A stretch of DNA of 64,000 bases from Daphnia pulex. Its lineage: Eukaryota; Arthropoda; Branchiopoda; Diplostraca; Daphniidae. The position numbers were made by a program, and so were the translations under genes. The notes below the pieces were generated by a model that worked only from the letters and a program-made list of their open reading frames with translations, searched no databases and was not told the origin of the DNA. How positions within the stretch are numbered: position 1 is the first letter of the stretch; each line of letters starts with the position of its first letter. This document shows, piece after piece, positions 1-64,000 of this stretch. The stretch is from the NCBI RefSeq assembly GCF_021134715.1, contig NC_060025.1, positions 124,001-188,000 on the forward strand, in the 5' to 3' direction.

Positions 1-98
1 ATGTCAAATTCAATAATGATGAAAATTTTATAGGAGGAAAAGAGTTAAAAAATTGGACTTGTTGGATTTTTTTTCTTTCTAGGTTTGTCTGCAGAGTC

Positions 99-2525
99 TC
101 ACATGACTTGGAGGATTTCAGATGCCTCGAAAGCAGTGCCAGGCAAAAGAATCACTGGAGCTGAAACGTGTCCAGCCTCGACGCAGATCATGTTGGGGTA
201 CTCGTCGTCACCAAAGTCTTGAATTTCCCTGGCCTTTTCAACCCATGGATTCCACACAACTGCATCAATAACAAATAGTGAGTATTTAGTTTCTAACCAA
301 ACAGCCAGTCTGATTTCATGTCTCACCAGTATCGGGGAAGTTGTACTTTTGAATCCTCATCTTCCTGTTGGACACCACGTTGGTGATGATGTGTTCCTGT
401 GGTGTGTTTTGGTACACTCTGTCTGTGTACTCGTTGACAGTCACCACATCTCTGACCTCCTGGTACATGGCCCCATCCCTGGTCTGTTGAATCGTAGAAA
501 AATAGAGATGAGTGTGGGGTACAACATCTAATTAGAAAAGTCTAGATTGTCACCTTGTCGACAAAAGTGCAGCCCTGCAGCCCAGTGATTTGACACCTGC
601 GAACATCAGGGACCTTGAAGTAAGTGTGGAGCAGTAGATTGAAAGAGAAGGTGGCTTCCTTGCCGACATTGTAGACTCCGATGTTAAAGTGCAATTCTTT
701 TTCACGGAGAATGAGCCGGTAGGAGAGGCGGAAAGGAAAGTTCCACATGGACCTGGTCACCTCGTTGTCCACAATGCAGAACATGGCCTCGATATCGCCA
801 GATGGTAATCGTTCGGGCGATTTCTCGACGTGCCAACGAATGACGCGGGCGAATCCATGCTGAGGTCCGTAATTCCACGATCCGAATTGAGCTGGGCAAC
901 CCAAAAAAACAGACAATTAAAACAGTTTTGATGACGAAAAAAAGTTGTTTTTCACGAGAATTTGTTGTAGTTTATTTTTATTTCTTAGGATCTTTTTTGC
1001 CCTGCTGGCCCGAGGATAGTTAAGGAGGAGGGGGGAGACTGCTGAGTGAGTCTGAAGCGATCATCATCCATCATTGAGGATTGACAGGACATGGCTGGCA
1101 CTGCACACAGCACAGTCGAGAGAAGAAGAAAAAAGAGTAGGAGGAGGATGTCTGCCTTGAGCGTCGACCACAAGAGATAGATGGCATGTTGTAACGTGTA
1201 GAACTGTAGACAGTCGGGGGGCGATTAAGGTCAAAGTTAAATAACTTACGGAAAACGAACGGGATGCCTCCGCGGATGGCCTTTTTCCCGTCGAAAACGG
1301 CCTGTTTACTAAGGGAGAAAGAAGAGTAAAAAGGTGGTCATTTAAACGATGGGCGAAAGACAATCAAAATTCAATTTACCTGACGAAAAGTTGCTCCTGA
1401 TTGTTGACTCGCCACGAAACCACCGTAGCGCCTAGAGGTAAATTTATTTTGTTTAAATCATTTCTCTTTTGTTTTCTTCAAGTGCAATAAAATCAAATGT
1501 TATATCTCCATTCCAAACTAAAATATAAAAATAGACAAAAAATACTCGTTTCTCTCCCCCCTCCGTCATATACTTTTTTTGTTCCAGGAGAGGAAGAAAA
1601 AAACTTGGCTGACAACCTTTTGCGCCAGACGCAACATAAAAAAGTGGTGCGTTCAGTTTTTTTCTTCTTTCGGGAAAAAAATAGGAGGGGAGAAAAAAAG
1701 TGGGCGGTTCGAGTTGAAGTGACAAGAGGTTCTCGATCCGCTTCAGCCACCAAATACCCAAACGCATATGTATAATGCAGACTGAATTCAATTGGAATGT
1801 TCTTTTGTTTTTATTCGTGACTCATATAGTTTGTTGCCCAGATGATGACTCTACACAAGGACGGCAATAGGAGCGTGAAAAAAGTAACCGCCAAATGTAG
1901 TACATTACAATTTTAAAAACCATTTAATAATAACTTTCTTTTTTGATATATCAATAGGTATTTGGGCCCGCAACCATTTTCCCTTTTTGTTTCTGGGTTG
2001 GTTATCTGATGTGGTGGTGGCCGGCCACGTATCTTTATTTTTTTGTCGACCAACAAAAAACAACCAAACGACATTATTCGAGGTGCGGGTTGGAAACCGG
2101 TGGCGATCCGAGCGCCACCGCCACAAAAAAACACAACAAACCATAAATAAGGAAAAAAAATAAGGCGGGCTACTATTTTACAACTGACAACTAATACACC
2201 AACCCCACCACTAAGATGAAGAAAAAAAAACCAGTCTCGAAAACCAAACCGATCCGAAAGTCGACACAAAAAATAACCCCAACAATTTCAACATTTCAAC
2301 TGTCAAATTCTACCGAATTGCTTAACTTTTGGTTTAATTCTAGGCCGATTGGTATAGGGAAATGTTGCAAGTGGTTAACTGACCGTGTAAATTGATTGTG
2401 CACGTGGTGTTATTGCCGCGATCGAGGACGACGACGCTAGTGGGCGCGGCGGCCATGTTACTACTACCACTGCCACTGCCGCTCGAGTACATGGCGCAAC
2501 TGACGGGCCGGCACGGCTCCACCAC
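99..2525 (-). CDS. Glucose-6-phosphate 1-epimerase (aldose 1-epimerase/YeaD family)
   Basis: Interconverts alpha and beta anomers of hexose 6-phosphates in the cytosol (family knowledge). Six exons on the minus strand: 2525-2384, 1431-1380, 1308-1250, 891-554, 483-327, 259-99. All joins are GT-AG and in phase, giving 302 residues, a normal length for the family. The family core begins near residue 31 (VVLDRGNNTT, CTINLHGATVVSW). Residues visible at the expected active site are His96 (PQHGFAR), His173 (LLHTYF) and Glu277 (CVEAG). The first about 30 residues are Ser/Gly-rich and poorly conserved, so the start at 2525 is the least certain part. The first intron, about 950 bp, is the only long one. 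The gene is divergent from the FRMD gene. The stop lies 98 bp from the window edge and the gene looks whole. Confidence 0.9.
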
Positions 2526-3569
2526 CTCCTTTTATAACCTCCGCATCTCTCCGTCCCCCTCTCTCTCTTTCTCCCATAGGTTTTTTTCTCTTCTTTTTCC
2601 TGATAATGTCATTTTCTCTCTTTTCTGATTAGTCGTTGGCCATTTGGGGATGGCTAATGCGATTGATGGTCGATTCATTTCGATTTGTTTCTCTGATTGA
2701 TTTGTTGCCCATCGACCAACGTTTCAAACGACAATTAGGAAAAGTTGTTTTGACAACCGCTAGATGGCGAAACACGTCGGGAATGATGACCCGCAAAAAG
2801 ATTAAACTGGACAGAAAAAATTCGATCTTGAAACTTTTGGAATGTTTTATAATTAAAAAGAATAAAAAGTATGTCCGTCTTTGGCAGTAGAGGAGAGCCG
2901 CGGATGAATAAATAAATCGGCCAAACGGCAAGAGTGAGAGACACACACGGGCGAGCCCGGTCGATCGAAGAATTGTGTTCCGGTACGGGTGGGGAGGTGA
3001 AAGTATTTGCGCTTGCGCTGGCCCAGTCGAAAAATGTTTCCCGTTTTTTTCCTTTTTTTTCTTCTTCTTCTGCCCCGGTCGAGAGTTTGCCGAGTTGGTC
3101 GGTCGCCCGTCTCGTCGATCCAGTGGCCGGTTTCCTCTGCTGCAACACTTTTGTGTCGAGTCGTCACAGTTTTGGGATCGCCCAGGAGCCGCAAAAAACA
3201 GACACCCCCCCACCAGAAGAAGAAAAGAAAAAGGGTGGCCATTGTGTGTGTGTGTATGTTGTGTGTGTGTGTGTGTGTGTGCATGTGAGTGTGTGTGGAT
3301 ATTCCAAGGAGAAGAAGAAGAAGAAGGAAGTTTGGGCGACATTTCCGGCCTCTTCTTCTTCAGTGTGGAATCAAAACGTCAATTCAAGTTGTTTCCCCTC
3401 CCCAGCCACTTTTGATATCCACTGGGTTATTTCTCACGTTTGTTTCAATCCGATCGTGATTTTATCCAAAAAAGGAAATTGATGGTCGACTTGATGTACT
3501 ACCCCGTCCAATCGTGAAAAACTTGACAAACACAAGAGGAAAGGGGACCGTCAAAGGGCCAACCTGGAA
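2526..3569. promoter_or_regulatory. Divergent intergenic region between epimerase and FRMD genes
   Basis: About 1 kb separates the start codons of two genes read in opposite directions, so it should hold both promoters and 5' UTRs. I see pyrimidine-rich runs, a TG microsatellite and no further conserved coding sequence. Long open frames on both strands here come from the low-complexity sequence. No TATA box or other element could be assigned with confidence. Confidence 0.5.
3244..3299. repeat. (TG)n microsatellite
   Basis: Interrupted run of TG dinucleotides (TGTGTG... with single ATG and AGT interruptions) within the divergent promoter region. It opens artificial frames on both strands. Confidence 0.9.
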
Positions 3570-6500
3570 ATGTTGAAATTCAGTAGCAAAAGTGACGTCA
3601 ACGCCGAGTGCAAGTGCATCGTGCGGCTATTGGACGATTCCGAAGTCATCGAATGCGACATTCAGGTAAAAAAGAACCAAGTAGCAAAGCAAGGAAGGTG
3701 GGTCACCTCCCCTTTACTATCCACCTCACCCCAACCCTCCTTCTTTACTCCCGTTTCTTCTTCCTTTTCAAATCAATTGGAATCGTGAAAAATGGCCACA
3801 TGAGATTTGTCCAGGATATTGTGTCTTGTCAAATTTGATGGGAAAAATAGATATAACTCTGGTACTGGTCGAATAATATTTCGTCTGAAATGGACTCGGA
3901 TGTGCCCCACACACACGGAGGGAGAGAGAGTGACGGAGGTTGGGCCTTTTTATTGATTGGCTCAGTCCAACCCCTCCCCCACCCCACCCGCACTACCCCA
4001 CCCCACTCGTCCGGTTACCTCACTCCCGAACTGAAGGAAAACGGGAGAAAACTTTTGAGGGTTTTTTAAAATTTCGATTCGAAATGTTTTTCCTGGGAAA
4101 TTTTTAAAAAACTTACAAATGTTGTAAAAACTAATATTAATTAAATTTATTATTTTTTGTCCCAGCCTCGGTGCAAGGCCCAGTACCTGTTGGATTACGT
4201 CTGCGAGCAGCTGGATGTGCTGGAAAAGGATTACTTTGGTCTTCGTTACGTCGATCACCACAAGCAAAGGAAATGGTTCGATTTCACCAAATCAGTGGCC
4301 AATCAAGTCAGAGGTCAGAGAATTCTTTTGATTTATCTTTTTAAAGATTTTAAATGACAGTGTTTGAATATAAAAATAGACGCTCACAATTTGGTGCTTT
4401 GCTTCCGGGTCAAGTTCTACCCGCCGGATCCGATGCGACTTCAAGAAGCCACTCGCTACCAATTGTACCTGCAGTTGAAACGGGACCTCCAGCACGGGCG
4501 ACTCTACAGTCCCGGCCCTGGTCACGACTTGGCATTTCTCGCTGCTCTCTGCCTTCAGGGTATTTCTTGCTTTTCTTAGTTTAAATCGATACTTTTTCTA
4601 TTTTAAAAAACATTTTATTTGGGATTAAAACAGAGGAATTGGGTGACTACGATCCTGAACGCCATCTGCCCGGCTACGTTTCTGAAATGAATTTGGTGCT
4701 AAACCAGTCGGAGAAACTGGAAAATCAGGTGGAAGAATTCCATTCGGGACGGGTCGGCGCACTGGTCGGCATTTCCGCCTCGCAGGCCGTCAACGCCTTT
4801 CTCAAAAAAGCCGCAACACTCGACACTTATGGCGTCGATCCTCACCCAGTCAAAGTGAATAAAAACATTTCACATTTTTTTACTAAAATTCAATTTGATT
4901 TTTCTAATCGATTCAATTTAATAAAAACCAGGATCCCAGAGGAGCTCGGCTATACATCGGGACGAATCACAGCGGAGTGGCCACCTTCTACAACGGACGT
5001 CGGACTCATCACTTCCGCTGGATCGACATTTCCAAGCTCAACTACGAAGGCAAAATGTTTATCATCCATCTCATCATCATGGAGGTATGACTTAATTATT
5101 ACATCATTCCCATTTCTATCCAAACTAATTTCTTCATTTTTCAATTTGGAATTCCAAAAGGATGCCAGAACCAAGGTAACATTTAATTGATCCATTTCAA
5201 TATTAATTCCAAGTCTTAAAAATGTCAAAAACAGAAGAAACACACGGTGGGATTCAAATGCGCCACTTCGTCGGCCTGTCGCCATTTGTGGCGCTACTCG
5301 GTGGAGCAACGCATCTTTTTCACGTTCACGTCGTCGGCGGAAATTCCAGCTGTCGTCACGGGCGGCAGTTTCTTCTCGCGCGGATCCAAAGTTCGTTATT
5401 CCGGTCGGGTGGAACGCGAGCTGGCCCTGGAAGAGGTGGCCCTGCTGGCCGCAGCGGCCGCCTCCAACCAGGACCACCCAGACGGAGTAGGTGGTGAAGG
5501 CCATCCGGGAGCTGACGGGACCTCGTCGTCGTCCGGGGCGACGGGTGGCAGACGCCATCGATCGGCGGCTTACGCCTCACGACGCTCGGCCTCTGAGCCA
5601 ATCCGCGGTGACGATTTCGACGACGACTACGAGGACGACTGTGAGGAGGAGGAGACGGACGATTTTTCCTTCGATCGCCACCGCTCCGGCGAACGCAACA
5701 CTCCCAATGGATCGAGGCGGAGTAGAAATCACGACGACTCGTTGCCAAGGCAACGCCATCACCCCCACGATCAAGACGGTTCGTCTGCTACGACACCAAA
5801 CCACTACAAACAATTTTCTAATCTTTTTTTAATTCAATTTTGATCCTGATTTTTAATTAGTTGGACCTGAAGGACACGACAGTTACGAGGCGTCGTCGTG
5901 CGGGAGCGGAGCCAGTCAGGACGACCGCTCGGATGTGGCCAGTTGGGTGGCGCTGGACCTGCGGGGATTGCCCCGTCACCACCTGCAACACCAACAACAC
6001 CAGCACCACCACCACCACAACAGCAGCAGCAACGGCTACGACACGCTGACGATCGACTCGGATTTCTACGGTTACGCCGGCAGCACGACGGGCAGCACGG
6101 CCGCCGATCCGTCCAACAACAGCTGGTCCCTCCATCCCTCCGACACTCAGGATCCTCATCACTGGCGTGAACGGGACCATTCGGGCAGTCGCCACTCGGC
6201 CTCGCCAGCTCATTACTCTTCTTCTTCGTCGTAAATGATTTCATTTTGACTCTTAAATTCAATTAAAAATGATTTGAATTGGAATTAGGAGGTACAAGGA
6301 CGAACCGTCGGACGGCTGGTTGGAGTCGGTGCCCCGACAGCGACGACGACGAGAGCTCAAACTGTCGGAGCAGGTCCTAAGGGCCGCCATTCCTCTACTA
6401 CCCCCTGGCGGAGGATCGCTCATCCCGGCCGGTCCGTCGCCCGTCGGAGCGGCCGGCAACGCGTTGAAGCGCCACATCCAACCGGCACACCCCTGTAAAA

Positions 6501-6712
6501 TGTGGACCAAACGGTTCCTGCTGCTGGGCACGAGCCTCTTCACGGCATTTTCCTTCATGGCCCTGACGCTGATCCTCGTCTACGAAACGGATTTCCACTG
6601 GGCCATTCATTTGCGTCACTGGCCCGAAATGGTTTTCATCCAGCGACATTTGTACATTCCATTGCGTAATCTGTTCCCCATCGGATCCTCCTCCTCCTCA
6701 TCATCACCGTAA
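3570..6712 (+). CDS. FRMD5: FERM domain-containing protein, FRMD3/FRMD5 type, with C-terminal membrane anchor
   Basis: Band 4.1-superfamily adaptor expected to link membrane proteins to the cortical cytoskeleton. Nine exons: 3570-3665, 4166-4313, 4380-4559, 4634-4854, 4932-5084, 5161-5175, 5235-5778, 5861-6230, 6289-6712. All are in phase and give 716 residues. The three-lobed FERM domain fills roughly residues 1-305: [61 protein letters not shown] and HLWRYSVEQ. The FERM-adjacent segment has [16 protein letters not shown] long Ser/Arg/Asp/His-rich linker follows (about 330-575, with poly-His and poly-Ser). A hydrophobic helix near residues 652-674 and a short tail match the C-terminal membrane segment known in FRMD3/5. 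One exon is only 15 nt (DARTK). FRMD3 versus FRMD5 cannot be separated by eye. Confidence 0.88.
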
Positions 6713-7603
6713 AAAACCGTTGGACGAGAGATAAGAAAAGTGGAACATTTTGAATTTCCTATCACAGCACTCGACAAATCAAATTCTTTTATTTTTTTCC
6801 TTTTTTATCCCATTGGAAACTTCGGCGTGACACCTGGCGGCCGAAATAACAATCACTTTCATCGATTTATTTTTGATTTTTCAAAACAAAACAAAAAGCT
6901 TTTTTCCACATTTTAATAATTCTAAATAATAATAATAATAATACTCGTCAAAAAAATCTCTGGTTGTTATTGCTCATAAAAATTCCTTCTCATTTCCATC
7001 AAAAGAAAAAAAAACTTGTCCACTGCTACAATCGACCCAGCTCACATCACGTCTGTCTCTTATATAATTGAATTATCTTATATTGAAAAAAAACCAACAA
7101 AAAAAAAAACAAGCTTCTCTCAAAATCATTTCAAAAACTAAAATGTCTTTCAATTCTAGAACAATTCATCACACGTTATAATTATGTCCGCGTTCATTCC
7201 GTGTCATTTGTTGATTTCCTTTTAAACTGCGTTTTATCCTTTTTATTTTTCCTCCTCCTCCATGCTTCGTATACGAGACAGAAAAGTTCAACAAATACAC
7301 CACTCGTTCAAACATTATTATATTACCCACGGTTCTTTTAAAAATAATCCATTGTTTCATATTTTCAATCGATGATTTCCCCCCCGGGAGGCAGAGATAT
7401 AAAAGCACATTAGAGCCACCTTAGATGGAATAGCAATAGCCGACCGGTCCCAACCAAAAGTAATCAGACAGTATTTGTGTGTGTATGTGTGGGTTATTCG
7501 TGATGATTTCGTGAACAAAATATTTGGTCATTTTTTTCTTTTTTACCAACATTTTTATTTGTAGTTTGTCGGGAGTGGGGTGGTGGGATTTTAATTGTCA
7601 AAC
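6713..7603. other. 3' UTR of FRMD gene and 5' flank of MTMR gene
   Basis: About 890 bp of AT-rich sequence without a conserved gene. It includes an (AAT)n run near 6927-6945 and homopolymer A tracts. Nothing else was recognised. Confidence 0.6.
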
Positions 7604-10600
7604 ATGAGTTCCTTTAAAACGTACGTCGATATAACCGAACACGGGAGCGAGGTAATAAAGACAAGTTACATTTCGAGCTACAGCAGTGACGTTTGACAGT
7701 CCCAACCCACAACGTCTTTTGATTGTCTTGACCTTGGTAAATCACGTCACCCGAGTTTTCTTTCTTTCTTTCTTTTTGATTGTTTTTCAGGATTACGAGT
7801 GGGTCATCAGTGATGAAGATCATCCAAAGTTGGAGCCTCGACTATTGCCAGGTGAGAAAATCCATACACAAAAACAAACTTTTGCTGGTTGGCTATTTTT
7901 GGCCAACTGCCAGGTGGTTCATGTCAACACTGTGGGCAAGTTTTTTTTAAAAACAAAATGCTGGCGCCTGCGCGGAGATCCGCGCAGACTCGTATCTCTG
8001 TCATTATGTAAGAAAAAAACAAGTGATTAGGAAGGTGCTGCCAACTCAATTTAAAAAATCATGTGCGGCTACACTTTTGGTGCCATTCTGGTCCTCATTT
8101 CAATGATCATCATTTTCATCCTCGTTGAATACAGGAGATTCAAAGCCCTCTCCTGGTAGGGCATTAGCAAAAATTAACCGAAATAATCTCATTATTATCT
8201 ACTCAGGTGAGGTGGTGGTGGCCTCAGCCAGCAATGTCCTGAAATTTGCCTCGGTCAGTAACAGGAAGCATGGCATATCAGGCTGCCTGTATGTCACCAA
8301 CTTCAAAATCGCCTTTGTATCAACCACATCAAACTATGCAGGAAACCCAAAGGTGATTGTTTTGTGGTGTGATTACGTTGACAAAAGTTGTGCCAGGGCA
8401 AGTATTGATTTTCACTCCTCCTTGTTTTCTCGACACACAGGATGAAAGGAACAAACTTTTGAGCCAAAATGAAGTTTGCTTGGCCAACATTGACCAAATC
8501 TACCAGGTCAATGGAGAGCGCCGTAAAAAACTCTTGCCTGGAACAAGCATTATAACAAATGTCAAGACAATTCAGCTTGTTTGTAAAGTAATGTCATTTT
8601 TTACTTGTCACAAAAGTTCCAATTATCTTAAATTTATTAATTGTTTTATAGGATTTTAGTGTACATAGTTACAGTTTCAAATTCTGTCCGGTGGGGTTCC
8701 ACAAGACGGTCATCAATGCCATTTTACATCACAGTTTTCCTAAAAGGATCGAACTCCTCTTCTGCTTCGAGTGCACGTAATCATTTATACCCATTTCATT
8801 TCTGAATAGCATTTAATTCTTGATACTAAATGATTTCAGGTTACCACCGACCCAAACTGTTCACGAGATGCAATTCTTCACCAGCGGACACGACTGGGAG
8901 AGCGAAGTGGAGAGGTGCCACTGCAACGAAGGATGGCGAGTCTGCAGCGCCAACGACAATTACCAACTCAGCGCCAGTTTACCGCAGGCATTCGTCGTCC
9001 CCCGATCCTTGTCGGACAATCAAATCCTCAAAGCCTCGAAGCATTTCATGGGCAATCGCCCGCCCGTCTGGTGTTGGGGACACATCAACAAATGCGTCAT
9101 TGTCCGCATGGCCGTCCTCCACCCATTCATCACCGACACGTAATAAATTTCAAAAAAAGATAATGGAAAAACTTAAAATTAAATTGACGAGTTAATTGAT
9201 TCAAACAGGCAACAGGAGAGCATCATGCTGGAACACGTCAGGAAATCGCATCCCAATTTGCGGGAACCTTTGATCCTGGAACTGGACAAATCGATGCCGA
9301 CCTTGGCAGAGATCCACGCCAGTTGGTGCAAACTCCGCGATTCGTCCTGTTGCCCCTTGGACAACATTCAAAAATTTTGGGAGAACGACAGCCGATCCCT
9401 TTCGCTCATCAACGGATCCCGTTGGCCTCACCACGTCATGATTTGCCTCCGCATGGCCAATCGGGTGGTGGAGGCCGTCAGCCAGCACCAAGTCTCGGTC
9501 GTCCTCCAGGGTAAACAATTATTTCTTAAGGCCATCATTGAATCAATTCAATTCTATTTCATTTTATTTAAATTGCAGAGTCGGAGAGTCGAGATTTGAG
9601 CGCCGTGATCTCGTCCTTGGCCCAGTTGATTATGGATCCGCACTTCCGCACCATCAACGGGTTCCAGAGCCTCGTCCAAAAGGAGTGGGTCACGCTCGGT
9701 CACGCGTTCACCAAACGGTTCGGCCGCATCAGCGAGTACGAGAGCCAACAGTCGCCGCTGTTCCAGCTGTTCCTCGACTGCGTCTGGCAGATGCAGCACC
9801 AATTCCCCATGTCGTTTGAATTCAGCGAAACTTATCTGACGTCCCTGTGGGACTCGCTGCACAACACGGTCTTTGACACCTTCTCCTTCGACAGCGACCG
9901 CATCCGCCAGCTGATGACCCAGTCACCGCAGCCGCAGGAAGGCGGAGGAGATGGATGCCCAGTCGCTTTGATTTCACGGTCCGTCTGGGACTGGTCGTCT
10001 CAGTTCCACGATGTCGACATTGGCCTTTTTCTCAATCCGCTTTTCAGCATCACCTGTCGAGTCGCAGCTTATCGACAGCGCAAAGGAATTCCGGCGGCCA
10101 ATTACCACAATGTCAACAACCTGGTCCCGCGCTGGATCCCTGGATTGGCCTCGCACAACGACGGTGGTGGCGGAGGCGGCACTCGACCCAGACGCAACAG
10201 CATTTCCGGAAGCATTTCCGCTCTGAGAGCCACCGAGTACGGGGCGGCCGAGAACAAGAAAACGGACACGCTGGGCCGCAGTTGGGGCAGCCGATTCGGT
10301 TTGGCCGCCTTACCCGAACACCACGGCGGAAATTCCGTGGGAACTCTGAGTCGGGCCGGCGGCGGTGGTAACAGCGAAGGCGGAGGAAGCGGAAGTAGCC
10401 GCTGGAAGCGAATCCGCGGGGCTCTTTTCCACAGTCACGGCCGCTCTTTCTCTCCTCACCAACAGCAGATCTCATCCATCGAGGAAGGGATGGAAATGCC
10501 GCTCATGTCCAGCAGTCACCACGATTCGTCGGCCGTCACTTACAGAGCGTCCAGGGGCATCGTCGACCTGGGAAATCATCCGCAAACTCAGCAGAGGTGG

Positions 10601-11304
10601 ACAGTCTACGGAGCGGCCGTTTACGATCCGATTCCCAGTTACCCCATCAAACTGGAACCCAACAGTAAACCGTTGAAGCTGGACCTGGGTAAGGAGTGGG
10701 AGGAATTCAAGCCGGGCAAGGATCCAGGGCCTGACGGAGGAGACATTCCCTACCACGAACTGGACTGGCCCGTTTATTCGATGCTCCCGGTGGCCGATTC
10801 CTTCGTCGACTTCCGTCTGTGGAGTCAGTGCTACTTGCGGTGGATTCCGGTTCTCGACGTCCGCGGTGGTGGACATCCGCCCGTCTATTTCCATCACTGC
10901 GCCTTGGTCAACGACATTCTCAGTCTAGAATCGCAGCTGGACAAATTGCACCAGTGCCAGTTGCAGCACGACTTGAGTAACAATGGCGAGGCGGACATTT
11001 CTTCGTCGCCAAGTCAACGTTTCGTCACCATGAGCGACCATTCACCGGGTATCAACCGCTGTCGACTCACTTTCAATTGTTTGTTTGTTTTTTCTTAATT
11101 TTGATTTCTTATTCAGGCCAACCTGGAAGTCAGGTGACGCTGAGCAGCTTCCACCCGTTCGTCCAGCAACAAAACGATTCTGCCTTGTCATTCGGCGAGT
11201 GGGAAATTGTTCCTTCGCCCGTCATTTCCGGCTCCACACTCCGTTCGACTGGAAGTCGGGCCGTCGAAGCTGAATTCGATTCCGACTCTTTTGTCACCGA
11301 TTGA
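7604..11304 (+). CDS. MTMR10: Myotubularin-related pseudophosphatase (MTMR10/11/12 type)
   Basis: Nine exons: 7604-7651, 7791-7851, 8207-8352, 8441-8587, 8652-8776, 8840-9139, 9209-9510, 9579-11048, 11117-11304. They are in phase and give 928 residues. A PH-GRAM-type lipid-binding domain (about 17-160: GEVVVASASNVLKF, CLYVTNFKIAF) is followed by a myotubularin phosphatase-like domain (about 200-560: NRPPVWCWGH, WENDSRSLSLINGSRWPHHV, FRTINGFQSLVQKEW). Where active members have the Cys-x5-Arg catalytic loop this protein has ESESRDLSA at 377-385 with no cysteine, as in MTMR10/12, so it should be enzymatically dead. Family knowledge suggests it acts by pairing with active myotubularins in phosphoinositide turnover. 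A Gly/Ser-rich insert (about 555-690) precedes a conserved C-terminal segment. It converges on LSM7. Confidence 0.9.
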
Positions 11305-11735
11305 GATTTGAACATCAGTTATTATCATTGCCTTTAGAATTTTCCTCTCGATTCATTTCACGTTGTCCAGTTCGTTTGACGGCCGAATGTTGTGACATTC
11401 ACACAGAAAGATGAGACGGTGCCTCTCCAATTTTCCTACACTTAAAAGTACATAAATATGAATTCGACCTTCGTAGGCTCTTTTCTAATCGCCTTCTAAA
11501 AATATAATTCTGTTTTGCATTACTGCTATATAATTGCATAAAAATTGAATCATTTATTCAAATCATCGTATTATTATCATTGTCGATCCGTGTTCTTTTA
11601 CCTATCCGTTTTTTTGAAGGATTTTAATAATATTATTATACTATTTCACCTTTTTCTCGTTCTTTTATTATTGGAAAATTGGGAAACAACACACAGACAA
11701 ATGATCATTGGTTCAATTTAGAAAAAAAAAATCAA

Positions 11736-12398
11736 TTATTCTGGTTGAATGAAAGGGTTGGCAATGGCTTCCATACCGTCAGCAGGGCAGATGAGAACAA
11801 CAGCTGTTCCACGACAAACCACCAAGCCCAACTGTCTGGTGTCTTCTGACAACTTGAATGAATCTTCCGAATCTAGAAATACAAGACATAACAGGAATTT
11901 TAAGTCAATCTTGTTTCACATACAATTTGTGGTAGTTCTCAAGTCTTACCTCTTAGATATTCTACCGTGTTGTCCAGGACAATGTTGAGTAGAGGATCGT
12001 AACCTTTAAGTATACCAGCTGCCTCTCTGCCTCCGGTAAACTTGACTCTGATCAACTTGTCCATGTAACGGGACAAGTCCAAGATTCTTTCCTTCTTCTT
12101 CTCCTTTAAATCTGCTGGGCTACCTGTTGCCGGTGTGGATTTATCGACCTTTTGCTAAAAAGAAAGGAAATGAATAACGTTATTAGCAAAACCCAGAATG
12201 ATGTAATTCTAAAGCAGTAGCCAATAAAAGCCATGAGTGACGTGACGCATTGCTATTAATTGTACCCAATTTACGACAGGCAGATCAATGTTTTTCAGAC
12301 ATTATTCATAGCTTAAATATATTCAGTGCTTGTCATTTCATGTCTTGGGATTATAGACCACTAATTCATTTAGTAAATTAAATACTTACGGCTGCCAT
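11736..12398 (-). CDS. LSM7: U6 snRNA-associated Sm-like protein LSm7
   Basis: Subunit of the LSm1-7 (mRNA decay) and LSm2-8 (U6 snRNP) rings. Three exons on the minus strand: 12398-12390 (9 nt, MAA only), 12154-11950, 11872-11736, giving 116 residues. The Sm1 motif (DKLIRVKFTGGREAAGILKG) and Sm2 motif (GLVVCRGTAVVLICP) are both present. The C-terminus DGMEAIANPFIQPE matches animal LSM7. The N-terminus has a short insert (STPATGSPADLKEKKKERILDLS) typical of LSM7 with an added Ser/Pro stretch. The tiny first coding exon is supported by a good GTAAGT donor. Confidence 0.93.
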
Positions 12399-13300
12399 TT
12401 TTGCCGTTTGGGTTTGGTGTACAGAAAACAATAGAGTCGTCTGCAATGTTGTAAAAATCAAAATCGGAATAGCGCAGCACCGGTGCCAAATATTGATTTC
12501 AATGAATATTTTAACCACTCTTTTTTTCAAATCTTTTCTTTATAATTATTTTTCCATTCATTGAATATTTTAGATGGCGTTTTTTTTTACTGTGGATTTA
12601 TTGAAAGCCTCATCAGTTTGGACCGGAGATGGACTGGCAACGGTCCCACATTTGCAGGCAATATGATGAGTCAAGTTTCGATGTAACTCTGCTTGATTTG
12701 AATTCTATAAGACGAAATCAGATTACTTGATACTATTCCGACACTGTATTGGTGTTCATGAGGAGCTGGTCAATTTATTGAATGCCAACAACAAAAAGAA
12801 CAATACGATATTTGATAGATTCCTATCACGATTCCCTCCACTCATCTTAGTCGTCGCGGCCTGACAATCTGAAAAGAACGATTCTTTTGATATTTCAAAT
12901 TTTCTGTCTATCTACACCGAACAGTAAACGAGTTTTTTAAATGGGAAATCTTTTTTCTTCAGGTTAAAATTGAACTGATCCTGGATAGTAGCCTGCTCTG
13001 CTGTATCGTTGAGTCTGATCCTGCCAGCTGCCACTTTTGAATAATGGAATCCAATTGAGTCCAGCCAATCACTTTGTCTTGGGGTAAGTGTCAATCAAAT
13101 GATCTACCATTCCTTAAGGTTAAAAACTGTAAGAGAAAAATGTTACATGTCATTAGATAGAGACTTTCATACTGTCAGCTTACAAGTTACAGCAGAGGTG
13201 GCAGATAGAGGTGTGATTCTGTATTAAAGTCAAGATCACTCTTAACGTGACAATTAAACAGGAGCAAATAAGGTTATGGCCATGTTAGAAAATCAACAAT
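12399..13300. other. Stretch without an assignable gene
   Basis: Carries the LSM7 5' side and the XKR 3' side. On the minus strand a 60-codon frame (13094-12912) and short spliced-looking pieces at 12588-12712 and 12720-12870 have plausible splice signals but resemble no family I know. They could be UTR or an orphan exon set. No conserved domain was seen. Confidence 0.4.
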
Positions 13301-14894
13301 TTATGGCGATAAGGTTAAGGCTGTTTCTGATGTCGGCTGGTTTTCTGTTTGAGTTGGGCTAGTGTCGCGTTCCCGCAGCATTTTGTTGATTTCTTTAACC
13401 CACCAAAACAATGCGAAACTGGTAAGAGTCGTCACAAACTGAATGATCCAGTAAAGCCTTATTATATCCCAATCATCGCCTTTGCTCAAACTTTCCATCC
13501 ACAGGATCATAAGGATCACATTCTCGCACAAGCAGACCTATGACCCCATCAAATCGATAATATAGTTAAATGCATAAATTTTTTAAATCAAGAATTGTTA
13601 ACTCACCGACTGATACATGGCAGGTGAGAATCGAGGGTGTGTGGGCTCCTTTTCTCCTGCCTTTTTTGTGGGGTACAAATAAGCGAAAAGGTGGAGAAAT
13701 GACAATCTCAACGAGTCCATGAAATTGTAATTTGTTTCCAAATGCCAAATGAAAATTGGGATCAAGTGGGCAAGGCAGACGGGCCAAATAATCCAGCCGT
13801 AAGCCGATGCGAACAAACTTAAGGCCATGAGTCGGCCAACTAACGTTAAAAAAGTAATTTAAAAAGGTTTTCTATTGATAAAAATGAAGTAATTTAAGTA
13901 ATTTACCTATCCACAAGAAATTAGCTAAACATAGAATGGCGCTATTTGTCCAGTTTACGTCTTTAATACAATTAATTGCTGCATCATTGTTGTAGTCTAT
14001 GGTGATGCCGTTTGATCGGTTGCGTTGGTTCGAATTGCCACTTTTCTTCACACCGTCCATTAAACAGATTTTTTGATCGTACGAGACCAATGTCCATGCC
14101 AAGCTGACGACAGTGAAGATTTTGAAAATCACCGAAAAAACTATTAAAATACAAGATGGATCATTTTCAATCATTTTTTCAATGGTAACAGCTGTAATTA
14201 TAATATAAGAATAAGTAAAAACCTCCAAAATGGGATCCTCCTTTTAGGGCGATGTAAAGTTTGAGCAATAATTGAGGCGCAGATTCCATGAAACTGTCAA
14301 ATTGGCGCAGTTGTAGTAACTCGGCATCTTCCCAAATCATAGCGCTAAAATAAATGTTCTTGGAGGCGTCGTCATTTTCAATGGCTTGTTTCGCTAGGCG
14401 GGCATATTTAATTAAATCCCAATACCTGTACGAGAGAGATTTTCAACCCCAAAATAACGTTGCATCAACTTACAATTAAGTCAAATTGAAAATTCTTTTT
14501 GGAACATATTATACTACCTCGGAATAGGACAGACCAAACCGAGGACCCACTTGCTCCACCTAGCCACATGGGATTCCTCTGGCAAACGATCACGGGGGCC
14601 ACAGGTTTTGTTGTCATTGTAAAACAGGAAACTTCTAACAGTCACAATAACCGCGGAAGTTAACCAAAACCCCAAGTACCACCAATCTTTTTCTTGCTTG
14701 AAAATCAGCCAATTAACATTCCAACCAATGTGACAGACGTAAAAAATTAATGAAAGGCAGTTTGAGCAGATCAACCAATTCAAGTTGGCAATTTTAAGAT
14801 TGTCTCTGCAGCGATCTTCAAACTTCTTTGAATCTTCTTGACTCGGTTCCACGGTGGGGGAAGTTGAGTGTTTTCTTTTTTTAACAACTCCCAT
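13301..14894 (-). CDS. XK-related (XKR) family multi-pass membrane protein
   Basis: Five exons on the minus strand: 14894-14518, 14425-14223, 14191-13907, 13839-13607, 13537-13301. They are in phase and give 444 residues from MGVVKK. An in-frame ATG at 14999 would add 35 residues and remains possible. The strongest family signature is FDSFMESAPQLLLKLYIAL in exon 2, which is the XKR hallmark, followed by about six further hydrophobic helices (ILIVFSVIFKIFTVVSLAW, ILCLANFLWI, LFASAYGWIIWPVCL, LYWIIQFVTTLTSFALFWW). Known XKR members are plasma-membrane lipid scramblases or partners of the Kell protein; I cannot tell which activity this one has, and I saw no clear caspase site. Confidence 0.85.
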
Positions 14895-17420
14895 TTTTCT
14901 GTTGTCAACACAAGTCCTCACGACCGTTTCTCTTGCACACAGCAACGCGACGAAAGGGTTATGAGTGGGCAGGTCGTGTTGCGCTGGATCAAATGGCAAT
15001 TAAACGGTATTGCCACTACGGTTGTACAACACTATACACATACCAGCTAACGTATCCAGACAGATGCAAAAGAAAACTAAGACTATAATAAGGTAGTTTG
15101 GCCAGAAGCAAAGCCGATACACTAATGAAATTCAAGGAACACATTGTGATTAGATAAATAGCAGAATACGGGGCGTCACATAATGTAGGGCTCCTTTGGA
15201 ATTTCATCACTTGTGCAACAGTTTAACAAACAGATAAGAACTATCAATTGCCTTTAACAAACAGATACGAATGCCTTTCTTTCGCAATTCTCCTTCTCCT
15301 TTTATTCATTAAATACGTTTACTTAATATCACGTTCATTAACTGTGTAGTATATTTTTATTCTATCAAAAAGGAATAATTTTTGTTGTTGTCGTTTTTTG
15401 AATTTTTTGTCCTGCAAATCAATTGGATTTGAATCGATCGATTGGTTGCGAACGATAGTCGATGTTTAGTGACTAGCATCCCCTGGCGAGGAATGGCGAC
15501 AACTTATTGTCAACAAACAACGTTTTGAAAACTGACATGCCCATTATGTGGGCCAAAAAATGTAAATTTGGAAGCAACTGCTGGTGCTGGACTGTTCATT
15601 CAGGTGAAAAATTTAAAAGTAATATATTGTTACTGATTTGATATCGATTTCTGTTTTTGTTATTGTATAGGAGAAAGTCAATTGTTTAGAGACCCAAGAA
15701 TGAATGTAATTGTTTCGCTGCCTCAAACCATAACCCACTAGTAAACTAAATGGTGAATTTTCAATTTTGATTCCTTATTTAAAAATGAGTTAATTGAGTC
15801 CTCTGCTTGACTAAATCCTAATCACCTGACTGGGAAATTTACCCAATCTCACATACAGTAGACTTGTGTAAAAATAAATGTAAGTATAGACGTAAATTAA
15901 AGGAACACAGTTTCACCTTAAAAACTATCTAATCATTTACATCAAGTTACGACTAAAACTGCCCAATGATACCTGCAGCTTCAGCATTTGCCACCATTGA
16001 ATCTACGCCTATGTCAGCAGCAGGTGATGAAACAGGCATTTGAAGGAGTGCAATCTGGCCACCTAGCCCTAAAGGCTTTTCAGCAGCGTACTCGTCAGCT
16101 GCATGAGTAAACAACAACAACTATTGGGATCACGTGAGAAGTGGAAGCGTTTAGCCAACATCGTCAGCCGCATTGAACAGAACAATCATCTGGAGTTGTC
16201 GCACATCAGTCGGCTACAATATCGATAAAGGAGAAGTGCACCCAACTGATTTTGAAGCTCATTCCGTCACCGGATGTGAATTTAATCGTTAAATTCCATC
16301 AACTTCTGTCTGAGGCAAATATTTTAACTATAACCTCTTCTAAGACTTTGATCTCGATTGAACGTAATAACCATTACCATCTATTTCCCATAGGTTTAAC
16401 CGCGTCGGACTGGACTTACTGCATGGGTTCCTCTGCACTCTTTGCTTAATATACTTGGAAAATTACCCACTTTGTTTGAGAAGGCAGTAATGACTGCCAA
16501 CGGATTCCGGTATTAGAATAACAAAGACGTAAATCATTTTTCAATTATTTAACTGAATCGCGTTATCTTAGCGGGCAGAGTTGCAGCATACGGCATCCAT
16601 CAGCGACATAATCAAGGAGGAACGTCCACCCGTGCTGTAATTTCATTCGTGGCGCAATCGTATCATTTATTATTTAGTTATTCTCAGTCATAATAAAGTA
16701 ACTTTGGTTTTCTTTTCGTCAAATTTATTATTCCGATTTTTTATTCAAACTATTTTAGGAGGCTATTAGAAAAGGAACTTTCTGTGATTGTATTAACTGT
16801 TAAGTAAACCATTTAAATTTACTGGGGAGCTGATCAATCAAAATTCCCATAGACTATCTAACCTCGTGTCCAGCTGATTTAAGGGGACACGCAACGAACA
16901 GCAACGAAAAAAGGGAAATTGAGAGACATACTACATAAACTGTGTTGGGGATTGCTCGGCTGAGCCAAGTTGGGATCGGCTCATTCCAGTTCATTTTAGC
17001 AAGAGTGTTGTCATTTTACCAACAGACAGTCAGGATTCTTAAAATGTCGAATTCCCTTGTGAAGTGTTCTGATTTGAAGAAATTGCCAACTCATACTTGC
17101 TCGCTGATACGGAGAAGCGAAGCCGGTATCAAACTATCAACTTTTCTCGGTGTAGTGGAGGGCATTTATCACAGGAAAGTTTTATTTTTTATTTTCTGTA
17201 ATTTTATTGTGCCGTTACTGGTGTGGAATGGTATGAGATTGCTACGTGAAATGAAATAAGAAAACAAATTCTTTTAGAAAGCGCTAACCTAGAGAGCTGA
17301 CAAATTGGCAACACTGTACGCAAATTAGACAGACAAAGTGACGTCATTAGTGTTGCTAGAAGCTGAAGCAGGTGTGTGCCAGAAAGCAATCGAATTGTTT
17401 TTGTGTTGTTTGCTTTTAAA
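14895..17420. other. Gene-poor stretch with possible decayed coding sequence
   Basis: About 2.5 kb. On the minus strand 15210-15044 reads as one or two hydrophobic helices ending in a GTATGT donor, but it does not join the XKR gene in frame. On the plus strand 15990-16640 looks like coding sequence broken by stops (segments such as KQAFEGVQSGHLALKAFQQRTRQL, then WKRLANIVSRIEQNNHLELSHISR, then ELQHTASISDIIKEE). This reads like the coiled-coil tail of a decayed gene of unknown family. Nothing else was recognised. Confidence 0.4.
15990..16640 (+). pseudogene. Decayed coiled-coil-like coding sequence, family unknown
   Basis: Segments with good amphipathic helical character occur in order but in different frames with in-frame stops. 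A short opposite-strand reading at 16110-15958 also stays open. I could not assign the family. It may simply be a non-coding region with chance open segments. Confidence 0.25.
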
Positions 17421-18338
17421 ATGTCTGAATTAGTAGATGTTAAAGAACATGTCAAAGATGTTAAAGAAGTTCGCCATGGATTATTTCGTGTCTACTGGCA
17501 ATTCAGAGAAACCAAGGATACTCCTGTTAAAAACGAAGTACTAGCTTTTCCTAGTCTTCTTAAGTTCGTTGAGTTTCAGCTATGTGGATCACAATCGGGA
17601 CGCAATTTCGTGAGCTCTGTTGCTCTTCTCTTTTTAAAAGAGTTTATTTGGTTCGAAGTCGGTCTCAAACAACTTCATTCGTCCTTTGTTACACCCATAA
17701 ATTCTGGTGAGTGGCCACCCGACAACTTCCTGGACCTACCCAAAAAGTTGGATGAGAATTTCCAAGAGCCAATAAAGATGTGGATAGAAGGTGATTTCCA
17801 TTATTCCAAAGATCTTCAATTTCTTCAAAAACATCGTAAACACAAGTGGAAGACCTCTCTGCAAGTGAATGAAGTGGGCACTTTCATCGTTATTTATATT
17901 GATTTTGGCACAAGTGAAGTCAGACAAACTCACATGATATGTGGACTGGCTGAAATGTTTCACTCTCAAACCCAATGTGACGTAACTTTCAAGTTCAAAG
18001 GCGGTCAATCCATTGGTGCACACATCATCATCTTATCAGCTGCAAGTCCTGTGTTCGCTGCCATGTTCCAGTCTGATTTCAAGGAGTCAAGAACCCATGA
18101 AGTGGTCATTGAAGACATTGATTTTCAAGTGTTTACCCACTTTTTGAATTACCTGTATTCATGCCGAATTCCCAAACTGGCTAAAGACGGACGCTGTGAG
18201 CAGAAGCAGACCATCAACTTGCTGTGTCAAACTGCTGATAAATACTTGGTTGAGGATCTCAAGAACGAGTGTGCCAAATTGTTGAACCAGTTCGACGATG
18301 ATGATTCTGACTGTTGTGCGTACAACAACACTGGCTAA
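17421..18338 (+). CDS. SPOP-like BTB protein 1 of the cluster (short form without C-terminal box)
   Basis: Single-exon 305-residue protein starting MSELVDVK. The N-terminal part begins with the cluster signature VKEVRHGLFRVYWQF and has a derived MATH-like region. The BTB domain is at about residues 185-290 (TQCDVTFKFKGGQSIGAHIIILSA, SPVFAAMFQSDFKES). Unlike its neighbours it stops soon after the BTB domain, with an acidic tail (FDDDDSDCC), and lacks the 3-box/BACK segment that SPOP uses to strengthen Cullin-3 binding. It is the most diverged and most upstream array member. Its expected role is a Cullin-3 ligase adaptor, or a dominant partner lacking the C-terminal part; that is inference. Confidence 0.8.
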   Translation: MSELVDVKEHVKDVKEVRHGLFRVYWQFRETKDTPVKNEVLAFPSLLKFVEFQLCGSQSGRNFVSSVALLFLKEFIWFEVGLKQLHSSFVTPINSGEWPPDNFLDLPKKLDENFQEPIKMWIEGDFHYSKDLQFLQKHRKHKWKTSLQVNEVGTFIVIYIDFGTSEVRQTHMICGLAEMFHSQTQCDVTFKFKGGQSIGAHIIILSAASPVFAAMFQSDFKESRTHEVVIEDIDFQVFTHFLNYLYSCRIPKLAKDGRCEQKQTINLLCQTADKYLVEDLKNECAKLLNQFDDDDSDCCAYNNTG

Positions 18339-19845
18339 TTCGACTTTTAATGGTAATGAGAAATTTTTATTTTCTTTATCCTTTACCTAATATTTGTTTT
18401 TATTGTTTTATCAAGGATCGAGTTTCTAAAACATTTTGATCGGTGAAACACGCCAACTAGTCCATCATGGTCACCCTTGCTGCCCGTTAATGACTAGAAC
18501 TGGAAAATACGTTCGTTATTTGCCCTTTATTTACTGAAATTTTGTAATGTTTTTTTTCCTTACTTTTAACCTCTTTACTCGGAAAACTGTTAAACAAGTC
18601 CTTAAGCTTCTATAGCATTAACTCCTTATCCCCGCAACTGCAATGTAAGTTACACTGATGTAGATCTTCCATTTAGAAAAAATCTCAGTAAAAGAATTGC
18701 TTTGAAATTATCTCCCATCTTTGGATTCTACATCGCAGCCGAATTCTTGCATATCTTGTTATTTAGCTTTGCATTTTCCTTATTTCGTGATTGTAATATT
18801 TTAAATAATTGTCTTCTGGTTATCTCTCATTTAACTCAAGAGCTCTGGAGAGCAATCGGTTTAACTTAACATTTTTCAGTAGCAATTCCGTCGAGAAGTG
18901 GGAAATTACAGACTACAGAATAATTTAATTGTCTTTTTTTTAAAATTTGTGCCGTACGAGTCGTGCAGCGTCTTGCATTTTAGATATTTTCTAAAACCAC
19001 CACTCAGCGCAGGTTTTTAGTAGCCATTTGCTATTTCGGTTTTCATTCTAGGGCGTACAGCGTACTATTCCAGCTTTTTAAAAAGTGGACTGTTTTATAT
19101 GCGCAACAAATTTAATCAAGTGTAGTTCAATCAAGTGTAGTTTTTTCTAACAATCAGAGTTGTTCACAGGGGAATTAATAGAAAAACAGATGGCGCGGAA
19201 GATTTCAGAAACTGCTGTCATTGCCACTGATTCCGAATTTTTTGTCGTCTGCTGTTGTCGTCATTGAATCGTCGAATGAGTCGAAGACATTCTCAGTCGA
19301 GTACTAAATAATTAAAAACTGTTGCTACTTCTATTAGTTTTGTAAAGCCGGAGTTTTTTTGAAAGTGCAATTTCATCAAGGTAAATGTTTATTATTGAGA
19401 AAACTTGATTTGCAAGCTTTGGATTCGGGTATACACTCACCCAACATTCGTTGTTGGGTTGGCCCCCACGATTCGTTGGCCCCCACGTTGTAGAACCTGT
19501 AGAACAAAGAACACGTTCGCTTTTAAAATTCATTATCTAATCATTCATCAATTTCACTAGACTAGATCAGCAGTTAAGTAATAATTTCGTTTTTGAAATG
19601 TGTAGTTTTCTTCAGTAGGTACTTTCATAATTGTTCATTTTCGTGAAGTACAGGTCTGACTACTTGTTTAACAAAGGGTTACGTTTTCATTTGATAATAT
19701 TTTGCAAATAGAAGTATTGTAACTAAACGTTTTTATATATCTATTATCTAAATGTTTCTTGTTATTTCAGAAAACCTGTGGAAAAGGGAAGATTTTCACC
19801 CGTTAACATTTCAAAATTACTTTGCCATCAAGAAACAAGAATAAC
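18339..19845. other. Intergenic DNA between BTB genes 1 and 2
   Basis: AT-rich, about 1.5 kb. It contains the 3' UTR of gene 1, a short direct repeat (TCAAGTGTAGTT twice near 19118-19142), and the 5' flank of gene 2. No conserved coding sequence was seen. Confidence 0.5.
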
Positions 19846-20892
19846 ATGGACGAAGAATTTATCGACGACGGCCAAGGCAAAGTAACGGTAGATGAAGTTC
19901 GAATTGGATTATTCCGCGTCTTATGGAAATATTTCCATAATGCTGGCAACATGAAAGATTGTCGGATTTGTCGCAAATTTCGACTGTCCGGATTGCAGTT
20001 TGATAGTGATTTCATGATTTCTAGGAAGAAAGAATCGATTGGTAGGCCTAACGTAATCACGCTTAAATTTATTTCTTGCATTGACCGTTCCACTAGCAAA
20101 CCTGAAGATGAGCAATCAAAATCAAAACGCATCAAACTAGAAGAAGAGTCAGTTTCACCGAAATTGAGAAGTCTGCCTCCTATCAAAGTATTGTTGTTTG
20201 GCGAAAGGGTACCTCAAACTCAATATATTCATGGCAAATGGAAATTTAACCATATCCAAACGTTAGAGGGAGGTAATCCTTTCGTCGAGTTTTTGATCGA
20301 TTTTGGGACGAACGAATTAGTTGAAAAATTGGTTACCATTCAAATGGGACGTATTCTTCACAATCAAACTCTGTGTGATGTGATCTTCAAGTTCAAAAAT
20401 GGTGATGAGATCGGGGCCCACGTAGCGATCCTTACGGCCGGAAGTCCTGTTTTTGCTGCCATGCTTCAGACGGATTTCGTTGAGTCGAAAACAAGAATCG
20501 TGAATATTGCAGACATTGACATGGACGTTTTCAAAGAAATGTTAACCTACATGTACACTGGAAAAGCTCCAAATTTGGTGAAAAAGAACTTTGCTCGGTC
20601 GGTTTACGAAGTTGCCGATAAGTATGACATCGAGTTCCTCAAAAAGGTTTGCGAAGACCTCCTTGTAACCCAACTGAGCAACAGTAACGCTGTGGAATTG
20701 TTAGTCTGGGCACAGTTCTATTCACTTCCCAAGCTGATTGAAAAAACGGTGCAGTTTATTGCGAAAAATTCTGAGGAGCTCTGCTCTCAACCCGCATGGT
20801 TGGATTTCATGAAGGATCATCCCAAATTGTGCCTGAAGATTATGCAGAGAATGGCAAAATTCGTCCTGATGACCTGTTCAGATTCAGAATAA
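19846..20892 (+). CDS. SPOP-like MATH/BTB protein 2 (type A)
   Basis: 348 residues, no intron in the coding part. The ATG at 19846 (MDEEFIDD) is the first in frame. An N-terminal derived MATH-like region opens with VDEVRIGLFRVLWKYF. A Lys-rich linker (EDEQSKSKRIKLEEE, nuclear-localisation-like) follows. The BTB domain lies at about 170-275 (TLCDVIFKFKNGDEIGAHVAIL, GSPVFAAMLQTDF, YMYTGKAP) and a C-terminal 3-box/BACK-like region to the end (AVELLVWAQFYSLPKLIEKTV). Expected to bridge a substrate to Cullin-3 ubiquitin ligase. Closely related to genes 3 and 5, especially from the linker onward. Confidence 0.85.
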   Translation: MDEEFIDDGQGKVTVDEVRIGLFRVLWKYFHNAGNMKDCRICRKFRLSGLQFDSDFMISRKKESIGRPNVITLKFISCIDRSTSKPEDEQSKSKRIKLEEESVSPKLRSLPPIKVLLFGERVPQTQYIHGKWKFNHIQTLEGGNPFVEFLIDFGTNELVEKLVTIQMGRILHNQTLCDVIFKFKNGDEIGAHVAILTAGSPVFAAMLQTDFVESKTRIVNIADIDMDVFKEMLTYMYTGKAPNLVKKNFARSVYEVADKYDIEFLKKVCEDLLVTQLSNSNAVELLVWAQFYSLPKLIEKTVQFIAKNSEELCSQPAWLDFMKDHPKLCLKIMQRMAKFVLMTCSDSE

Positions 20893-22283
20893 TTAGCATT
20901 TCGGGTAAGACGCTTTACATTTCCATTTGTTATGGTGCCATGTCATTAACATTGTTTTATTGGTTGCCTAGAGGTTTTTGAAGTTCCACCTGGGAATCTA
21001 CGAAGTCTGAATGAAAACAAGTGCTCGCGAACAAGGATGAACTCGCAAAGTCGTAATTGTCAACTAATAATTTTCATCAAATTAATTTCCTTTTTTTTTA
21101 AACCTAACTTAACCAAGTTGAGCATTAATATATGATTTAAATTTACTTGTTCGCTTTTACCTTGAAGGGGAATAAACTTTAAATTAGAAGTGAATCATCA
21201 AAAAGGCATTTGACAAAAACGGGCAAAACAGAAAAGGTAGATCATAAATTTATTTCTTATTTTTCTGACGTCATTATAAATTGGCGGCATGGTTGTTTTT
21301 AAATATTAACCATGCTTGTAAAGAATGATAGACACAATGGTATTTGTGAAAATGTGTTGTTCTTTAACGTCTTACTTCGTGGAATAGTTTAGTGTACGAC
21401 GATGAGACCCACGATTCTGCATTTGTTGCTGCCATAAGAAGAGGGTGACTTGATTGAAATATTTTATGTACTTTTAGTGTGTGATTTAAGTCCGTTTTGA
21501 AAGGTTCAAACTCAATAGTTTAATTGCCCTATCAATTTCCTTTATAGGCTTACCCTTTCACACACCCCTTCAAATTTACTCTCACGAGGCGTACATAGTG
21601 CGGCTGGTGGTTCACAGGTGGCGCTAATCTGAACTCTTTAGATTGTCTTCTGCTTTGTCATTCGTGAAGGAAGTCGTGACTCGTGAGCCGAGTACCCGAA
21701 TAAGACGAGTACTGAAGTAAATAGTACCAATAGTTGCTGCTTCTATTATATTGTTTAAAATAGGAGTTCTTGAAAAGTACAATCTAATCTAGGTATTTTT
21801 TTTGTCTTGGGAATATTGAGACACTAAATTAGGGTACACACACCTATCATGTTTAGACTCGTCGCCCCCCACTTTGTAGACTACATTCATTTTAATTCCA
21901 TTACTTACTCACTTTTACTAGACTAGATCATCAATTAAGCTACAATTTTTATCAATTCATTCTCTTCAATATTTTCGAAATATTTTGTTTTCTTTAAGTT
22001 GGCTGCTGGTTGTCGAATGGAAATGTTTAACGAAGAGTTATATTTACATTGATAATATTTTTTAATTGATTTTAAATTATGTATCTTTTCAGAATTTGTA
22101 GTTAAAAGTTCTAAAACATTAGTATAAGATGGAAAACACTGATAATAATTTTGTTTGTCTTTCCAGGAAAGCCATGAAATAATCGAAGATTTCCCAAGTT
22201 CTGAACTTCAAAAACTGTTTGACACAGCTGGTGAAATAATTACGTGTCTTGTATGCATCTTGACTCTTGAAAATCCATCCATC
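20893..22283. other. Intergenic DNA between BTB genes 2 and 3
   Basis: Holds the duplicated 3'-flank unit and the 5' flank of gene 3. The 5' flank (about 22140-22283) is clearly homologous to the flank of gene 5 (26990-27135), sharing AAACCATGAAATAATCGAAG-like and GCTGGTGAAATAATTACGTG runs, so the duplicated unit includes the leader. Confidence 0.6.
21075..21240. repeat. Duplicated 3'-flank unit of type-A BTB genes
   Basis: A block beginning AATTAATTTCCTTTT, running through ACTTAACCAAGTTGA and TTAC/TTGTTCGCTTTTACC to GGGCAAAACAGAAAAGG, recurs downstream of the array genes near 23512-23600, 26030-26195 and 28360-28510 with small changes. It marks the unit of tandem duplication rather than a mobile element. 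Confidence 0.7.
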
Positions 22284-23318
22284 ATGACTGAAAAACCAAT
22301 GACGGGCGAAGTAACCGTAAACGAAGTTCGATTCGGATTATTTCGCGTCGTATGGAATCTTATGTTGGAAATGGGTAATCACGTCACATATAGTCAAGAA
22401 TTTAGCCTTTGCGGAACACAGTCTGGCCAGAATTTCCAGATCTCTACAGAGAATACAATGTTTAACAACATTGTCACACTTAAATGTATTTCTTGCAGTG
22501 ACCATTCTGCAAGCCAACCTGAAGATGAGCAATCAAAATCGAAACGCATAAAAATAGAAGAAGAATCAGTTTTGCCCGAATTGAAAAGTCTGTCTCATGT
22601 CGAAGTTATGTACTTAGGAAAAAGTGAATTTCAAACTGGAAATGACCCTAGCAAATGGGAAATCCTAATAGACCAAAAGCTGATGGGAGAAGAGCCTATG
22701 ATCGAGTTCTGGATCGACTTTGGGACAAACGAGTCAAATGAAAAAATTGTTATCAACGGACTGTCAGAAATGTTTCACAATCAAACTCTGTGTGATGTGA
22801 AGTTCATGTTAAAAAACAGTGAAGAGATTGGGGCCCACGTAGCAATCCTTACTGCCGGAAGTCCTGTTTTCGCTGCCATGCTTCAGTCGGATTTCGTTGA
22901 GTCAAAAACAAGAATTGTGAATATTGAAGACAGTGAAATGGACGTTTTCAAGGAAATGTTAATCCACTTGTACACTGGAAAAGCACCAAACCTGATGGAA
23001 ATGAACTTTACTCAGTCTGTTTTCGAAGTTGCTGATAAGTATGGCGTCAAATCCCTCAAAGACGATTGCGTCAACCTCCTTGTATCTCAACTGAGCAACG
23101 ATAACGCTATGGAATTGTTGGTCTGGGCACAAATCCATTCGCAGGCCAAGCTGATTGAAAAAGCTATACACTTTATTGTGAAAAATTCTAAGGATCTCTG
23201 CTCCCAAGCCGAATGGTTGGATTTCATGAAGGATCATCCCAACTTGTGTGTGGAGATTAACCAGAGAATGGCAAAACGCATCACCATAGGATATGACAAT
23301 GGATGCTATTCAGATTAA
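22284..23318 (+). CDS. SPOP-like MATH/BTB protein 3 (type A)
   Basis: 344 residues from the ATG at 22284 (MTEKPMTGEVTVNEVRFG). The same architecture as gene 2: derived MATH-like region, linker with KSKRIKIEEE, BTB domain (TLCDVKFMLKNSEEIGAHVAIL, SPVFAAMLQSDFVES, HLYTGKAP) and 3-box/BACK-like tail. The open frame extends upstream without an ATG, and that upstream part matches gene 5's leader, so it is transcribed leader rather than coding. Long stretches are identical to gene 5. Confidence 0.85.
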   Translation: MTEKPMTGEVTVNEVRFGLFRVVWNLMLEMGNHVTYSQEFSLCGTQSGQNFQISTENTMFNNIVTLKCISCSDHSASQPEDEQSKSKRIKIEEESVLPELKSLSHVEVMYLGKSEFQTGNDPSKWEILIDQKLMGEEPMIEFWIDFGTNESNEKIVINGLSEMFHNQTLCDVKFMLKNSEEIGAHVAILTAGSPVFAAMLQSDFVESKTRIVNIEDSEMDVFKEMLIHLYTGKAPNLMEMNFTQSVFEVADKYGVKSLKDDCVNLLVSQLSNDNAMELLVWAQIHSQAKLIEKAIHFIVKNSKDLCSQAEWLDFMKDHPNLCVEINQRMAKRITIGYDNGCYSD

Positions 23319-23689
23319 AAACAATTTCCAGTTATGGTATGAAGACTTTTTTTTTATTTTTTTACGTTACCGTTTTATTAAAATTGTTTTATTGTTCCCA
23401 ATAGGTTTTGTGAAGTTGCAACTATCGAATCTACGAAGTTTGAATTAAAACAGTGCTGTTGTGTCGCGAAAAACTCGGAATTGTTGCTGTCACCTTATAA
23501 TGTTCATCCAATTAATTTCCTTTTATCTTACTTTACCATGTTGAATCATCTAAATTTAACTGTTTATTTCTTTTTACCAAAAAAGGTAAATAAACTTAGA
23601 TGATAAGTTCATACCACATTTGCGGATTTTTCCACTGTTCAACAACATTTTGCTTCGTGCAAGGTATTGCAGATGAAAATTTCTGAGGC

Positions 23690-24060
23690 TGTCAATTTAA
23701 AGAAGTTCGTCATGAATTGTTTCTTATTCACGGCACTCAGTTGGCTTCCGTCGCTGCTAGTCGATAAACCATTTCGCCCAATGTTACTTTGAAGTTTGAT
23801 TTTGTGACAAATTAAAATAAAAATCCCAAATGGAATGACGGTGGTGTTTGAAAATCAAACGCTGTGCATTGTGCAATGTTCAATTTCAATTTAGCTCCAA
23901 GACACTCACCAATCACCCTCACGTTATTATTCTTTCGGCTGGTAAGTCCTGTATTCGTCTATTTTTATGCCGGAAATGCCATCAAAATGAAGATAGCCTT
24001 ACTCGTGGTTTGTTTAATGAAGCTTTCAATACCACATTTAAAATTTAAAAGTCCCTCTTT
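23690..24060 (+). pseudogene. Decayed BTB gene copy
   Basis: Fragments of the BTB protein can be read in order across frame changes: KEVRHELF (array N-terminal signature) near 23695, ALCNVQFQFSSKTL...HVIILSAG near 23862-23945, then SPVF-like sequence in another frame. Stops and frame changes show it is dead. It lies between genes 3 and 4. Confidence 0.65.
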
Positions 24061-24452
24061 TTTATAGCAGAAAAGTCAAATTTAAAAATTTCTCGAATAT
24101 TATGCTACTACCATCACCAGATGGCATGTTTGGCTGTTAGCTGGCTCAGCTTTTTCCGACTCTGGCTGGTAACCACTGGTAACCACTTCGCGTTTCATTT
24201 TTTTGTTAACCACGGCCATGCTGGTATGTATTTGTGTTTTCGATCCTTCTTACTTATAGAATACTTAAGAATAATTAGAATTAGAAACTGTTTTCTATTC
24301 AGCAGATATCCAAAGAATCAAATAACTAGATTAACTTTATTTATTTCCAATATCAATATCCAGGTAGAATTTTACGTCGATCAGTGATTTTGACTAATAA
24401 TCCATCTTGAAGATATAACAAGTTGCAATTTGTTACCACTTTAGTCAATGAA

Positions 24453-25508
24453 ATGGAAGAAATTTTAAATATCAAAGCTGATGAAGTTAGGCTTGGATTG
24501 TTTCGAATAAGATGGATATTTAAAACCGATATGTTTTTGAGTCAAGTGCTGGGTACTCGCCAAGTGAAAACTCATCTATGTGGTTCCCGGTTTAATCATG
24601 TAGGCCTATTTAACTTGATATACTCTTTTCAACCTACGATTAACAAAACTAGGAAGTACACTGCCACACTAACAGTTGAAAACACAGCTTGCAAGACCGA
24701 TTTCTGTGAGAATGGTGGGAATTCTGAAAAATTGATAATACAGCAGCTGCCAGGATCTAATATAACAGATTGGAAAATTGACCCTCTTTACATGTGGTGC
24801 AATTGCTCTGGTTGGGATTTGACAGAAGCCTTTCATCTGATTAAGAAGAATTCAGTTGATTGGATTATATCATTGGAATGCGATTCACCGATCAAAGGCA
24901 TTATCCTATGGATAGACTTCGGAACGAACACCGCGGCCGAAATTAACATCCTTAACCGACTGGGTGAAATGTTCAACAACCAAACTAACTGTGACGTTCA
25001 TTTTCAATTCAAAGACTTGGAGAGCATCGGAGCTCATGCTAACATTTTGTCGACCGGGAGTCCTGTATTCGCTGCCATGTTCGGGTCCAGTTATTTGGAG
25101 TCGAAATCGAGAATAGTGATCATCGATGACATCGACCCCGAAGTTTTCAAGCAGTTGCTGATTTTTTTTTATACCGGCAAAGCTCCTAGATTGAATGAGA
25201 AGAACATCGTTCAACCGCTTTATGAAGTTGCAGATAAATATGGAGTTGTAATTCTGAAGAAAGAATGCATCAAAGTATTGCAGACACAACTGAGCACCGA
25301 GAACGCCATCGACATTTTGGTTTGGTCCGATTTCTTCTCTATAACGAATCTTTTTGAAATTGCCATGGAGTTTTTGTTGGAAAATTCCCGTGAACTTTGC
25401 TTTCAGCCTCAATGGATGAATTTCATGAAGAACCACCCGGAATTGTGTCTGCAGGCAAACCAGCGTATGGCAGCTCTGCTACCTCCATCGAAGAAACGTG
25501 CCATTTGA
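24453..25508 (+). CDS. SPOP-like MATH/BTB protein 4 (type B)
   Basis: 351 residues from ATG 24453 (MEEILNIKADEVRLGLFRIRW). Type B has a longer N-terminal half with a distinct Cys-containing segment (WCNCSGWDLTEAF), no Lys-rich linker, then BTB (TNCDVHFQFKDLESIGAHANILST, SPVFAAMFGSSYLES, FFYTGKAP) and 3-box/BACK-like tail (AIDILVWSDFFSITNLFEIAM) ending SKKRAI. It is the near twin of gene 6. Expected Cullin-3 adaptor. Confidence 0.85.
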   Translation: MEEILNIKADEVRLGLFRIRWIFKTDMFLSQVLGTRQVKTHLCGSRFNHVGLFNLIYSFQPTINKTRKYTATLTVENTACKTDFCENGGNSEKLIIQQLPGSNITDWKIDPLYMWCNCSGWDLTEAFHLIKKNSVDWIISLECDSPIKGIILWIDFGTNTAAEINILNRLGEMFNNQTNCDVHFQFKDLESIGAHANILSTGSPVFAAMFGSSYLESKSRIVIIDDIDPEVFKQLLIFFYTGKAPRLNEKNIVQPLYEVADKYGVVILKKECIKVLQTQLSTENAIDILVWSDFFSITNLFEIAMEFLLENSRELCFQPQWMNFMKNHPELCLQANQRMAALLPPSKKRAI

Positions 25509-25619
25509 AAACAAAACAATAGGTACTCTTTTCTTTTCTTACAAATATAATTAATTGTAAAGGTGACTAGAATTTTCCATTAACTAAGTTTTTGTATTCT
25601 TCCACAGAAAAAAAATTAT

Positions 25620-25985
25620 GCATCGTGAGCACTATATAGGTCTGGCTCGAAATTACTTTTGCTGTTTTAAATTTTTTTGCAGTTTGATTTTGTGTCAACT
25701 CTAAAGAAAAGAAAATCCTTAACTGGGATTACAGCTTGGTGTTGGAATTCGATCACTGTGCATGTCCAATTTCGCTTCAAGACGCACATAGTGCTTAGTT
25801 CATGCTCACGCTTACGTTATTATTATTTCGACGGCATTATTTGCATGATTCATTATTGTTATTATTCCTGTGTTCGTCAATTTGTATGCCGGAAATGCTC
25901 TCAAAATAAAGTAAGCCTCACTCCCCGTTTGTTTTTTGAAGCTGTCAATAAACACGACACAAAGAATTCAATCTTAGATCCTTTT
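25620..25985 (+). pseudogene. Decayed BTB gene copy
   Basis: Same kind of remnant as at 23690: short BTB-like pieces (HVQFRFKTHI, IPVFVNLYAGNA) in different frames with the same flanking wording, between genes 4 and 5. Clearly non-functional. Confidence 0.55.
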
Positions 25986-27135
25986 TTATAGCAGTCGATA
26001 CCATATGGTAATTCGCTTATAATTTTAATTTAATTAATTTCCATTTTTTCCACCTTACTTAACCAAATTGAGGATTAATGAGTTATCTAAACTAACTTGT
26101 TCGCTTTAACCAAAAAAGATAATAAACTTTAAATTAAAAGTGAATCATCAAAAAGAAATTTGGCCAAAACGGGCAAAACAGAAAAGGCGGAAAAGGTATA
26201 ATTTTTTTATTTGCTGTTTTTTACTAACGCCCTTATAAATTTGAGGATTTATATTGTCTCATTGTCTGCTCTTCAACATTGCTTGGTGGAAGGTGAGTGT
26301 AGAGTGTACGACGATCGTTCGAGACCCATTAGATTCTGCATTTCTTGCTACCATATGAAGAAGGGTGACTTCATTGAAAAATGTTATGTACTTCTATTAT
26401 GGGATTCAGGTCTGTTTTGATAAGGTTAAAACTCAAGAGTTTAATTGAATAAATTTTGCCCTACGCCATTCGCCATTACTCTCATGAAGCGATCATAATG
26501 CGGTTAGTCGTGTACAGGTGGCGCTAACGCTAATGAGATGAAAATGCTTAAATCGTCTTCTGCTTTTGTCGTGAATAGTGTGTAGTCGAGTGCGAGATAG
26601 ATAGTTACCAATAGTTACTGCTTCGATTAGTTGTGTTAAGCACTGGTAAAGCAGGAGTCCTTTACAAGTGTAATCAAGGAATTTTTTTTTTGTCTTGAGA
26701 ATGATTGCTGGGTGAGGCATTAAATTTTGTACAGTGGTACATACACCCAACATGTTTGACTTGTTGGCATGTTCGTTGAATTCCATCCAATTGACTAGAC
26801 TACATCAGCAGTAAAGTCACAATTTTCATCAATTGCTTTTTGAAATTTAGATTTGTCTACAGTTATGTGAATTATTTGATACTATTTTGGTGAATTTTGA
26901 ATTATGTGGTTTATTAGAATTTTTAGCTAAAAATTCTAAAACATTAATTTAAGATGGTATATGTAACATTGTACAATACTAATGATGTTTGTTGTGCTTA
27001 TAGGAAAACCATGAAATAATCGAAGATTTCCACTTAACTTCTCAAAATTCATCTCAAAAATTGCTTCTACAACACAGCTGGTGAAATAATTACGTGTCTG
27101 GTGTACTCTTGACCCTTGGTAATCCATCCATCATC
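25986..27135. other. Intergenic DNA before BTB gene 5
   Basis: Contains the duplicated 3'-flank unit (26030-26195) and a leader region homologous to those before genes 2 and 3 (for example the GTGGCGCTAA and TACAGGTGG surroundings near 26510 match 21615). No other gene was seen. Confidence 0.5.
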
Positions 27136-28179
27136 ATGACAGGCAAAGCAATGTCAGGCAAAGTGATAGTAAAAGAAGTTCGATTTGGATTATTTCGCGT
27201 CGTATGGAAGCTTTCATTTGAAAAGGGTAAAAACGTGAAATATCATCAACAATTTCTCCTTGAAGGCAGGAATTTCAAGATTTCTACGAGGAATACAGCG
27301 TATTCCAACTATGTCACACTTAAATGTATTTCTTGTAGCGACCATTCTGCTAGCCAACCTGAAGATGAGCAATCAAAATCGAAACGCATAAAAATAGAAG
27401 AAGAATCAGTTTTGCCCGAATTGAAAAATCTGTCAGATTCTGTCAAAGTTATGTATTCAGGCAAAAGCAGCAAAAGTGAACCTCAAACTGGAAATGACCC
27501 TATCAAATGGGAATTCTCTACATCCCAAATCCTATCAGGAAATAAGATCAGCATGATCGAGTTGTGGATCGACTTTGGGACGAACGAAGTAAATGAAAAA
27601 ATTGTTATCAACGGACTGTCAGAAATTTTGCACAACCAAACTCTGTGTGATGTGAAGTTCAAGTTCACAAACAGTGAAGAGATCGGGGCCCACGTTGCAA
27701 TCCTTACTGCCAGAAGTCCTGTTTTCGCTGCCATGCTTCAGTCGGATTTCGTTGAGTCAAAAACAAGAATTGTGAATATTGCCGACAGTGAAATGGACGT
27801 TTTCAAGGAAATGTTAGTCTACTTGTACACCGGTAAAGCTCCAAAGCTGACGGAAAACAACTTTACTCAGTCCGTTTACGAAGTAGCTGATAAATATGGC
27901 GTCAAATCCCTCCAAGATGATTGCGTCAACCTCCTTGTAACTCAACTGAGCAACAATAACGCTATGGAAGTGTTGGTCTGGGCACAATTCCATTCGCTTT
28001 CCAAGCTGTTTGAAAAGGCCTTGCGTTTTATTGCGAAAAATTCTGAGGAGCTCTGCTCTCAACCCGCTTGGTTGGATTTTATGAAGGATCATCCCAAATT
28101 GTGGCTGAAGATTAACCAGAGAATGGCCAACCTCATCGCCGAAGGATATGAAGTTGGATTGTTTTCAGATGAAGAATAA
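27136..28179 (+). CDS. SPOP-like MATH/BTB protein 5 (type A)
   Basis: 347 residues from ATG 27136 (MTGKAMSGKVIVKEVRFG). Type-A architecture: derived MATH-like N-terminal region, linker with KSKRIKIEEE, BTB (TLCDVKFKFTNSEEIGAHVAIL, SPVFAAMLQSDFVES, YLYTGKAP), 3-box/BACK-like tail. Compared with gene 3 the linker, the BTB core and parts of the tail share long identical DNA runs, while the first about 80 codons differ more. Confidence 0.85.
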   Translation: MTGKAMSGKVIVKEVRFGLFRVVWKLSFEKGKNVKYHQQFLLEGRNFKISTRNTAYSNYVTLKCISCSDHSASQPEDEQSKSKRIKIEEESVLPELKNLSDSVKVMYSGKSSKSEPQTGNDPIKWEFSTSQILSGNKISMIELWIDFGTNEVNEKIVINGLSEILHNQTLCDVKFKFTNSEEIGAHVAILTARSPVFAAMLQSDFVESKTRIVNIADSEMDVFKEMLVYLYTGKAPKLTENNFTQSVYEVADKYGVKSLQDDCVNLLVTQLSNNNAMEVLVWAQFHSLSKLFEKALRFIAKNSEELCSQPAWLDFMKDHPKLWLKINQRMANLIAEGYEVGLFSDEE

Positions 28180-29784
28180 TTTGCACTATTTTGGGTAAGA
28201 CGTATGAGATTCTTATTTTTGACTTTAACCATTGAATTAAAATTGTTTTATTGGTTTCGTCTAGGTTATGTGAAGTTTCAACTTAGGAATCTATAAAGTT
28301 GAATGAAAACAGTGCTTTTGTCACGAAAACTCGGAATTGTTAGCGTCTGATTTTAGTCATAAAGTTAATTTCCTTTTATCTTACTTAACCAAGTTGAACA
28401 TTAATATTATCATCTAAATTTACTTGTTTGCTTTTACCAAAAAAGGTAAATAAACGTAAATGTGAAGTGATTTCAAAAAGTTTAAAATTTGGCAAAACAG
28501 AAAAGGTATTATCCGAGGTAATGTTTTTGCTTTGGCGTCTTTTTAAACCTGATTGTTTGCTACCAAATTTGTACAGAATGGTTGATTTGGACGATCGTGA
28601 TTCCACTGAGATCCAAAATTGCCCTCGAAATTTTAGGTCTCTTCTCAAATTCACTCCATCCAAAAGTTGTTTGAAAATGCCACCCAATTTGTTGGGAAGA
28701 AGTTAAGTATATGCCCCCTACCATTTTTACGTTGAATGAAAACAAAACCCAAAAGTTCCCGAGTAGTGTTTATATAATTTTGGTCGTTTGATAATAACTC
28801 AAGTCGGCAAACTTGTTTTGTTTCTATATTTTTATACTAGCGTTCAGTTTAGAAATGAAACCATGTTAAACCTTCCATTTTAATCAAATTAACAAAGGTC
28901 TTGAATCTTGATAATTAAGAGGTCCCAGGTCTTCTCTGCAATCGTACATTTCAAATCTACTTGAAACAATGTCACAACATTATTTATACGATCGTTAGCA
29001 ATGTTCGTTTTTTAGATTAAAGGAGTTGAGCTCTGGCTCTTGTGTTGGACTTGGAATTTTATGGCGTGGATTTCAGTTTATCGCTTCTTTTAGAATCTCC
29101 TACGAAGTTAGATTTCTTTATACTGATACGTATTAATACCCATTTTTATTTCTCCTTCACTTTAAAAGTAACCTTGTACAACATGGCCATGCACCCTTAA
29201 TTGATTAAGACTAACAGGAATTCGTCGCTGCAAATCGATAACCATTTCCCCCGACAGTTTTTTTCCATTAGCGGAAAAATAAGTAGCCTACCGTAACAAT
29301 TTGATTTTGTTCGTTTGTGAAAATAATTTCATTTTCATTAGGTGTTTCTAAGTCATGGTTGTAAAGATACGCACTCGTCGTTTTTTTATGCTGTCAATAA
29401 ATACGGCATCAGGAATTCAAGAGCCCTTCTTTTTTATAGAAGAATTAAAAACAAAAAAGTTCTCGATACCTTATGCTACTTCCATCACCAGATGGCATGT
29501 TTGGTTGTTGGGTTTGTTTGGCCGGCAATAACCGCTTGATGAGGTAACCAAGGCCATATTGGCATGTGTTAATTTGTGTTTACTATCCTAATTAATTATA
29601 CAACACAAGTAATAATTAGAATTTAAGCTCAACTATTTTCTGTTCAGATATCTAGTGTAACTATATTTATTTCTTTTTTCTACCCAGGTAAAATTATACG
29701 TCGATCAGCGATTTTGACTACTCCAAATCTTGAAGAAATAACAAAAGTTGCATTTGGGTACTACTTACCACTCAAGTCAATGAA
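28180..29784. other. Intergenic DNA between BTB genes 5 and 6
   Basis: Holds another 3'-flank unit (28360-28510) and, near 29335-29460, a short remnant sharing wording with the decayed copies upstream of gene 4 (CACCAGATGGCATGTTTGG, TTATAG). Open frames at 28428-28706 match no family and look accidental. Confidence 0.5.
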
Positions 29785-30837
29785 ATGGAAGAACTATTAA
29801 ATGTCAAGGCTGAGGAAGTTAGGCTTGGATTGTTTCGTATAAGATGGACATTTCCAACCAATATGGTACACAGTCAAGTGGGTACTTACAAAGAAGAGAC
29901 TCGTCTATGTGGTTCCCAGATTAATCATGTATTCAACTTGATATACTCTTTTCAACCTACGATTAACAAAACTAGGAAGTACACTGCCATACTTACAGTT
30001 GAAAAGACAGCTTGCAAGATGGATTTCTGTGAGAATGGTGGGAATGCTGAAAGATCGATAATACAGAGTCAGCAGATGCTGGGATCTAATATCACAGATG
30101 GGAAAATTGACCCTCTTTACATGTGGTGCTATTGCTCTGGTTGGGATTTGACAGAAACCTATTATCTGATTAAGTATAATTCAGTTGATTGGAATCTAAC
30201 ATTAATGTGCGATTCTCCGATCAACGGCATTATCCTATGGATAGACTTCGGAACGAACACCGCGGCCGAAATTAACATCCTAAACGGACTGGAAGAAATG
30301 TTCAACAAGCAAACTAACTGTGACGTTCATTTTCAATTCAAAGACTTGGGGGGCATCGGAGCTCATGCTAACATTTTGTCGACCGGGAGTCCTGTATTCG
30401 CTGCCTTCTTCCGGTCCAGTTATTTGGAGTCTAAATCGAGAATAGTGATCATCGATGACTTCGACCCCGAAGTTTTCAAGCAGTTGCTGATTTTTTTGTA
30501 TACCGGCAAAGCTCCCAGATTGAAAGAGAAGAACATCGTTCAACCGCTTTATGAAGTTGCAGATAAATATGGAGTTGTAATTCTGAAGAACGAATGCATC
30601 AAAGTATTGCAGACACAACTGAGCACCGAGAACGTCATCGACATTTTGGTTTGGTCTCATTCCTTCCCTTTACCGAATCTCTTTGAAATTGCCATGGAGT
30701 TTTTCTTGGAAAATTCCCGTGAACTTTGCTCTCAGCCTCAATGGATGAGTTTCATGAAGAACCACCCGGAATTGTGTCTGCAGGCAAACCAGCGTATGGC
30801 AGCTCTGCTACCTCCATCGAAGAAACGTGCCATTTGA
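29785..30837 (+). CDS. SPOP-like MATH/BTB protein 6 (type B)
   Basis: 350 residues from ATG 29785 (MEELLNVKAEEVRLGLFRIRW). Twin of gene 4 in architecture and C-terminus (PPSKKRAI). BTB core TNCDVHFQFKDLGGIGAHANILST, SPVFAAFFRSSYLES, FLYTGKAP. Genes 3-4 and 5-6 appear to be two copies of one A-B segment, with start-to-start distances of 4852 bp (A to A) and 5332 bp (B to B). Confidence 0.85.
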   Translation: MEELLNVKAEEVRLGLFRIRWTFPTNMVHSQVGTYKEETRLCGSQINHVFNLIYSFQPTINKTRKYTAILTVEKTACKMDFCENGGNAERSIIQSQQMLGSNITDGKIDPLYMWCYCSGWDLTETYYLIKYNSVDWNLTLMCDSPINGIILWIDFGTNTAAEINILNGLEEMFNKQTNCDVHFQFKDLGGIGAHANILSTGSPVFAAFFRSSYLESKSRIVIIDDFDPEVFKQLLIFLYTGKAPRLKEKNIVQPLYEVADKYGVVILKNECIKVLQTQLSTENVIDILVWSHSFPLPNLFEIAMEFFLENSRELCSQPQWMSFMKNHPELCLQANQRMAALLPPSKKRAI

Positions 30838-31278
30838 AAATCGAACAAGACTCTCTTTTCGTTTCCTTACAAAGACAATTTTGTAGTGCCCTGAATGTTT
30901 CATTACAATTCAGTTATGTGTATTCTTGAAATCTTGACCCAGAAAATAAAACATGCATCCCGTTTTTAAATCAACCATGTTCGATTGCAATTTATTTTTA
31001 AAATAGAAAAATGGGCGATAAAGATAATTATTAAATGGAAAATTTACTAAAACAGCCAAAATTAATAATGAAAATAGATGAAATAATATGCTTTTTTTGC
31101 AATTCAATGCTGTTTTTTAAATATGGCAACACTGAGACCTCTGGCTAAGACTCGTCTTGTCGTCCATCTAGAAAATATTGGCAAAAACGTTTCTTTGGTG
31201 TCGATTCCAGTCCAGGTTATCTCTTTTTGTGACAATTCAATTCAGATTTACCAAGATTATTAGTGTCATAACTTCAGA

Positions 31279-31606
31279 ATGAACAAAAAAATGAGCGACA
31301 ATGGGCTGACTAATGTAGAAGAAGTGCGTCTTGGATTGTATCGTGTGAACTGGAGTTTTTCTGCTAAAATGAAGACAAATGTGGGGGCGTACACAACTGT
31401 GTTTGCACTTCGTGGATCCCAGTTTGGTCGCATTTACATAATCACTTACGATTTCCTTTGCAAGACTTTTAATGAAATGGAGCCTTATTATTTCTCCTTC
31501 ACTTTAAAAGAATATTCATCTAGCGAAAGTGATTCAAGTTATTCTCAATTGACTGGAGTGGGAGTTCAAGCTGCACAACCATCAGAGCCAAAACGCCAAA
31601 AGATTG
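31279..31606 (+). pseudogene. 5' half of SPOP-like BTB gene 7, cut by a MULE insertion
   Basis: Starts MNKKMSDNGLTNVEEVRLGLYRVNWSF, the array N-terminal signature, and carries most of the MATH-like region (109 codons) up to PKRQKI. The MULE begins right after base 31606 and the frame stops two codons into it. The 3' half resumes at 38613. Taking the element out and keeping one copy of the 11-bp target gives a continuous 377-residue frame, similar in length to the neighbours. As it stands the gene is interrupted unless the element is removed from the transcript. Confidence 0.85.
31596..31606. repeat. Target-site duplication, left copy
   Basis: CCAAAAGATTG, identical to the copy at 38602-38612. 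It lies within the coding sequence of BTB gene 7 (codons Q-K-I). Confidence 0.9.
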
Positions 31607-31614
31607 GGTAAAAT

Positions 31615-31715
31615 CTATTGCACTCCGGAGTCCGGAGCGCTCTAGTGTCAAAAGTGGCTATTGCACTCCGGAGTCCGGAGTCCTCTAGCGTCAAAAGTGG
31701 CTATTGCACTCCGGA
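31615..31715. repeat. Left terminal inverted repeat of the MULE
   Basis: Two full 43-bp direct units (31615-31657 and 31658-31700, each opening CTATTGCACTCCGGAGTCCG) plus the first 15 bases of a third. Inverted match at 38495-38595 with only a few mismatches. Confidence 0.92.
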
Positions 31716-32013
31716 AAGGAAATATGTAGTACTTTCATTTGGCGACCGATGGCATTCTGTTTCTGTGTTTTGAAATTTGAATGGATTAGATTTGAATTCT
31801 TTGGAAATTCAAATAAAATGTATTTATAACAATCAAATATATTTGAATCTCAATAATAAATAGAAATAGTCAGTGTATAGAAGGAACTTTTATTTCGTTA
31901 TCGTTAACTTAGCTAGAGTACAATGTCCAACATTGAATCAGTACCTTACAATTCAAATTGTAAATATTTATAAACATTTCAATTCAGGGTGATATTTCTT
32001 GTTAACCAAACAG

Positions 32014-32420
32014 GTTGTTAAACACGCTATAAACGCACGACATAGTGAGTCACCCTCTGTCGCCCCCTTACTTGCCTGAAGGTCGAGCCGGAGTTCTCAG
32101 AACGGGGCTTCGAGGGGTTCTTTGTGACCTTTAAACGCATTGACCAACAACTCACTATTTCTGCTGATTGATTCACACGTAACGTGTGATTCAGCTATAT
32201 TACACAGAGATCATTATATTCAAAGTATAAATTTATGTTGTTAAACACGCTATAAACGCACGACATAGTGAGTCACCCTCTGTCGCCCCCTTACTTGCCT
32301 GAAGGTCGAGCCGGAGTTCTCAGAACGGGGCTTCAAGGGGTTCTTTGTGACCTTTGAACGCATTGACCAGCAACTCAAGATTTCTGCTGATTGATTCACA
32401 CGTAACGTGTGATTCAGCTG
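32014..32420. repeat. Left subterminal direct repeat of the MULE (two units, 223-bp period)
   Basis: Two copies of an about 183-bp unit start at 32014 and 32237 (GTTGTTAAACACGCTATAAA...). They are GC-rich in the middle (GCCTGAAGGTCGAGCCGGAG) and each ends in a perfect palindrome CACACGT-A-ACGTGTG within TTCACACGTAACGTGTGATT. Only a few single-base differences separate the copies. Possible transposase-binding or promoter module; that is inference. Confidence 0.85.
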
Positions 32421-32925
32421 ATTTCACGCTATAAACCATGCAATGCCCGTGTCTCTTATTCCAATAAACTAACAGCTAAACACGTCTTTCATATCTTGAA
32501 ACAAAACAATACAAAACTAAGTTAACATGCAGATGCAGTTTACTTTATTATAGTGAGTGTTATAATATCAAAAGACATTTTAACTGAATTGTGAGTGCGA
32601 AAAAATACTTGGTATTTTCGTGTTTAATTTCAATCGGTGCTTTGTCATCACATGAATGAACTGACAATGAAAAAGTAATTGATTTAAGAGGGGGAAAGAA
32701 TTGGCACATGGTGCGGCGTCAATCAAAGATCCTTTAAGAGCGGAATATGGAAGCGCCTTGTCCTTTGATGATGGATTGCTTTGGGTTCCAACGCCGCGGA
32801 GATAATCATAAACAAAGTTAACCACTCCTCTTTTTGGCTACCAGTATTTTGTAACATCTATCTCCCTTATATAATAATGTTGGAAAAAGAATATTCCTCA
32901 ATAGAGTTCAGTGCCTCATCTCAGA

Positions 32926-35900
32926 ATGTCGTTGCTAAAATCACTTGCCTTAAATCAGACTTTTGATAGTAATTCAGAGATTGTAGAGTTTATTAAGCAG
33001 TTAGAGACAGAAAATGTATATTTGCGTCGTGGTCATTGTGAGTCAATTAGTAGTTACAACAATGACCGAAGAAATCAAATCGTACTTGACGAAAAGTTTG
33101 AGTTTAAAAGAATTCAATACATGTGCCCTCATTTTGGTACTCACAAATCACGATCAAAGGGTTCACGACTGAACCAAAATGTGATGCCAAACAATTGTCC
33201 AGTGCAGATTAGATTTGTTTTTAATCCAGTTAGTGAAAAGTTTGAGATCAAGGTCTTGGAGTTGGAGCATAAAGACCACCCTGTTTCTGCGGAACATGTC
33301 AAGACCTATGCAAGAAAAAGGTAAGATTTACTTTTACATTGGTTTCCAAATTTCATTAATGTGCTAGAACTATTTACTTTACATTCCGTGTGATGTAATA
33401 AGGTTTTGTTGTATGTTCGATTAAATGATTGGATTTCATGTTATATATTTCCTGGAATGACCTTGTCGACCTTGTTGCACGTTATTACAGGCATATGAAT
33501 GACGAGGCCCTTAGTTTCGCCAACGGTGCGCTTTCTGCCGGCGCTCAACCGACTAAAATTCGCAAGATTCTGCAAGATAAATTCGGTTCCAATCTCATTA
33601 GCAAGGACCTGATTAATATGAAGCAGAAATTAATAGGTTAGCGAACACACTTAATTTTTGTAAAACCATTTTACTTGAACAAATCAAGGACAACTTTTTT
33701 CTGTCATTAGGGAATTTGGAAGACGATTGGAGCAATTCAGTTAGCTTTCTTGATAGTCTACAACAAGATCCAAACAACGTCGTCAAAGTGCTGCACGACC
33801 CGGAAGGAGAAGTCACCGCTATTTTCGTGCAGCTAGAAAAGCAACGCAAACTGTACAAAATGTACGGCAAAGTCGTCGAGGTAGACGGGACTTACAATAT
33901 TGATCAAGCTGGATTTGCGCTGTATCATTTGCTGATAGAAGACAATAATGGCGATGGTCAACCCGTAGCTATGTTCTTCATTAGAGAAGAGACAACGGAA
34001 GCGATTTCTGAATGCCTGCGAATATTTGCAGAGGTAATGACTGTCTAAATTAGATTTTAAGTGTTTCTTATAATCAAACTTGACTGTACCTACAGAATAA
34101 CGACGTCTCCATGACAAAAGTGACCATATCCGACAAAGACTGCGCTGAGATAGCCGCGTTGGAGAACTGCTTTCCTCATGGGGTTCACATCCTTTGTCAG
34201 TTTCACGCATTGAAGGCCGTAGACGTCTACATAAAGAAACCAAAGGACGGCGAACGCGTAGACAAAGAAAAAATCCACGAAATTATTAAACACTTTCGTG
34301 CGGCTATGTATGCTGAAACGCAGGCTGATTTTGAAACAGCAAAAGCGTACCTGTTGAAACAAGGTGAATCGATAGTTAAAGATAATCTATAGAATGTATT
34401 AAAAATGTGTACATACTTCATAGGTTCCGGACCAGGAAGTATTGCAGCATACTTCGAAAATAACTGGTTCAACATAGCCGACAAATGGAGTAACCTTGGA
34501 CGTCGAAATCTTCCAACGTTTGGTAACAATACCACCAATCGTCTTGAACGGTAAAACACGCTATTAAATTTTCATTTACATCACCGATAACTAAATACCT
34601 GAATTACATTTTAAGATTTCACCACACTATCAAGGATGTCCTCCAGAAAACCAAGCGATTGTCAGAAGTTCTCCGCAATTTAATAGACATCGTTTTGATA
34701 CGCCTTTCTGACCGAAAAATGAAACAGTGCATACGAGAGGTAAAATTCTCCAAGAAGGAAAAGCATCCGTTGATCAAAAAGTTTGCGGACACCATCTCCC
34801 CTTTTGCTTGGGGCCATCTCGAAGCAGAACTGAAAATAATGAAAGAGAATTACAACTTCGTACTTAATGAGGTTAATAAATTGTTTGTTATTTTTTTAAA
34901 TGGATCTAATTTATAAATTCTGCTTAGGAATCATCAACGTACCACATAGTTTCACGCTACACTACGTACAAATTGAAACAAGATCTCACTGGCTGCACGT
35001 GCAAGTTTTTCTTGGATTTTCAACTGCCTTGCCGCCACATTATCAACTTCCACATCAAAGAAAACACCGAAGTTCCAGTGGGATCATTTTCTAATCACTG
35101 GTTAAATGAATGTCTGGAGGTAAAGCAAAGTTAAAATGATTATCGATAACTAAATTTATTTTTTAAACATTTATTTGTTACAAGAATGATGCGGTCGTTT
35201 CCGCAAGCGTTTCATCGCCATCTGGAGTTCAGCGTCCGAAAAAGACCCGGCTGCGTGCAACGGGGAAAAGCCAATATATCATGGCCACTAACGTTTTCCG
35301 TAGGATGGCCGACACGATGAGTGGACTAGCAGCCTCCGACTTCGAAGTCCAATTGCACTTCTTCCTTAACATTCACAAATTAATGAAAGAGGGGAAACTC
35401 CTTCGAGTAATGGAAGACGAGAAGCAGGAGACCGAGAATCCTTCGAACAACTCACTGGTTGATTCTCCGACTGTTGCGGAACGTATTGAAACATCTACAG
35501 CAAGGACCAAGGCAAATATTTAAAACAATCGAACAAACATATGGTATTCTAACAAAAAATACCTTTATAGGTTTTTGCTCAACCTTGGGCATCGCTCCGT
35601 CTTCCCGTTGCCCCTGTTAAAAGAGGCAGGCCAAAACAGGACAAAGGATATTTTACTGCTTACAAAAAGAAGTCGAAGACAACGCGTGACGATGTTTCAG
35701 TGGTGGATCCAGATCCAGATGAGAAGAACGTGAAGCCTAGGAAACGATTGAGAACAGAAAACGTAAGCAAATGTCTTATACATCCTAACAATACGTATAA
35801 TAACTGTACTGTGTTTCTCACTTTTGTTTAGATGGGTGGAATTATGAGCAGAGAGATGGAGGAAGTGCTAATTTTGGCTGAGGAAGAAGAACACATGAAG

Positions 35901-37143
35901 GATTATTATAATCAAGATTCGTCATCACAGCTTCAGGAATTACCTAGTACATTAGAGGTAAACAAGTATTATTAATCCATTGAAAATTATCCAAGTTAAT
36001 ACTAATTGATCTTCAATAGATAACTATCGACGCTCCCATCATACCTACACCCAGCGTAGTTTCACCTGTAAACAAAACAGACGTTCGCATCACCACAGCC
36101 GCTGATGTTCCACCAGTCGATGAAGTGGACGTGTCCATCATTGATCACAACTACACATTGATCACAACTACACCCAGCGAAGTTTCACCTGTAAACAAAA
36201 CGGACATCAGCATCACCACAACCACTGATGTTCCACCTGTCGATGTCACACTGATCACAACTGCATTACCCGATAATTCTGTAGAGGTAACAAAATGATA
36301 TTTGGAAGAATTTCAGAAAAATGATTCGAATTTCCTTACTTCCTTTAATAGCTTGTGTCTTCGACTGATGGTTGCCTCCGAAAAAACCGAAATAGACGGG
36401 ACAGGAGTAAACAACCCTATCTTTTCTTGGACAAGCCGCAAGTATTAACAAAGACGAACAAACTCATGTCAGGCGACATCAACAAGGCGCAGGCAATCCT
36501 GAAAAAGCAACATCCAGAAATAGGTGGTCTGTTCTGCTGTACAATTGGAGGCAGCCTTGAATTCCCCCGAGCGCAGGGCGATCAATGGTTGCAGATCGTT
36601 CATGACGGATCGGATCACTGGGTATTAGTTGCCAAAGGGTTTATTCAACGTGAACATGTACTGGTGTATGACAGCAGTCCCGGCAATCCATGGAGAAACG
36701 AGCATGTCCTAAGTTGTATGTCCAGTCTCCTCCAATCACCTGAAAAGGAAATGACATACATCATCAAAGATTGTCAACGGCAGAGCAATGGGTATGATTG
36801 CGGGGTATTCGCGATTGCTTTTGCTACGAGCTTGGCATTCGGAGAAGACCCTGCAAAAAGAATGTATGACCCAAAAAAGTTACGCCCTCACCTTATTCAG
36901 TGTATGGATTCCGGCGAACTAACTCCATTCCCATCAGTTGAAAGTCGTGCAACAAGGACTCACGAGACTGTCGAAGCAGAATTATTGTATTGTACCTGTC
37001 GCAGGACAGGCTGGGAGAAAAATGGATTTGAGTTTATCGGATGTGACACGAATGGTTGCGACGGTTGGTTTCACAAAATGTGCATCAATAATTGTCCTAA
37101 AGATATGAATGATAAATGGTTTTGTATTAACTGTCAATTGTAA
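32926..37143 (+). CDS. MULE transposase with SWIM finger, Ulp1/C48-like protease and PHD finger
   Basis: Twelve exons: 32926-33320, 33491-33636, 33711-34033, 34096-34363, 34424-34550, 34616-34871, 34928-35119, 35185-35511, 35571-35762, 35832-35957, 36020-36286, 36352-37143. All are in phase and give 1136 residues. Domains in order: a CCHH zinc DNA-binding module (Cys67, Cys91, His115, His118; FLYWCH/GCM-like), a MULE DDE domain with Asp239 (EVDGTYNID), Asp301 (ISDKDCAE), a Cys322-x2-His325 pair and Glu419 (NTTNRLERF), and a SWIM finger (Cys528, Cys530, Cys540, His542). A Thr/Pro-rich linker follows (about 785-873). Then come an Ulp1-like cysteine protease with His962 (SDHWVLV), Asp980 (VYDSSP), a Gln near 1015-1017 and Cys1023 (GYDCGVFA), and a C4HC3 PHD finger (Cys1087-Cys1134). 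Intron 8 needs a GC donor (AAG-GCAAAT). If that intron is not spliced, translation ends at 35523 and the protease would be separate. Confidence 0.85.
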
Positions 37144-37439
37144 CTGTCTCAAATAAACTTACTGTACAAAGAAATGTTGCTTATCACCATTCGTCCGTTT
37201 TCCCGCGCATACACCGACCAAGACACTGAGCAGCGTGCAAATAACAGCGGTGTCCTCACGAGTTTTCTATCGAGAAGACATGGCGACCTGGTCGTTTCCT
37301 TTTGATACGATCTACAGTCGATATAAGAGTTATTTTGACTTGGAGGTTGTAGGAAATTAGGCGTAAATCAACTACCATTGGCAGAATACATGGCCTAGCC
37401 AAAGTCATAGTAAATGACATCATTATGACTGGATGAAAG

Positions 37440-38345
37440 TCGAGGATTTTGGGATCAATAATGTTGGAGAATCACCATGTACAGCAGAAATTTATTTCCT
37501 ATCATTCCCTCTTCATTAACACACCTATAAATGAGAAATAAGCATTGTTAATCAAACTAATTTCAAACACAATGTTCTATGAACCTGGTTACAATCAGAA
37601 TGCCATCGTAGAGTGTATGGCCTGCTGGAAATCACCAAGTACAGCAGAGATTTAATTGCAATCATTCCCTCTTCATTATCACACACCTATAAATGAGAAA
37701 TAAGCATTGTTAATCAAACTAATTTCAAACACAATGTTCTATGAACCTGGTTACAATCAGAATGCCATCGTAGAGTGTATGGCCTGCTGGAAATCACCAA
37801 GTACAGCAGAGATTTAATTGCAATCATTCCCTCTTCATTATCACACACCTATAAATGAGAAATAAGCATTGTTAATCAAACTAATTTCAAACACAATGTT
37901 CTATGAACCTGGTTACAATCAGAATGCCATCGTAGAGTGTATGGCCTGCTGGAAATCACCAAGTACAGCAGAGATTTAATTGCAATCATTCCCTCTTCAT
38001 TAACACACACCTATAAATGAGAAATAAGCATTGTTAATCAAACTAATTTCAAACACAATGTTCTATGAACCTGGTTACAATCAGAATGCCATCGTAGAGT
38101 GTATGGCCTGCTGGAAATCACCAAGTACAGCAGAGATTTAATTGCAATCATTCCCTCTTCATTATCACACACCTATAAATGAGAAATAAACATTGTTAAT
38201 CAACTAATTTCAAACACAATGTTCTATGAAACTGGTTACAATCAGAATGTCATTGTAGAATGTATGGCCTGTTGGAAATCACCAAGTACAGCAGAGATTT
38301 ATTTCCTATCATTCCCTCTTCCTTTATGCACACCATAAATATTAA
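37440..38345. repeat. 162-bp minisatellite near the right end of the MULE
   Basis: About 5.5 tandem copies, period 162 bp (the anchor ACCTATAAATGAG falls at 37523, 37685, 37847, 38009 and 38171). The inner copies are nearly identical; the outermost two have diverged more. No coding potential. The near identity points to recent amplification. Confidence 0.93.
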
Positions 38346-38494
38346 ATGTTAATCAAACCAATTGACTAACGAGAAATTGCGAATCCAATTGAACGAGGCA
38401 ATTGCGAAGAAAGAGGCAAAAAGTTTTAACGAGGTGATGAGAGTCAAAACACAGAATCAGTCGTTATTTGATTTGCCATTCGTCGCCATAAATT

Positions 38495-38595
38495 TCCGGA
38501 GTGCAATAGCCACTTTTGACGCTAGAGGACTCCGGACTCCGGAGTGTAATAGCCACTTTTGACACTAGAGCGCTCCGGACCCCGGAGTGCAATAG
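38495..38595. repeat. Right terminal inverted repeat of the MULE
   Basis: Reverse complement of the left repeat, ending GGAGTGCAATAG. It holds the same 43-bp units in opposite orientation. Confidence 0.92.
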
Positions 38596-38601
38596 GCGTG
38601 A

Positions 38602-38612
38602 CCAAAAGATTG
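38602..38612. repeat. Target-site duplication, right copy
   Basis: CCAAAAGATTG, identical to 31596-31606, immediately followed by the resumed BTB reading frame (ATGAAGCATCAG). Confidence 0.9.
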
Positions 38613-39418
38613 ATGAAGCATCAGTTTCATCCCAAGTGACAGAACGTGAAAAGTTACCTCCACTTAAAGTTTCTTTAGACAATGGAGACAATTTCTTATT
38701 CATGGGAGCAGAATTCAACCAGGTAAACTCCAAGCTGTGGGAAAAACGCATATTCAGCAAAGATAATCCGAAAAATGTTGCTTTGTGGATCGATTTTGGA
38801 AATAGTGAGTTGAACGAAAACAAAATCGTGAAAGGTCTGGCTGGAATGTTCTACAGTCAAACTCTATGTGATGTCCATTTTCATTTTAAAAATGGGCAGA
38901 CGATCGGTGCTCATGTGATAGTCCTCTCAACTGGAAGTCCCGTATTCGCCACCATGTTCCAGTCCAGCTTCATCGAGTCCAAAACAAGGATAGTCAACAT
39001 TGAAGATATTGAGCCCGAAGTATTCAGACAGTTGCTCATTTGTCTGTACACGGGAAAAGCTCCAAAAATGAAGGAGAATGGTCTAGCCCGGCAGCTGTAT
39101 GAAGATGCCGATAAATATGGTATCGAGAACCTCAAGAAAGAGTGCGTTGAAGAATTGCTCAATCAACTGTCGGTCGGAAACGCCATCGAACTGTTGATTT
39201 GGTCCGATTTCCACTCAGCCACGAAACTGTTTAAAAGCACTCTGAAGTTTATAGCAAAAAATTTCGCTACTCTCGTCTCAAAACCTGAATGGATGGAAAT
39301 GATGAAAAATCGTCCGGATTTGTGCCTCAAGGCTAACCAGAAAATAGCTCAACGGATGAAACACGGGCAGTTTCCTTACTCCAAAGAATTCGAACAAGAT
39401 TCTGATGACATAGCATAA
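38613..39418 (+). pseudogene. 3' half of SPOP-like BTB gene 7, downstream of the MULE
   Basis: Continues DEASVSSQVTEREKLPP, then BTB (TLCDVHFHFKNGQTIGAHVIVLST, SPVFATMFQSSFIES, CLYTGKAP) and the 3-box/BACK-like tail (AIELLIWSDFHSATKLFKS), ending DSDDIA. No stops or frame changes are seen in this half, so the insertion is probably young or the gene is still used. The first in-frame ATG downstream of the element is at 38702, which would start just before the BTB domain. Confidence 0.85.
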
Positions 39419-40359
39419 TCCTGCTTGGTGGTGAGGAACTAGTAACACATTTCTACTTACTGTTCTAATTTTAATTTCCTTACTTTAGTCTTTAGATATC
39501 CTTTTTTCATTTAAAGAAAGGTTTTCGGACGGCATTTCTGTTCAACCTGGAAAATTTGTTCAAGTTACTTGGGGCTCAAAGAAAAACAGAGACATCATCT
39601 TATACAAGTCATTCAGTATTTAATTAAGTGCAACTGAACAGTTAAATTAATTTCAGTGTTGAATTGTGTATCTCTTTTTGAAAACAAAGCATTTCAATTT
39701 CGGCTGCCATTTTGCTTAAACTCTTCTTTTTCCTTGGTGTAAACATAGGATCAATATATTTTTGTTTGCATCAATGTAAACTGCTAGGTTGATTTTTTTT
39801 TTGTAACCGATAGACTACAACTGTTCAATGCCTGTTAACTGATTTCATCAGGGGAAATTTGTCAGCAACACAGAAAGTATCTGAAATTTGAAAATTATTC
39901 TTCTGATGTTTACGTAACCGATTTTTTAAGTTAACACGTTGACTGCCACGTATTTTCCCCTGTTGTCAGTTCCTGAGGTTCACACTGATCAGTTTTGGTG
40001 CTTCTATGAGTGGGAATGGGAAGGATCTCTCGCTGGCGTAATGGGTCTTTTTCTAACAGTTTTATTTCGTTTCTTTGTTTTTAGTCTCTGATGCAATGGA
40101 CTCTTTGTATATTGCAGAATAGATCAATAAATGTGCAAATAAAAATAATTTGCTATATGGCCTTGTTTTTTTTACTTTATAAAGGGTGTTGGCAGACTGA
40201 GCGGGAGCGCGAGTGTTGCAGATCACTGGAATGATCGCCATTTGGAGTTTAGTGTTTGGCTGTTGAAGATGTGTTGCGTAAGTTTCGACGTTTCTTATGC
40301 CTTTATTATTTCAATGAGTGTCAAATTGTCAATGACCTAGAGCGGGAATTGTTTACAAA
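39419..40359. other. 3' flank of BTB gene 7 and unassigned DNA
   Basis: AT-rich. Possible polyadenylation signals AATAAA near 40126 and 40138. A piggyBac-type end-like motif lies at 39933 (next entry). No gene was recognised. Confidence 0.5.
39933..39970. repeat. Solo piggyBac-type terminal motif
   Basis: TTAACACGTTGACTGCCACG resembles the ends of the piggyBac-like MITE at 41915 (CCCGTTGTCTGCCACG next to TTAA). No matching second end was found nearby, so it is either a remnant or a chance match. Confidence 0.4.
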
Positions 40360-40512
40360 CAATTTTAAACATTTCTTCTTTCTAACGCTAGACGGCCTAT
40401 TTCAACGGTTTTTTTTTGCAATTATTTTGAATTACTTTGCACATCTCTAAAACATTTATCGGTAGTTGCTGTTAGACCATTTTTAGTGAAAACTGACGAT
40501 AACGATTCCACC

Positions 40513-40901
40513 AACAAAGCTCACTTGTTAGAATTTTGAAAAATTGCTTTTTTTTCTACTTCCGGTTTTCTCATTTCAGACAGTAGTTCAGTAAATATTC
40601 ATCCCACGCACAAAAGAACCACATATTCGTGATCCTCGTCAAATTTGTGGTAAAGTTCATGTTTTGTTTTGTGCGTTTTCGTACTTCCGGTTTCAAAAAT
40701 TTTCCTGAACTATAGTTCAGGAAAATTCTCGATTTTGACCAAAATCTGGATTTCGTTTAAATTACACTTTTTTGACCCCAAATTTCATGGAGATCACGAA
40801 TATTTGGTTTGTTTGATCATCAGCTCAATGGTTAAGGCGCTATCGCTTACTTCCGGTCTACTTCCGGAAAATTTGCATGAAACTAACAAGTGAGCTTTGT
40901 T
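40513..40901. mobile_element. Palindrome-bearing MITE (left-arm copy)
   Basis: About 389 bp with 19-bp terminal inverted repeats AACAAAGCTCACTTGTTAG / CTAACAAGTGAGCTTTGTT. The interior has repeated TACTTCCGG motifs and a perfect 28-bp palindrome centred at 40712/40713 (ATTTTCCTGAACTA and its complement). No coding capacity. The flanks match those of the copy at 61103, so it was present before the arms duplicated. I could not define a target duplication. Confidence 0.75.
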
Positions 40902-41910
40902 CTCTGTAGAGTTCTAAAGATTCCGTGCTGGGTTTAAGCAAACAAAAATCATGTTTTCAAGTTTTGTGACTATCTAAAGGTTAGCCCTTTAGATACTGAG
41001 TTTTAGATGTGTCAAACAGATGGCGTGATGATTGCAAGTTATGGGCTAATGGCGGTTTGTTGTCAAAAGTTTAGCTGTAGCTATTTTCTTCGTAAATTAC
41101 CAATAAATTTGTAAGTAAATTAGATTTATTTCGTGTGGAATTTGCTGAGCATGTGTTCTTTTTCTTGAATATGTTGGATAACCTAAATATCATTAATTTG
41201 CAGGAGAAAACGTGAAAGAGGCTTGCAGCTTGCAGGCTACTGTCAACTTGTTTTTGCCAAAATCATTGTATGTCTGCTGAATATGTCATCCAAATGATAC
41301 AGCATACAGGTATTAATCAACACTAGCTTTATTAAAGTATTGCTAAAACATATTCTTTTCATCTTTGGTAGGAATCAACACAATTATCGGCTGATTTTCA
41401 TTGGACTCGCAAGATCACCATAACCCTAGTTTGGACCAATGTTGGCCTTAGCAACATCTTTTTCTACCAACTTCACATTGGCAGTGTTGTGGTATTACTT
41501 TTCTTATTTAATAAATGAAACTTTTTGTTGTGTCATAACTTGAACATTCTGTCGTAGAGAAAGCTGTGACAAAAGTAATTTTCTCTGGACTCATTCCATC
41601 TATCAGAGAACTTGAGAATGGGAACTACTACATCTACTGGGGAAACCTGATTGGTGTCAACTCATCATGTGTAAGTTCAGTTGCCATGTCCTGAATTGAA
41701 TTCTTGTTATTATCTTGTTGTTCTTGATCTCCATGTAGGTAATAGCCAAGAGGTGAACATGGAAAGGGGGTTGGCATCTCTACAACATCAATTTGGCGTT
41801 GACTTCTCTACAACATCAACTTGGCGTTGACTCTACGACATCAATTTGGCGGTGACATCCGACATGTGCTTCGCAGATCATCTATTGTTATTGGTATGAT
41901 GTTTTGTTAG
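40902..41910. other. Left-arm-specific stretch
   Basis: About 1 kb poorly matched in the right arm. It contains short coding-like readings on the plus strand (for example FSGLIPSIRELENGNYYIYW near 41580-41640) with intron-like signals, family unknown. It also holds a three-fold imperfect repeat of about 28 bp at 41777-41858 (TCTACAACATCAATTTGGCG). Confidence 0.4.
41777..41858. repeat. Three imperfect tandem copies of an about 28-bp unit
   Basis: The unit reads CTCTACAACATCAATTTGGCG plus TTGACT, repeated three times with small changes. Non-coding. Confidence 0.75.
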
Positions 41911-41914
41911 TTAA

Positions 41915-42239
41915 CCCGTTGTCTGCCACGCCTTTGTTCTCCCCTAGCTCCTTAGCACGGGCCGCGCTGTTCGGTCTCGTGGTTTTCATGCCGCGGGGTC
42001 GGACAGTCACACCTGCCCCAGATTCGCCGAAAGGCCCCGTTAGGCAATGCACCATAGGGACTTCCCCCTTGTCGATGCGGTGATGGATTCTAGAGGTTGT
42101 GCATTCCATCTTCTCCTGTCACCGTGTCAGCCCGGACTTGTCAGCAATGGCAAGTCCCACCTTGGTCATGGATCCTTCAGACATGGCGCGTAGAGAGTAG
42201 AGAACAACCTACGGGTTGTATGGCGTGGCAGCCAACAGG
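41915..42239. mobile_element. piggyBac-like MITE (left-arm copy)
   Basis: 325 bp flanked by TTAA on both sides (41911-41914 and 42240-42243), the piggyBac target. Ends are CCCGTTGTCTGCCACGCC and, in inverted form, CCTGTTGGCTGCCACGCC. GC-rich interior with no transposase. Non-autonomous. Confidence 0.85.
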
Positions 42240-42251
42240 TTAACTAAAGTG

Positions 42252-42272
42252 TAATGTATGTATGTATGTGTG
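42252..42272. repeat. (GTAT)n microsatellite beside the piggyBac-like MITE
   Basis: TGTATGTATGTATGTGTG. The matching run in the right arm is (CATA)n at about 60599-60624. Confidence 0.85.
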
Positions 42273-43068
42273 TTATTGTAAAAAGTGGTGGAATTGTGGG
42301 TGGAGGTGGGACAATAAAGCAATTCCTTTTAACTTTTTTGTTTGCTGTGTCTCTTAATTTATAACAAAATCATATTTAGCACTTGACTTGTATATTTCTT
42401 ACAACTTTGAAGTTTTACATAAATTGTAATCAGATGTGGCTTATCATCTCCAGACTCTTTAAATAAACTTATATGAAGAACCAAACACTATTTGCAACTC
42501 CTGTGGCACAGCAACTTCAGGAGAACTCCAGCACAGCTACTTCAGTTCTTTTTCTTCAATCCTGTATCAGCTGCATAATGACATCTCTCAACTGGAAACA
42601 AGCTGCAAAACCACTGTACATTGAACACCATAGGCATAGCTTTAAGTATCACCAAGTCCTATGGGGAAAAAGGAATATTATTTTTCCATGATCAAACTTA
42701 AGATGCAAAAGAAATCGTGTAAAACAAACAACATCAGACATTTTTCCAAGATTCCATTGGCAATTGAAATTTTAAAAGAAGATTAAATCCCAGGAAAAGA
42801 GAATTCTGTACATCTAATTCTGAAGTGTTAGAAAAAGTTTGCAATACAGAGTGGAAATTTTATTCTAGTTTGAGCAGAAGAAAGTTGTTAACTCAAAGGA
42901 AGCTGATCGCTATCTCTGATATCTTTCACAGAAACTATTAGTTGGAAGCCAGAAATAGCACCACTTATTGTCTACTTAAGATCAGAGTTAACTTGTCAGT
43001 TGAATTTAAAAAAAAAAGAAAAGATGCAAGACTTCCCAAGTTACACCCAATACATTCAATTAACTTAC

Positions 43069-43408
43069 CATTTCAAAAAGTCTTCCTGCAATGACACTTC
43101 ACAGGATAACACCAGCTCAATAAAATGCATGCAGCAGCTGCAGCTCAACTTGACTCGATCACACCTTTCACCAGCTGGCTGCAACAAAACCACTATGGCC
43201 ATGATGCCAGCCATGGAGCTAAGAATTTGTTGAGTTCTCACATTCTGCAACAGTTGAGCAACGGGATCTCCAATCTGAACACCAACTAATAAAATCTATA
43301 GCATCATTGCAGGAATATTGATGAACAAAATTACTCTACTACCTCTGTAGTGTTTCTGCGTGAGATGAGACGTACATCCAAACAGGTACAGCTAACAACG
43401 GACGACAT
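43069..43408 (-). CDS. Unknown short gene in the left inverted arm (two exons seen)
   Basis: Exon 1 is 43408-43343 (22 codons, MSSVVSCTCLDVRLISRRN, GTAGTA donor). Exon 2 is 43274-43069 (IGDPVAQLLQNVRTQQILSS..., ending before a GTAAGT donor). Exon 2 encodes a hydrophobic helix (GIMAIVVLLQ) then a Cys-rich stretch (VKLSCSCCMHFIELVLSCEV). The right-arm copy keeps the same frame, splice signals and almost the same protein (first residue of exon 2 Val instead of Ile). The next exon could not be fixed. No family recognised. It may be a real orphan gene or a transcribed non-coding unit. Confidence 0.45.
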
Positions 43409-43735
43409 TTCGGCAAAATGGAAAGCAGTTTCAGTCCACGTAATCGATTATTTGGCCAAGTGAAAATTCTATGACAAATTGCCTGTAAATTCACACAGCA
43501 ACGACTAGGATAAATTGCATTTGAGAAATCAAAACTAGAATTTACCATTAAACTAGAATTTACCAATAAATTTCAATGATGGAAATGTAGATCGACAGCG
43601 CAATTCCGTAACGAATTTGGAATACCTTTTCACTTGGCGTTTCGGAACAAAATGGCGAAAATTTCGTCCTGTCTTTCGCGTCATCTAGCGGCTGAGGAAC
43701 AACTTGATTTTAGCCACCTACTGACGGAGCCAAAA

Positions 43736-44610
43736 GATTCCTCCACGTTTGACTGTACGGAAAGGAATCAAGTGGATGGATGCGCCTTAGCAATTTTTAC
43801 GTCGAAGGTAAGCGATTGGTAGCTTAGTTTTAGTTGGTAGAAATATGACAAAAGAATTTTAGGGTTTTATGCGGCAATAAAATTTTGATTAACACGAACC
43901 CGTAATGAAGGTTTTGTACCATTTTCTAATTCTGCTGCGGTTATCTTTGCGAGAAAAAAAAATAACTAGGACATGAAAAAATCTTAGTTTTAAATTAAAA
44001 TAGAATGAGCTTATGCCAATGAGAAGGGAGAACACGGAAATTTTCAAATTTTGTTTCAATGCGACAGATAAATCATTGACACTCGAGTTCTCCTCTCAAA
44101 TTGGACAATCAGATTTAAGTTATTAAATGACACTACGATAAGCGAATTAGTTCGTCAAGCTGATGAAACAAACCCTCAACGAGAAAAAAATTAACTACGA
44201 ATTCGACTATTAAACTTTGTTTGAATCAATTCTTCACTTAAATTGAATCTCTTTATTGTTCATGTATCATAAATTGGAAAGAATATCGAAATCAAGGGGT
44301 GAAATAATTCAGTTAAAAAGCTTAAATGCTGTAGAGAGAACGGAAAGAAACTTGTTACGATAGTGGCCAGAGATATGCTCCGATAACTCATGAGAGAAAT
44401 TTCAATGTTGACTAAAAGTTTATCGGCAGTTTGGTTTCATTTGATTAGACGTTGTCCCTGTTGTGACATGACTTTCTTAACTTGTCTACGGTTTGTGAAT
44501 CCAAAATTAAGACTTTGTCGATTTAACGTATTTTACTAGTCAAGTGCAGCTTGGTAACTATTGCCTATTCTTTAATTGTATAATTGCTAGTAAAAAGAAA
44601 TTTAAAAGAA
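43736..44610. other. 5' flank of the singleton BTB gene
   Basis: About 875 bp, AT-rich, no gene seen. Homology to the right arm ends at its left border. Confidence 0.5.
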
Positions 44611-45756
44611 ATGGAAAGAAATTCGATGAAACCGTGTTCGTCGGCTGGTAATTGGTGTCGTTCGGAATTCGAAACTTCCAGAACAGATTTAGAATGGAAC
44701 GTTCATTTACCATGTCTAGAAACTACTACGCAGTGGATGGAACCTTTGGACTCGACTTTATTTTCAGCCAAATCAACTCCCGATCGCCTATGGAAAATGC
44801 AACTCACCGATATGGCGACAGACTTGAAAATCCAGCTGTTCCTCACAACTCCCGGTGTCGCATATTACTACAGCGCCAAGCTCGTCGATCCGGTTCGAGT
44901 GAAAATTGCGATCCTGAATAAGAAACGACAAAAGATTCTACAGACGGTGCAGGCTCTACCCAGACACAGCGGCGGTTCATTCATTATGATGTTTCCCAAA
45001 GCCAAAATCATAGAAAACGAGTGCCAGCAATTGGACGGAAGTTTCACCTTTTACTCTGAAATCGAATCTTACGTGAAGATAGAACCTGTTTCAGGCAAAG
45101 CCAATGACGATCGAGACCAGCAGCCGATGAGAAACAGCGACAAGTTGATTGACCAACAAGAAAAATTGTTTGAAAACATGAAGTACGCCGACGTGACGAT
45201 TAAAACAGGTGGCCGTGAATTTCTGGCGCACAAGGCCATTTTGGCGTCAAGAAGTCAAGTGTTTGACGCCATGTTTCAGCATTCGACAAAGGAGAAACTG
45301 TCCAATCAGGTGGAAATTGAAGACATCCATCCGGATGTGTTTGGCCAACTCCTCCGCTTCATCTACACTGGCCGCCTGTCTTTGACAACGATGGAAGCGA
45401 TGGCTGTGGGACTTTATGCCGCGGCGGATAAATATTTCTTGGATCAGTTGAAAGCCGAGTGCGAGGATCATCTGATTCGGCGGATGTCTCCTGAAAATTG
45501 CATCCAGTTGTTGTTGGATGCCGATCGGCAACCTCCACCGGAGCATTTGATTGCCAATGCCATCGAATACTTTCGACTTCACCAAAGTCAAGTGATGGCG
45601 ACCGACACCTGGAAAAACACCAAACAAGAGAATCCAGTCAAGTTGTGCGACATTCAGGAAATGCTGCACCACCTACCGATTGCTACAGGCACCAGCAGAT
45701 CCAACGAGGAAAAAACATCAAATCCTGCGATAAGAAAAACGGGACGAAGACGGTGA
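44611..45756 (+). CDS. SPOP-like MATH/BTB protein, diverged singleton
   Basis: 381 residues, single coding exon, ATG 44611 (MERNSMKPCSS). The N-terminal half is a weakly recognisable MATH-like beta region (MEPLDSTLFSAKSTPDRLWKMQL). The BTB domain lies at about residues 185-295 (KYADVTIKTGGREFLAHKAILASRS, VFDAMFQHSTKEK, FIYTGRLS) and is closer to ordinary SPOP/TDPOZ proteins than the array members are. A 3-box/BACK region follows (NCIQLLLDADRQPPPEHLI), with a basic tail ending RKTGRRR. It sits alone between the arms of the inverted duplication. Expected Cullin-3 adaptor. Confidence 0.85.
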   Translation: MERNSMKPCSSAGNWCRSEFETSRTDLEWNVHLPCLETTTQWMEPLDSTLFSAKSTPDRLWKMQLTDMATDLKIQLFLTTPGVAYYYSAKLVDPVRVKIAILNKKRQKILQTVQALPRHSGGSFIMMFPKAKIIENECQQLDGSFTFYSEIESYVKIEPVSGKANDDRDQQPMRNSDKLIDQQEKLFENMKYADVTIKTGGREFLAHKAILASRSQVFDAMFQHSTKEKLSNQVEIEDIHPDVFGQLLRFIYTGRLSLTTMEAMAVGLYAAADKYFLDQLKAECEDHLIRRMSPENCIQLLLDADRQPPPEHLIANAIEYFRLHQSQVMATDTWKNTKQENPVKLCDIQEMLHHLPIATGTSRSNEEKTSNPAIRKTGRRR

Positions 45757-47013
45757 TAAAATATAGACCTGCCGCAGCGATTTTCATGGATGACATGTTT
45801 CAAGATTTGATTTTAAATTTTATTTTCTTAGTATTACTCACCATCAAATATTCTAAACTTTAATTCCCTAATTCGTTTAGTAAAACGAAGCACTCCTTTT
45901 ACGTCACGATCCACCCGCAATTGCACTGACTTTTTACTCGTCTAATAGTTTGACTACTTAACATTTCGATAGCAAATTACCGCTCAAAAAAATAAATGAC
46001 GTTTTAAAAGCCTATTGATGTGCTTAATGTTGACAGAATAAAAAATAAAAATGAAAAATAACGCCCGACGTCGACGCTAAAAATAAAAACAGATTTTTAT
46101 ATCAGCAAACCAAAAGGTACTTTTCACATTCCTTATCTATCACACTGTCTATACATGCAGTCCTCGGAGCTGATCTTTGTCGGCTTAAGAGTCAAGTAAC
46201 TTCCCGTGTTTCGCGCTTTCTAAAAAGTTTGAACGCACAAGTCTAAACAATTTTTCATCATCCCAACCATTTTAAAGACACCTTTTAGCTTACAAGTACT
46301 TTTACAGTTTTCACGTTCAGTGGAAATCGGTTGAATTGCTCAGGGTAATGCGTTTGAAATTTTAAGAATTCCTTACCTGAAGTGTGTATAGGATAGGGTG
46401 GAATAGAAGCAAATGTAGATGATAAATAATCGCTTTCAATCCGAGGCAAGTTTGCGGTAATCCCAAGGTTCATTCATCACCAAGCTCGTTTCTACTAAAA
46501 AGATGCAAAGTTAATACGGTAAGTAATAAGCAAAATTACTTATTAATCTCACCTTTAGTGTGCCTCCTAAAATGACATAAAATCCCCACGGATCAAAACA
46601 CAGAATTACTGGGACTTTATCTAAGAGGACAAACAGCGAAGACGTAAAACTAAACGTGCAATTTCTTGTTTGCAAAGGGTGCCGTCTATATCCATGCATT
46701 GTATTTAATTTTACAATCCAATCTATCCAACTGGCAATACCCCTACAAATGTAATCTACATTTACATGAAATATAACGACACAATGTGCTGAGCTATAAT
46801 GTGAAATGTGGACTGTATCAATACCCAGGAATCGATGAAAAAAGGGTTGAAGGAATAAACATTAGAAACCAGACTACCCCAAAGAATGAAAACTGAAAAT
46901 AATCGGACTCATTATTTGGATGAAATTCAACTTGATTGTTGAATACGCGAATGCTGAAAGAAAGAAAGATTCCAAGGAAGGTAAAGGGTAATGTAACCAA
47001 GAAATACACCAAG
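45757..47013. other. Unassigned stretch downstream of the singleton BTB gene
   Basis: AT-rich. On the minus strand 46699-46557 reads MHGYRRHPLQTRN...FDPWGFYVILGGTLK with a GT donor and could join 46495-46440 (VETSLVMNEPWDYRKLASD), but I do not recognise the product. Not called as a gene. Confidence 0.35.
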
Positions 47014-47595
47014 TTAGAAAGCGTTGATTTCGCAACCACCGGCGCCAAAAGCGAACCTGTTGATGTAACCGCAACGAGCCATGTGATTTTTTGTTCCAGA
47101 GTAAGGGGGAAGAGCATCAGCTCCTGTACCAGTGCAGGGTGATTGGGCTATGTCAGCTTCCCATCCAGATGCTGTGGATTTAATCAACGAAAAAGTGAAA
47201 TTAACAAAAATTCATTCATCGACACCAACCACTGTTATGGGAGCTCAGCACCTTACCGGAATTAGTGAGATAAGCTTTGACGTCAAACCAGCCGTTTTCC
47301 GTCTCTGAACAATCCATGTTGAAATCCACCATATGATTGGCATCTCCCCATCTAAGAAAAAAAGAGTAAAATACAGCATTTGAAATTTTACGACGTGATA
47401 ATGATATTTTTTCATGGTTTTATTACTTGTTTAGCGGCTGGTATTCGGGTTTCGCAGGGTTGTTTGTAGTCCAGACCAAAGGAGTACCGAAAGCAGGACT
47501 ACCCATGTAGGTTCCTTGTCCTGCTTGAGCCCCAAACCAGTCGAGTTTGGTATCACCCACTCTCCAGGCATCGTAACCAACCCAGGGTGTACCAA
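47014..47595 (-). pseudogene. 3' fragment of a secreted Cys/Trp-rich domain gene
   Basis: Three exons with good, phase-matched splice sites on the minus strand: 47595-47427, 47351-47257, 47171-47014. They encode about 140 C-terminal residues (VGTPWVGYDAWRVGDTKLDW, WGDANHMVDFNMDCSETENG, NHMARCGYINRFAFGAGGCE) and a normal stop. The aromatic and cysteine pattern recalls the extra C-terminal domain attached to some invertebrate alpha-amylases; this is from memory and weak. The 5' part of the gene is missing: upstream is an importin-alpha fragment, so this is a truncated copy. A slightly longer first exon starting at 47627 also stays open but overlaps the importin sequence. Confidence 0.55.
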
Positions 47596-47605
47596 CTACA
47601 ACAAA

Positions 47606-48055
47606 GCAATCTGCTCGATATTGCCACCTGAAATGAATAACAGTTAAAAATCAATAAGACACCAGCAGTAAAAATAAAATAAATTACCCGAGGTGATGTT
47701 GGTGATGGCCCAAGCTGCTTCCTTTTGGCATTCGAAATCACCTTTGCCCAGCACGTCCACCAACGGAAGAACAACGTTGTTGGTGATGAGCTTGAATATG
47801 GATGGCATTTCCGGCAGAAATGTTAGACACGGCCCAGGCAGTCTCCTTGATGATCTCCATCTTGGAATGAACAAGCAACTTCAAGGCCAGCAACGGGCAG
47901 GCACCAGCAGCCAGGAAGGAATTGATTCGAGTATTACTGCCTGTAACGATGTTGGTTTGTTAGGTTGCCACCAAAATTGCCGCAATCCCGTCATCACTGC
48001 TCAAATTCTTCACCATCTTTGACGTTGACGCCTTGACGGGCAGCGTTGTGGCCAA
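47606..48055 (-). pseudogene. Importin-alpha (karyopherin alpha) fragment
   Basis: Armadillo-repeat sequence on the minus strand: GNIVTGSNTRINSFLAAGACPLLAL, KMEIIKETAWAVSNISAGN, then in another frame PSIFKLITNNVVLPLVDVLG, KEAAWAITNITSG, and after a 62-bp intron (47690-47628) GGNIEQIA. A frame change near 47810-47830 and missing flanking repeats show it is a broken partial copy of an importin subunit alpha. The retained intron argues against retroposition. It abuts the secreted-domain fragment directly. Confidence 0.8.
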
Positions 48056-50555
48056 ATACTGATGCGATAAACCAAAACAATCATTGGCGCTATCTAGCGA
48101 CCGAAGGTCAAACTGGCTGCCACCTAGCGACGAATGCGAATCAAAAAATAAAACTCACAGCAAAAGATTGGGCGCCCAATATAGTCACGACCTCTCCGCT
48201 CTAGTGATCATTTTCGTGTAGAATCTGCAGCAAACGGCCGAACAGGTTCGCGTAAATACGGCGGGTGTTACCCAGGCTGTCTGTTCCGCTCTCTGCCGCA
48301 ATCCGGTAAAAATAGACTGGCGGCCGATATAGCCGAAAACGGACGAAGCCGCTCCAAATTTCCTTCCAATTTAGCCGCTCCCTCTCCCGGAATATCAATT
48401 TTGGGATCATTTCAATGTCGGAAACAATGTAAAGTTATCGGCTCACTTCTAGATAAATTCTGTGGTTAGCAAGATTGACAACGAGCGGGCAAGCTGGACC
48501 CGTTCAACAACATTGTAGGAGAGACTTGGCGGGACGAAGAATTAGCACCATCTGAATTCCCCCTTTTGATTACAATATTATTTATAAGAGTGAGCATTTC
48601 CAATGGAGGGCTGGGATGCTGTTCCTTGACAAACTAGAAACAAAAAGGATCAATAAATGTAAAGAATTTTTAAAATTCTGTAAAAACAGCACATTCAAAA
48701 TGAATGACATTAAGGGGTAGATTCCACGGTGCCCATTCAATTCAAAATTCTAGCACGGGTTCCACGGCTACTATCAAGGGATGCAGGGTGGAGGGGTATA
48801 TAAGACGATGGAAACAGAATAGCGTTAGTTGCGTATGGTCACAGTCAGTGGAAATAACTTTGAAAACGACAAAGGACAAGATGAAGTATAGGGGTAAAGA
48901 CAGTCTTCGTCGGAAACACTTTTGAACGACCAAATAAGCTAATTGAATTCCACTTGGGCAGCAGATCCCTTCACGGAAGCAAAACAACACGTCAACTCAT
49001 CTTGTCTCAGTCTGCACATTGAAGCCAGTGAATGCCAACTGAATTCTCTTTCCTGTTGGCACGGCAATTAGGTTGTCTGTAAACATGCGACGAAGATTGT
49101 TGTTAAATGAAATATTCGTTTTGAAAAACAGAAGGATTCATCGTGACTTGGTAACCAGTATAGCTTTGTCGCTTAGCAGCTCTTTACTAACACACGCACT
49201 TACGCATGGTCTCCGTTAATTTCTTTTTTCTTATCACTTTGTCTTATCCTTTTCCATACTAATTTTAAAATTAGACGCCAAATCAATGCCTAATAGTAAT
49301 ATGTTAACAATTTGTTTCGTGGTAATACCATCTAAAAGGTCTTAAAATAACCGAGAAAACTCTAAGCAAATTACTGCTTACCATGAAAGGAAATCCCTCG
49401 CCGATTGGCTGCCGCTTTCTCCATGAACGATTCGATCAGCTATCATCTCTTTGATATAAACTATCCAATTCTCGTCGGTTCCGTCGACCTCTCGGCGAAA
49501 TCAACCGGGATTCCCCTCTTATTTCCAATGATGTACAAGGTATAATGAATCGACCATTTTTTCCTTTGCAATGGTTTGCTACATTTCTCCGTGTTATTGC
49601 AGGCGTCAAGGGTCAAGTTAACTCACCAGCCACTGCCGACACACCATTGTGCCCAGGTGTGGGAGCAACTATGCTCACCATGGGAGTCGAACTCGGATAC
49701 CTAAGGACCTAACGGAGATCTCAAAGCGACGCCTTATCCGACTCACCCACCTGCCCCCCGAACATTTACGTTTTATTGCGAACCAAACTCACAAAGTTTC
49801 CATGATTTTATTTAAAAATTAAAAACTTGGGCCTGAATGTCGTCAAAATTGGGCCTGAAAGACGCGAGCCTGAATGTCGCACATCCAATTTAATTGACTG
49901 AAAAAAACAAATCCTACATTTGAAAAAGCTCCGCCTTTCCTCAACGTTGCCATAGCCTTAATTACTTAATAATTTTTCATGACACACAAAAAGAAATAAA
50001 TGATTCCTTCATTCCTTTTATAGGGTTCAATCCAATCACGAGTTTTTCTTTACAGTATCTTATATCAAATCAAGTTTTTTCAGAGAAAGGACCCCCAAGA
50101 GTCGAATTGAGAACCCGCCCACATCGCGAGTGTGTAGAGAGGAGTGGCCTTGGGACCCCCCTGTCAACAAAAACTTTTTCAGTCTGCACTTGGACGCAGT
50201 TAGTTTGACGTCCCCCTCGATTGCCCATCTCAATAACAATAAACAAGTTAATCGGTGGGACCCCTTGTGTGTGTGTTTACCCTAACAAATATAATCACTG
50301 CTATTGGTAACAAAGAGAAACCACAGCCACCACCTTATTTCCTTCCACCAAATATGGATATCTCAGTCGACGACGCGGCAGTTGTGGTTCTTACTAGTAC
50401 TGTGATGACGACGCACCAAACTGGAACGCGATTCGGTTGTTTCCGATGATTTCCACACAACTTTTTTTCTTGGAAACTCCTGTGCATTTTAGAGGGGGTC
50501 TTGCGTAATCCTGCCCAGTTTCATCAAATTTGTTTAGTTTCTTCGTGCTGGGAAA
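48056..50555. other. Unassigned stretch upstream of ADAP
   Basis: About 2.5 kb. On the minus strand 48410-48201 reads a 69-codon frame rich in Arg/Tyr. On the plus strand 49420-49540 and 49604-49713 form an exon-like pair (IPLLFPMMYK / GVKGQVNSPATADTPLCPGVG) ending in a stop. I cannot identify either. The rest is AT-rich with the ADAP promoter at its right end. Confidence 0.35.
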
Positions 50556-52531
50556 ATGGCTGACATTAATGGGAGACGAGTCTTGGAATTGGTCAAGAAA
50601 ACTGGTAACAGTGTGTGTGCAGATTGCAATTGCCAAGGTCAGTCACTGATAACCAGTTTCATCTGTCAAAAACTAACTTTTTAATCAACTCCCTTTTATC
50701 ACAGTCACAGAGTATGCATCTTACAATATCGGGGTCTTTCTTTGCACGCAGGTTTGCTGCAGGTTGTTGATATTAAAGATAGTTTATATTTAACCTTTTA
50801 CTTTATTCTTTTAGTGTGCCGGGATTCATCGTGCCTTGGGGACCCACATATCCAAGATAAAGCACCTGAGATTAGACAAATGGGAAGAATCGCAAGTGAA
50901 ACATTTAGAAGAAGTGGGGAATATTGTTGCCAAAAGAAAGTATGAAGAACGGGTGCCAGTTTTCTACAGAAGACCATCAGAAAATGATCCCCAGTAAGAA
51001 TATTCATCATCTTTGTGTTTTAAAATTAAATATTAATTGTTTGCTCACAGGATTCTCAGAGAGCAATGGATAAGGGCCAAATACGAAAGGGAAGAGTTTA
51101 TTCACGTTGAGAAGCAACGGTATTCCCGCGGAACTATGGAAGGTTTCTTATTCAAGAGGAGTAAAGTCGACGATTCGTGCAAACAAAGGCGGTTCGTCCT
51201 GTCTGAGAGGGACAACACTCTTAAATATTACGTCTCCAATGTAAGACGACGCTTTCATTTCTTTTCACGTTTTTTTAATTGGTTCAGAATCAAATTTCTT
51301 TATTGCTGTACGTGATTGTTTTTGTTTTTTTTCTTGTAGAAAAAGGATCCCAAGGCGGAAATTCGTATTCTCGACATGAACGTAGCATTTGCCCCTGAGA
51401 AATTGAAACCTCCAACTTCCCTTCAGATAACCTACATCAATCAGGCACAGTCCAAATGAATTATTTTTTAAAAATATCCTTAATAATTATTTGTATTTGT
51501 AGGGCTCAACTCGACACATTTACGTGTATCATGATGACGCAGAAGTGATTGTCGAATGGTATATGGCTATTCGATCAGCGAAACTCAATTTACTCCAAGT
51601 CGCGCATCCTACATTGGCCGAAACGGAGGTGGGTCGACGTTGATCCTCGAAATGAATTGTTTTATGACACCGTTTTGTTTGATTCTTTCACAGTTGGCAC
51701 AATGTTTGACTCAGGATTTTCTGAAGGAAGGATTTTTATGTAAAACTGGGCCTAAACCTTCGGACGGATTCAAAAGACGATGGTTCACTTTAGATGGAAG
51801 AAAACTCATGTACCACGATCAGAAATTGGTACGTAAACGTCATTATCAAATAGAATAAACGACATTGAATAGAATCGATTTGACAGGACCCTTATCCCAA
51901 GGGAGAAATCTTTATCGGTCACATTAGTGACGGTTACAGTGTCCACACAGGCCAGCCACTCGGTTGGAAACTCAAAGACGTGGGTTTCATTTTTCACGTG
52001 AAAACGCCGTCGCGCGCCTTCATCTTCTCGGCCGAGAGGTCCGACGACCGTGACGAATGGATGGCGGCCATACAGACGGTCATCAATCGACTAATGTCAC
52101 CTCAAGATTCTTTTTGTAGGTCAATTTTGTTGGCGAAAGCATCTAAAAAACGCAACTCGTTCCTATTTTCTTAAAACCTTTCTTATTTCTTCCTCCCCTG
52201 CTCTTTCTCTCCTCTTTATTTTTTCACCAAAAATAATTGACCCCAAAACCCAGTAGTGCATGGTGTCTGGTTCCAGTTCAAAAATAGCTTTTAAGTGCAT
52301 GTGGTTCCTTGATTTTATTTTCTCGTGGGGAGACCTGGCAATAAATTTTCTTTGGTACCCTGCATGAACTAACACAACCCCTGGTGAACCCGGTAGACTA
52401 TATTTATTTAATTTTAGATGGAACATTTCTACGTGAGTTTAATTATTTTATCTTCTCTATTCGATGACAGTGAGAGGAATATTGGTAAAGAAGCGAGGTG
52501 GGGGATCGGTCGTATCCTTCTTTTCTACTCG

Positions 52532-52535
<4 letters not shown>
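50556..52535 (+). CDS. ADAP1: Arf-GAP with dual PH domains (centaurin-alpha/ADAP)
   Basis: Stimulates GTP hydrolysis on Arf GTPases and binds phosphoinositides at membranes (family knowledge). Nine exons: 50556-50637, 50705-50751, 50815-50993, 51051-51240, 51340-51444, 51503-51628, 51694-51828, 51887-52115, 52471-52535; 385 residues. The ArfGAP zinc finger Cys21-x2-Cys24-x16-Cys41-x2-Cys44 and arginine finger Arg49 (GIHRALG) are intact. PH1 spans about 128-230 (TMEGFLFKRS, WYMAIRSAK) and PH2 about 248-365 (FLKEGFLCKTGPKPSDGFKRRWFTLDG, DEWMAAIQTV). Exon 5 ends in a GC donor (CAG-GCACAG). The last exon, encoding LRGILVKKRGGGSVVSFFSTR, is a phase-matched inference; unspliced reading would instead end at 52174. 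Its stop overlaps NAT9's stop. Confidence 0.9.
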
Positions 52536-53458
<923 letters not shown>

Positions 53459-53739
53459 ATTTTTGTCTCGTCGAATGTCAAAATGAAGTACTACTTTTCA
53501 CCGCATTGGCTCTGGGTGTCGGACGTACATTTCGGAAATTTGTGCTTGTGGGAACATGTCAAGCGATCGGCCATCTAAATACTGAACAGGCCAACACGTG
53601 TGTCTTAGAGTTTCGATACCGAAAAATTTGACCAAGACGTGTTATAATCACGGTGTTTATCGTGGTTTTGTAGTGTTTCACATTTTTTTTTGTTAGGAAA
53701 GAAACTGGAGTTTTAAAGAAAGCTAACCTCCATTGGAAA
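53459..53739. promoter_or_regulatory. Shared NAT9/NOL11 promoter gap
   Basis: 281 bp separate the two divergent start codons and must hold both promoters and 5' UTRs. No TATA box is evident. A pyrimidine run with T9 lies near 53683. Confidence 0.6.
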
Positions 53740-56700
53740 ATGGCGACATTTAAACCCCACTACACTTTGTGTCCACTTTTGGGTGCTCAAAATTTGGTTG
53801 GGGTTAGTGCTGACAAAGAAGAAAGTATGATTCTTGTTACTCTTGGGCCTAATATTATTGTTAAACAAAAGGTATGATTTATTATTCAGAAGATAATTTT
53901 TGTTTTTTGACCCTGTCATTTGTTAATTGCAGCTGTCAGATCAGAAGCCCCTAAAAAGTTGGAGCACTAGACAATCAAACCAGATTGTCGGTAAATTCGT
54001 TCGACATTGACTGTGTGCGACCTCTATATTTCAGCTGCTTCTCAGCAAACAAAAGAACAACAAAAACGGGGGATAGGTGAGAGATGGCGCTCAGGTGGGC
54101 GGACCTTTCCCTTAGACACATCAGATCTCTTTTCGCTCTCGTTGTGCAAACATCATGTCGGATCCCGAACAGTCAAGCGATTCTAGCTCAAATTCTAGTA
54201 GTTCAGGCTCCGACTCATCAAGAAGAGGAGGCGTAAAGAAATTTCGTCTCTCAAGTGAAAAGTCAGCTAGTTTGGCCGACTGGGTCGTATCGGGTTTAGA
54301 TGACACTCGAGCGAAAAGTGCTAGAGAGGCCTTTAGACCCAAACTAAAGAAGAACGCCGACCTGCTGATCAACCCCAATCTAGATGATGCATTCTACATC
54401 CGGCTGAAGGCAGTTAAGTCATCTTCGGCAGCCAAGGTCAACATCGACCCAATCGAGAAAATCTACAGGAACCAAACCTTCAAGATCCTTGACTTAGTCA
54501 AGCCCATCATGTTTCTAGCAAGTCGGCTCAAGAAAAAGAAGAAATCCCGAGCCGACGCCAAGGCGGTCAAAACAGCTCTGAAGCTCTGGGCGGTGGTGTA
54601 CCACGACATCACGAACGCGCGACGCCGCAACATTCTGGCCCAAATCTACCCGCAGAATATTGGACTGCTAGACGACAAAGCTGTCCTGCCAACGGGTGGA
54701 GAACACCTCTTCGGTCCGAAGTTCACCCAGGCCCTGGTCGAGCAAGTGAAAACTCTGAACGCTCTCGAAAACGCGGGAGCCCCTCGCGCGCCCGGATCTA
54801 AAGGTGGTCATGATCAACGCCAATCGAATCGCGATTTCAGCCACCCCCCTTCATCTTCAGGCGGTCGCTATTCCAATTTTAAAGGATCTCGGTATGTCCA
54901 ATCTAGTCTCCTTTCCTTTTATGGGTTTTTTCTCTTGGACGCATAGCGCGTTTTTATGTTAAATTGTCAAGACCGGCTTTCGATCGGTGGAATTTGTCAA
55001 CGGTGGCCCCATATCTACAACTAAATTCTATTTGTGATCCCGTCCAATTATTTGGGAGCGGGTTGGCTCACCAAGTTGAACTTGATTGACTCATACTTGT
55101 CGGTCTCAAATTTTTTCCTATTTTTGAAGGCCTTTTGAAATTCCTTCAGTTTAAATGGGGGCGTTTTCTTCGAATTCGTGCCCCCCCTCCTTCGTTTTAA
55201 ACTCAATGTGATGGGCGTTCACCAGACTAGTAAGGGGAGTGGTAACCTTCCTGCGGAAGAACGACCTTCGCCTCGAACTTTATTGGGATGAGATTTTAAT
55301 CTTGGCGCACGGGTATAGCAGTGCCCCAGCACACTTCCGTGCTCTTCGGATCCCCTTAGATTCCAAACCGGATGATCATCTGATCAGGTCAAGAGAGCAA
55401 TTTACGCTTTCGGCACGTTTACAAGAGGCTCGTAGAAGTCCTTCTTGGGTGGTTTCAAAGGCAGATTTTACATCTGGCCGTCCGCTCATTTTTCCCGACG
55501 ACGGATTTGTCCAGGGCGTCGGATGCATCCTTTTTAAAGAAGGGAGGGGGGCAGTATGAAACGAATAAGGACTAGGAAACTAGCCGAGATTGCCCTAGCA
55601 ACACCACTGACCTCTCGTCCCTGATAGAGCTAGCAACGGAAATTCCGCTCCTTCTCTTCCCATCCAAGTAGGCTGATCTCCCCGTTGGGGGAGGGTCATC
55701 CATTGACAGGAACGAATCCATCTGTTTTATCGCTCGGTGGTTCTCCGGAGTTGTCTGGAAGAACGAACCTTTCCGAAGGAAATTATCGAGCTCATACTGG
55801 GAGCAATTCGATCGAATACGCACCCTGCATACCAGTCCGCTGAGGTCGCTTGGAGCAGTTGGTGTAAGCAACGGAACCACAACTCTCTGTTGTCTGGCGT
55901 CAAGGAGGTATTAGCTTTTCCTTGTTAATTTTCGTTCCAGCAAGAGCTGCAGCACGGTGGGAAGGAACCCTCCGACAACTATTCGTATGAAAGAGTATTG
56001 ACGCCTTTTTTAGACGAAATGCCGATTTGGTGGCGCATCCATGTTACACAGTCCAGCAGGGCTCCCACGAGCTCCAATTTTCAGGCGTTGGTAACTGTCG
56101 ACCATCAGGGGGTCTTATCTTATATCTTATTATATCTGATTATATCTTGCTTTAAAGACACAGTCAATGTCGAACGAATTTACCGACAATTTGTAAATTG
56201 TTCGAGCGAGCTTTAGCTCGCGATGAGCAATTTGGATTGTTGGGGGAATGGAGTGAAGACATTGACTGTCTTCTAACCACCCATCCCGCCCACTTCATTC
56301 CCGTTATCATTATGTTATTTAACTTGAATTAGGTGCAGCATCCGATTATTGACGGCCCACTAATTCCTCTTTCCTTCTATCTTTTTGCTAGATACAACAA
56401 TGATAGCCGCAGATCCAATTTCGACCGTGGCTCACCCAATCCCGCCAATAAAGGCGATCAGAACAACAACAACAAATAGGCCATTTGAACCATGGATCAC
56501 CTTACACATTTTCCGTTAAGCCAGATCCACAGTTTGTTTTTGCTTCCAATTCTGATGTGTCTAAGGGAAAGGTCCGCCCACCTGAGCGCCATCTCTCACC
56601 TATCCCCCGTTTTTGTTGTTCTTTTGTTTGCTGAGAAGCAGCTGAAATATAGAGGTCGCACACAGTCAATGTCTTCACTCCATTCCCCCAACAATCCAAA

Positions 56701-58653
56701 TTGCTCATCGCGAGCTAAAGCTCGCTCGAACAATTTACAAATTACATCGAAAAGTGTCTATAACGGAATCAATGACAAATATGTATGTGTATTGAATAGG
56801 AAACACATTTGCATGTGGAATGAAGAAGAATCAAACCTCGAAGATGTCAAGAAGCATACAGTAAGTTTGCTATATTTGTGGTTAATGGGCAAGCAATAAT
56901 TGTTTTGCATTTTAAAGTTTACAACAAATATTCACACTATCCACTCTTCCCCTGGGAAATCATCCATCATTGTCTACGATAATGGTTACAGTGAAAGTTT
57001 GGAAGTTGGCTTAACCAAACGGAAGGATGTCAAGCCCAACTTACTAGAACAGGGTGAAACTGTTTCCAAATCCTACCTTGAAAGAGTTAAAGATCAAACA
57101 GTTCTGATACTGTTTACATCTAAAAACAAGGTATATCTTAATCAATTTCTATGAAGCTTAATGTTATTTATATACTGGATATAATCTAGGTCTATTATGT
57201 CCGTCTGACCGGTGATGGCTCACCAGATGGGAATCTGAATTTCTCTCTGACCAAAGGTGCCAACTGCAAAAATGTAGGAATGGCTGTGGTTAATGATAAT
57301 GCCAACATTGTCACCATTCTTGTACTATGTATGTTTCTTGTACATGGTAAAAGAACATTGTGATTAAATTAAATTTCATTGTTTTACAACAGGGTCTGAT
57401 GGAGAATTGGTCCAATATTCTGAGCAGGGAGCCATCATGTTAACTTATAACCTAAGTGGGATTTGTCTTACAAGTCCTGTAGCAATGGTCATGTTGGATT
57501 CCACTCATATCGCCATTTACGGTGCGGATGTGAGTGAAGAAGGAGCCGTGTTATTGCTGTTTGATTTGAAGTTTGGCATGAGTGTGTCCAATAGAAAATT
57601 AAAATTTTTCTGTGATCCACCTCACCTGTATTGCCTACCATCAAACAATGTCCTGCTTCTCTGCATTGTTCAGAACTTGGTAAGTTTATCGCTCATATTC
57701 TCCTGAAATAGTTAAAAATGTTTTTTGAATTCAAGGTTGTGGTCCCCTATGTCCTTCAACCTTCTTTGCTTTGGAATTTGATTGATAGCAAACAAGTCAG
57801 AGGTAATCACATCGTGATCTCGAACGAAGAAAAATGTTATTAATTAGAGAATTAATTATTTTGATTGATTAATTTTGCACAGATTCTAGTGCAAAGCCTG
57901 AAGTTGTTGCATGGGGCGGATCGTCAGAGAAGCCATCCATCCCGAATCCATTAATATTCCGTCAAATTGAAACAAGCAAATTGTCCAACTCGCTGTGGGA
58001 ATCGAACGCTTGCAGTGGTCGTATTTTTGACGAATTACTTCCATCCTTGAAAGAAGACAAGGACATTGACGGCATTTGCCTTCTCTTGTCATCTGTCAAA
58101 GACTTGCCGGAGAAATGGCAAGCTGATCTTTTAAATTTTTCTCTGGAGGAAACTATTAGCGAAGGAGACAGCCGATCCAAAATGCTGGAGATTCTTCTTT
58201 CCATTTCGTATTCAGATGTCGTTCTTCTTAATCACATAAGAAGGAAATTGACTACCAAATCAACCATTAAACTATTGGAATATTTGGCCCAGCTTCTAGA
58301 GGACTGCAAATTTACTGGAGATACAAGGACTAGTAAACCAGATTTTAGTCAGCTTGTTGATTGGATTTCACTCATTTTAGACGCTCATCATCACGAGCTT
58401 CTGATCGCCGGAACTGATAATCAGGTTAAACAGTTGATTAAAAAACTCGGACAACTTGTTGGCGAAAGTGTAAGTTTTAAAAAATGTGTTTGTTTTATTT
58501 CAATGTTTTAACTTATTTGGATTTTTGCAGTACGAATTCCTGGATTCTTTGGGGCAATCAGAGCCCTTAATTACGTTGCTCGAACAGAAGCGAAGGCCTC
58601 CAGAGAACCGACGCAAAGATTGGTATGCCATTGAAGTTGTGAGACTATTATAG
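53740..58653 (+). CDS. NOL11: Nucleolar protein 11 (U3 snoRNP/t-UTP component), exon interrupted by a retroelement
   Basis: Needed for pre-rRNA transcription and early 18S processing in animals. Coding pieces: 53740-53871, 53933-53989, [insertion 53990-56740], 56741-56860, 56918-57130, 57190-57328, 57393-57679, 57736-57802, 57883-58469, 58531-58653. Without the insertion they give 574 residues in one frame. Recognised by LSDQKPLKSWSTRQSNQIV, then NRKHICMWNEEESNLEDV, a beta-propeller-like middle (VYYVRLTGDG, WSDGELVQYSEQGAIML), VVVPYVLQPSLL, and a helical C-terminal domain ending WYAIEVVRLL. The interruption falls between GTC and ATT codons inside one exon. With the element present this allele would make only the first about 63 residues plus foreign sequence, unless RNA processing removes it or another allele lacks it. 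Confidence 0.85.
53990..56740 (+). mobile_element. DIRS-like tyrosine-recombinase retroelement fossil
   Basis: 2751 bp inserted in the NOL11 exon without a target duplication, as is usual for DIRS elements. Inverted ends of about 120 bp (54004-54126 and 56551-56672) are identical as far as I read. An internal complementary region at 56160-56275 carries both outer ends joined, which is the DIRS hallmark. Parts: a gag-like region (about 54155-54950) and short remnants of the reverse-transcriptase side and beyond (about 55230-56140). It is far shorter than full-length family members, with a large part missing, and is broken in several places. The identical ends suggest a young insertion. Confidence 0.8.
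56160..56275. repeat. Internal complementary region of the DIRS-like fossil
   Basis: Contains the inverse of the left end (CAGTCAATGTCGAACGAATT) directly beside the inverse of the right end (TTGTAAATTGTTCGAGCGAG). The short joint CGACAATT resembles the NOL11 target GATTGTCG read in reverse. Confidence 0.75.
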
Positions 58654-59126
58654 TGAACATTTTCACCTGATCAATGTTTAATACATAGCTCTTCATTTCA
58701 GTTGATGTTTTTGAAGTTGATTTATCATGTTCTATGAAAGCTTATTGTCTGTTTCCCTCAATTTGGTTTTGCAGAAATGTGAATATCTGAGATAAAATTT
58801 TATTGATTGGCGTTTACGGTTATGAGTTCCCCGTAGTAATTATGGATACAGGTTTTTTTTTTCATATGGGAAGGAAGTTGCTGATTGTTTCCAACTACTA
58901 GAAGTTTTTCTGTACGGGTTTTCGTTGGTACATGGTCATAGACTCATTTTAGGAGTCATAGCCACTCTAATCACTGCTGGGTATTCTCTACCGCAATAAG
59001 CCCCGCCTAGACACGTGATGACATCACTTGCTTGTCATTTCCCGCCTCTTTTATCTCGATTTTTTATTGTATTTAGTTTCAAACGTACCCAATAGGTGGC
59101 TTGTGTGTCGTGTTCTCTAAATATTT
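58654..59126. other. 3' flank of NOL11
   Basis: AT-rich, no gene seen. Homology to the left inverted arm begins at its right border. Confidence 0.5.
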
Positions 59127-59448
59127 GGCTCCGTCAGTAGGTGGCTAAAATAAAGTTGTCCCCCAGCCGCCAGATGACGCGAGTGTCTTTGAGAGAGGAC
59201 GGAATCTTCGCCATTTTGTTCCAAAACGCCAAGGGAAAAGGTTCTCCAAATTCGTTACGGAATTGCAGGTGTCTATCTACATTTTCAGCATTGAAATTTA
59301 GTGGTAAATTTTAGTTTGGATTTCTCAAATGTAATTAATGTAATTATCCTAGACGTTGCTGTGTGAATTTACAGGCAATCTGGCATATAATTTCCACTTG
59401 GCCAAATAATCGATCACGTGGACTGAAACTGATTTCCATTTCGCCGAA

Positions 59449-59788
59449 ATGTCGTCCGTTGTTAGCTGTACCTGTTTGGATGTACGTCTCATCTCACGCA
59501 GAAACACTACAGAGGTAGTAGAGTAATATTGTTGATAAATTTCCCAGCAATGATGCTATAGATTTTATTAGTTGGTGTTCAGGTTGGAGATCCCGTTGCT
59601 CAACTGTTGCAGAATGTGAGAACTCAACAAATTCTTAGCTCCATGGCTGGCATCATGGCCATAGTGGTTTTGTTGCAGCCAGCTGGTGAAAGGTGTGATC
59701 GAGTCAAGTTGAGCTGCAGCTGCTGCATGCATTTTATTGAGCTGGTGTTATCCTGTGAAGTGTCATTGCAGGAAGACTTTTTGAAATG
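59449..59788 (+). CDS. Unknown short gene in the right inverted arm (two exons seen)
   Basis: Exon 1 is 59449-59514 and exon 2 is 59583-59788, the mirror image of the left-arm gene with the same splice sites. Translation is MSSVVSCTCLDVRL... then VGDPVAQLLQNVRTQQ..., with one predicted membrane-like helix and clustered cysteines. The upstream region holds a CGCCATTTTG motif that both arms keep. The 3' end is undetermined. Function unknown. Confidence 0.45.
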
Positions 59789-60635
59789 GTAAGTTAATTG
59801 AATGTATTGGGTGTAACTTGGGAAGTCTTGCATCTTTTCTTTTTTTTTTAAATTCAACTGACAAGTTAACTCTGATCTTATGTAGACAATAAGTGGTGCT
59901 ATTTCTGGCTTCCAACTAATAGTTTCTGTGAAAGATATCAGAGATAGCGATCAGCTTCCTTTGAGTTAACACTTTCTTCTGCTCAAACTAGAATAAAATT
60001 TCCACTCTGTATTGCAAACTTTCTCTAACACTTCAGAATTAGATGTACAGAATTCTCTTTTCCTGGGATTTAATCTTCATTTAAAATTTCAATTGCCAAT
60101 GGAATCTTGGAAAAAATGTCTGATGTTGTTTGTTTTACACAATTTCTTTTGCATCTTAAGTTTGATCATGGAAAAATAATATTCCTTTTTCCCCATAGGA
60201 CTTGGTGATACTTAAAGCTATGCCTATGCTGTTCAATGTGCAGTGGTTCTGCAGCTTGTTTCCAGTTGAGAGATGTCATAATGCAGCTGATACAGGATTG
60301 AAGAAAAAGAACTGAAGTAGCTGTGCTGGAGTTCTCCTGAAATTGCTGTGCCACAAGAGTTGCAGATAGTGTTTGGTTCCTCATAGAAGTCGATAGAAGT
60401 TTATTTAAAGAGTCTGGAGATGATCAGCCACTTCTGCCTTTAACTTATGTAAAACTTCAAAGTTGTAAGAAATACACAAGTCAAGTGCTAAATATGATTT
60501 TGTTATAAATTAAGAGACACAGCAAACAAAAAAGTTAAAAGGAATTGCTTTATTGTCCCACCTCCACCCACAATTCCACCACTTTTTACAATAACACACA
60601 TACATACATACATACATACATTACACTTTAGTTAA

Positions 60636-60837
60636 CCTGTTGGCTGCCACGCCATACAACCCGTAGGTTGTTCTCTACTCTCTACGCGCCATGTCTGAAG
60701 GATCCATGACCAAGGTGGGACTTGCCATTGCTGACAAGTCCGGCTGACAGTGGAAGATGGAATGCACGCTATTAGGAGGCCTCTAGGAGGCCCGTGCTAA
60801 GGAGGTAGGGGGGAACAAAGGCGTGACAGTCAACGGG
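60636..60837. mobile_element. piggyBac-like MITE (right-arm copy, shorter)
   Basis: 202 bp flanked by TTAA (60632-60635 and 60838-60841). The same ends as the left-arm copy in inverted orientation, but about 120 bp of interior is absent. Followed by sequence corresponding to the left-arm flank. Confidence 0.82.
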
Positions 60838-61102
60838 TTAACTAACACAAACAACAACATATTAACAACAAATGATGATCCGCGCTGACATTTTGGTGAT
60901 ACCGGAGATTTTTTAGTGTTCATCTTCTCGACGTCTCCTCTGCATTTCCTGAATAAAGACAAAACAATTGTTATTAAGTGAAATGCCAATAAAAGTCACA
61001 TAATACAGATAGAAACAATAGTCAGGTTTTTTGGCTCAAAGATTTAAAGTTGCAATTTTTTAAATTTAAAATCAAACTTGCAATATTTAGAACTGTAAAC
61101 AG

Positions 61103-61490
61103 AACAAAGCTCACTTGCTAGTTTTTTGAAAATTTTCCGGAAGTATACCGGAAGTAACCACAGCGCCTCAACCATTGAGCTGTCGTCAAATTAAACCACA
61201 TATTCGTGATCTCCATGAAATTTGGGGTCGATTAGGTATGATTTAAACGAAATCCAAAATTTTGCCAAAATCGAGAATTTTCCTGAACTATAGTTCAGGA
61301 AAATTTTCAAAACCGGAAGTACGAAAACGTACAAAAACAAACATGAACTTTACCACAAATTTGATGAGGATCACGAATTTGTGGTTCTTTTGTGCGTGGA
61401 ATGAATATTTACTGAACTACTGACTGAAATGATAAAACCGGAAGTAGAAGAAAAATACATTATCTAAAAATCTAACAAGTGAGCTTTGTT
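61103..61490. mobile_element. Palindrome-bearing MITE (right-arm copy)
   Basis: Inverted counterpart of 40513-40901 with the same terminal repeats (AACAAAGCTCACTTGCTAG with one change, and TAACAAGTGAGCTTTGTT) and the same central 28-bp palindrome around 61285. Confidence 0.75.
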
Positions 61491-61640
61491 GGTGGAATAG
61501 TTATCGTCAGTTTTCACTAAAAAATTTCAAAACAACAGCTGCCAATAAATGTTTAAAGAGATTTTAAAGTAACTGAAACTGACTATTTTGACAGCTGAAA
61601 AGCCATCTAGCGTTAGAAAAAAAACGTCTAAGTAACAATA

Positions 61641-64000
61641 CGTTTGCGCGCAAGTAGGGCCTGATTTCGGAATTATTACAGACACAAGTAAGTATACTAT
61701 TGGAATAGATAATCTACGAAAATAAGTAAATTGTTGCCTTGTCGGGTACCTGGGCATAATCCCGTGGTGAGTGACTGCAGGTGTGTAACAGAGGCACGGA
61801 AGCGACGGCTGAAGTGTTCCAACTCGTCAGTGAAGCAAGACAAGTTGTATTTTTGTGTACGACGCGATGAAGCAGAAGCTGGAAAAGTTTACGCCGGGAA
61901 GATAAGGATGGAGCAGAACGTTGGTCATGGACAAAAGCCAGCGTTGGCTCAAGAATATCCGTGCCATGACCACACGATTCCACAAAGAAACTGCGTTCTC
62001 TGTAAAAAAAAATGTTTTACATAAATGAAAATATAAAAATGAATAAAGCATATCAATCTTTACCTTTTCTAAGAAGCACACTGAAAAGTTCATGATGACA
62101 AAACCGTGAAAATGGAATTCACAGCAACCAACAGCATTACTCCACATGTTGAGATAAATTTCCTGATGCTAAAGAAAGTGTCATGAAGTATTGCAGTAGC
62201 GTGGTGATAGGTGGTTCACTTCACACTCTTCATGTCACTGAAACTCTAAGGGGAAATGGGACAAGGAAATTCTCTACGTTATTTACAAATTAACACAAAT
62301 TTACCTGTAAGAAATTTAACTCTACCTATCTCTTAGCTGGGTTGTCTTCTAAACCAAAGTAAAATCAGCGGAAACAACAAACATGCTGTTGCAGCATCTA
62401 ATGGATGGAAATTGACTGAGCACTAAGTCAAGTAGTCAACTTGTTGGAATGACTGACAGTATGCATCTAGAATTTGAAGAAATAAGTTGGTACAATATAA
62501 AAATAAGAAAAATAGGTAAAGATAAACCTACATAAGATACGAAGTAAAATTTGGTATTTGAAATCACAGGAATAAGTATAAATTAGCAACAATTTGTTTC
62601 GCTCATTTCGCCTCGTTTCACCATGAAAGAACAACATCGACGACACTGGCGACATCTAGTACGAGTTTTGAATAATGCACAGTTAGTCACAGACAGACAT
62701 GGAAGACAGTCGTTCTTTTCAGAGCCTGATTGAAGTGATTGACGAATTTGGTAAATTGGTCCACCCATCAATGTGTGAAGTTCCCTTGATGGATTTAGTC
62801 GTAATAATTAAAAAAACAAAATTGTTTTTGTTGTAGGCACCATGTTTTTGGCTGAGACACGAATTTTGATGCTGAAAGACTTGGAAACCATACTGTCGAC
62901 CACGTCGAGAAGCTGAGTAACATTGTGCTTTTACAAAGGTAAAATTAACAATTAAACTGATTGAAATATATGTGGATCATAACATTTGTAATGTTTGAAT
63001 GCAGGCACCTCTTAATTAAAGGAACTTAAGCCATCCAATATAGGACTTCCATCAAATCGTGTAGGCTGCATGGAAGTCACATTTACCTTTGCTGTGAACA
63101 TCATGAACACATACACTATTTGAAGGTGACAATCTTATCCAGTTATAGATTTTAATTAAAATGTGATTAAGCTTTGCATTCATTGGTTAGTTTTAACATT
63201 TTGGGATTTCGTCAAGTCAACAGCTTCCTTCAGGGTTGTTTTCTGTTATGGATTATTTAAGGGGAGTTTGTTATATGCAAGAAAGGCAGATTCTGAAAGA
63301 AGTTTTGTTTATTTGTTCCACTGTAGAGTATCCTTTAAAGTTTAAATGAATTTGTATTTAAATCAGTCATCTAGTTTCATGTAAATTTATTAATTCAAGT
63401 TTCCACGATAGGTATAAGATAAAGTTGCCATATAATATTTGGGTTGAATATTTGAAGTGATATGTAGCATATTTTTTTAAAATTTCATACAGCATTTCCA
63501 ATGAAACTGAAGATTAATTTTACTTTGGTTATAGGTTCATGTTTACGTAGCAGTGGTGTTGCTGTCCAATGTGGCGTGTTGTTGCAGCCTATGGTGGTGA
63601 AAGATATCTACATCAAGTTGCTGTTCCTTGTGCATCCAAGGTGCTGGTTTTGTGCTACAGAAGTGACATCCAATATTGTCTTTGATTGCTATTTGTGTCT
63701 TTGCAGTTTACCTTTACATATTGAGAAGGAACAAAAAAAATAGTAATACGGGGAGGTTTATGTCAAACAAATAATAAACATGTCCAGCATGGGGGAATGA
63801 GGAGGAAGTTGGGGTGGGGTATTTGGTTATGATTTACTAAAAGAAGTGAGGTATATTTTTAATGAATATGCAGTACTTGGTGATAAAATCTGTTGTTAAC
63901 CTATACCTTCCTGTCATCCTATACCTTCCTCACTTACATATCCATCCCTCAAACCCCATAAGCACCAGCATCAAATCCCACATCCACTTACATCCATTCC
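61641..64000. other. Right end of window, mostly unassigned
   Basis: Open but unrecognised readings at 61731-62024 (+) with several Cys residues. A short two-exon candidate lies at 62699. The region 63530-63743 (+) resembles exon 2 of the unknown arm gene in wording (GVLLQPMVVKDIYIKLLF against VVLLQPAGERCDRVKLS). The last 150 bp are CCTTCC/CATCC-rich low-complexity DNA. Confidence 0.35.
62699..62916 (+). CDS. Candidate small two-exon gene, function unknown
   Basis: Exons 62699-62750 and 62837-62916 join in phase through good GT-AG sites. They give 43 residues (MEDSRSFQSLIEVIDEFG then TMFLAETRILMLKDLETILS...) and a stop. It could be the start of a longer, decayed gene. No family match known to me. 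Confidence 0.3.

Follow-up and report, generated by a model that had tools for sequence, protein, structure and literature searches.

An intact MULE of Daphnia pulex whose predicted transposase carries a C48 protease and a PHD finger

A host gene in the window, the 64,000-nucleotide stretch of Daphnia pulex DNA that we analysed, is interrupted by an insertion of about seven kilobases that seems to encode a DDE transposase, a cysteine protease and a PHD finger. The locus raises the question of whether these domains belong to one mobile element and one protein, and of what a transposon would do with such a protease and finger. Anatomy, recent movement, conservation and the predicted protease fold can all be read from the sequence, and they point to an intact, very young animal MULE with protease and PHD finger, for which ends, TSDs, shortened derivatives and the empty site are all known. 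Diverged relatives with the same domain order occur in the same genome.

Anatomy and recent movement

The insertion and its surroundings comprise the following features.

31264..31606, + strand: interrupted host BTB-type gene, 5' part
31598..31606, no strand: left 9-bp TSD, AAAAGATTG
31607..38603, + strand: complete MULE, 6997 bp, termini GGT...ACC
31607..31717, + strand: 5' TIR with 2.3 copies of a 43-bp unit
32014..32419, no strand: 223-bp direct repeat, 1.8 copies, in the 5' non-coding part
32926..37143, + strand: transposase gene, 12 exons, 1136 aa, rebuilt gene model
37465..38340, no strand: 162-bp minisatellite, 5.4 units, ahead of the 3' TIR
38493..38603, - strand: 3' TIR with 2.3 copies of a 43-bp unit
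38604..38612, no strand: right 9-bp TSD, AAAAGATTG
38613..39418, + strand: interrupted host gene, 3' part with the BTB domain

The sequence-only reading had placed the element at 31607-38601; its start stands, and the true end lies two bases further on, at 38603. The TIR arms are 114 bases as called and complementary at 94%, and the TSD is within the 8-11 bp expected of the MULE superfamily, in which long TIRs are common but not universal, as is the SWIM finger. The empty site of the host BTB gene forms a single 382-codon frame, within which the MULE was inserted.

Searching the genome (133 Mb, 13 contigs) recovered three full-length copies in all. The sequence-only reading had looked to other copies with the same gene at different target sites for support, and two are present, at unrelated sites and each with its own TSD. 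In a global alignment the three differ by 2 substitutions and one 162-bp repeat unit, the window copy having one minisatellite unit more than either of the others, and none of the differences falls within exons. The TSD is 9/9 in two of the three copies and 8/9 in one. Because the flanks differ and each copy has its own TSD, we attribute the copies to transposition and reject segmental duplication as their source. The earlier view of an intact MULE is supported, and its movement was recent. Short non-autonomous copies also match the 5' non-coding part with the 223-bp repeat. Of 40 TIR matches, 6 come from the full-length copies, 22 from 11 tested pairs and 12 lie outside these pairs; among the 11 short-copy pairs, 10 have a TSD of 9/9 and the ends of the eleventh were not found.

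The predicted protein and its possible roles

The gene was rebuilt with the exons and domain spans below.

32926-33320, 33491-33636, 33711-34033, 34096-34363, + strand: exons 1-4
34424-34550, 34616-34871, 34928-35119, 35185-35511, + strand: exons 5-8
35571-35762, 35832-35957, 36020-36286, 36352-37143, + strand: exons 9-12
32926..33320, + strand: exon 1, N-terminal part with CCHH finger and a ZSWIM3_N match below cut-off
33884..34548, + strand: span of the DDE triad Asp239, Asp301, Glu419, exons 3-5 including introns
34994..35038, + strand: SWIM motif Cys528-Cys530-Cys540-His542, exon 7
35571..36286, + strand: linker, exons 9-11; a pair of SUMO-interaction-like motifs around residues 720 and 754
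36352..37143, + strand: exon 12, C48 protease (His962, Asp980, Gln1017, Cys1023) and C-terminal PHD finger (Cys1087-Cys1134)

The introns are GT-AG in 10 of 11 cases and GC-AG in one (35512-35570). This model bears out the twelve in-phase exons and 1136 residues proposed earlier, and all 12 catalytic or metal-binding residues that we checked sit at the positions first assigned to them. A chance reading frame was rejected because the exons are identical in the three copies and the domain order is repeated in a diverged family.

Pfam matches above the curated cut-offs were obtained with the window protein for ZSWIM1-3_RNaseH-like (4.6e-26), MULE (1.3e-14, 54.8 vs 27.6 bits) and Peptidase_C48 (4.9e-5). 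Matches to ZSWIM3_N (4e-5), SWIM (0.018, 15.0 vs 19.6 bits, with the CxC..CxH motif present) and PHD (E 0.01, or 0.0011 for exon 12 alone) fell below them, so that the domain check proposed with the sequence-only reading supports MULE and Peptidase_C48 and leaves SWIM and PHD under threshold. Among five relatives scanned in the same way, C48 exceeds its cut-off in four and PHD in one (L012, 28.7 vs 24 bits). The family profile finds solved PHD fingers at 2.2e-6, and the finger resembles H3K4me3 readers. The best structural matches of the modelled protease are SENP and Ulp1 enzymes; the model displays a CE-clan fold with His, Asp, Gln and Cys, and the protease is predicted to have the SENP/Ulp1 fold. 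Gln1017 lies six residues ahead of Cys1023, which we take to be the usual position of the fourth catalytic residue in Ulp1 proteases. The SIM-like motifs of the window linker are absent from both relatives tested.

We lean, by a small degree, towards an autonomous, very recently mobile MULE whose PHD finger would hold the transposase at open chromatin while the protease removes SUMO, aiding escape from repression or repair. A single protein would bind the element ends and carry out cut-and-paste through its RNase H-fold DDE domain with the SWIM finger, and the C-terminal exon would supply the predicted SENP/Ulp1-type cysteine protease and the H3K4me3-reader-type PHD finger. The finger would keep the transposase at promoter-like open chromatin, and the protease may strip SUMO or a SUMO-like modifier from the transposase or from nearby silencing or repair proteins, with the outcome that the element evades repression or finishes repair. 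Attachment to the ends and to H3K4me3, the choice of SUMO as substrate and any influence on silencing or repair are inferences, as are the functions of protease and finger, a chromatin role included. A bolder version, which we put forward tentatively and hold to be clearly less probable, is that a fused, chromatin-directed de-SUMOylase has been kept over several diverged MULE lineages, its PHD finger leading to H3K4me3 promoters and its protease stripping SUMO, so undoing silencing and choosing open sites.

The protease could instead serve repair or cell-cycle control, taking SUMO, NEDD8 or ubiquitin off repair factors during or after excision, with silencing unrelated. This is near the printed proposal for Ulp1/OTU domains of transposases (PMC2836005), and the modelled fold is equally compatible with SENP, NEDP1 and deubiquitinases; alone, however, it leaves the fused H3K4me3-reader-like PHD finger unexplained, and we think it rather unlikely. 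Still less probable is self-processing of the transposase, in which the protease would cleave the linker of the long protein; the structural matches to SENP and Ulp1 enzymes speak against it.

Relatives and the protease-PHD exon

A diverged family in the same genome, 39% identical to the window element over the C48-PHD part, has ends and a 9-bp TSD of its own, and its open frames give the order DDE-SWIM-C48-PHD. In the C2 family a single frame of 695 aa runs unbroken from SWIM to PHD, with a possible intron inside seen by eye only; a minisatellite ahead of the 3' TIR was not reported in the C2 family. Both C48 and PHD are under purifying selection. A separate gene within the element, with exon 12 encoding a second protein, seems improbable to us: the C48-PHD part does lie wholly on this single exon, but exon 12 starts in phase 0 and joins exon 11 in phase in the window, and the unbroken C2 frame points the same way, though the possible intron leaves it short of proof. 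The in-phase gene model and the order in relatives both favour the original claim that DDE, SWIM, C48 and PHD form one predicted protein.

The C48-PHD part also appears not to be a stray host gene, because the diverged family has its own ends, TSD and the same order and because both domains are under purifying selection; with the in-phase exon join, this agrees with its first description as part of the transposon rather than a captured neighbour. That the exon is a host gene picked up as a useless passenger is very improbable, even though gene fragments can be taken up by MULEs (PMC6446971), given the shared order in diverged relatives, the selection and a tree in which the element proteases split from the other C48 of this genome with support 100/99 (8 TE rows vs 7 others, with a warning of long branches). 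No host gene is nested among the element proteases for the 7 taken of 32 genome matches.

The loci list used 80/80, 55/55 and 47/85 rows from three match listings, the 38 rows left out of 85 being, by eye, extra pieces of loci already included. At the C12 loci the DDE-SWIM part is close (pN 0.03-0.06), one locus has a diverged protease (pN 0.22, pS 0.74), and at both the element match spans positions 2395 to 4107 at 89-95% identity; we read these loci as probable mosaics. Linker pN is 0.46 for L008 (202 codons) and 0.34 for L004 (53 codons), and a faster-evolving linker is suggested by these two comparisons only, since a young C12 piece (L005) gives just 0.04 over 200 codons. A pattern search for relatives outside the source genome, which covered no other animal genome, gave 0 matches in viral contigs and 17 in genome contigs, 0 of them relatives. 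The DDE-SWIM-C48-PHD combination in the predicted protein is both real and old in this genome.

Comparison with known systems

The idea that a DDE-SWIM-C48-PHD fusion would be new to animals at large is not supported, as Ulp1-bearing Mutators and an Ulp1-PHD alignment that takes in Mutator transposases were already printed in 2010 (PMC2836005). According to that paper, which cites Repbase Reports of 2008 and 2009, Mutators of hydra and lancelet carry Ulp1 domains, so protease-bearing animal Mutators are already on record. These MuDR elements, compared here by description only, likewise combine a MULE DDE and C48 in one element. The Figure 1e legend describes an alignment in which Ginger1 and Mutator transposases are compared over their Ulp1 and PHD domains, the PHD carriers among the Mutators not being named in the passages concerned. 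For this architecture in a crustacean, no paper was found among the matches listed, most subscription journals, Repbase and Dfam being outside the scope. The guess made in PMC2836005 that Ulp1 domains serve transposition is now directly testable.

Rehavkus, whose hosts include arthropods, is listed in Table 1 of PMC6446971 with a PHD finger, a 9-bp TSD, a TIR of 26-400 bp, one ORF and a minisatellite before the 3' TIR. The window element, with transposases compared by description only, shares the TSD, TIR length and single ORF, the 162-bp minisatellite at 37465-38340, and the finger, though the Pfam PHD match is below cut-off. The repeat unit of Rehavkus-1_TC is 164 bp and is said to sit in the inverted termini, whereas the window minisatellite precedes the 3' TIR; the passages of PMC6446971 and PMC10218199 on Rehavkus mention no protease, whereas the window element has C48. 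The element connects two entries that these papers treat separately: animal Mutators with an Ulp1 domain, and Rehavkus, which has the PHD finger and the minisatellite.

Phantom, to which the Daphnia pulex Mutators of PMC2884549 belong, is also an animal MULE group with crustacean hosts, but Table 1 of PMC6446971, a comparison by description only, lists neither protease nor PHD for it. Ginger1, above all Ginger1-9_HM, has a transposase with C-terminal Ulp1 and PHD as well (Table 1 of PMC2836005), but is not a MULE, having a Gypsy-integrase-like DDE and a 4-bp TSD where the window element has 9 bp. The plant Kaonashi/VANC elements are MULEs with an Ulp1-like domain, strongly conserved in eudicots, and Ulp1-bearing plant MULEs have been linked with escape from silencing (PMC13317346). 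In those non-TIR elements the Ulp1 gene is one of three genes, whereas the window holds a TIR element with one fused protein; if the de-SUMOylase reading were true, this MULE would represent in animals, and within a single protein, what the Ulp1-bearing VANC/Kaonashi anti-silencing system is in plants.

Element ends, insertion site and transposase gene

The Mutator-like transposon (MULE) in the window is complete: its inverted ends are 94% complementary across the 114 bases called, and the target site duplication (TSD) AAAAGATTG lies on either side. Taking out the element and one TSD copy in silico left an empty site that reads as a single open frame of 382 codons, with 41% identity to a neighbouring BTB frame over 346 columns. 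We therefore conclude that the element interrupts one host gene in a tandem array. This array of BTB/POZ-like frames occupies 17367-45756; Pfam confirms BTB in two of them, and the remaining frames are alike by eye.

31607-38603: complete MULE, termini GGT...ACC
17367, 19807, 22149, 24411, 27085, 29734, an interrupted one and 44584: positions of BTB/POZ-like frames, plus strand

Twelve exons join into a single phase-consistent frame of 1136 residues, with GT-AG borders in 10 of 11 introns and GC-AG in one. The sequence-only reading had described a MULE protein carrying a C48 protease and a PHD finger; this observation is right, with its named residues in place in the rebuilt protein, and the element is unusually well preserved. 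ZSWIM1-3 RNaseH-like (4.6e-26), MULE (1.3e-14) and Peptidase C48 (4.9e-5) score above Pfam cut-offs, and ZSWIM3_N, SWIM and PHD below; among five relatives scanned, C48 exceeds its cut-off in four and PHD in one. We accept the PHD finger as genuine, since a 13-row profile matches the fingers of SPP1 (2.2e-6), PHF2, PHF8, BPTF and ING2, many of which are H3K4me3 readers.

Copies and movement

Two further full-length copies occur in the host assembly (133 Mb, 13 contigs), at C3:125514-132348 and C5:259027-265861; their flanks are unrelated, and each has a 9-bp duplication of its own, GTTTTTTTC (9/9) and ATCCACTTA/ATCAACTTA (8/9). The three full-length copies differ at 2 positions and by one 162-bp repeat unit, with 0 of 3411 exon bases differing: the window element has moved lately. 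Among shorter copies, a 9/9 duplication flanks 10 of 11 pairs of matching ends (the eleventh pair's ends were not found); nine of these ten copies measure 1.6-2.0 kb and one 5.7 kb. They retain the non-coding 5' portion together with the 3' end, and no coding-part alignment occurs among the up to seven listed per copy, a comparison covering all but 2.4 kb of the 5.7-kb copy. Copies and duplications together show, indirectly, cut-and-paste movement.

A 223-bp direct repeat (32014-32419), matched in short non-autonomous elements with additional partial copies, contains the palindrome CACACGT-A-ACGTGTG and is possibly a transposase binding site.

The protease-PHD part and its diverged relatives

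A six-frame genome search with exon 12, which encodes the protease and PHD finger, gave 80 matching pieces in 62 clusters. A DDE match in the same orientation lies no more than 6 kb upstream in 15 of 62, vs 1 downstream and 1 on the opposite strand; the 15 include three window-element copies and four near-identical places on contig C8, so independent cases are fewer. The other 47 have no DDE match in reach. A SWIM signature precedes 13 of 30 protease loci (three of them window-element copies, some loci overlapping) and is found downstream or on the opposite strand in none; that at L011, among stop codons, may be a chance match. Judged from sequence, protease and PHD finger form part of the transposon. 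The C8 places, decayed relatives within 2.04-2.13 Mb (2045863, 2089146, 2103713, 2125699), probably reflect local segmental duplication.

The relative at C2:5606912-5612757 is the clearest: it spans 5846 bp on the minus strand, bears inverted ends of 138 bp (88%) and is flanked by a 9/9 duplication, ATTTTTTTC. Its frames run in order 377 aa with a MULE match (1.2e-7), 126 aa and 695 aa, the last reading SWIM, C48, PHD (SWIM by motif reading only, in open frames alone). Its C48-PHD part shares 39% identity with that of the window element in the six-frame search and 35% in alignment.

Against diverged relatives, pN and pS are 0.22-0.26 and 0.72-0.84 for C48 (loci L005, L008, L007, L004), and 0.24-0.41 and 0.55-0.90 for PHD (L008, L007, L004). 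In the SWIM-linker stretch pN is 0.46 in L008 and 0.34 in L004; L005, with a young mosaic as its front half, has pN 0.04. Both domains have changed far less than silent sites; only this direction is safe, because synonymous sites are near saturation and the relatives carry stops.

Two C12 loci share a window-like piece (element 2395-4107, 89-95% identity), adjoining a much more diverged protease at one of them, and an 1184-bp protease-carrying piece is repeated at 99.8% (L005, L006, L066, L070); halves look to have been exchanged between element lineages. On C2, matches of different queries at 10.90-11.04 Mb recur at 11.09-11.23 Mb, offset by exactly 194,000 bases, suggesting either an exact duplication of a large segment or an artefact of assembly. 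At C3:5028700-5032326 (L025 and L074) a C48 frame adjoins a 448-aa frame that we take to resemble a P-element/THAP9-type transposase, perhaps another transposon class carrying this protease.

Possible function and known systems

In the PHD finger, Tyr precedes the first Cys and Trp precedes Phe-His, matching the ING4 row; in ING4 these are part of the methyl-lysine cage. Two SIM-like motifs lie in the linker; 30 of 20,000 shuffles have as many, though neither of two relatives tested has them. The role of the C-terminal part is inferred. We think the best single reading is that the PHD finger would target the transposase to chromatin, where the protease would de-SUMOylate locally; alternatively, the part would serve repair or self-processing.

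The sequence-only reading named no such single-protein fusion in a crustacean; this kind of element is already known. Among the papers listed in literature searches, which reached few subscription journals and neither Repbase nor Dfam, none was recognised as treating the DDE-SWIM-C48-PHD architecture in a crustacean. The value here lies in young intact copies, a clean empty site, diverged relatives of the same domain order and a testable function. According to a survey of 4268 arthropod genomes, MULE transposases contain mainly DDE and zinc finger domains (PMC13359780). The 2010 Ginger paper (PMC2836005) reports that Ulp1 is encoded not only in plant Mutator transposons but also in those of hydra and lancelet. 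It assigns both Ulp1 and PHD to Ginger1-9_HM, and one of its figure legends describes aligned Ulp1 and PHD domains from Ginger1 and Mutator transposases. Table 1 of PMC6446971 lists for Rehavkus PHD, a 9-bp TSD, TIRs of 26-400 bp, one ORF and a minisatellite; the repeat unit of Rehavkus-1_TC measures 164 bp. The window element has the structural traits listed in that table, a likeness by description.
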